From contig JAGLSB010000256.1 of assembly GCA_023135955.1 (NCBI GenBank), forward strand, positions 1 through 33,697: a stretch of DNA of 33,697 nt. The letters run 5' to 3'. The notes below the pieces were generated by a model. That model saw only the letters and a list, made by a program, of their open reading frames with translations, was not told where the DNA came from and ran no database searches. Both the position numbers and the translations under genes were made by a program. Shown here in pieces: positions 1 through 33,697 of the stretch. How positions within the stretch are numbered: position 1 is the first letter of the stretch; the number at the start of each line of letters is the position of its first letter. The stretch is from Bacteroidales bacterium (GTDB lineage: Bacteria > Bacteroidota > Bacteroidia > Bacteroidales > GCA-2748055).

Positions 1-1097
1 TCAATGACAAAAGTTCCGCTACCTCCAATCTTAATAATTCCAAAATGTTCCTGGGCAAGACTAACAAATGTTCCAAGAATTATTCCTACTCCTGATCCAA
101 TAATTGAAATTAACCAACCTTCAGTGAGAAAAATATTTTTTAACTGAGATTCATTAGCACCAAGGTTTCTTAATGTCAGAATATCTTCTTTTTTATCAAT
201 AATAAGCATTGTAAGTGACCCAACAATATTGAATGAGGCAATAATAAGAATAAGGGTCAGAATTAAAAAAGTTGCCCATTTTTCCGACTTCATAATTCGG
301 TATAAAACTTCATTCTGTTCATAGCGATTCAGGACATCGAAGCCATCTCCTACAATTAATTTAATTTGTTCCTGGATAAGCGATTTATCAAATTGATCCT
401 TGATTTTTATCTCGAGAGATGTAACTTCTTCGGAATATTCAAGAAGATTTCTGACTGTTATTATTGGAAGAAGCACATACTTTGAGTCGTATTCTTGTTC
501 AATACTGAATATTCCAGAAGGGAAAACAACAGCTCTATTGAATGAATTTGTCGGGTTTGTCATGCTTATTTCACCAGTTCTTTTAGGAACGTAAAAAATT
601 AGAGGCTGGATAAAATTCAGACCTATTCTTAAGGAGTATGCAACACCCTGCCCAACAACCGCTAAAGGTTTATTGTTTTTTTCCAGCATAAAAATCCCTT
701 CCCGCATCATTGTATCCACACCAGTTATGGAAGCATAATTTTCATCAACACCTTTCAGAATAGCAATAAACTGATGTTCATCGTAACGTATAAGTGCCGT
801 TTCCTCAAAAATTTCAGAAACAGTTTCAACACCATCTATTTCAAATATTTTAGATTTATTGGCCTCTTCGGGAAGGAATGTCTTTCCTTCAATAATACTT
901 ATTTTAAGATCAGGATCGAAAGAATTAACCAGTGATTGGATAACCTGATCAAAACCATTAAAAACGGATAAAACAACAACAAGAGCAGAAACGCCAACAG
1001 CAACGCCTAAAATTGAGATCAGGGAAATAATATTGATTGCATTTCTTTTTTTCTTTGCAAACAAATATCGGCGCGCTATATAAAATGAAAAATTCAC
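1..1097 (-). CDS. LolC/LolE-type ABC transporter permease (FtsX/MacB fold), 3' end beyond window
   Basis: Inner-membrane permease of the LolCE/FtsX-like family. In the known systems it works with a LolD-type ATPase to extract lipoproteins from the inner membrane. About 365 residues are visible and the stop lies beyond the left edge; the family is usually near 400-415. The N-terminus reads VNFSFYIARRYLFAKKKRNA, then a membrane segment (SLISILGVAVGVSALVVVLS), the typical LolC/E opening. A periplasmic domain follows, then a second hydrophobic block (ATFLILTLILIIASFNIVGS), the KKEDILTLRNLGA coupling-helix region and the start of another membrane segment. No ATG fits; GTG at 1097 is the natural start, 4 bases after the upstream methyltransferase stop, suggesting one operon rbfA-methyltransferase-permease. 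The actual substrate cannot be told from sequence. Confidence 0.85.
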   Translation of the reverse strand, partial: MNFSFYIARRYLFAKKKRNAINIISLISILGVAVGVSALVVVLSVFNGFDQVIQSLVNSFDPDLKISIIEGKTFLPEEANKSKIFEIDGVETVSEIFEETALIRYDEHQFIAILKGVDENYASITGVDTMMREGIFMLEKNNKPLAVVGQGVAYSLRIGLNFIQPLIFYVPKRTGEISMTNPTNSFNRAVVFPSGIFSIEQEYDSKYVLLPIITVRNLLEYSEEVTSLEIKIKDQFDKSLIQEQIKLIVGDGFDVLNRYEQNEVLYRIMKSEKWATFLILTLILIIASFNIVGSLTMLIIDKKEDILTLRNLGANESQLKNIFLTEGWLISIIGSGVGIILGTFVSLAQEHFGIIKIGGSGTFVI

Positions 1098-1101
1098 TGT
1101 A

Positions 1102-1911
1102 TTATTTTATTGCTTTAACAATTAATCCTGTGCCAGTTTTATTTTTGATTTTTACATCAAGATAATTTAAAACTAAACTAAATGGAAACGTAATTAAGTA
1201 ATAGACAGGCAGAATTATAAAAAAAGTTTTGCTAAAATTCAATAGACTGATAGGATATTTCATAGATAATTTCCATGAAATTTTACCCGGACAACCATAG
1301 GAATATCGTGTGGATATTTTCGAAAATCCTGCTGAGCGAAGTTTTTCTTCTATCTCATTAATATTATATCCATCTCGCACATGTTCATCAATGAAAGAAT
1401 TCTCATGTTCATCATGTACATCAGAACCACCCTGATCGGAAGGTGTTGAAATCAAAAGTACCCCGTCTTTCTTTAAAGAAGCATAGAAATTCTGAAACAC
1501 TTTAATATCATCTTCAATATGCTCCATTACATCCACAGACAAAATAAGTTTATACTTTTCTTTTTCTGAATACATAGTAAGATCGCCAACTGCAAATACA
1601 ACTCGATCTGACATTGACGTATTGGAAATAAAACGATTACAGTCTTCGATCTGTTCTTCTTTAACATCAATAGCATAAATTTTGGCTTTCCTGAATTTTC
1701 TCCCAAGGAAATGTGTGTATTGTCCATATCCTGAACCTGCATCCAGAAAATAAGAATTTCCAGAGAGTGTCTTTTTCAGGTTTTTCAATTCTTTCTTAAT
1801 ATGCCAGGTTCTTAATAGAAGAAGATCAAGAAGTTTGTAGAAACTTATTCGCAAGAAAGAGTTTTTGTTAAAAACATTACCAAGGCTTCTTTTAATAGGG
1901 TCGTATTGCAT
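1102..1911 (-). CDS. Class I SAM-dependent methyltransferase
   Basis: A 269-residue protein with a Rossmann-type methyltransferase domain. Motif I is FLDAGSGYGQYTHFLG (residues about 56-71), the acidic strand-2 end is IYAIDVKEEQIEDC, and LILSVDVMEHIEDD is the post-motif region of the Methyltransf_11/25 group. KKDGVLLISTPSDQGG follows as a late core strand. The C-terminal 60 residues are hydrophobic (FFIILPVYYLITFPFSLVLNYL), suggesting membrane association, as in methyltransferases acting on lipids or glycans. The substrate is unknown. The start is an ATG 3 bases after the rbfA stop, and the gene ends 4 bases before the permease start, so it is probably cotranscribed with both. Confidence 0.8.
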   Translation of the reverse strand: MQYDPIKRSLGNVFNKNSFLRISFYKLLDLLLLRTWHIKKELKNLKKTLSGNSYFLDAGSGYGQYTHFLGRKFRKAKIYAIDVKEEQIEDCNRFISNTSMSDRVVFAVGDLTMYSEKEKYKLILSVDVMEHIEDDIKVFQNFYASLKKDGVLLISTPSDQGGSDVHDEHENSFIDEHVRDGYNINEIEEKLRSAGFSKISTRYSYGCPGKISWKLSMKYPISLLNFSKTFFIILPVYYLITFPFSLVLNYLDVKIKNKTGTGLIVKAIK

Positions 1912-1914
1912 GTT

Positions 1915-2256
1915 TTATTTTTTCAGAAGATCTTCTATATTATCAATATAATCAAGGCTGTCGTCGATAAAATAAGCAAGCTCAGGGACTACCCTTAATT
2001 GATTTCTAACTAGCTTCCCAAGCTCATTACGAATCTGGGAAGAGTGGTTTTTAACAAGGTCAATAGTATTTTCTTCTCCTTTCTTTTGAGCAGGGAAAAT
2101 ACTCAGGTAGACTTTGGCGACTCCCAAATCAGGACTAATTCGAACTGTTGTAACGCTAATCATTTTGTTTCCAAATTCCTGTCCTTTTTTTTGAAAAATA
2201 ATTCCGAGTTCCTTTTGCAGCAATCTCGATACTTTTTTTTGACGTGTTGATTCCAT
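1915..2256 (-). CDS. rbfA: Ribosome-binding factor A
   Basis: A 113-residue protein matching RbfA, the small KH-fold factor that binds the 30S subunit and helps mature the 5' end of 16S rRNA. The family pattern is clear: an N-terminal basic helix (STRQKKVSRLLQKELGIIF), the central strand with the conserved MISVTTVRISPDLGVAKVYL stretch, and the C-terminal LRVVPELAYFIDDSLDYIDNIEDLL tail with the R-x-x-P-E-L motif. Length is normal for the family. ATG at 2256 gives the expected N-terminus. It is the first gene of a minus-strand group with the methyltransferase and permease downstream. Confidence 0.95.
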   Translation of the reverse strand: MESTRQKKVSRLLQKELGIIFQKKGQEFGNKMISVTTVRISPDLGVAKVYLSIFPAQKKGEENTIDLVKNHSSQIRNELGKLVRNQLRVVPELAYFIDDSLDYIDNIEDLLKK

Positions 2257-2390
2257 TTTGTAAGTTCTTTTCTCCCGAGCTTCTATGTATTATGACCTAT
2301 GGGATTAAATTAATGTTGCATCGGTAAAATTACGTATTTTTCCGTAGGTCTGCTGATTTAGAAGAAAAGAGTTTTAACAAGAACCCTTAA

Positions 2391-2424
2391 TTTGAACTTT
2401 TAATCGATTTGTTTATTATTTTTG
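2391..2424 (+). promoter_or_regulatory. Probable Bacteroidota-type promoter of trpS
   Basis: A perfect -7 element TATTTTTG (TAnnTTTG) lies at 2417-2424, with TTTG at 2391-2394 as the candidate -33 element. The spacer is 22 bases, 2-3 longer than usual, so the -33 assignment is weak. Transcription would start near 2431, giving trpS a leader of about 190 bases. Confidence 0.5.
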
Positions 2425-2571
2425 TAGCTCAGTAAATATCAGGTTGAATTTGTTATGTGAAATTAACCAGTGAGAATTATTCTGAATAAAAAACTTGTGA
2501 ATTCATATTTTACAATAAAAAGTATAATTCTTCACATAGACAGCATCCTGTAAATAGATTATATTAATATT

Positions 2572-2600
2572 GAGGCAAGATTTATAATAAGGTCTGCCTC
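2572..2600 (+). promoter_or_regulatory. Leader hairpin upstream of trpS
   Basis: GAGGCAAGA (2572-2580) pairs with TCTGCCTC (2593-2600), leaving one bulged A and a 12-base loop. It ends 18 bases before the trpS ATG. No U-tract follows, so it is not a simple terminator; it could affect translation initiation. Function is inferred only from position. Confidence 0.4.
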
Positions 2601-2618
2601 TGGAAGAATGAATATTCA

Positions 2619-3608
2619 ATGGAAACAGTTTTAAGCGGAATCAGATCTACAGGAAACCTTCACCTTGGAAATTATTTTGGTGCGGTCCAGAATTTTGTTA
2701 AAATGCAACACGAGTATAATTGTTATTTCTTTGTAGCTGATTATCACTCGCTTACAACTCACCCAAATCCAAAAAATTTACACAATAATGTAAAACAAGT
2801 ATTTGCTGAATATCTTGCAGCAGGGATTGATCCAGAAGTCGCTACTCTTTATGTTCAAAGCGATGTTCCTGAAATACCAGAATTATATCTCTTGCTAAAT
2901 ATGAATTCCTATGTAGGAGAATTGGAGAGAACCACAACCTTTAAGGATAAGATAAGGAAACAACCGGAAAATGTAAATGCAGGACTATTAACTTACCCGG
3001 TATTGATGGCTGCTGATATTATTATACACAGGGCCCATAAAGTTCCTGTTGGTAAAGACCAGGAACAAAATCTGGAGATGACCAGGAAATTTGCAAAAAG
3101 ATTTAATCATATGTATGGTGTTGAATATTTTCACATGCCTGAACCATACAATTTCGGCAATGATCTGGTTAAGGTTCCTGGATTAGATGGTTCAGGGAAA
3201 ATGGGAAAATCTGATGGGAATGGGATTTATCTTGCTGAAGAGCCCGCCTCCATTAGAAAGAAAGTTATGAGAGCGGTTACTGATGCAGGTCCTGCTGAAA
3301 CAAATCAGGAGATGACAGAACCAGTAAAAAACTTGTTTTATCTACTTGACCTGATGTCGGATAAATCAACAGTAGACCATTTTAGGAGTGAATATAATAA
3401 TTGTAGCATTCGCTATGGAGATTTGAAAAAACAGTTAGCTGAGGATATTATTAAGTTCACCGATCCCTTAAGAAGCAGAATCAATGAAATTGTACGGGAT
3501 GAGGCCTATCTTTCTAAAGCTGTTAAAATGGGAGCAGATAAGGCCAGAGCAAGCGCTTCCCAAACTCTAAAAGATGTACGGGAAATTATTGGATTCAAAA
3601 GTTTTTAA
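2619..3608 (+). CDS. trpS: Tryptophanyl-tRNA synthetase
   Basis: A 329-residue class I aminoacyl-tRNA synthetase that charges tRNA-Trp. The HIGH-type signature is STGNLHLGNYFGA (residues about 10-22), and the KMSKS-type loop is KMGKS at residues 194-198, inside GLDGSGKMGKSDGN, as usual for bacterial TrpS. ADYHSLTTHP, YPVLMAADIIIH and VPVGKDQEQNLEMTR are further TrpS hallmarks for Trp and ATP binding. Length is normal. ATG at 2619 gives the standard short N-terminus. A Bacteroidota promoter and a leader of about 190 bases precede it, and it is monocistronic, ending at a hairpin shared with the convergent ung. Confidence 0.97.
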   Translation: METVLSGIRSTGNLHLGNYFGAVQNFVKMQHEYNCYFFVADYHSLTTHPNPKNLHNNVKQVFAEYLAAGIDPEVATLYVQSDVPEIPELYLLLNMNSYVGELERTTTFKDKIRKQPENVNAGLLTYPVLMAADIIIHRAHKVPVGKDQEQNLEMTRKFAKRFNHMYGVEYFHMPEPYNFGNDLVKVPGLDGSGKMGKSDGNGIYLAEEPASIRKKVMRAVTDAGPAETNQEMTEPVKNLFYLLDLMSDKSTVDHFRSEYNNCSIRYGDLKKQLAEDIIKFTDPLRSRINEIVRDEAYLSKAVKMGADKARASASQTLKDVREIIGFKSF

Positions 3609-3635
3609 TTCGCCTTTGCAGATACTAAAATAGTA

Positions 3636-3659
3636 AAACCGGGCTTATAGACCCGGTTT
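3636..3659. terminator. Hairpin terminator between convergent trpS and ung
   Basis: AAACCGGG (3636-3643) and CCCGGTTT (3652-3659) form a perfect 8-bp stem around an 8-base loop. Read on the minus strand it is followed by TTTTACTATTTTAG, the better terminator direction (for ung). On the plus strand it lies 28 bases after trpS but lacks a downstream U-tract. The remaining bases up to 3831 show nothing recognisable. Confidence 0.65.
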
Positions 3660-3831
3660 GCCCTGAAAATTGTCAGGTATATCTTTGGTTGAACTGTTGT
3701 TAATGTAAATGCAAATACGATGCCAAACTACAATAATTAGCACTCCAAACAGTTTTTCGGCTATATTGCACCAGTTTTCTGGATGGTATTATCCTGCTCC
3801 CAAATATTTACATGAGAAAATTTCGCGTCAA

Positions 3832-4521
3832 TTATAGAAGATCTGGCACATTCCAGTCAATTTCCATAATTCCGGACTTTTTCAAGAGTTCGTTGGAAGC
3901 TGAGAAATGTTTACAGCCAAAAAAACCTGTTCTAGCAGAAAATGGTGATGGATGTGGAGCTTCCAGGATGAAATGTTTTTCCCTGTCGATTAACTCTGCC
4001 TTGTTTTGAGCAAAGCGACCCCACAAAAGGAAAATAAGATTTTCTCTTTCATCAGAGAGTTTCTTGATAATTGTATCTGTAAAAATTTCCCAGCCCTTAT
4101 TCTGATGTGAACCAGCCTGATTTGCTCTAACAGTAAGGGTGGCATTAAGAAGAAGAACCCCTTGCATTGCCCAGTATTCTAAATTGCCATGATTAGGGAA
4201 GGGTAGGCCAAGATCAGACTGAATTTCTTTGAATATATTTACTAGTGAGGGAGGAGGCTTTATTCCAAAAGGGACTGAAAAGCAAAGTCCGTGCGCTTGT
4301 CCTGTTCCGTGATACGGGTCCTGACCAAGAATTACAAGCTTAACATTTTCAAAAGGTGTTTGGTTAAAGGCATGAAAAATATTGGGACCGGCAGGATAGG
4401 TTTTATAGGTTTTCCTTTCTTCAACCAAAAATTCTTTCAAATTGAGAAAGTACTCCTTATTGAATTCATCGGATAGAATTTGTTTCCAGCTTTCATGAAT
4501 ATTTGCATCTATTTTTTCCAT
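3832..4521 (-). CDS. ung: Uracil-DNA glycosylase, family 1
   Basis: Removes uracil from DNA as the first step of base excision repair. Using the ATG at 4521, the protein has 229 residues, the same as typical bacterial Ung. The water-activating loop is GQDPYHG with catalytic Asp68. GLCFSVPFGIKPPPSLVNIF (about 77-96) forms the uracil pocket and proline-rich loop. LLLNATLTV carries the uracil-binding Asn, and EAPHPSPFSARTGFFG is the catalytic His and leucine-loop region. The frame stays open to a TTG at 4557, but the extra 12 residues do not resemble Ung, and a good promoter (TTG, 20 bases, TACTTTCG) lies between the two, which decides for 4521. It is downstream of the TonB receptor on the same strand. 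Confidence 0.96.
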   Translation of the reverse strand: MEKIDANIHESWKQILSDEFNKEYFLNLKEFLVEERKTYKTYPAGPNIFHAFNQTPFENVKLVILGQDPYHGTGQAHGLCFSVPFGIKPPPSLVNIFKEIQSDLGLPFPNHGNLEYWAMQGVLLLNATLTVRANQAGSHQNKGWEIFTDTIIKKLSDERENLIFLLWGRFAQNKAELIDREKHFILEAPHPSPFSARTGFFGCKHFSASNELLKKSGIMEIDWNVPDLL

Positions 4522-4526
4522 ATAAG

Positions 4527-4557
4527 CGAAAGTAGAAAAAGACTTCTTTCTATGCAA
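4527..4557 (-). promoter_or_regulatory. Candidate ung promoter inside the gap after the TonB receptor
   Basis: Read on the minus strand, TTG (4557-4555), a 20-base spacer and TACTTTCG (4534-4527, one mismatch to TAnnTTTG) match the Bacteroidota pattern. The -7 element ends 5 bases before the ung ATG, so transcription would start almost at the start codon. This would give a very short or absent leader. Confidence 0.4.
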
Positions 4558-4572
4558 TTTAATAAGCGTGTT

Positions 4573-6981
4573 TTAATTGATATTAGCCCGAATAGTAATT
4601 ATAAAATTCCTTCCATGAGATGCAACTCCGGATGCGAAAGGCTTATAAAAAGCATCAAATATATTTTCAACAGCAAGCTGAAGGTGAAATAGTTCGCTTA
4701 TCTCAAAAGTTGTCCGAACATTAATGGTGTACCATCCTGGCCAGCCATGTATAGTAGCTTCCTCATCGTTATCTTCTTCAAATGGGCTCATATCTTCTAT
4801 TTCTTTCCAGCCATTATAGTCAACATACATTTCAGTAATATTATTTTTCATTTTGTATTTTACTGAAGTTCTCCCAAAAATAGGAGGAATATGACCGAGA
4901 GGGACATTTTCTGATTTATTCATTCCCTGTGTAAGGTTTACAGTACTTCTGAAACTCAAATTTGTATTGAGGTCAGAAATTACACTCATGGAAATACCAC
5001 GAATATATGCAGAGGAAGCATTTGAATTGGTTATTATCTTATACATTTCACCATCGTATTCCAGACTGTCAGAGCCATTTAAGCTGTAATTAGTTCTTAC
5101 AATAGCATCCGTTAATAATGTATAGAATCCGGTAGCATTCAATTGAATGTAACCCTCAATAGTTTTCGAGATGCCAAGTTCAAAGTTATAGCTATACTCC
5201 GATTTTAGATCGGAGTTTGGAACAGTAACAAGATTATCCTTTGCCCTTACTTTGCCATAATCGTCGACATTAGGATTCCTAAAACCTGTCGATGCAATTG
5301 TGCTGATTTTCCAATTATTTCCAGGCGAATACACCATACTTAAACTACCTGTGAGAGCTCCATTGTTTATCTTAATATTGTTATATGGAAGAAGCGTTCC
5401 CATCCCATCCGGAAGAAATTCTGAATTGTATTGCCCTAATTGATAACGCGCTCCCGAAGAAAAGACAAATTTATTATTAATAAACCATTTGTAATTGCCG
5501 TAAGCAGAATAGGACCAGGATGTACTTCCTCCATCAGGATAGCGAGTATCTGCCAATCGGGTATTCAGATTTACAATATTTTCATAAAAAGCATCTGATC
5601 CAACCAGGTTATGGCTGACTTCAATGCCATAATTAATCCTGTTTTTTGAATTTACAAGCTTAAAAAAATCAATATTTAAACTATAAACATTTACATCTTC
5701 CTCCTGAATCATTCTTTCCTGATTATCAAATTTCCGAGTATATCTGTCCTCATCTATTTTCTGAAAAGCGAGAATAGAGGTCATATTTGTAAATAGTAAG
5801 TTATCTTTTTTTATTACCGATTTAAATGATGTGAGTAGTCGATTTTGTGGTCCATAGTAATACTCTGCATACTTTAAATTTTCACCATTATAGTCGTTGA
5901 GTTTGTCAAGACGGTCAATTTCTGAAGATGTTGAGTATTGGAGATTAAAAATCCAGTCGAAATATTTTGAAGGGGAATATTTTATCTTTTGAAGAATATC
6001 CAGTTGCGAATATCCGGTATTGATTTGAGTATAAGGATCCGGGTTCCCAAGAGTAACATCGCGGTCGTTGATTTGTCCAACATAATGATTAATTTCTCCA
6101 AAATCACCATAAAAATGATTTTTGAATTTCCCCATTTTAATATCACCCAGGTCTTTATAAGAAACAGAACTTAAAAAAGCAATCTTTTTAAATCCGTTAT
6201 TCATATTGAAATGTGCGACCTTTCCAGAATTTGCCGAAGAATACCCTGTAAAAGCCTGGGCCTGAAAATTGAACCTTCCTGAATCCTGACTGAAAACAGG
6301 ATCCATAGTGTAATAATGAATAACTCCACCAAGAGCATCACTACCATAAATAAGAGATGTTGGACCATATGTAACTTCAACCCTGTCAAGAATTGAATTG
6401 TCGAGAGTAATAGAATTATGCAAATGACCACTTCTGTAAATAGCGTTATTTAATCGTACTCCGTCAACAACTAGAAGGACACGGTTTGCTTCCATACCAC
6501 GTAAAATAGGGCTTCCCCCTCCGCCTTGAGACTTCTGAATAACCAGATTTCCTGATGAAAGAAGGATGTCTGCTGCTGTTTGACCAGTATTGTACATCAA
6601 CTGAGAACTCTCGAGAACATCGACCTGGTAGGCTACGTCTTTCTTGTTTTCTCTCGATTTCGTTGCGGAAATCACAAATTCATCGATTAAAATTATTTTC
6701 TTGTTTAAAGAAACATCCGTCATTCCTAATAATTCTATTCTTAGAAAACCAATTGGCTCATAAGATGGGTGTTGAAAAAAAATACTATCGTTTTCCCCGA
6801 AATTGCTGATATTTGCCATACCATCAGTATCTGTGAGTGTCGCTAGATTTCTTTGAGAATTGTATAATGCTACATTCTTCACAGGTTCATGGCTTGAACC
6901 ATTAAGAACGCGAATATTTTGTGCCTGAACACTTAAGGTTTCTATAAGAATAAGAATTGCAGATAAAAGAAGAATCTTCAT
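4573..6981 (-). CDS. TonB-dependent outer-membrane receptor, heme/hemoglobin-receptor-like
   Basis: An 802-residue outer-membrane importer powered by TonB-ExbBD. Residues 1-20 are a signal peptide ending VQA. Residues about 22-105 form a carboxypeptidase-D regulatory-like domain, and the plug follows (GQTAADILLSSGNLVIQKS, SPILRGMEANRVLLVVDGV, RVEVTYGPTSLIYGSDALGG). The rest is a 22-strand-type barrel ending in NIFDAFYKPFASGVASHGRN and a terminal hydrophobic strand. FRNPNVDDYGK and PNSDLKSEY sit where heme and hemoglobin receptors carry FRAP and NPDL, so the subfamily fits, but the exact motifs are altered. No SusD partner, so glycan uptake is unlikely. The ligand cannot be assigned. ung follows 51 bases downstream. 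Confidence 0.85.
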   Translation of the reverse strand: MKILLLSAILILIETLSVQAQNIRVLNGSSHEPVKNVALYNSQRNLATLTDTDGMANISNFGENDSIFFQHPSYEPIGFLRIELLGMTDVSLNKKIILIDEFVISATKSRENKKDVAYQVDVLESSQLMYNTGQTAADILLSSGNLVIQKSQGGGGSPILRGMEANRVLLVVDGVRLNNAIYRSGHLHNSITLDNSILDRVEVTYGPTSLIYGSDALGGVIHYYTMDPVFSQDSGRFNFQAQAFTGYSSANSGKVAHFNMNNGFKKIAFLSSVSYKDLGDIKMGKFKNHFYGDFGEINHYVGQINDRDVTLGNPDPYTQINTGYSQLDILQKIKYSPSKYFDWIFNLQYSTSSEIDRLDKLNDYNGENLKYAEYYYGPQNRLLTSFKSVIKKDNLLFTNMTSILAFQKIDEDRYTRKFDNQERMIQEEDVNVYSLNIDFFKLVNSKNRINYGIEVSHNLVGSDAFYENIVNLNTRLADTRYPDGGSTSWSYSAYGNYKWFINNKFVFSSGARYQLGQYNSEFLPDGMGTLLPYNNIKINNGALTGSLSMVYSPGNNWKISTIASTGFRNPNVDDYGKVRAKDNLVTVPNSDLKSEYSYNFELGISKTIEGYIQLNATGFYTLLTDAIVRTNYSLNGSDSLEYDGEMYKIITNSNASSAYIRGISMSVISDLNTNLSFRSTVNLTQGMNKSENVPLGHIPPIFGRTSVKYKMKNNITEMYVDYNGWKEIEDMSPFEEDNDEEATIHGWPGWYTINVRTTFEISELFHLQLAVENIFDAFYKPFASGVASHGRNFIITIRANIN

Positions 6982-7076
6982 GAAATAATGATTAAATGCG
7001 ATTAACTACAAAAATTATTCCAAATCACCAGCATAGCTTAGGTATAGTAGTCCAAATCGTATTTTAAAGTAGGCAG

Positions 7077-9749
7077 ATGAATATTATCAGACGAATCATA
7101 TTAATTCTTAGCATTTCAGCCATTTTGATTGCTGCAGTTTATGGATTTTTCTGGTTAAAAACACAGAACTTTTCATATATGGATCCTAGGAACTCAATAC
7201 CAGGCAGTTTTTTAATTTGTGTAAAAACAAATGACTTAATAAATCTTGATGAAAGTTTTAGAAAAAAGAGCGAAATCTGGAAGGAATTCAAGCATTTGAA
7301 AGAATACAATGATTTTGAGAGACTGGATAAATATTTAGAGGATTTTGATAGTTTACGCACTAATAATGAGGGATTTAGTGCACTATTTGAAAAGGATGCA
7401 TTTATTTCGTTTCATAAGAAAAGTGAGAAGTTTGAGTTCTTAGCAAGCTTTGATTGTAAGGGGATAAATGCTACCGAAGAACTAATGAAAATAGTAGATA
7501 ACGGGAGTCTGATAAATAAATTTAAATATGAAAATCAGTCCTGTTATCAAGTAGAGAGTGAGAAAAATATTATTTTTCAGCACTTATTTTTTTATGAGTA
7601 CCGAGGGATTTTTGTAGTGTCGGAATCACTTGATTTGCTAAAAGAATCTATTCGAGCTATAAATAGTGAGACAAAAACATTCAAATCACCAGCCTACAAA
7701 AGAATTATTGAAACAGCCGGGACAAATGTTCTTGCAAATATTTATTTAAACTTTGAAGAAATATCAAAACATACAGTAGAAATATTTGAAAATGATTTTA
7801 CTGTACCACTAATTGATAAATTAACAGCGTCCGTTCTGGATTTAGAAATTTACCCTGGTAAGATTATACTTAATGGTTTTACTAGTTTTGATAATTCGAA
7901 AAGTTCACCCTTTCTAAAGTATGAGGATCCTATCCAGAAAGAAAAATCGCTTAATGATTTATTTCCGGCGGGGGTGGCATTTTTTAATGAAATAAAAGGA
8001 TTCACTAATGGAATAAACAAGAGCAATATTAGCGATGCTGAAAAATTATTTTTGTCTAGATTCTCAGAATTGGTGAGTTCAAATTCTGCAAAGTTAATTA
8101 GCAATAATGCTGGAAATTATAGTTCATATTTTTTGATCAGCTTGATATCTGGCGGTAATATGTGGGACTTCCTTACGGCTGAAGCAGTAGAAATTTTAGG
8201 CGATGATTATTCTCTCGAAATTGAAGAAATATCAATTGGAGAAACCGTCTTTCCTGTTGCAATTATTTCCTCAAACCCAATTCCGGAAATTGTAGGTTTT
8301 ACAGACGACACCAATTATGGGAGTTTTATTGTTTATGATAACACATTGATTTTTGCCGAAACGCTGAATGATATTAACTATATTATCCAACAAAATGAAC
8401 TTGGCAACACTCTGTCCAATAATAGATCATTCCAAAGCCTGGAAGAGAATTTTGCAAGCAACACCAACCTTTTCTCTTTTATAGATCCAGCTAATTATAT
8501 TGATGTTTTAATAAAAAAATTAAAACCTGGACCTAAAGAGTTCTTTACTAAAACTAAAAATAGTTGGAGCAAATTTGATGCAATAAGTTTTCAGAGTACA
8601 AAAGCTGATGATCTTCATTATTTCAGAATATTTATTAATTTTTCAGGAGTCCAGAATGAAAAGGTTAATACGGTTTGGAAAAGGAACCTGGATACCATCT
8701 CTGTTCATAAGCCGGCAATCGTTAGAAATTTTAATAATGGAGAAAAGGAAATATTTCTACAGGATATAAGTCGAAATATATATCTCATTGGTAGTTCAGG
8801 TGACATTTTATGGAAAAGCAAAACAGACGAACCTATTTTGAGTGAAATTATTCAGGTTGATTACTATAATAACGGGAAGTTGCAGTATCTTTTTAATACT
8901 ACAAAGAGCCTTTATCTGGTGGATAGAAATGGTAATCCCGTTGAAAAATTTCCGGTTGAATTTCAAACAGATGCATCAGCGGGCATTAATTTATTTGACT
9001 ATGATCAATCGGGGGATTGGCGAATATCGGTTCCATTATGCAATAAAAGTATTGTTATGTATGATCGGAACGGAAGAGTTGTTTCGGGCTGGAAATTCAG
9101 GACAGCAGATCATTTAATTAATCAAGCACTTAAGCATACCAGGGTTGGTGAAAAAGATTATATTATTGCAAGAGACGATTACCAGCTTTATTTTTTGGAC
9201 AGAAAAGGGAAAAAACGAATAAAACCTGAGCGACAGATTCATTTTTCGAAAAAAAACCCGATATTCATCGAAAAATCTACAAGGGCTAAACGTGATAAAA
9301 TAATTGCCTCTGATGAAAAAGGAAGCGTATATTATTTTTACTTTGATGAGAGAGTAGAGAAAGTATTTGAGAATGATTTGGATTCGGATCACTTCTTTCT
9401 TGCAGAAGATATAGTCGGCGATCATAATAAAGAGTTTATTTTTACAGATAGGGATAAGTTATTAGTATATGATGCTGAGAAAAATTTAATTTTTTCTGAT
9501 GTGCTGCCGGAAAACATTAATTGTCGTCCCGTTGTTTATGAATTTAGTGCGAATGATAAAAAAATTGGAATCGTTGCAACCAAAACAGGTAAAATATATC
9601 TCTACAATAATGACGGAACCATTTATGATGGATTTCCCTTGAATGGTTCGTCCCTGTTCAGCATTTCCTCCTTTCCCGGATTGAAGGACAGGTTTAATTT
9701 AATAGTTAGTAATAAAGATAACTTTTTGTACAATTATTCCGTAAAGTAA
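7077..9749 (+). CDS. Membrane-anchored protein of unknown function with C-terminal propeller-like repeats
   Basis: Not recognised by name. The 890-residue protein starts with a short basic stretch and one membrane helix (residues about 7-27, IILILSISAILIAAVYGFFW), so the rest should face the periplasm. The N-terminal 560 residues resemble the loosely defined DUF3352-type proteins of Bacteroidales (weak judgement). From about 565 to the end there are roughly eight repeats of the form IYLIGSSGDILW, LYLVDRNGNPVEKFP, IVMYDRNGRVVSGW, LYFLDRKGKK, LLVYDAEKNLIF and IYLYNNDGTIYDGFP, as in a beta-propeller of the PQQ/YVTN type. It heads a plus-strand cluster; the lipoprotein gene begins 19 bases downstream. 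Confidence 0.8.
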   Translation: MNIIRRIILILSISAILIAAVYGFFWLKTQNFSYMDPRNSIPGSFLICVKTNDLINLDESFRKKSEIWKEFKHLKEYNDFERLDKYLEDFDSLRTNNEGFSALFEKDAFISFHKKSEKFEFLASFDCKGINATEELMKIVDNGSLINKFKYENQSCYQVESEKNIIFQHLFFYEYRGIFVVSESLDLLKESIRAINSETKTFKSPAYKRIIETAGTNVLANIYLNFEEISKHTVEIFENDFTVPLIDKLTASVLDLEIYPGKIILNGFTSFDNSKSSPFLKYEDPIQKEKSLNDLFPAGVAFFNEIKGFTNGINKSNISDAEKLFLSRFSELVSSNSAKLISNNAGNYSSYFLISLISGGNMWDFLTAEAVEILGDDYSLEIEEISIGETVFPVAIISSNPIPEIVGFTDDTNYGSFIVYDNTLIFAETLNDINYIIQQNELGNTLSNNRSFQSLEENFASNTNLFSFIDPANYIDVLIKKLKPGPKEFFTKTKNSWSKFDAISFQSTKADDLHYFRIFINFSGVQNEKVNTVWKRNLDTISVHKPAIVRNFNNGEKEIFLQDISRNIYLIGSSGDILWKSKTDEPILSEIIQVDYYNNGKLQYLFNTTKSLYLVDRNGNPVEKFPVEFQTDASAGINLFDYDQSGDWRISVPLCNKSIVMYDRNGRVVSGWKFRTADHLINQALKHTRVGEKDYIIARDDYQLYFLDRKGKKRIKPERQIHFSKKNPIFIEKSTRAKRDKIIASDEKGSVYYFYFDERVEKVFENDLDSDHFFLAEDIVGDHNKEFIFTDRDKLLVYDAEKNLIFSDVLPENINCRPVVYEFSANDKKIGIVATKTGKIYLYNNDGTIYDGFPLNGSSLFSISSFPGLKDRFNLIVSNKDNFLYNYSVK

Positions 9750-9768
9750 AGGATAAATATATTCTGAT

Positions 9769-11430
9769 ATGAAAACAAAATTGATGCTAAGAATAATTAT
9801 CGCGATTCTGATGACAGGAGGTCTGATTGGATTAAATTCTTGTATGGATGACGGCTGGGATTTTAGCAAGATTTCTGATGAGATTTTACTTACGCCTGGT
9901 ATTGCAGCACCTATCGCTTATGGTGAATTGTCTCTCAAAGATATATTAATAGAATTTGATTCTGCTGGATATATTCAGGAATATGAGGATAGTCTCATGT
10001 ATATTTCTTACGCACAGGATATGTTTTCGTATCCCTCTTATGATATTATGAGTATTCCGGATCAGGACTTTCTTGAATTCTTTATAGAAGCAGAGGTGGC
10101 AATATTTCCTTTTTGGAATGATTTACCACTTGGTGATACAGTATCATTTGATAAAAATCAAGATGGAAGCTTCGAATTTCCTAATGGGGAAAAACTTGAT
10201 AGTATTTATGTAAAGTCAGGGGAGCTGCAAATAAATGTAAGCTCCAGTTTTCTTCATAGTGGGATAATAAATATAGGCTCTGATAGTTTACTTCATGATG
10301 GGGAACCATTTCATGATATTTTGAAGATCAGCTCAGCTGATGGGAGTTTTGACACAAGCTATACTGTTAATTTAGAGAATTATAAAATTTATCTGGATAA
10401 TTCGGATCCGGTAAAATCATACCTGCCATTAACATTTGAATTATCATTAATTAATTCTGGAAACCCAATTAGTCAGGGTGAAAGTTGTAATATTTCCTTA
10501 AGTTTTATCAATTTTGAATTTAGCTCCGCATATGGTTTTTTTGGGAATTATGATCTAATGGTTGAAGATGGCGAAATTGTTCTTGAATTATTTGATATTA
10601 GCGAGATTGAGGGCCAAATATCTTTCTTTAATCCTCAGTTAGTGCTAAACGTTAACAATTCTTATGGATTACCTGTTCAGATTGATCTTTCTGATTTTAG
10701 CACCTATTCCGTGGCAAATAATGTTACAACACCCTTAGTGTTTGACGGTGTAAATCCTTTTGATATTCTGGCGCCAGGTATTGATTCTGTTGGCACATCA
10801 GTTCCGACAAGAATTGAAATTAATAATACTAATTGTAACATTGCTGAGGCCCTGGAAACCTTTCCAAATAGATTCAATTATTCTGTTTCCGCGATTACAA
10901 ATCCACTTGGACCAGAGGATACCGATAATTTTATAACGGACTCCAGTAGTCTTGACGTTGGTATTGAGGTAGCCCTCCCTTTGCACTTTAAAGCAAATGG
11001 CTATGCCTTAGAGGATACCATACTTTTTGATTTTGAAGAGCAGTTTGGAGATAATGTAGATTTGATTGAAACTTTTATACTGGATATGGATGTCAAAAAC
11101 GGACTGCCTATGGAAGTAAATATGCAGTTGTTTTTCAAAGATGAAAACTATAATATGCTTGATTCCATGTTTGTAGATGATAAATTTCTTTTGCCGCCTA
11201 CAATAAACGCTCAGAACCAAATTACTGAGCCTTCAGAAAATACTAAATCCATAGAATTAGACAGTGCTAAACTTGAGAAAATAAAGACAACAAAATATAT
11301 GTTTATACGTGCCACAATTAGTACGGCCGGAGCCCAGGACGGAGACTACGTGAAGTTTTACAGTTATTATAATATTTACTTTAAGTTAAAATTGGATGCC
11401 GCCCTGAATGTAAATTCAAGAGACCTTTAA
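9769..11430 (+). CDS. Predicted lipoprotein of unknown function
   Basis: A 553-residue protein with a lipoprotein signal peptide: basic start, hydrophobic core, and LNSC with the lipidated Cys at residue 25. The following MDDG places acidic residues at +3/+4, similar to the lipoprotein export signal that sends Bacteroidota lipoproteins outward. The rest is rich in beta-strand-type sequence with Asp, Ser and Asn, and no catalytic motif is visible. It lies between the propeller protein (19-base gap) and the barrel protein, whose ATG directly follows this stop codon. The three are therefore very likely cotranscribed and probably work at the outer membrane. Function unknown. Confidence 0.8.
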   Translation: MKTKLMLRIIIAILMTGGLIGLNSCMDDGWDFSKISDEILLTPGIAAPIAYGELSLKDILIEFDSAGYIQEYEDSLMYISYAQDMFSYPSYDIMSIPDQDFLEFFIEAEVAIFPFWNDLPLGDTVSFDKNQDGSFEFPNGEKLDSIYVKSGELQINVSSSFLHSGIINIGSDSLLHDGEPFHDILKISSADGSFDTSYTVNLENYKIYLDNSDPVKSYLPLTFELSLINSGNPISQGESCNISLSFINFEFSSAYGFFGNYDLMVEDGEIVLELFDISEIEGQISFFNPQLVLNVNNSYGLPVQIDLSDFSTYSVANNVTTPLVFDGVNPFDILAPGIDSVGTSVPTRIEINNTNCNIAEALETFPNRFNYSVSAITNPLGPEDTDNFITDSSSLDVGIEVALPLHFKANGYALEDTILFDFEEQFGDNVDLIETFILDMDVKNGLPMEVNMQLFFKDENYNMLDSMFVDDKFLLPPTINAQNQITEPSENTKSIELDSAKLEKIKTTKYMFIRATISTAGAQDGDYVKFYSYYNIYFKLKLDAALNVNSRDL

Positions 11431-12909
11431 ATGTTATCACCTATGCAAATATTTATCAGAAAACCTAGAAATTTAATTTTCCTGTTATCCGTTCTCATTA
11501 TTTCAGGAAATTTATATGCTCAGGATGTAAACACAATGTATTATATGAGAGGGATACCCCAGATTTATCAACTAAATCCTGCTATTCAACCAGATTGTAA
11601 TTTTTTCTTTGGCATTCCGGGGGTATCACCCTTAAGATTACAGGTAGAAAATGATTTTGGATTGGAGGATGTGCTACAATACGACCCAGTGCTTGATTCG
11701 CTCGTTACTCCTTTTCACTCTACTTCTGATTATGCAATTGGAGAAGAGGAATTTTTAAACAGACTTAAGGACATGAATTCCTTAAATACAGAACTATCTA
11801 CAAGTCTTCTGTCATTTGGTTATAGAAACAAAAAAACATTTATTACTATCGATATTAGAGAAAGATTTAGTCTGGGTTTCGATTATTCGAAAGATTTTCT
11901 TCGCTTACCAATAGTAGGTCCTGATGAAGGTGAAATTTTTGATATGGGTCTGGGAATTGATATGTCTTTATTCAATGAAATGTCATTGGGCATCTCTCAA
12001 AATATTGGCGATAAATTAACTATAGGAGTTAGGGGAAAGCTATTGTTTGGACAGGCAAATGTCAATACCTCAGATTTGAATATTCATCTCGAAACAAGCA
12101 AAGACGCCATTCTGGTTCAGAATAACATAAATATTCAAACATCAGCACCTTATCTTACTGACTATGTTGCCTTTGCTACGGCCGCGCCAATTGCAACCAT
12201 AACAAAGGATTTTGAGAACTTTGATATTGATATCCCCACTACTCAAGAAATTACAGGAATGGTTCTAAATACAAATAATCTCGGGTTTGGAGTGGACATT
12301 GGTGCTAACTATAGGGTTTTTGATTGGTTACAGGTAAATGCCAGTGTTGTTGATTTTGGTGCTATCAAATGGAAGGATGGAATGATAAATCTATCAAATA
12401 CGTCTTCTTATACATTTGAAGGAATAGAAGTTGATATGGGAAATGAAGAATTTTTTGATGACTTTCTGGATACTCTGACTACGACTTTTGATAATTTTAC
12501 TACTACACCTGCTGAATACAGAACGACTTTACCAACAAAAGTTTTTATTGGTGCTGCAGCATACCCTTTACGATTTATAAGTTTTGGAGCTTTATCGAGA
12601 ACCGATTTTATTAATGGAGATATTCGCCAACAATTTACTTTTTCTACCAATATATACCCTATTCGTATGCTTAGTACCAGTTTTTCATATTCTATAATTG
12701 ATGGAACATATAAAAATCTTGGTCTTGGTGTTGCCCTAAAATTATTACCACTAAATATTTATGTCATTACAGATACAGGTCCTTCAATATACTTCTGGCC
12801 ACCGGAAGCCCGTATGTTTAACCTCAAGGCAGGCGTTAATTTTATGTTCGGTAATCCTTATATGAAGAAGAAAAAAGCTAAGGTTTACGATATGCCACTT
12901 GTTGATTAG
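11431..12909 (+). CDS. Outer-membrane beta-barrel protein, DUF5723-like
   Basis: A 492-residue protein with a signal peptide (IFLLSVLIISGNLYA followed by QD) and alternating hydrophobic strands throughout (FFGIPGVSPLRLQVEN, SLGISQNIGDKLTIGVRGKL, LGFGVDIGANYRVFDWLQVN). It ends in MFNLKAGVNFMFG plus a short basic tail. The opening (YYMRGIPQIYQLNPAIQP) and overall pattern fit the DUF5723 family of Bacteroidota, distantly like PorV/FadL-type barrels. The reading frame starts immediately after the lipoprotein stop (TAAATG), indicating translational coupling; M5 is an alternative start with a cleaner signal peptide. The function is unknown. Confidence 0.8.
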   Translation: MLSPMQIFIRKPRNLIFLLSVLIISGNLYAQDVNTMYYMRGIPQIYQLNPAIQPDCNFFFGIPGVSPLRLQVENDFGLEDVLQYDPVLDSLVTPFHSTSDYAIGEEEFLNRLKDMNSLNTELSTSLLSFGYRNKKTFITIDIRERFSLGFDYSKDFLRLPIVGPDEGEIFDMGLGIDMSLFNEMSLGISQNIGDKLTIGVRGKLLFGQANVNTSDLNIHLETSKDAILVQNNINIQTSAPYLTDYVAFATAAPIATITKDFENFDIDIPTTQEITGMVLNTNNLGFGVDIGANYRVFDWLQVNASVVDFGAIKWKDGMINLSNTSSYTFEGIEVDMGNEEFFDDFLDTLTTTFDNFTTTPAEYRTTLPTKVFIGAAAYPLRFISFGALSRTDFINGDIRQQFTFSTNIYPIRMLSTSFSYSIIDGTYKNLGLGVALKLLPLNIYVITDTGPSIYFWPPEARMFNLKAGVNFMFGNPYMKKKKAKVYDMPLVD

Positions 12910-12922
12910 AAAGATAAAATTC

Positions 12923-12952
12923 TTTGCAGATCAATTCTCTTTCGTATTTTTG
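12923..12952 (+). promoter_or_regulatory. Strong Bacteroidota-type promoter of the DUF4834 gene
   Basis: TTTG (12923-12926), an 18-base spacer and TATTTTTG (12945-12952) match both promoter elements exactly. The start codon is 17 bases after the -7 element, giving a leader of only about 10 bases. Confidence 0.7.
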
Positions 12953-12969
12953 CCTGAAATAAAAAAAGA

Positions 12970-13182
12970 ATGTTTTTCAGACTTATTCTATTCATAATCC
13001 TTGGATATGTAATTATTGGTTTTTTTAAAAGGCTTTTTGCCATTCCAAAAACCAAATCACAGTATCATGATCCGAAATCTTCAAAGGAAAAAGAAGGAAA
13101 TGTTACAATTAAGAATGCAGTTACAAAAAAGCAAGAAATCAACAAAAGCGAAGGCGACTATATTGATTTTGAAGACGTATAG
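12970..13182 (+). CDS. Small membrane-anchored protein, DUF4834-like
   Basis: A 70-residue protein with one N-terminal membrane helix (residues 2-18, FFRLILFIILGYVIIGF), a basic stretch, a Lys-rich linker and the acidic tail GDYIDFEDV. This layout, including the Y-x-D-[FY]-E-[DE]-[IV] ending, is that of the DUF4834 family of short Bacteroidota proteins of unknown function. It begins with ATG 60 bases after the barrel gene and has its own promoter. A second frame over the same bases is a shadow. Confidence 0.75.
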   Translation: MFFRLILFIILGYVIIGFFKRLFAIPKTKSQYHDPKSSKEKEGNVTIKNAVTKKQEINKSEGDYIDFEDV

Positions 13183-13223
13183 CTCTGAAGGGAAATTCTA
13201 AATATTCTATATCGATGCTGTTT

Positions 13224-13841
13224 TTAGCAGCCCCCGGCAACTCTCTTTTTCTTCTTCTTTGAAGTTATAACAGGCTTTGCGGGAATTGCTGATTTTGCAG
13301 TATTTCCCTCAACAGATCCACCTAAAGCCATAGAAGCACCCTTGCGAAAATTATATTTTGCAATCTCTTCATCAGGACTTGTAGAAGAAGGAGGAACAGG
13401 GTTAATTATTGTTTCTGCCCAGTAGTTTAAACCACCTTGTAGAACATAGTTGTTTGAATATCCTAACTGCCTTGTTATCATCCATGCTTCATTCGAATTC
13501 AAGGAACCATTCGAGTAAAAAACATTCATTTTTACATCCTGATCAAGAATATCAACATATTGATCTGCAAGTAATTCAGAAAGAGGAATGTTGATTGCTC
13601 CTGGCAGACTGAATTTATCAAATTCATCAGGAGTCCGGACATCAATTAATTGAAGAGAAGGATCTTGTTGAACTAACATATCAGCAACATTATCAGGATG
13701 AATATAAGGTTCATAGCTAACAGCTTCCTGTAGAAGTTCATTGGCTGTAAGTTTATATTGTTTTGTTGTATTAGATGGCACTGCAGCTATAATCAGAGCC
13801 ATCGGAATAATAAAACCAGCCAGTAAAAGTCTTGAATTCAT
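13224..13841 (-). CDS. Exported rhodanese-like protein lacking the active-site Cys, with a single C-terminal Cys
   Basis: A 205-residue protein with an N-terminal hydrophobic export/anchor segment (residues 5-21) and one rhodanese domain (about 48-145). QLIDVRTPDEFDKFSLPGAI is the classic CH2 motif and YVLQGGLNYW the C-terminal motif. The catalytic loop reads VFYSNGS, so the sulfur-carrying Cys is Ser110 (codon TCG). The only Cys in the whole protein is Cys205, the last residue, at the end of a flexible Ser/Pro/Lys-rich tail closing KKKKKRVAGGC. This recalls the C-terminal GGCGG arm of SoxY. It is the last gene of the sulfur operon, 86 bases after the second YeeE gene. A role as periplasmic sulfur carrier is inference; classical thiosulfate:cyanide transferase activity is unlikely. 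Confidence 0.88.
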   Translation of the reverse strand: MNSRLLLAGFIIPMALIIAAVPSNTTKQYKLTANELLQEAVSYEPYIHPDNVADMLVQQDPSLQLIDVRTPDEFDKFSLPGAINIPLSELLADQYVDILDQDVKMNVFYSNGSLNSNEAWMITRQLGYSNNYVLQGGLNYWAETIINPVPPSSTSPDEEIAKYNFRKGASMALGGSVEGNTAKSAIPAKPVITSKKKKKRVAGGC

Positions 13842-13927
13842 GATGTTTATTTTATGAACAGGAAATTAATATCCAATGTTCAATTAAAAATTTATTACTT
13901 ATAAATATTTTATTTTTTAATATCTGA

Positions 13928-14518
13928 TTAATATTCTTCTCTTGGAAATTTTTTCTCAGCCCATTCACCAATCCAGAACATTCCAAAGGCTACCAAGACT
14001 ATAATTAAAGCCATAAGTCCGTCTTTGATTCCCATAAACTCACTAATTTTGGGAATACCAAGAAATTTAGCTTTATAGAAATCTTCCCATAAAGGATATC
14101 CTTCTCCAAAAATAAATATCCCAAGGATTAAGCCCACTATAAATACCATAGCATCAATCTTTCCAATTGAGGCCCCACAAAAACTTGTTCCCGGGCAGAA
14201 TCCGCCAAGAATAAATCCCGCTCCCATTATTACTCCGCCAGCAATTGCTGAATATAAGAAAGTAGGATTGATATAAATCAGACTCAAATCAATCCATCCA
14301 AAAAGGCTTAAAAATAACAAACCAATCATGGCTGTAATGGCTGCGGTAAAAAAGACTTTAAGCACAACAGTATCGTAACCGTAAAAAACTCCGGCTAGTT
14401 TTCGGCTTGAAGAAAAGCCGGCACCTTCCAAAACGAAACCGAACCCGATTCCTATAAGAAATGCAAAAACCAGATTTGTATCTGTCGTTATTATTTCATT
14501 TGCTACTAAAGGACCCAT
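13928..14518 (-). CDS. YeeE/YedE-family sulfur transporter, half-size protein (second of a pair)
   Basis: A 196-residue polytopic membrane protein of the YeeE/YedE (TsuA-like) family, whose studied member imports thiosulfate through conserved cysteines. Two such cysteines are visible in GGFCPGTSFCGASIGK (Cys108 and Cys114). FGFVLEGAGFSSSRKLAGVFYGYD (about 27-50, split here by motif) is the matching N-terminal half repeat. There are roughly five membrane helices. Full-length family members hold both halves in one chain of about 350 residues; here two adjacent genes give about 370 together. It is 62 bases downstream of the other half and precedes the rhodanese-like gene. Confidence 0.9.
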   Translation of the reverse strand: MGPLVANEIITTDTNLVFAFLIGIGFGFVLEGAGFSSSRKLAGVFYGYDTVVLKVFFTAAITAMIGLLFLSLFGWIDLSLIYINPTFLYSAIAGGVIMGAGFILGGFCPGTSFCGASIGKIDAMVFIVGLILGIFIFGEGYPLWEDFYKAKFLGIPKISEFMGIKDGLMALIIVLVAFGMFWIGEWAEKKFPREEY

Positions 14519-14580
14519 TTTATTATATTTATTTTTTAACTACTACTTATTTATAATCACTTTTATCACACTCCTCATTC

Positions 14581-15108
14581 TCAAATCCAGTTTTTTCGAA
14601 CAAAATATGCCAATGCATAACCTGTTCCAAAAATGGCAGCCATTGAAATAAATCCACCAAGTGAAAGAACAGCCATTCCGCTAAGAGCAGACCCACTTGT
14701 GCATCCACGTCCTAACTGCGACCCAAATCCAAAAAGGACACCACCTATTAATGCAAAAATCAGCCTTCTTTTTGAAGTAATTTTCGGTGAATGTTCGACT
14801 TTAAGTTTTAGTCTTCCAGAGAGTGCTCCAGAAAGAAATCCGCCAACCAATACACCAAGCATTTCAAAAACTAACCAGGCTTTCATAGGCTTCGGGTGAG
14901 CTTCTTTATAATCAGAAAAGTAAGAAGCTTTTTCAGCATGAGCTGGAGCTACAGCATCTACAGTTGTTACAATCGCACTTTTAATTGCTCCACTTGCTCC
15001 AAGTCCGCGCCCTGAAACAAAATATGCCATAAGCAAAATGATACCCAACAAAACACCTGCAAGGTAAGGATTCATGTAAGCTTTTGATTTTTGTTCTTTT
15101 GTTGTCAT
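14581..15108 (-). CDS. YeeE/YedE-family sulfur transporter, half-size protein (first of a pair)
   Basis: A 175-residue membrane protein of the YeeE/YedE family. After a short basic N-terminus come helix 1 (PYLAGVLLGIILLMAYFVSG), the SGRGLGASG loop, a polar periplasmic segment and a central helix pair (WLVFEMLGVLVGGFLSGALS). GGVLFGFGSQLGRGCTSGSA then carries the conserved Cys136, and GFISMAAIFGTGYALAYFV is the final helix. It probably pairs with the downstream half to form one thiosulfate/sulfur-species channel. It lies 22 bases after the NrfD-like gene, in the same operon. Confidence 0.9.
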   Translation of the reverse strand: MTTKEQKSKAYMNPYLAGVLLGIILLMAYFVSGRGLGASGAIKSAIVTTVDAVAPAHAEKASYFSDYKEAHPKPMKAWLVFEMLGVLVGGFLSGALSGRLKLKVEHSPKITSKRRLIFALIGGVLFGFGSQLGRGCTSGSALSGMAVLSLGGFISMAAIFGTGYALAYFVRKNWI

Positions 15109-15130
15109 AAATCAGATTTTAACTATTTTG

Positions 15131-16072
15131 TCAATAAAGCCACCTACTGGTTTGGCCGGCAAAGGTAATAATAAACCTAAGTAAAATACCCCCAAAGATT
15201 ACCAGCAGAGCAGGAACAAATAAGGGGATTTTAAATTTCCATAATTCTAATATTTCTAGTATAGCAGGAATTACCATACCCATTAAAACTACCAATACCC
15301 AGAATGCAGCTGTATAGGATCCACCCAGAAATAGACTCGCAGCATCAATTTGTACCTGAGTACTGGCAAGGAGACCCATGAAAAGATGCACAATAAGAAA
15401 TAGTTCTACACCAATTAGTGCTAAATCTATAGTAGAAAAAGTTTTTTTCTCTAAATGAGTTTTGGCGAAGAGAATATTCATTGCAGCCCCTGTTGATAAT
15501 CCGGATACAAGAAACAAAGGCCCCAGAATAGATGTGTTCCATAACGGACGTGCATTAAATGCCGATAATAATATTCCCGTATACATCCCAAGAATTAAGG
15601 AGGATATTATCATTGCCCAGGCAATTACTTTTTTATATTTTATAAAAAATTCTTCAATAATATCAAGCCAGGGAAAGGGCCATTTAAATGAAGGGAAGAC
15701 TTTCTTTAAATGTATTGCAGCCCAAATAAAAGATAAGGGTGTCACAATCATAAGTACCCAGGCTCCCCACGACATAGGCGATTCTAATCTTATAGTTGTA
15801 TAAAGTCGCCAGAAATAAAGCTTATGATGCAGGTCTAAAAACAATGAAATTAGCCCAATAACTAATAAAAACGGAACTATCAAAGGAGTTTTTTCTATTG
15901 CGGTAGGAAAATCTTTTTCTTTACCATTGATTGTATAAAAGGCAGCGAAAAATAGAATGCCAGCCGCGAGTCCACCAAGGAAAAGGTAAATTGGTATCTC
16001 CCAATGCCAGATATTCAGATAGGGATCAATCTTGGGATTCATCCTTCCGCTAGTGATAATTTCTTCTCTCAT
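15131..16072 (-). CDS. NrfD/PsrC-like integral membrane subunit
   Basis: A 313-residue polytopic protein, about eight hydrophobic segments, of the NrfD/PsrC family. These subunits anchor the molybdoenzyme and ferredoxin to the membrane and exchange electrons with menaquinone. The opening HWEIPIYLFLGGLAAGILFF is the family signature region, followed by LDLHHKLYFWRLYTTIRLES and PMSWGAWVLMIVTPLSFIWA, also typical of PsrC. Length matches PsrC/PhsC-type proteins. It is 20 bases after the ferredoxin gene and just before the YeeE pair, consistent with one complex of A, B and C subunits. Confidence 0.9.
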   Translation of the reverse strand: MREEIITSGRMNPKIDPYLNIWHWEIPIYLFLGGLAAGILFFAAFYTINGKEKDFPTAIEKTPLIVPFLLVIGLISLFLDLHHKLYFWRLYTTIRLESPMSWGAWVLMIVTPLSFIWAAIHLKKVFPSFKWPFPWLDIIEEFFIKYKKVIAWAMIISSLILGMYTGILLSAFNARPLWNTSILGPLFLVSGLSTGAAMNILFAKTHLEKKTFSTIDLALIGVELFLIVHLFMGLLASTQVQIDAASLFLGGSYTAAFWVLVVLMGMVIPAILEILELWKFKIPLFVPALLVIFGGILLRFIITFAGQTSRWLY

Positions 16073-16092
16073 AAGATTTTATTTTTCAATTT

Positions 16093-16626
16093 TTAAATGA
16101 GAAAATATAGCTGTGGCTCTGTCCCTGCTTGTGGGATAAGAGTTTTGTATTTTCTTGTTTTTAAAATTTCTGAAACCTCACTCTTGGGGTCATCAAGGTC
16201 GCCAAAATATAGACAGTTTGTAGGACATACTCCTACACATGCGGGTTGCTGACCTTTCTCAACACGGTGAACACAAAAAGTACACTTATCCACATGTCCA
16301 TCCGGATGAGGATATCGCGCATCGTATGGACAGGATGCGATGCAGGCTCCACAACCAATACATTCATTTGGAGTAACAAGAACAATTCCCCCCTCAACAA
16401 TATGACTGGCTCCGGTAGGGCAACAACGTACACAAGGAGAGTTGTCGCAGTGATTACATCTCTCAGAACGAATCTCCATTTCTAATTGTGGATAGGTTCC
16501 ATCGGTAACTTCAACGATCCAATCACGACAATATCCGATCGGAACATTATTTTCTGTCTGACATGCTATCACGCAATCGGAGCAGCCAACACATTTTTTA
16601 GTGTCTATTGCCATTGCATATCTCAT
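16093..16626 (-). CDS. 4Fe-4S ferredoxin subunit of the molybdoenzyme complex (PsrB/PhsB-like)
   Basis: A 177-residue electron-transfer subunit with four cysteine clusters: CVGCSDCVIAC (residues 12-22), CNHCDNSPCVRCCP, CIGCGACIASCPYDARYP, and CTFCVHRVEKGQQPACVGVCP. This is the DmsB/PsrB arrangement binding four [4Fe-4S] clusters that pass electrons between the NrfD subunit and the catalytic subunit. There is no signal peptide, as expected if it is carried out with the Tat-exported partner. Its ATG overlaps the stop of the catalytic gene (ATGA), a sign of translational coupling and equal dosage. Confidence 0.95.
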   Translation of the reverse strand: MRYAMAIDTKKCVGCSDCVIACQTENNVPIGYCRDWIVEVTDGTYPQLEMEIRSERCNHCDNSPCVRCCPTGASHIVEGGIVLVTPNECIGCGACIASCPYDARYPHPDGHVDKCTFCVHRVEKGQQPACVGVCPTNCLYFGDLDDPKSEVSEILKTRKYKTLIPQAGTEPQLYFLI

Positions 16627-18860
16627 AGTATGGCCTCCTCTGGTTTTTCAGTTAAAAAACTAACAAAATTTCCCCTCATTCCGGTCCCTCCCATAATTGG
16701 GTCTTCCATTACATTGCTAATCAATTGCGTATCGCTGGCTCCTTTTCCGTAACATCTAGTAAGTTGTTTTTGGGCATGTCCGAATCCGTGTACCATATAA
16801 ACTGAATCCCAACGAATTCTTTCAGTAATCCTTACTTTAATAGGAAATGAAGATACTATGCCATCCTGATTAATTAGCCAAACCGGCTGAGCATTTTCCA
16901 AGTTCCAGAGACTTGCAACTTTTGGATTAACCCACAATACATTTTCTTCCATCAAATCTGTCAGGTTAGCATTATTGGCAGTACGTGAAAATGTATGCAT
17001 TGGAGCTCGCCCGTAGTTGAGACGGTAAAAACCCTCGGGAGGTTGAGGGTGCTCTGTATAATTTGGCATGGCATCAAAACCTTGCTCCACAAAAGAACTG
17101 GAATACAACTCAATCTTACCGGTATTGGTAAAGAATTCCACATCCTCATTTTCAGTAAAATATAAATCATCCCATTCGCGCTCGTAGGTTTTTACGCCTA
17201 TTTTTTGCATTTCTTCTAATGAAGAGCCAACTTCTTTAAGTTGCCAATTGAGCATTTCCTCAATATTATCATAAGGTACAAAATGTCCAAGTCCAAGCTT
17301 TTCAGCCAGCTGCTTGGCAATCCACCATGCAGGTTTAGTATTATATTTAGGCTCAACCGCAGGCATTCTTAAAGCGATGGCAGGTTTTCGATGAGGGCTT
17401 ACTCTTATGGCGTCGTATCTTTCAAGATATGTGCATTCTGGTAGTACTACATCTGCGTAACTAACTATTTCCATTGGCATGGTATCCACAACAACAATAA
17501 AATCCAAAGCGTCAATAGCTTCAAGGGTTTTTGCGGTGTCTGGCAAAGTGTTAATCAGGTTAGTACCATTCACGATCCACATTTTGAAATTACATGATCT
17601 GTCAATCGAAGGAATTGTTGCATCACAAACTCCTGAAGCCAGAGTTTCATCAGCAAGATTATATTTTCCCGGGAAAGCATCTCTCCATGTTCTTGCAGGT
17701 TTAGGAAACTCAGGATGCGGGTATGAAGGAACACTTAGTTTAGATGGAGCATAAAAGCCTCCTCTTCGCCCCCAGGAGCCTAATAAAGCATTTAATATTG
17801 CAACAGCTCTTAATCTTTGGGTATCATCGCCATACCAAGTAACATGGCGTCCGGGATGAATAATTACAGCAGGAGAGGCATTTGCCATTTCCTTTGCTGT
17901 TTTTCTTATAATATCTGGCTGGATGGTAGTTTTTCCATAAGCCCATTCGGGAGTCATGGTTCTAACATGCTCTTTGAGATAATCAAATCCAAAAGTATAT
18001 TTCTCTACATATCTTTTATCGTACCATTCCTCATAGATTATCACATGTATCCATGCAAGTAATAATGCCAAATCAGTTGCGGGCTTAATTGGAAGCCAGT
18101 ATTTTGATTTGCCGGCAGCAACTGAAAATCTTGGGTCAACAGTAATTATTGTAGCACCTTTGTCAATGGCAGCAGACATTTCCTGAACCTGACCGTTGTG
18201 CATATTTTCACCCAAGTGGGAACCAATTAAAACCAGACATTTTGTGTCGCGAATATCTGTTCTTTCCGGAGATCCTATTCCCTCACCAAAGGTATTGGTG
18301 AAGGCTACTTCGCGAGGACCACGACATTGAGCATAAGATGGAGCCGCTATATTGGTTGAGCCAAAGGCTTTTAAAGTATCTCCAAAAAATTTACCTCCAG
18401 AGCCATGAGTCAGCAAAGCTATACACTCCGCGCCATGTTCAGCTGATATTTTTTTCATGTTTTCAGCTACAAGATCCAAAGCTTCATCCCAACTTGCTTC
18501 GCGGAATTTAAACTCACCTCTTTTTCCTGTTCTTATTAAAGGAGTCTTTAGCCTGTCTTCATCATAATACATACCAACTCCTCCTGTACCTCTGGGACAA
18601 AAGCGCCCATTACTGTGTTGGTCTTCATCGTTTCCAATGATTTTCCAAATGTGGCCATCTTTTGTTTTGTAAACCCAACCTGCGCATTTCCAAAAGCAAA
18701 CTTCACAATATGTTGGAGTACGGGTGAGGTTAATAGTGAGTTCATCGGGGTTATTCTTGATTTCAGTGAAATCATCAATGTATTTGCATGCCCCCAACCC
18801 CACAGTCATTCCGCCAATACCAATAGTGGATAATTTTAAAAACTGTCTACGGTTTGCCAT
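16623..18860 (-). CDS. Tat-exported molybdopterin oxidoreductase, PsrA/PhsA-like catalytic subunit
   Basis: A 745-residue bis-MGD enzyme of the DMSO-reductase superfamily. The Tat signal is RRQFLKL at residues 4-10, followed by a glycine-rich core and GLGAC, with Cys25 in a lipobox-like position. The N-terminal [4Fe-4S] site is Cys52, Cys55, Cys59 and Cys88 (C-x2-C-x3-C-x28-C). The likely Mo ligand is Cys179 in YAQCRGPREVAF, after FGSTNIAAPS, close to the position known in PsrA. Later motifs include IHPGRHVTWYGDD, DTMPMEIVSYADVVLPECTYLERYD and the C-terminal cofactor-binding TNANL-type region. Operon partners (ferredoxin, NrfD, YeeE, rhodanese) point to a sulfur substrate, most likely polysulfide or thiosulfate; a tetrathionate, sulfite or arsenate role is not excluded. 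Confidence 0.9.
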   Translation of the reverse strand: MANRRQFLKLSTIGIGGMTVGLGACKYIDDFTEIKNNPDELTINLTRTPTYCEVCFWKCAGWVYKTKDGHIWKIIGNDEDQHSNGRFCPRGTGGVGMYYDEDRLKTPLIRTGKRGEFKFREASWDEALDLVAENMKKISAEHGAECIALLTHGSGGKFFGDTLKAFGSTNIAAPSYAQCRGPREVAFTNTFGEGIGSPERTDIRDTKCLVLIGSHLGENMHNGQVQEMSAAIDKGATIITVDPRFSVAAGKSKYWLPIKPATDLALLLAWIHVIIYEEWYDKRYVEKYTFGFDYLKEHVRTMTPEWAYGKTTIQPDIIRKTAKEMANASPAVIIHPGRHVTWYGDDTQRLRAVAILNALLGSWGRRGGFYAPSKLSVPSYPHPEFPKPARTWRDAFPGKYNLADETLASGVCDATIPSIDRSCNFKMWIVNGTNLINTLPDTAKTLEAIDALDFIVVVDTMPMEIVSYADVVLPECTYLERYDAIRVSPHRKPAIALRMPAVEPKYNTKPAWWIAKQLAEKLGLGHFVPYDNIEEMLNWQLKEVGSSLEEMQKIGVKTYEREWDDLYFTENEDVEFFTNTGKIELYSSSFVEQGFDAMPNYTEHPQPPEGFYRLNYGRAPMHTFSRTANNANLTDLMEENVLWVNPKVASLWNLENAQPVWLINQDGIVSSFPIKVRITERIRWDSVYMVHGFGHAQKQLTRCYGKGASDTQLISNVMEDPIMGGTGMRGNFVSFLTEKPEEAIL

Positions 18861-18894
18861 AATGTATTTTTTATTAAAACAACATTAGCTTTTT

Positions 18895-18912
18895 GTTCGT
18901 TATTTAACGAAC
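18895..18912. promoter_or_regulatory. Perfect 8-bp inverted repeat, candidate operator of the sulfur operon
   Basis: GTTCGTTA (18895-18902), a 2-base centre TT, and TAACGAAC (18905-18912) form an exact palindrome 35 bases upstream of the psrA-like ATG. It begins 4 bases beyond the minus-strand -7 element, so it covers the predicted transcription start, the usual place for a repressor site. No regulator gene lies in the window, so the protein is unknown. Confidence 0.65.
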
Positions 18913-18915
18913 GGA

Positions 18916-18923
18916 CAAATTTA
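18916..18923 (-). promoter_or_regulatory. -7 element of the psr-like operon promoter
   Basis: The minus strand reads TAAATTTG, an exact TAnnTTTG match, 56 bases before the start codon. At the expected -33 position the sequence is only ATA, so the promoter lacks a good -33 element and may need an activator. Its close link to the palindrome at 18895-18912 supports it. Confidence 0.55.
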
Positions 18924-18933
18924 TGCATATTTG

Positions 18934-18975
18934 ATAATATATATATAGTCTTATCCGCATATCTATATATATTAT
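18934..18975. promoter_or_regulatory. AT-rich dyad upstream of the psr-like promoter
   Basis: ATAATATATATATAG (18934-18948) and CTATATATATTAT (18963-18975) are near-perfect inverted copies around a 14-base spacer containing TCTTATCCGC. The centre is about 45 bases upstream of the predicted start, where an activator could bind. It could equally be a weak terminator for the membrane-protein gene ending at 19023. Confidence 0.35.
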
Positions 18976-19022
18976 TTAGCATAAATTACATAAAACCCAG
19001 ATAGTCAGATAAATGAACCTAT

Positions 19023-20234
19023 TTAGAAAGATTCTGAATTGTTTTTCTGTTGTGATTTTATGCTTTCGAGCCAATTTTCGGCTTCAGAGATTATACGCAC
19101 AAAAGTTTGAAAAGGTTTTTTATAAAAAAGTTTAAATTCGGAATAATTTTCAATCATTATTGGAAATGTTCTAAATCCGGTCTGAAGAGCATAATATATC
19201 TTCATATAAACATTTCTTCTTTTGAGCAAAAAATTCTTGATTAAGGGATTTGCTATTTCCCTGCTTATTGCTGAAAAGCAGGTGATAACAAATACAGCTC
19301 TCAAAAGCATAGTAAATCCAGAAAACAGTGCTAATTGCAAGGAAAACTCTTCTTTTGAGTTTTCAAGAAAAATTGCTGCAAGAATTAATATAACAAGTAA
19401 TTGTGTCCAGAATAGTGGTTTAAGTAATCGACGGAATAGATTCTTGTATCGAGAAAGGCAAAATATGATATATACTGAGATTAATGAGAATTTAAGAAAA
19501 AAGGAATACTCCTGAGATAGGAACCAAAGTCCAATAATTAGAGATAAAAAATGAAGAATAAGCAGAAATTTTGAAAAAATCCCTGAATTTTTCTCTTCTT
19601 CTTTAATAGTTTTTTTCAAAGGATAATACTTTTTATCAGGTTTTATTCGAATAGCTTTTTTCCCAATAATATATCCCACAATAGCTGATATAAATCCTGT
19701 TATGAGATATACCATTGATAATAAAATTATTAATTGGATTGGAGAACTTTCTGGAAGATTAAGTTTTACAGCGGCAAAATTGATTAAATTTATATAGACC
19801 TCCACCAGATCAAAACTATATAATAGTATCAAATTTAACACTTTATGCAATAATGCGCTAAATACAGCTAATCCTGCACCCAATATATAGGAAAAAAGGT
19901 TTTTCCCGAATAATAAAATAATTATTTCGAGAATTAGAGCTTCAGAGAAAATTCCTATCATAGGTCCAAAAATTACTGCTGATGGAGAGATACTTTTCAT
20001 TAATGCACAGATAATACCGGCTCGTAAAATAATCCATCTTTGTGGCCAAATCTGATAGAATGCCACAAGAAACATTACTGCAAAGGCACTCAAAATTGTA
20101 CCCGCAAAAGGCATACGTAAATTATGGAGAAAGCTTCCAACAATGATTTCAAAACTAGCCCATAAACTGCCAATCACAATAGCTTTTAACCATGAATCAC
20201 TCAATTGAATATTTTTGAGTTTATCCTTACTCAT
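19023..20234 (-). CDS. Polytopic membrane protein of unknown function, possibly an ECF-transporter-like S and T fusion
   Basis: A 403-residue protein from ATG 20234 (a GTG two codons upstream is less likely) with about ten hydrophobic segments. The N-terminal 190 residues resemble an ECF-transporter substrate-binding (S) component: VIGSLWASFEIIVGSFL, then PFAGTILSAFAVMFLVAFYQ, an arginine-flanked helix, and FGPMIGIFSEALILEIIILL. A Lys-rich linker follows (about 195-220). The last 180 residues loosely resemble an EcfT/CbiQ scaffold (MLLRAVFVITCFSAISREIA, LQTGFRTFPIMIENY), but the Ala-Arg-Gly coupling motifs are not evident. The start overlaps the mobA stop by 8 bases, so it is coupled to mobA. 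A role in molybdenum or cofactor supply is inference. Confidence 0.7.
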   Translation of the reverse strand: MSKDKLKNIQLSDSWLKAIVIGSLWASFEIIVGSFLHNLRMPFAGTILSAFAVMFLVAFYQIWPQRWIILRAGIICALMKSISPSAVIFGPMIGIFSEALILEIIILLFGKNLFSYILGAGLAVFSALLHKVLNLILLYSFDLVEVYINLINFAAVKLNLPESSPIQLIILLSMVYLITGFISAIVGYIIGKKAIRIKPDKKYYPLKKTIKEEEKNSGIFSKFLLILHFLSLIIGLWFLSQEYSFFLKFSLISVYIIFCLSRYKNLFRRLLKPLFWTQLLVILILAAIFLENSKEEFSLQLALFSGFTMLLRAVFVITCFSAISREIANPLIKNFLLKRRNVYMKIYYALQTGFRTFPIMIENYSEFKLFYKKPFQTFVRIISEAENWLESIKSQQKNNSESF

Positions 20235-20808
20235 TTGCACTAAGGCGTTGGAAATCTTCTTGAGTATTAATATTGGAAAATAGTTGTGTTAATTTCGATT
20301 TGGAGTAGGGTAATTTATGGTAATGTGTTTTCTCCTGTTTTAGAAGATCTGACATTTTATAATTCTTCTTTTCTATCAGAAGATCTATTGAAGCCAAGCT
20401 TTTCTTTTTGTATATACCTACAAGAGATTCTGGATGTCCTGTTGAATTGACAGCAACAACAATATTATTATTCTTAATATTTTTTATTAATTCACTAATA
20501 GTTAGGTGATCTAATAGAGGGGTATCACAGCCAAGTACAATAGAATATTCATTTTTTGTTTTTATAAGGCATGTATGAATTCCTCCAATGGGGCCTAATC
20601 CAGGAACATCATCCGGGTATACCAAATGCCCCGTATTATTAAAAGATGGATTGGAGGAACTAATTATTATTTCATCACAAAAATGTTCCAGAATTTCGAG
20701 GGGATATCTAAACAATTCCTTCTCCTGGTATTTAATAAATGCCTTATCTTCACCCATTCGCTTACTTTTCCCCCCGGCAAGTAAAATACCGCTGATTTTT
20801 CTTTTCAT
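20227..20808 (-). CDS. mobA: Molybdenum cofactor guanylyltransferase
   Basis: A 193-residue nucleotidyltransferase that joins GMP to molybdopterin, the step needed for the bis-MGD cofactor of DMSO-reductase-family enzymes. The signature is LAGGKSKRMGEDKAF (residues about 9-23). The GTP/Mg site includes YPDDVPGLGPIGGIHT and GCDTPLL, and NSTGHPESLVGIYKK is the usual C-terminal substrate loop. The ATG at 20808 gives the standard MKRKISGILLAGG opening; a TTG at 20829 would add seven unrelated residues. It lies close to the molybdoenzyme operon it would serve and overlaps the downstream membrane-protein gene. Confidence 0.93.
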   Translation of the reverse strand: MKRKISGILLAGGKSKRMGEDKAFIKYQEKELFRYPLEILEHFCDEIIISSSNPSFNNTGHLVYPDDVPGLGPIGGIHTCLIKTKNEYSIVLGCDTPLLDHLTISELIKNIKNNNIVVAVNSTGHPESLVGIYKKKSLASIDLLIEKKNYKMSDLLKQEKTHYHKLPYSKSKLTQLFSNINTQEDFQRLSANE

Positions 20809-20905
20809 TATACATAAATATGGATTCAAGGAATTTCTTTCCCCAACAAGGGGTAATTAATAACCAGTAACAATCTATAATCTCTAATTACATAAAAATT
20901 AGCCA

Positions 20906-21478
20906 TTATTGATTCTTAACTCGGAATTGAGATTCTTCTTTAGATTTCAACAAACTTAATATAGATTCTCCTGTTTTTCTGGCACTCGTACTTTCAATAT
21001 CTTCAATAAATGCCTCATGAATTTCAAATTTACTTATTACACCTTCAATCAGGCGTTTACGGGTACTAAATATTAATATTCCACGATAGTTATTTAGGAC
21101 CTCAATCAAACTTTCATGCCAGACTTCTTCTGAAAGTTCAAGAGGGCCAATTTCATCAATAATTAGAATTTTCGACTGTGAATCGATTGCTTTTTGAATG
21201 ATTTTATTTCCCTTTTTAATAGCTGTAGGGTTAAAATAAAATTTACCAAAATTAAAATAACCAGGTAATTCTAATCTGCTTGCGAGATGAGTTTCCTTTT
21301 CAGTTGATAAATCTTTTAGTATAAAATCCTTATTACCTTCTTCGGTAAATTGTCCACGACTAATAAAGCCACAGATGCTTTTTTCAAAAAGCCTCAGAAA
21401 TTCTGAAAGATCATTCAGAAATATGCTTTTACCTCCTTCAATAGCTCCAGTTATGATAAAAATCTGAGGTGTTCCCAT
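20906..21478 (-). CDS. P-loop NTPase of the THEP1 type
   Basis: A 190-residue P-loop protein. Walker A is GAIEGGKS (residues 11-18) and Walker B is ILIIDEIGPLEL (104-115), the hallmark D-E-I-G-x-[LM]-E-L of the THEP1/NTPase_1 family. CGFISRGQF is the conserved second strand region. Family members hydrolyse nucleoside triphosphates in vitro, but their cellular role is unclear. It begins 7 bases after mlaF and ends 97 bases before mobA, so it could belong to either group; a MobB-like role in cofactor synthesis is only a guess. The gap to mobA holds a small CCCC/GGGG hairpin (20841-20853) of unknown meaning. Confidence 0.82.
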   Translation of the reverse strand: MGTPQIFIITGAIEGGKSIFLNDLSEFLRLFEKSICGFISRGQFTEEGNKDFILKDLSTEKETHLASRLELPGYFNFGKFYFNPTAIKKGNKIIQKAIDSQSKILIIDEIGPLELSEEVWHESLIEVLNNYRGILIFSTRKRLIEGVISKFEIHEAFIEDIESTSARKTGESILSLLKSKEESQFRVKNQ

Positions 21479-21485
21479 TTTTTTG

Positions 21486-22235
21486 TTAATACTTAATTAA
21501 TTTCTTTGCAAGAGAAGTAGCAAAAACGAATTCATTCAATTCTTTACATTTTGTACTCATGATCTCTTCCTTGGTTCCTTCCCATAATTTGGCTCCCTCA
21601 TAAATAAAGATGACTTTATCACCAATCTCAATTACCGAATTCATATCGTGAGTATTTACTATGGTTGTAATATTATACTCTTCGGTAATTTCTTTAATAA
21701 GATTATCGATAAGAATACCGGTTTTAGGATCAAGACCTGAATTAGGTTCATCACAAAAGAGGTATTTTGGATTAAGGGCAATAGCTCTGGCAATTCCAAC
21801 TCTTTTTTTCATTCCGCCACTTAATTCAGCAGGAAAAAGGGCATTAACATTTTCAATATTTACTCTTTTCAGGCAAAAGTTTACACGATCGAGTTTCTCT
21901 TCATAACTTTTATTGGTGAACATATCAAGAGGAAACATTACATTTTGTTCTACCGTTGAAGAATCAAAAAGCGCAGCACCCTGAAAAAGCATTCCGATTT
22001 CCTTTCTTATTTCTTTTCTCTCATGGAAGGCTAAAGAATTAAAATGTGTGTCCCCAAACCAAATTTCTCCTTCATCGATATCATGTAATCCTACTATAGA
22101 TTTTAGAAGTACAGTTTTTCCTGAACCGCTTTGCCCGATAATAAGGTTTGTTTTTCCCTGTTCAAAATTAACTGAGATATCAGACAGTACCACTGTTTCC
22201 CCAAACCTCTTTGATATGTTCCTGACCTCAATCAT
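21486..22235 (-). CDS. mlaF: ABC transporter ATPase, MlaF-like
   Basis: A 249-residue ATPase of the Mla/Mkl group, which powers phospholipid (or, in some lineages, other lipid) movement between the inner and outer membranes. Walker A is GQSGSGKT (34-41), the Q-loop lies in IGMLFQGAALFDSSTVEQNV (the MlaF-style wording), the signature is LSGGMKKRVGIARA, Walker B is YLFCDEPNSGLDP, and the switch His is in NTHDMNS. Its ATG overlaps the mlaE stop by 4 bases (ATGA). No MCE-domain gene (MlaD) is in the window. Confidence 0.93.
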   Translation of the reverse strand: MIEVRNISKRFGETVVLSDISVNFEQGKTNLIIGQSGSGKTVLLKSIVGLHDIDEGEIWFGDTHFNSLAFHERKEIRKEIGMLFQGAALFDSSTVEQNVMFPLDMFTNKSYEEKLDRVNFCLKRVNIENVNALFPAELSGGMKKRVGIARAIALNPKYLFCDEPNSGLDPKTGILIDNLIKEITEEYNITTIVNTHDMNSVIEIGDKVIFIYEGAKLWEGTKEEIMSTKCKELNEFVFATSLAKKLIKY

Positions 22236-22972
22236 GATAGGATTAATTTTGTTAGTACAAGGTTTGCCAGTAAAACCAGAATACTGCTATGAACAACAGC
22301 TTTGGTACTGGACTTTCCTACTTCCAAAGCTCCTCCACTGGCATAATAGCCATGAAAAGATGAAACGGTTACGATTATGAATGCATAAAACACAACTTTA
22401 GTAATAGCGTAGCTGACATAATGAGGGTAAAATACATATTGAATACCATATATATAATCGGAAGGAGGAACAACATCTGCAATTAGGCAAATAAGATAAC
22501 CGCCAAATATTCCAACAAACATACTAAGCAATGATAAGATAGGGAAAAAGAAAACTGCAGCAATAATTTTAGGCAGAATCAAATAACTAGCAGAGTTTAC
22601 CCCCATAATCTCCAAAGCATCAATCTGTTCCGTGACCCTCATTGTGCCTATCTCAGATGAAATACTCGATCCTATTTTTCCAGCAAGTATTAGTGCCATC
22701 ATGGTTGATGAAAACTCTAGCAATAAAGAGTCTCGAACAGTTACGCCAACTAAATAGCTTGGGAGAAGAGGATTTTCAATATTGTAATTGGTTTGTATGG
22801 TAATTACTGCACCTACGAAAACTGAAACAATAATAACAATTCCAAAAGAGTTTATTCCAAGGTTCTCGATCTCTCGTAATATCTGTTTGTAATATATCCG
22901 AATCTTTTCAGGTCTGGCAAAAACCTTAGATAGCAGATAGAAGTATTTACCAAGTTGTTCTAAAAACTTCAT
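22232..22972 (-). CDS. mlaE: ABC transporter permease, MlaE-like
   Basis: A 246-residue permease of the MlaE family. Features are an N-terminal amphipathic helix (LGKYFYLLSKVFARPEK), GIVIIVSVFVGAVITIQTNY, the ELGPLLTALILAG-type segment appearing as EFSSTMMALILAGKIGSSIS, and the conserved E-I-G-T-M-R-V-T-E-Q-I-D-A-L coupling motif (EIGTMRVTEQIDALEIMGVN). About five to six membrane helices are seen. Length is normal. It is the first gene of the minus-strand group mlaE-mlaF-THEP1, divergent from manC across a 339-base gap. Confidence 0.93.
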   Translation of the reverse strand: MKFLEQLGKYFYLLSKVFARPEKIRIYYKQILREIENLGINSFGIVIIVSVFVGAVITIQTNYNIENPLLPSYLVGVTVRDSLLLEFSSTMMALILAGKIGSSISSEIGTMRVTEQIDALEIMGVNSASYLILPKIIAAVFFFPILSLLSMFVGIFGGYLICLIADVVPPSDYIYGIQYVFYPHYVSYAITKVVFYAFIIVTVSSFHGYYASGGALEVGKSSTKAVVHSSILVLLANLVLTKLILS

Positions 22973-22981
22973 ATGAAAACT

Positions 22982-23013
22982 TTTGATGTAAAATTACTAA
23001 ATATCTACTTTTG
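22982..23013 (+). promoter_or_regulatory. Bacteroidota-type promoter 300 bases upstream of manC
   Basis: TTTG (22982-22985), a 20-base spacer and TACTTTTG (23006-23013) match both elements exactly on the plus strand, with transcription expected near 23020. The first gene downstream is manC at 23312, so the transcript would carry about 290 bases of leader or encode a separate small RNA. Nothing nearer to manC matches the consensus. Confidence 0.5.
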
Positions 23014-23133
23014 CTGAAGCTTTCTGCTGATCTTTCTTTTCTTTTTAAGACTTGAAATTTTTCAGTATGCTTTTAAGTATGGATTAAAAATGAATTTACG
23101 GTAAAAAATTAGTATTTTAACGATCCATTAATA

Positions 23134-23147
23134 TTGATGATGATCAA
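23134..23147. promoter_or_regulatory. Perfect FNR/CRP-type palindrome
   Basis: TTGAT, four bases (GATG) and ATCAA match the classical FNR box exactly, and one further A/T pair extends the dyad. It lies 165 bases upstream of manC and about 120 bases downstream of the predicted start site. Bacteroidota Crp/Fnr regulators use varied sites, so binding is uncertain, and a chance match in AT-rich DNA is possible. Confidence 0.35.
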
Positions 23148-23311
23148 TGAAATTTATGGAATTTCTAGCTTTAAAACTTATACTTTTTAAAAATAATTTT
23201 AGATTCAGGCTAAAAGGTGATAGAGAGGTGTTTATAAAAAGAGCTTATTTCATTCTTTGATAATAAATTATAAACAATTTAAAATAGACAAAAAGAATTA
23301 ATATTAGATAT

Positions 23312-24406
23312 ATGAAAAATCATAACTATTGTATAATTATGGCTGGAGGGGTAGGAAGTCGATTCTGGCCTTTGAGCAGAAGCTCAAATCCCAAGCAATT
23401 TCTTGATATTCTTGGAATAGGAAAAACTTTAATACAGCAAACATTTGATAGATTTAACGAAATTATACCTACAGAAAATATTTTTATTGTAAGCAATAGT
23501 AATTATTCTGAGATTATTCGTGAGCAACTTCCCACGCTACCAATAGAGAATATTTTGCTTGAGCCTCACAGGAGGAATACTGCTCCCTGTATTGCTTATG
23601 CCGCATACAAAATTAAAAAGATTGATCCTAATGCTGTAATGGTTGTAGCTCCTTCTGATCATTTAATAGTTAAAGAGGAAAAGTTTCTGAAAGCAGTTGA
23701 GCAATCTCTCAAATTTGTCCAGGAAAATGACTTTTTAGTTACTTTAGGAGTAAAACCGGCCCGGCCAGAAACAGGCTATGGCTACATACAAGTTGATAAG
23801 GGTAAAAAAATTGATTGTTCTGGTGCTAAGTTTAATTCAGTGAAAACATTTACAGAGAAACCTGATTTAAAACTTGCAAAAGTCTTTTTAGAAAGTGGTG
23901 AATTTTTCTGGAACGCGGGTATTTTCTTTTGGTCATTAAAGACTATTACCTCTGCTTTAGGATCTTTTCTACCTGAGGTAAATCAAGCTTTTGCAGATGG
24001 TATTGATTTATATGGCACTCCGGAGGAGATGAAATATATTGAAGCAACTTATGCTGAGTGCAGAAATGTGTCAATTGATTATGGTGTAATGGAAAAAGCG
24101 GAAAATGTTTTTGTACACATCGCAGAATTCGGATGGTCTGACCTGGGTACATGGGGTTCATTATATGAGCAAGGTGAAAAGGATGAATTTAAGAACTCAG
24201 TTATTGCTAAGAACGCATTTCTTTACGACACTAACGATACATTGGTTAGTGTAAAGGGTGAAAAATTAGCTGTTTTACAGGGGCTTGAAGACTTCATCGT
24301 AGTAGATAGTGAAGATGTATTATTGGTATGCAGAAAAGACCAGGAACAGAGAATAAAAAGCTTTGTTAATGACGTGAAACTTGAAAAGGGTAATCTATTT
24401 ATCTGA
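23312..24406 (+). CDS. manC: Mannose-1-phosphate guanylyltransferase
   Basis: A 364-residue enzyme making GDP-mannose from mannose-1-phosphate and GTP, a precursor for mannose, fucose and related sugars in surface polysaccharides and glycoproteins. The nucleotide-binding signature is MAGGVGSRFWPLSRSSNPKQ (residues 10-29, the usual GGxGxRxWPLSR form). EPHRRNTAPCIAYAA, PSDHLI, the FTEKPD motif and FFWNAGIFFW complete the family pattern. There is no C-terminal phosphomannose isomerase domain, as is common in Bacteroidota. It is a single-gene unit ending at a strong bidirectional terminator. Confidence 0.95.
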   Translation: MKNHNYCIIMAGGVGSRFWPLSRSSNPKQFLDILGIGKTLIQQTFDRFNEIIPTENIFIVSNSNYSEIIREQLPTLPIENILLEPHRRNTAPCIAYAAYKIKKIDPNAVMVVAPSDHLIVKEEKFLKAVEQSLKFVQENDFLVTLGVKPARPETGYGYIQVDKGKKIDCSGAKFNSVKTFTEKPDLKLAKVFLESGEFFWNAGIFFWSLKTITSALGSFLPEVNQAFADGIDLYGTPEEMKYIEATYAECRNVSIDYGVMEKAENVFVHIAEFGWSDLGTWGSLYEQGEKDEFKNSVIAKNAFLYDTNDTLVSVKGEKLAVLQGLEDFIVVDSEDVLLVCRKDQEQRIKSFVNDVKLEKGNLFI

Positions 24407-24424
24407 TGAAAATATTCAAAGCAT

Positions 24425-24452
24425 AAAAAAGGGGCGCAAAGCCCCTTTTTTT
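24425..24452. terminator. Bidirectional rho-independent terminator between manC and gldN
   Basis: AAAAAAGGGGC (24425-24435), a 5-base loop GCAAA, and GCCCCTTTTTTT (24441-24452) form a strong stem with T-runs on both strands. It closes the convergent manC and gldKLMN transcripts. Confidence 0.92.
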
Positions 24453-24472
24453 ATTTTATAATGATTTCAATA

Positions 24473-25366
24473 TTAATATTCCCATAAATCATGTTCAAAT
24501 TCAAAAAGCTTCATTTTAATTCTATCTGCCTCGTGAAGCACATCCTCTCCCATTAAATAATCAGAGAGATATCTGTTAAAAACATTGGTTTCTTTAGAAA
24601 TAAAAGATGCAAATCTTCTTTGAATAAATAAGTCATCAAAAGAAGTAGGTTGTGAATCGTTATGAGGATTATAAATTTCATATTGAGCAAAAAGATTTCT
24701 GTATTCAGGGAAGTAAATCCAGCAAAGAATTTCAGTTTGTACCTCAGGCAATGTTGTAACATTTCCATCTGAGTCAGTGATCGTTTCATTATAAATTTTG
24801 AGTGGAGCCAATCCCTGAATTCTAACACTCATTGTAGAGTGCTGTTTATCAAAGAACCACTTTTCTTTTACAAGATATTGTTTCACTAAATGACCATCGG
24901 GTATTATTTTCCCAAATACATCTTCGAACCCAAGCTTCTCAATAAGGGCGTCATAGGTCATTAATAGTTCTGTTGTGAACATATTATCTTCATCCGGATT
25001 GTAAAGTTTCAGGTTATGCTCCTTTATGCCATGCAGAATTAAGCTAAACAAATTCATTCTTTGTCCTGTGGGCTGGATCGGGTAGTATAATGCCTGATTC
25101 ATTTTTTCTCTCAGATCTAGTATTCTCCAAATATCCTTTGACCACAAAAAATCGGCTTCTCTCATGGAAACATATGGAATCGGCTTTTTATTTGTTATAT
25201 GGATTTTTTCATATACATTTATTATTGGTATGGAATCACCATCTACCTGAGTATTATTTGATGCCGGTTGCGTTGTTTGTGTCACACCACTATTTTGAGC
25301 TTGTGCAAAAAGGCTCAAGTTAAAAGCGAAAAACAAAGCGGCAACTATTAATAAGGTCTTTTTCAT
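24473..25366 (-). CDS. gldN: T9SS protein GldN/PorN
   Basis: Periplasmic component that, with the GldK lipoprotein, forms the ring under the outer membrane in the type IX secretion system. ATG at 25366 gives 297 residues with a clean signal peptide (MKKTLLIVAALFFAFNLSLFAQ); upstream in-frame starts would add 17 residues that spoil it. Conserved GldN stretches include READFLWSKDIWRILDLREK, NQALYYPIQP and ILCWIYFPEYRNLF. It is the last gene of the gldKLMN run, 96 bases after gldM, and ends at the strong terminator. Confidence 0.93.
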   Translation of the reverse strand: MKKTLLIVAALFFAFNLSLFAQAQNSGVTQTTQPASNNTQVDGDSIPIINVYEKIHITNKKPIPYVSMREADFLWSKDIWRILDLREKMNQALYYPIQPTGQRMNLFSLILHGIKEHNLKLYNPDEDNMFTTELLMTYDALIEKLGFEDVFGKIIPDGHLVKQYLVKEKWFFDKQHSTMSVRIQGLAPLKIYNETITDSDGNVTTLPEVQTEILCWIYFPEYRNLFAQYEIYNPHNDSQPTSFDDLFIQRRFASFISKETNVFNRYLSDYLMGEDVLHEADRIKMKLFEFEHDLWEY

Positions 25367-25462
25367 GTGGTTATAATTTTGTTCATTTGTAATATATAGC
25401 ATCATCCATTCAATCACTTCTATGTGTCAACTTCGCGGGATGCATGTTTAATTATTATAAAT

Positions 25463-27058
25463 TTATAATATTTTCAATACAATTGAATTTAATGTTCTTA
25501 CTTGACCTGCAGGTCCAATAGCCTTTACATCGGTTACCGTAAAATTCTTACCGGTGGATAATCGGCGGATAATATTTTTTTGCTTCTCAGTAAAGTTCGG
25601 GCCATTTGAAGGTTCTCTGGTTGTAAATCCACCTGCACCGACAGCAGAAACTATAAATTCGGTAATTTCAAATTCTAACTCAAAATCAAAATCCTCCATT
25701 TCCGCAGTAACCCCGGAAGCGCGAGAAAGGTCAGTAAGTGAAATTGCCCCTTTTGATCTTCCACCTATCTTTGCTATAGGATCGGGAACATCTTTTACTC
25801 TGAAAGGCTCTTCTCCCATAAATTTTTCTTGTCCGTCAACATCGGCAAACACCCTAATTGTAACTATTTCGCCTTCAGGACCGGCGGCGGGTAAGACTTC
25901 CCACCCACTTGCGCCCTGCGTTAATCTTCCTTTGCTAATTCTTGCTCTAATACTTTCTTTAGGTACGCCGGCAACGGAAATAGCAACTGGATTTTTTACA
26001 CTTCTGTAAAATACATTCATTTTAGTAGGAGAGACAACTGCACTAGCTTCGGCTACCCGATAGGAAGCCTCAAAATCTCTTACAATAGGAGCTGATCCAT
26101 CGCCTTCAAGAATAATAGTTCCCCCCCAATTCATAGGACCTAGGGCTGATGTTGATCCAATAAAAATTCCCTTACCATCCTGAACTTCTAATTCTTCTCC
26201 TGAAGTTAACTTTATAGTTGGAAATTTAGTAGAATCATAGGCTGCAAGAAATACCCTGGCTTTATATTCTTGGCCTTTAAATACATAGTCGGATCCTGCC
26301 AGAACAACAGCCTCAATTTTATTAAACTTAAATGATCCGGCATCGATCTGACTAAGAAGGTAAGACAGTATCTCGGCTTCAGCAAACCTCACATCAGACT
26401 GCATCTTAGAAAGTATAGTTACAACTGAAGCAAGAGGAAGATTTTCAAAATGCTCTGATTCCCAAGTTCTAATTTCACCACCATGTCCCTTTTTTTTGCT
26501 GTGCGGATCGTGAGTAGGGTCATGAGTATCAAGTGTGCTTTCTAATGCATGTACTATTGTAATATAAGTCTCTTTATCTTCGATCAGATCTAATAAAAAA
26601 TCCCGGAATTCGTTAATATTTTCTTGAACATCCTCACCGCCCCCTTCATTCATCATTACCTGACCGCCAATACTTGTATTATCTTTTCCCAAAATTTTAG
26701 AAAGATCAACTTCTCCTTCATGTATAGCTTCTGTATCTTCACCTTCTGATATTATTGCTAATCTTCTTTTGTATTCCTGAATTAATTCATTCAGTGCATC
26801 AGCTTTTTCTCTTACTTCATCAGCTTTATTTTTCCACGACTCTACTTTAGTTTTATTTAATTCATAAGCAGATTCAAAATCGGTGTAATATGAACTGTTT
26901 TTTTCGTGAAAATTAGCGGTAGTCTTAGTCAAACCTTTATCAACAAGTTCGAATGCGTCAAGTACATCCTTTGCAACGTTAAGTGCTAACAATGCAGTTA
27001 GCACCAAGTACATCATACCAATCATTTTTTGACGTGGAGTTTCCTTACCGTGACCCAT
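25463..27058 (-). CDS. gldM: T9SS motor protein GldM/PorM
   Basis: A 531-residue inner-membrane protein with one N-terminal helix (residues about 12-32, MIGMMYLVLTALLALNVAKD) and a long periplasmic part of four domains. With GldL it forms the proton-driven motor that powers type IX secretion and gliding. The opening GHGKETPRQKMIGMMYLVLT is diagnostic. Later landmarks are NLPLASVVTILSKMQSDVR, MNVFYRSVKNPVAISVAGV and PDPIAKIGG. One His/Asp-rich loop (DPTHDPHSKKKGHGG) just before the second conserved block looks like a local insertion. It lies 12 bases after gldL. Confidence 0.95.
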   Translation of the reverse strand: MGHGKETPRQKMIGMMYLVLTALLALNVAKDVLDAFELVDKGLTKTTANFHEKNSSYYTDFESAYELNKTKVESWKNKADEVREKADALNELIQEYKRRLAIISEGEDTEAIHEGEVDLSKILGKDNTSIGGQVMMNEGGGEDVQENINEFRDFLLDLIEDKETYITIVHALESTLDTHDPTHDPHSKKKGHGGEIRTWESEHFENLPLASVVTILSKMQSDVRFAEAEILSYLLSQIDAGSFKFNKIEAVVLAGSDYVFKGQEYKARVFLAAYDSTKFPTIKLTSGEELEVQDGKGIFIGSTSALGPMNWGGTIILEGDGSAPIVRDFEASYRVAEASAVVSPTKMNVFYRSVKNPVAISVAGVPKESIRARISKGRLTQGASGWEVLPAAGPEGEIVTIRVFADVDGQEKFMGEEPFRVKDVPDPIAKIGGRSKGAISLTDLSRASGVTAEMEDFDFELEFEITEFIVSAVGAGGFTTREPSNGPNFTEKQKNIIRRLSTGKNFTVTDVKAIGPAGQVRTLNSIVLKIL

Positions 27059-27070
27059 AATAAATAATTA

Positions 27071-28033
27071 TTATTTTTTAGCTATAGTCATTGCTGACAG
27101 CATATTGCCATAAATATTATTTAATTCAGAGAGGTTCTGACTTAGTTTTGAAATTTCTTCTTTATACTTCTGTGTTTCTTCAACGGACAATTTAAGATCT
27201 TTCATCATTGTTGAGAGTTCTTTATATACAGCATCGTTTCCTTTCATATGTTCTTTACTTCCGGAAATTTGGGTTTCATATGCTGAATTCAACTCAGAAA
27301 GGTTATTATTTAAGCTAGCCAATTGGGATCCAAATTCTTTATGTCCTTGTGATATATTTGAATAATCAGCTTTTACAGTATTCGTTAATTCTGTGTAAGA
27401 ACTAGTTAATTCGGCAGATTGCCTGGTAAATTTTTGCGCAATTTCTTCACCTGATTTATTGATAACATCTGCAGTATTTTTATAGGAAGATGCCAGAGAA
27501 CTGACCGACTCATTGAGATGATCAGTATTGCTAGAATATGAAGTAGCAACCGATTTTACAGCTGCGGCAGCAGCATTCATATTATCAAGATAATCAGTAG
27601 TCGCAATTGAAGCTTCAGAAATATTTGAAAGGTTTCCAGAAGCTTCACTAAGACTTGTTAATCCCTTGCTCAGGCTATTAATTGTTTCCGGTTGTATGTT
27701 AGCATCCTGGATAAGTTCATCGAATTTTTGAAGTCCAACGCCACGTCCGGCAAGCCCCTCTTCTTTAATCTGGTCGAGGTCATCATCGTCGGATAAGTCA
27801 GCTAACTCAGGATAAACAAGTGTCCAGTCTAACTCTTCATGAAGAGGCTCGAATGCAGAGAAGAAGAAAATTACAGCTTCTGTTCCAAGTCCTGCTGTAA
27901 TCATAAGAGATGCACCTGGCCAGTGCATGATTTTAAATAATGCTCCAATGATAACCACAGCTGCACCAATACCGTACAACTTGGCCATAAAATTTTTCCA
28001 TCCGGAACTCTGAACAATTTCAGCAAAATTCAT
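27071..28033 (-). CDS. gldL: T9SS motor protein GldL/PorL
   Basis: A 320-residue inner-membrane protein with two adjacent membrane helices (about 18-35 and 41-60) and a long cytoplasmic coiled-coil tail rich in Ser, Asn, Leu and Glu. Known GldL proteins surround the GldM helices and conduct protons. Glu52 in TAGLGTEAVIFFFSAFEP corresponds to the conserved membrane-embedded glutamate of the motor, and LFKIMHWPGA carries the conserved KxxHWPG stretch. The coiled-coil half (residues about 110-310) is low in complexity, as is typical. It lies 12 bases after gldK. Confidence 0.95.
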   Translation of the reverse strand: MNFAEIVQSSGWKNFMAKLYGIGAAVVIIGALFKIMHWPGASLMITAGLGTEAVIFFFSAFEPLHEELDWTLVYPELADLSDDDDLDQIKEEGLAGRGVGLQKFDELIQDANIQPETINSLSKGLTSLSEASGNLSNISEASIATTDYLDNMNAAAAAVKSVATSYSSNTDHLNESVSSLASSYKNTADVINKSGEEIAQKFTRQSAELTSSYTELTNTVKADYSNISQGHKEFGSQLASLNNNLSELNSAYETQISGSKEHMKGNDAVYKELSTMMKDLKLSVEETQKYKEEISKLSQNLSELNNIYGNMLSAMTIAKK

Positions 28034-28045
28034 AGTATATAGTTT

Positions 28046-29407
28046 TTAATTATTACCTAAATAAGATCTAACACACCTGAATCCAATGTAAGATTTAGCT
28101 GTATCCTGATATTCATAATCATTTACACTAACCTGAAGATAATAGGCTACATCTTTCCAGGATCCCCCTCTGATAACTTTTCTTTTCATAACAGGTGGAT
28201 CATCGGGTTTAGCATTGTATTTATAGTCAGGATTCATATTATGAGTAAACATAAAGGAAGATTCATCATATGCACTTGAAGTCCATTCCGCAACGTTTCC
28301 CGCCATGTCATAAAGGCCATATTCATTGGGAGCATAGGTTCCAACTCTTGCTGGAATCAAAGATCCATCATCGACATAATTTCCTCTTAATGGTTTAAAG
28401 TTAGCAACAAAGCATCCTAAAAGGTTTCTGGTATAAGGACCTCCCCATGGATACATGCTTTGATCCAGATTCCCTCTGGCAGCATATTCCCATTCTCCTC
28501 CGGTAGGGAGTCTGTATTCTTGCACAAAAGGATGACCCTGAGCAGAAAGTGCAGAATTTAAATATTGAGTTCTCCAGATTGAAAAGGCATTTGCCTGATT
28601 CCAGGTTACTCCAACCACAGGATAATTATCATATGAAGGGTGGTAGAAATATAAATTGGCATAAGGCTCATTAAAAGAATAGGTAAAATCTGATATCCAA
28701 ACCAGTGTATCAGGATAGACCGGAATTTCGTTCTTAAACACGAAAGATTGTCTGCCTTCTATAGGAGAAGTGGTTCCATCAGGATTAACAACGGTTCCTT
28801 CATACTCTTTAGTAACCCGATTGAAACGATTGGCTCTTTTAGACGCTTGTTGTAAATCTATCCAATAGTAACTGTAAATTAAATTTTCAACTGCTACTTC
28901 TTTTTTACCAAAAAATTGCGCATCACCAGTATAATAAACACCAATTCTTTCTATTGCAGCTTGTACATCGCCATTTTCATCCTGATAATCAATTTCTGTA
29001 TCCCAATTAATTCTTGGTGATTCTTGTCCATTTTTTATCATATTAATTGGATTCTCCTCCCTGTCTTTCAGTATATAATCATCAATTTGATCATCAACAA
29101 GAGCTTGAAGTAACAAAGAATCTTTTACCCATTTAACAAACTGGCGATATTCGTTATTAGTAATCTCTGTGTCATCCATCCAGAATGCATCAACAGTTAC
29201 AGTTTTTGAGGCATTGTTTTGTGCGAAAGAAATATCTTGATCGCTCGGGCCGGTTACGAAACTACCTGAAGGGATGAAAGTCATTCCAAACGGATCGGCT
29301 TCAACGTAAGAGTTTCTGCCTTGCACACCAACTAATTCTCCATTATTATAGTTGGAACAGCTGCTTAAAATTGCCAACACGAACACTAAGGAAATAAACT
29401 TTTTCAT
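28046..29407 (-). CDS. gldK: T9SS lipoprotein GldK/PorK
   Basis: A 453-residue outer-membrane lipoprotein that builds the periplasmic ring with GldN. The signal peptide ends at LSSC, with lipidated Cys17. The rest is a formylglycine-generating-enzyme/sulfatase-modifying-factor fold: GMTFIPSGSFVTGPSDQD, VDAFWMDDTEITNNEYRQFV, PVVGVTWNQANAFSIWR, YRLPTGGEWEYAARG, YGLYDMAGNVAEWTSSAY and VIRGGSWKDVAYYLQ. In this family the fold is structural and not known to be catalytic. A promoter -7 element lies 39 bases upstream of its ATG, so it heads the gldKLMN operon. Confidence 0.95.
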   Translation of the reverse strand: MKKFISLVFVLAILSSCSNYNNGELVGVQGRNSYVEADPFGMTFIPSGSFVTGPSDQDISFAQNNASKTVTVDAFWMDDTEITNNEYRQFVKWVKDSLLLQALVDDQIDDYILKDREENPINMIKNGQESPRINWDTEIDYQDENGDVQAAIERIGVYYTGDAQFFGKKEVAVENLIYSYYWIDLQQASKRANRFNRVTKEYEGTVVNPDGTTSPIEGRQSFVFKNEIPVYPDTLVWISDFTYSFNEPYANLYFYHPSYDNYPVVGVTWNQANAFSIWRTQYLNSALSAQGHPFVQEYRLPTGGEWEYAARGNLDQSMYPWGGPYTRNLLGCFVANFKPLRGNYVDDGSLIPARVGTYAPNEYGLYDMAGNVAEWTSSAYDESSFMFTHNMNPDYKYNAKPDDPPVMKRKVIRGGSWKDVAYYLQVSVNDYEYQDTAKSYIGFRCVRSYLGNN

Positions 29408-29445
29408 AACTTTTCGGTTCTTATTATGCTCAAAAAAAATATTTA

Positions 29446-29453
29446 CAAATATA
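29446..29453 (-). promoter_or_regulatory. -7 promoter element upstream of gldK
   Basis: The minus strand reads TATATTTG, an exact TAnnTTTG match, 39 bases before the gldK ATG. At the -33 position only TTTTAGT is found, so the assignment is partial. It would allow gldKLMN to be transcribed independently of porP. Confidence 0.45.
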
Positions 29454-29490
29454 AAACTAATAAAATTCTTACTAAAAATAGTCTAAATTC

Positions 29491-30426
29491 TTATAAAAAT
29501 CTAATACTCTTATACCTTTGTGGTGTTTTATCCAGACTAAGGTCAAAACAGTATCCAACTGTAAGTTCATGAGTTCCGGAACTATATTTACTTATTTTGG
29601 ACACTATAAAATCATAAGAATATCCAATTTTTACTCCGTTAAATAATTCAAGGCCAAAAATTCCTACTATTGCATCTCCTGGTCTGTATGAAACGCCACC
29701 CCAAAATCTTTTATTGTATCTTAGGTTTGTATTTATATAAAGCTGATTGGCCTTGCCATCAGATTTTAGAACAAATGTAGGCATTACTTCGAACATAGGA
29801 TTTGAAAGTTGTAAATTATATCCAGCCGTTAAATAATAATGTCTAACCAAATATGGACTTGCATTTTCATATTTTATTTCAGCCTGATTTAAATGAGTGG
29901 TTGAAATTCCCAAAAAAAGTTTTTCAGTATTATAGAAAATGCCTAAACCCATATCAAACCCCACTCTGCTTTCCTTCGTTTGAGGAATCTCAGGATCTCC
30001 AGCAATATCACCTTCATTGTTTATCCAGTCAGGGTCAAGTGATTTATTAATAATTCCAAGACTTGTACCAAATGCAAGTTTCCCATCACCCAGATTCATT
30101 CTATAGGCATAATTCAAATTTAGCCCCAAATCAGAATTAAAAGCAAATGCATCATTCATAATCGAAAGTCCTAAACCATGATCAGCACCAAAAAAACTAA
30201 AAGAACCATCAGCACTGAAAAATGAAGTGGAAGGAGCGCCATCAAAACCAACCCATTGCTCATGATGAGCCATATTTAAACAAACTTTTTCGTTGGCACC
30301 TGCAGCTGCAGGATTAAAGGCGGTCAATACTGACCGGGTCTGACTGAATTCAGGATCCTGCTGCGAAAATAAATTTACAGAGCTAATAAAAAAAATGATA
30401 AATATGCTAAAATTTCTGACTTTCAA
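29491..30426 (-). CDS. porP: PorP/SprF-family T9SS outer-membrane protein
   Basis: A type IX secretion protein predicted to be an outer-membrane barrel of the PorP/SprF family, which helps link the GldK/GldN ring to the membrane or to its substrates. The mature start QQDPEFSQ, then LTAFNPAAAGANEKVCLNM and HHEQWVGFDGAPSTSFFSAD are the family's N-terminal signature. It ends in FGLELFNGVKIGYSYDF and HELTVGYCFDLSL. There is no ATG near the beginning: TTG at 30426 gives 311 residues with a normal signal peptide (KVRNFSIFIIFFISSVNLFS). A TTG at 30507 would add a 27-residue basic extension before the signal. gldK follows after the stop's 83-base downstream gap in the usual T9SS order. Confidence 0.9.
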   Translation of the reverse strand: MKVRNFSIFIIFFISSVNLFSQQDPEFSQTRSVLTAFNPAAAGANEKVCLNMAHHEQWVGFDGAPSTSFFSADGSFSFFGADHGLGLSIMNDAFAFNSDLGLNLNYAYRMNLGDGKLAFGTSLGIINKSLDPDWINNEGDIAGDPEIPQTKESRVGFDMGLGIFYNTEKLFLGISTTHLNQAEIKYENASPYLVRHYYLTAGYNLQLSNPMFEVMPTFVLKSDGKANQLYINTNLRYNKRFWGGVSYRPGDAIVGIFGLELFNGVKIGYSYDFIVSKISKYSSGTHELTVGYCFDLSLDKTPQRYKSIRFL

Positions 30427-30690
30427 TCTGTTGTTAAGCTTTGTAAATATTGAACTTGCGACACTTCGTAAATGGTTAAAATAACTAAAAAACTTTCTTA
30501 GTAACAAATTTTATTAACAGTTTATTGTTAATTACTTTATTTATTTTTTAGATCAGTGAAATTTAATGACGAATGACATAATTGAAGAAAGAAAGATCCA
30601 ATATCTTTAGTTACATAAATGGGAAAATCCAAATTTTTTTACCTGAAAAAGGTGGCTTATAAAAATATTTACTCTTTTCAAAATAAATAA

Positions 30691-31848
30691 TTATCCAAAC
30701 TTCCTCATTAGCCTCCACCATCTGTCTGGAATTTCGTTGGTACATGCCATTTGATAATCCTCATATGAGCATGAAAACAGATGGTTTTTTATCTCATGTT
30801 TTTCTTGGAAAGGGATTTCCATCCACCATCGGTTTGTGCTGTTACTTTTATAAAAAATTAAATTTTGCTCAGCGGATGAATTACTGACAATAAACTTTTT
30901 ACTTCCTTTTTTTTGTGGATTTTCTATCTCTTTCAATGTTAAGCCATCGATAAAATACCAAATTGCCTGAGCTGTTAGATGTACGCTTTGATCATTGATG
31001 TCTTTCTCCGGGATAATTTCGCTGAAAAGAATGGCTTTCATTTTAGAGGACGCTCCGGAGTACCTTAGAAGTTGACAAAATTCATAGCCACTCAATCCAT
31101 TGGGAGAGGGACAAGCTGCTGCAGGTGAGTCAGATTGTTTAACAACTCCTATATCCACAACCAATAAATTTGTATCCCTGAGTATAGGTTCCATTGCCGC
31201 AATGTTTTCACGGATAACTCCAAGCCGGATTGAACTTTGTCCATTTTTCTCAAATTTATCAAGTAATCTGTTAGGCGTAAAATAAACCTGATGACCAAGA
31301 TTATTGAAATTCAAATTTTTCGAATTTTTCTGCTTGAGCAAATGAGAAAGATAATTTCCAGAATTTAATTTCTTTTTTCTAATTCCAAAGTCAAGGCGTG
31401 AATCAATGCTTGTTACAGACCAAATATCTGAATAATTTTCGAAAGCTTTTGTTATTCCCATTGCCAGGTCTTGACTGCCTCCAATTATAATAAGGATTAC
31501 ATTATTATCTGATAATTCCTGAAACACATCCCTGATGGCATAATAACTATCGTTAATGTTAGAGGTTATTTTCAGGTTTCCAAGGTCAATAATTTTTGTT
31601 TTCGTATTTACATAACCTAATAGGAAAAGTTTTTTACGAATTAGATCGGGGGCTGAAGACGAACCAGTTACAAAAGCATTTCTATCTTCTTCGACACCCA
31701 TAATAGCAACATCATACTTTTCAATATTGGCAATAGGAGTATCAGGTGTATGTATATTAACCGAACGAGCAAAGCTTTCTGAATCGCTGAGGTAATTCAA
31801 ACTGGGTTTTTCAAGACTAACCGGATTGAAATATAAATTCAGATCCAT
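30691..31848 (-). CDS. Ureohydrolase (arginase/formimidoylglutamase) fold protein with degenerate metal site
   Basis: A 385-residue protein with the arginase-like fold, often labelled formimidoylglutamase in Bacteroidota. The three metal motifs are recognisable but eroded: GGDHS appears as GGSQD (123-127), DAHxD as DSRLD (149-153), and the DxDxxD strand as DIGVVKQSD (232-240). The metal-binding His residues are therefore Gln126 and Arg151, and one Asp is Gly234. Catalysis with two Mn ions looks impossible, so it is probably a pseudoenzyme with a structural or regulatory role. The C-terminal 80 residues (NRWWMEIPF, CSYEDYQMACTNEIPDRWWR) are an added conserved region. Its ATG directly follows the topA stop, and porP is downstream on the same strand. 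Confidence 0.82.
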   Translation of the reverse strand: MDLNLYFNPVSLEKPSLNYLSDSESFARSVNIHTPDTPIANIEKYDVAIMGVEEDRNAFVTGSSSAPDLIRKKLFLLGYVNTKTKIIDLGNLKITSNINDSYYAIRDVFQELSDNNVILIIIGGSQDLAMGITKAFENYSDIWSVTSIDSRLDFGIRKKKLNSGNYLSHLLKQKNSKNLNFNNLGHQVYFTPNRLLDKFEKNGQSSIRLGVIRENIAAMEPILRDTNLLVVDIGVVKQSDSPAAACPSPNGLSGYEFCQLLRYSGASSKMKAILFSEIIPEKDINDQSVHLTAQAIWYFIDGLTLKEIENPQKKGSKKFIVSNSSAEQNLIFYKSNSTNRWWMEIPFQEKHEIKNHLFSCSYEDYQMACTNEIPDRWWRLMRKFG

Positions 31849-33697
31849 TTACTTTTTCTTTTTTGGAGCGTTTTTCATTATTTCTTTGCAATCATCCAAA
31901 CTTAATTCTTCAGGCTTTTTGCCTTTTGGAATTTTGTAGTTTTTCTTCTCGTAAGTAATATATGGCCCATATCTACCGTTTAGCACTTCCAGTCCGGGCA
32001 TTTCCGCAAATTTCTTAATATTTTTGTTTTTATCTTGCAGGCGCTTTTCTTCAATAAGCTCAACTGCCCGGGCAGGCTCAATAGTCATTGGGTCATCAAT
32101 ACCTTTCTTTAATGAAAAGAATTTTGAATCATGTCGCACATATGGACCGAATCGACCCACACCAATTACAAGTTCTTTATTTTCGTATTCACCAATTGTT
32201 CTTGGTAGTTTGAAAAGCTCCAGAGCTTCCTCCAAAGTTATAGTTTCAATACTTTGACCCTTAAGTAGAGAAGCAAATTTAGGCTTTTCATCTTCCGAAA
32301 CTTCCCCAATTTGCGCTATAGGGCCGTAACGTCCAATTTTTACAAGTACAGGTTTTTCACTTTTCGGATCTGTGCCCAAAACCCGTTCTCCTCTTGCTCT
32401 TTCTGAAACTTCAGCAGTTTTGGTAACAACAGCGTGAAAAGGTTTGTAAAACCGATCCAACATGTCTGTCCAAACCTTACTACCTTGTGCAATATTATCA
32501 AATTCTTCCTCTACAGAAGCTGTAAAGTTATAATCCATTATATTCTTGAAATGTTGCTCAAGGAAATCATTTACTATTAATCCAATATCTGTTGGAAAGA
32601 TTTTTGATTTCTCGTAACCGTATTTTTCCTTCTTGGTAATTGTTTTTATCTTCCCGTCTATAAGTTTTATTTCCTTTGCATCGCGTGTTTTCCCATCACG
32701 GTCTTCCTTAATAACATATTCCCTGTTTTGAATTGTAGAAATGGTTGGAGCGTAGGTTGAAGGTCGGCCTATTCCCTGTTCTTCAAGTTTTCTAACCAGA
32801 CTTGCTTCAGTATAGCGTGGTGGAGAATTGCTGTATTTTTGTTCTGCACAGATTTTTTCCATGTCCAGCGATTGAGAAACTTTCAATTCAGGAAGTAAAG
32901 TTTTAGTTTCATCTTCATTTTCATCATCTCTTGATTCCAAATATACTTTTAAAAAACCATCGAATTTTATCACCTCCCCAGTGGCAATAAATAATTCAGA
33001 GTTTTTATTATTCTGAATGTTTATGCTAGTCTTTTCAAGTAATGCATCACTCATTTGGGATGCGATAGTACGCTTCCATATTAATTCATAAAGTTTCTGC
33101 TCTTGTCTTGATCCTTCAACATTTGTCTGATTCAAATAACTTGGCCGTATGGCTTCGTGTGCTTCTTGTGCACCTTTTGTTTTGGTTTTAAATTTTCTTG
33201 TCTTTAAATATTTCTCGCCATATTGCTTAGTTATAGCTTCCGCTGAAGCTTTGAGCGCGGAATCGGAAAGATTTAAAGAGTCGGTTCTCATATATGTGAT
33301 TTTTCCCGCTTCGTAAAGTCGCTGTGCAATGGCCATTGTCTGTGCAACGCTATAACCAAGTTTTCTACTAGCTTCCTGCTGTAATGTAGATGTAATGAAT
33401 GGTGGAGAAGGAGATTTTTTTGCAGGTTTTTTCTTTATGTCTGCCACCTGAAATTGAGCCTCGAGGAATGACTCTAGCAAAGAAATGACCGCTTCATCTG
33501 TTGGAATTCTTTTGTTTAGTTCAGCGCTTAGTTTTTGAGCTGTACCTTTTTCATTTTTGGATTTAAAATGCCCGATTATTCTATAAGCAGAACCTGATAC
33601 AAAACTACTGATTTCTCTTTCTCTTTCTACGATAAGCTTTACGGCTACCGATTGAACTCTCCCAGCCGATAATGATGGCTTAATTTTTTTTCAAAGA
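31849..33697 (-). CDS. topA: DNA topoisomerase I, type IA, 5' end beyond window and with an in-frame TGA near the edge
   Basis: Relaxes negative supercoils by single-strand passage. The visible part starts within SLSAGRVQSVAVKLIVERER and continues to the stop. The active-site Tyr is in GKITYMRTDS (codon 33294-33292), followed by AQEAHEAIRPSY and the VRKLEEQGIGRPSTYAPTIS motif. The C-terminal third holds repeats of the R-[YF]-G-P-Y type (VKIGRYGPIAQIG, IGVGRFGPYVRHD, VLNGRYGPYITYE) in place of zinc fingers, as usual in Bacteroidota. No true start is visible; the TTG at 33480 is internal. At 33693-33691 the frame reads TGA where homologues are expected to have Trp (L-W-K-K-I-K-P). This is either an edge or sequencing error or a real nonsense change. 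Confidence 0.92.

Follow-up and report, generated by a model that had tools for sequence, protein, structure and literature searches.

Rhodanese-fold proteins with a conserved C-terminal Gly-Gly-Cys arm accompany split YeeE channels in Bacteroidota and are probable periplasmic sulfur carriers

What does a rhodanese-fold protein do when its former catalytic loop holds no cysteine and the only cysteine of the chain is its very last residue? This question is raised by a gene in a contig of a Bacteroidales bacterium (JAGLSB010000256.1), analyzed here over its full length of 33,697 nucleotides (the window). The gene product, for which we coin the name RhodA, is encoded together with a molybdopterin oxidoreductase complex and the two halves of a YeeE-type sulfur transporter (Table 1).

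Table 1. Position of RhodA, its sequence features and the adjoining genes in the window.
Feature	Position	Strand	Remarks
RhodA, rhodanese-fold protein with C-terminal GGC arm, 205 aa	13224..13841	minus	
RhodA N-terminal hydrophobic helix, residues 3-20	13782..13835	minus	membrane anchor or signal
RhodA former catalytic loop VFYSNGS, residues 107-113	13503..13523	minus	Ser110 at Cys position
RhodA flexible tail, residues 176-205, with Lys-rich stretch	13227..13316	minus	pLDDT mostly <60; variable except GGC
RhodA terminal Gly203-Gly204-Cys205	13227..13235	minus	C205 and G204 invariant in 46 RhodA
YeeE2, split YeeE/YedE half (Sulf_transp)	13928..14518	minus	Cys108 conserved in 99%
YeeE1, other half	14581..15108	minus	only Cys, C136, conserved in 100% of 129
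NrfD/PsrC-type membrane subunit	15131..16072	minus	PF03916, 153.7 bits
4Fe-4S electron-transfer subunit, NrfC/DsrO/TtrB-like	16093..16626	minus	profile matches
Molybdopterin oxidoreductase, PhsA/PsrA-like	16623..18860	minus	best NCBIfam match PhsA; twin-arginine-type N-terminus MANRRQFLK

The translation of RhodA runs from MNSRLLL to KKKKKRVAGGC, with C205 as both the lone cysteine and the final residue. A Pfam scan identified Rhodanese (PF00581, residues 53-143; 55.2 bits vs. a cut-off of 22.2) as the sole domain, and the best fold matches in the PDB are rhodanese domains, placing the protein in the rhodanese superfamily by domain as well as fold. It lacks the CxxGxR motif of rhodanese sulfurtransferases, which is replaced by SNGSLN, with the Cys, Gly and Arg all gone; Ser110 was assigned to the catalytic Cys position by counting back from the SxEA motif behind the loop. 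This serine is at least 90% conserved, and a loop cysteine is found in none of the 46 aligned RhodA orthologues (0/46). In an AF2 model the rhodanese core is confident, residues 3-20 form an N-terminal helix, and the chain is disordered from residue 176 on. A previous, sequence-only reading of the window had pointed out the serine in place of cysteine in the VFYSNGS loop, the single cysteine of the 205-residue protein at its AGGC end, and the length and flexibility of the tail, which are confirmed by the alignment, the ORF translation and the AF2 model, respectively.

Homologues were detected in 63 of 149 related genomes and in 61 of 395 genomes drawn evenly from the Bacteroidota, and a single-protein scan also placed homologues in three MAGs. 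The unfiltered tally amounts to 183 distinct homologous ORFs, including 123 single-domain proteins and 41 proteins in which YeeE2 is fused to a rhodanese domain. A GGC or xGC end, sometimes followed by one further residue, is present in 112 of the single-domain homologues, and all 41 fusions have a GGC or xGC (EGC) end. C205 and G204 are invariant in the 46 aligned stand-alone RhodA proteins, in which the preceding tail varies; because of this pattern, together with the conservation of S110, the terminal GGC is, as judged from the alignment, not a product of chance. GGC is also invariant in an alignment of 37 fusions (A2), which was filtered on the tail, so that its invariance is to be weighed with the unfiltered 41/41. 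Since the soluble domain of these fusions is otherwise invariant only at P277 and G324, the alignment suggests that the terminal cysteine is the part of the fused rhodanese under the strongest constraint. A plasmid search returned ordinary or unclear rhodaneses only.

The 11 single-domain exceptions consist of four proteins cut at contig ends, two with apparent frameshifts, one short conventional rhodanese, one with internal stops, and three that are apparently real. In one exception (L026) a shifted frame encodes a KKAVQGGCS end; L041, L067 and L113 contain apparently intact genes without a GGC or xGC end. Variant ends also occur in recognizable groups: stand-alone members from other classes (L137, L138, L139, L142) end in KKKK(K/R)EGC instead of GGC, and at these loci a Cys-rich gene precedes the Mo gene (in L138, where it was scanned, a MerR-type regulator), while a subgroup (L143, L125, L129) has (L)VRMGC-like tail ends. 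At L143, YeeE1 and YeeE2 precede the rhodanese, and no recognized oxidoreductase is found there.

A loop cysteine is found in none of the 41 fusions (0/41) and in only about five stand-alone members. The residue at its position is mostly Ser in stand-alone members and mostly Ala or Gly in fusions, and serine as such is therefore not the point. Five single-domain members possess a loop cysteine and the GGC tail together, and the tail is also found on nine paralogues from the same operons that have two rhodanese domains (RhodC), nearly all of them also with loop cysteines. Because some members combine the two, the GGC tail is a module added to the rhodanese domains of the RhodA system, catalytic or not. 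The proposal that the cysteine of RhodA had ‘moved’ to the end of the chain therefore holds insofar as most members have lost the loop cysteine and kept the terminal one, but not for the members that have both; the expectation that the two features co-occur beside YeeE/NrfD genes was largely borne out across the phylum. Double-rhodanese ORFs of about 365-383 aa with loop cysteines are present at L032, L041, L048, L049, L050, L053 and L058; in several operons the double rhodanese is a third paralogue beside RhodA and RhodB, mostly with a lipobox and the same GGC tail, and it may be the loading sulfurtransferase of the system.

The genes adjoining rhodA had been read as two sulfur-transporter halves and a psr-like complex, and profile searches recovered all of these parts: two Sulf_transp proteins, NrfD, a 4Fe-4S protein and a molybdopterin subunit. 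The neighborhood thus unites the Mo, FeS and NrfD subunits characteristic of PhsABC/PsrABC complexes with the Sulf_transp domain and channel cysteines characteristic of YeeE/YedE. PhsA is the best-scoring NCBIfam model for the Mo subunit (469 bits), and because this score lies below the equivalog cut-off of 694, we consider the enzyme a likely, rather than an established, thiosulfate or polysulfide reductase. The gene order Mo-FeS-NrfD-YeeE1-YeeE2-Rhod, with one to three rhodaneses, is recurrent throughout the order and also occurs in other classes. In a second arrangement, seen at about 40 loci (including incomplete ones), genes for an octaheme cytochrome and a cytochrome b are followed by YeeE1 and by YeeE2 fused to a rhodanese; matches of the octaheme protein to TIGR04315 (tetrathionate reductase family) reach 572-629 bits over a cut-off of 375, and its b-type partner is similar to a thiosulfate reductase cytochrome b. 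Since both arrangements share YeeE1, YeeE2 and the rhodanese, these three form the constant core of the system, the variable part being a quinone-linked enzyme that, judging from its family, would make or break S-S bonds.

Both modules, Mo and octaheme, are present at one locus from a Bacteroidetes MAG (L136), where DUF1641, DsrC and DsrE2 genes lie directly upstream of the Mo-YeeE-rhodanese operon (L136:2132-3650) and possibly represent a cytoplasmic continuation of the sulfur path. In the window itself, a putative MobA-like molybdenum cofactor gene, recognized by eye from its translation, lies close to the Mo operon (20227-20829), and genes resembling a GldKLMN/PorP type IX secretion and gliding cluster were likewise seen by eye at 24473-30507, as fits a Bacteroidota host.

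Several sequence features bear on where the rhodanese domain resides. The helix preceding it is more positively charged on its N-end side in most stand-alone proteins (98/111) and most fusions (37/41); a lipobox is present in 12 GGC-tailed paralogues; and in the fusions a transmembrane helix, equivalent to the N-terminal helix of RhodA, separates YeeE2 from the rhodanese domain. Taken together with the twin-arginine-type Mo subunit, the charge bias, the lipoprotein paralogues and the fusion helix lead us to predict that the rhodanese domain is periplasmic and tethered to the inner membrane. The membrane part of an AF2 model of the fusion is poor, and the position of the arm is not readable from it.

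Operons with more than one tailed rhodanese provide a further view of the tail. At 29 loci with at least two such proteins, the first two tails of each operon were compared over 11 positions, namely the ten residues before the final Gly-Cys and the residue after the Cys or its absence. Tails agree at 7.97 of 11 positions within an operon vs. 3.58 between operons (permutation p 5e-5), whereas the cores agree to 29.3% within and 28.5% between operons (p 0.18); the residue after the Cys is identical in all 7 of the pairs having one. Shared composition is ruled out as the cause of this likeness, since the order of residues agrees at 5.97 of 9 positions vs. 2.19 after shuffling. Recent gene conversion is not supported and is not the main cause, given that matching tail residues use the same codon in 54% of cases (0.54) vs. 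50% (0.50) expected from local usage; the synonymous codons have drifted, and selection therefore works at the protein level. Tails agree within operons, cores are no more alike there than between operons, and recent DNA copying is not the main cause; this is explained most simply if every tail of an operon has to fit one common partner.

Tails that coevolve inside an operon are also what a docking or redox tether with a common binding partner would produce, the thiol forming a mixed disulfide with, or ligating, a YeeE half, the cytochrome or the Mo complex, and either holding the complex together or sensing redox state; the Lys-rich stretch could then bind an acidic surface or lipid head groups. 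The neighbors, however, are all sulfur-redox or sulfur-transport genes, and a flexible arm with Gly-Gly before the Cys resembles known carriers. Moreover, the YeeE2 fusions are already tethered, yet the terminal cysteine is kept in every case. We therefore regard the tether as unlikely, though deserving of serious consideration.

Relatives of YeeE/YedE transport selenium, and the terminal thiol might accordingly bind selenide or a soft metal. The YeeE halves do match selenium YedE models weakly, and one locus (L145) adjoins a cytochrome related to ExtM of a selenite/tellurite operon. The enzymes encoded with the GGC rhodaneses nevertheless belong to the Phs/Psr and octaheme tetrathionate-reductase families, and one locus is flanked by the DsrC and DsrE2 genes described above, making a selenium or metal system improbable.

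GGC is short, terminal and common to the paralogues of one operon, as a C-terminal sorting or lipid-attachment signal might be. When the host genome (4.6 Mb, 88% complete) was scanned for codon patterns encoding GGC-stop, however, only a handful of places were found, of which RhodA is the only protein-sized ORF, the others being 3-41 codons long; a general sorting tag is thereby rejected, as this end belongs to a single host protein. The tailed proteins already have an N-terminal anchor or a lipobox, the tail is also carried by the fusions, which are integral to the membrane, and the hydrophobic segment of known C-terminal sorting signals is missing, so that we give this explanation very little credence. 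Less plausible still is removal of the Cys and conversion of the exposed Gly-Gly to a thiocarboxylate, as in ThiS/MoaD-like carriers, which when made with an extended C-terminus are processed in this manner: a GG-Cys end is compatible with such processing, but the fold is rhodanese rather than beta-grasp, the periplasmic site lies away from ATP-dependent E1-like enzymes, the Cys is conserved as much as the glycines, and EGC and MGC ends occur.

Among known sulfur carriers, the closest parallel to the arm is SoxY, a periplasmic protein whose swinging arm has a conserved GGC motif with the sulfur-binding cysteine (PMC11237559, PMC5336275). The flexible C-terminal arm of RhodA likewise ends in a GGC cysteine, but RhodA differs from SoxY in its rhodanese fold and in being membrane-anchored or fused to YeeE2. 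A Pfam scan found neither a SoxY domain (PF13501) nor a DsrC/TusE domain (PF04358), which also has a C-terminal arm cysteine, in RhodA. No SoxY was detected in the host genome, and 145 of the 147 genomes searched likewise lack one; a single clear SoxY (L181, genome G036; 68.9 bits) was recovered from these 147 relatives, in a genome that also encodes GGC rhodaneses. In lucinid symbionts, some divergent soxY genes neighbor otr, and others neighbor YeeE/D together with dmsAB (PMC11237559), i.e., the same partners would there be served by another carrier. The best reading, by analogy, is that RhodA may work like SoxY but is not SoxY.

The rhodanese fold itself is reminiscent of Sud, a rhodanese-like polysulfide carrier of Wolinella (1qxn), and the relationship is detectable at the sequence level (E 2.5e-5). 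Sud serves a Psr complex and binds sulfur on its loop cysteine, the residue that is absent from RhodA; to our knowledge, Sud has no GGC arm.

The YeeE channel offers a second comparison. The proposed route of thiosulfate through Spirochaeta thermophila YeeE leads from C293 via C91 to C22 and on to a fourth cysteine, on the cytoplasmic protein YeeD (PMC11073785). Each split half encoded with RhodA retains one channel cysteine, C136 in YeeE1 and C108 in YeeE2, of which C136 aligns to C293. The RhodA system thus resembles YeeE-YeeD (TsuA-TsuB) in having a YeeE-family channel with a carrier cysteine alongside, but its channel consists of two halves, the third channel cysteine, C22, is without a counterpart among their conserved cysteines, and the carrier is periplasmic and rhodanese-like instead of cytoplasmic and TusA-like. 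That the tail cysteine stands in for a missing periplasmic YeeE cysteine is excluded, as the halves keep the first cysteine, C293, and the missing C22 is on the cytoplasmic side. PmpA and PmpB are also half-size, split YeeE proteins with one conserved cysteine each (PMC11582611), as are YeeE1 and YeeE2; in contrast to the RhodA system, a plasmid-borne operon from Hymenobacter, of the ordinary YeeE/DUF6691 type, encodes a tailless rhodanese whose loop has the usual CRSGARS sequence. A search of the host genome (88% complete) yielded no TusA, the protein that commonly accepts sulfur in the cytoplasm.

The conserved arm, the operon of sulfur genes, the YeeE2 fusion, the periplasmic placement, the concerted tails and the channel cysteines lead us to rate one explanation as most likely: RhodA is probably a tethered periplasmic sulfur carrier with the terminal thiol as its working group. 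The sequence-only reading had proposed a periplasmic carrier with a SoxY-like swinging thiol, and the disordered tail, periplasmic location, YeeE2 fusion and concerted tails speak for it, while from genomic context we infer the carriage of sulfur, the cargo species and the direction of flow. The rhodanese fold, devoid of sulfurtransferase chemistry, would serve as a docking body, and the terminal cysteine on its flexible basic arm would pick up sulfane sulfur (Cys-S-S-) or a thiosulfonate group (Cys-S-SO3-) at a quinone-linked S-S oxidoreductase, i.e., the Phs/Psr-type Mo complex here and the octaheme tetrathionate-reductase-type cytochrome with cytochrome b elsewhere. The split channel might then receive the sulfur on its first cysteine, which lies on the periplasmic side (YeeE1 C136), and carry it to the cytoplasm. 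The carrier thiol beside the C293 equivalent would be an entry cysteine, as that of YeeD is an exit cysteine, making the system in outline a mirror image of YeeE-YeeD, whose carrier cysteine waits on the cytoplasmic side. Candidate cargoes are sulfane sulfur and thiosulfate, and flow could be into the cytoplasm or between periplasmic enzymes.

The fold, the channel, the enzyme families and the swinging-arm type of carrier are already known. We found no description in the open-access literature of a rhodanese with a C-terminal GGC, or of its association with YeeE/PmpAB or octaheme reductases; the combination of these parts, the occurrence across the phylum of a GGC arm on rhodaneses lacking the loop cysteine, and the YeeE2 fusion thus appear undescribed there. 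The RhodA system bears on the open question of how periplasmic sulfur enters the cytoplasm, a route stated to be unknown for thiosulfate oxidation in Hyphomicrobium; that SoxY might pass sulfur from its cysteine on to those of a YeeE-type channel (SoxT) is raised only as conceivable (PMC11582611). We see an even chance that, phylum-wide, periplasmic swinging-arm carriers built on a dead rhodanese fold feed split YeeE channels directly, such that periplasmic sulfur oxidation or reduction and transmembrane transfer would form one coupled machine (group translocation), the Bacteroidota counterpart of SoxY-SoxT. Because many Bacteroidota encode the carrier arm and a channel half in a single polypeptide, this hand-over is directly testable with few proteins. 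With RhodA, a second fold is seen to have acquired a Gly-Gly-Cys arm, and a possible role emerges for those rhodanese-like proteins that lack the catalytic cysteine.
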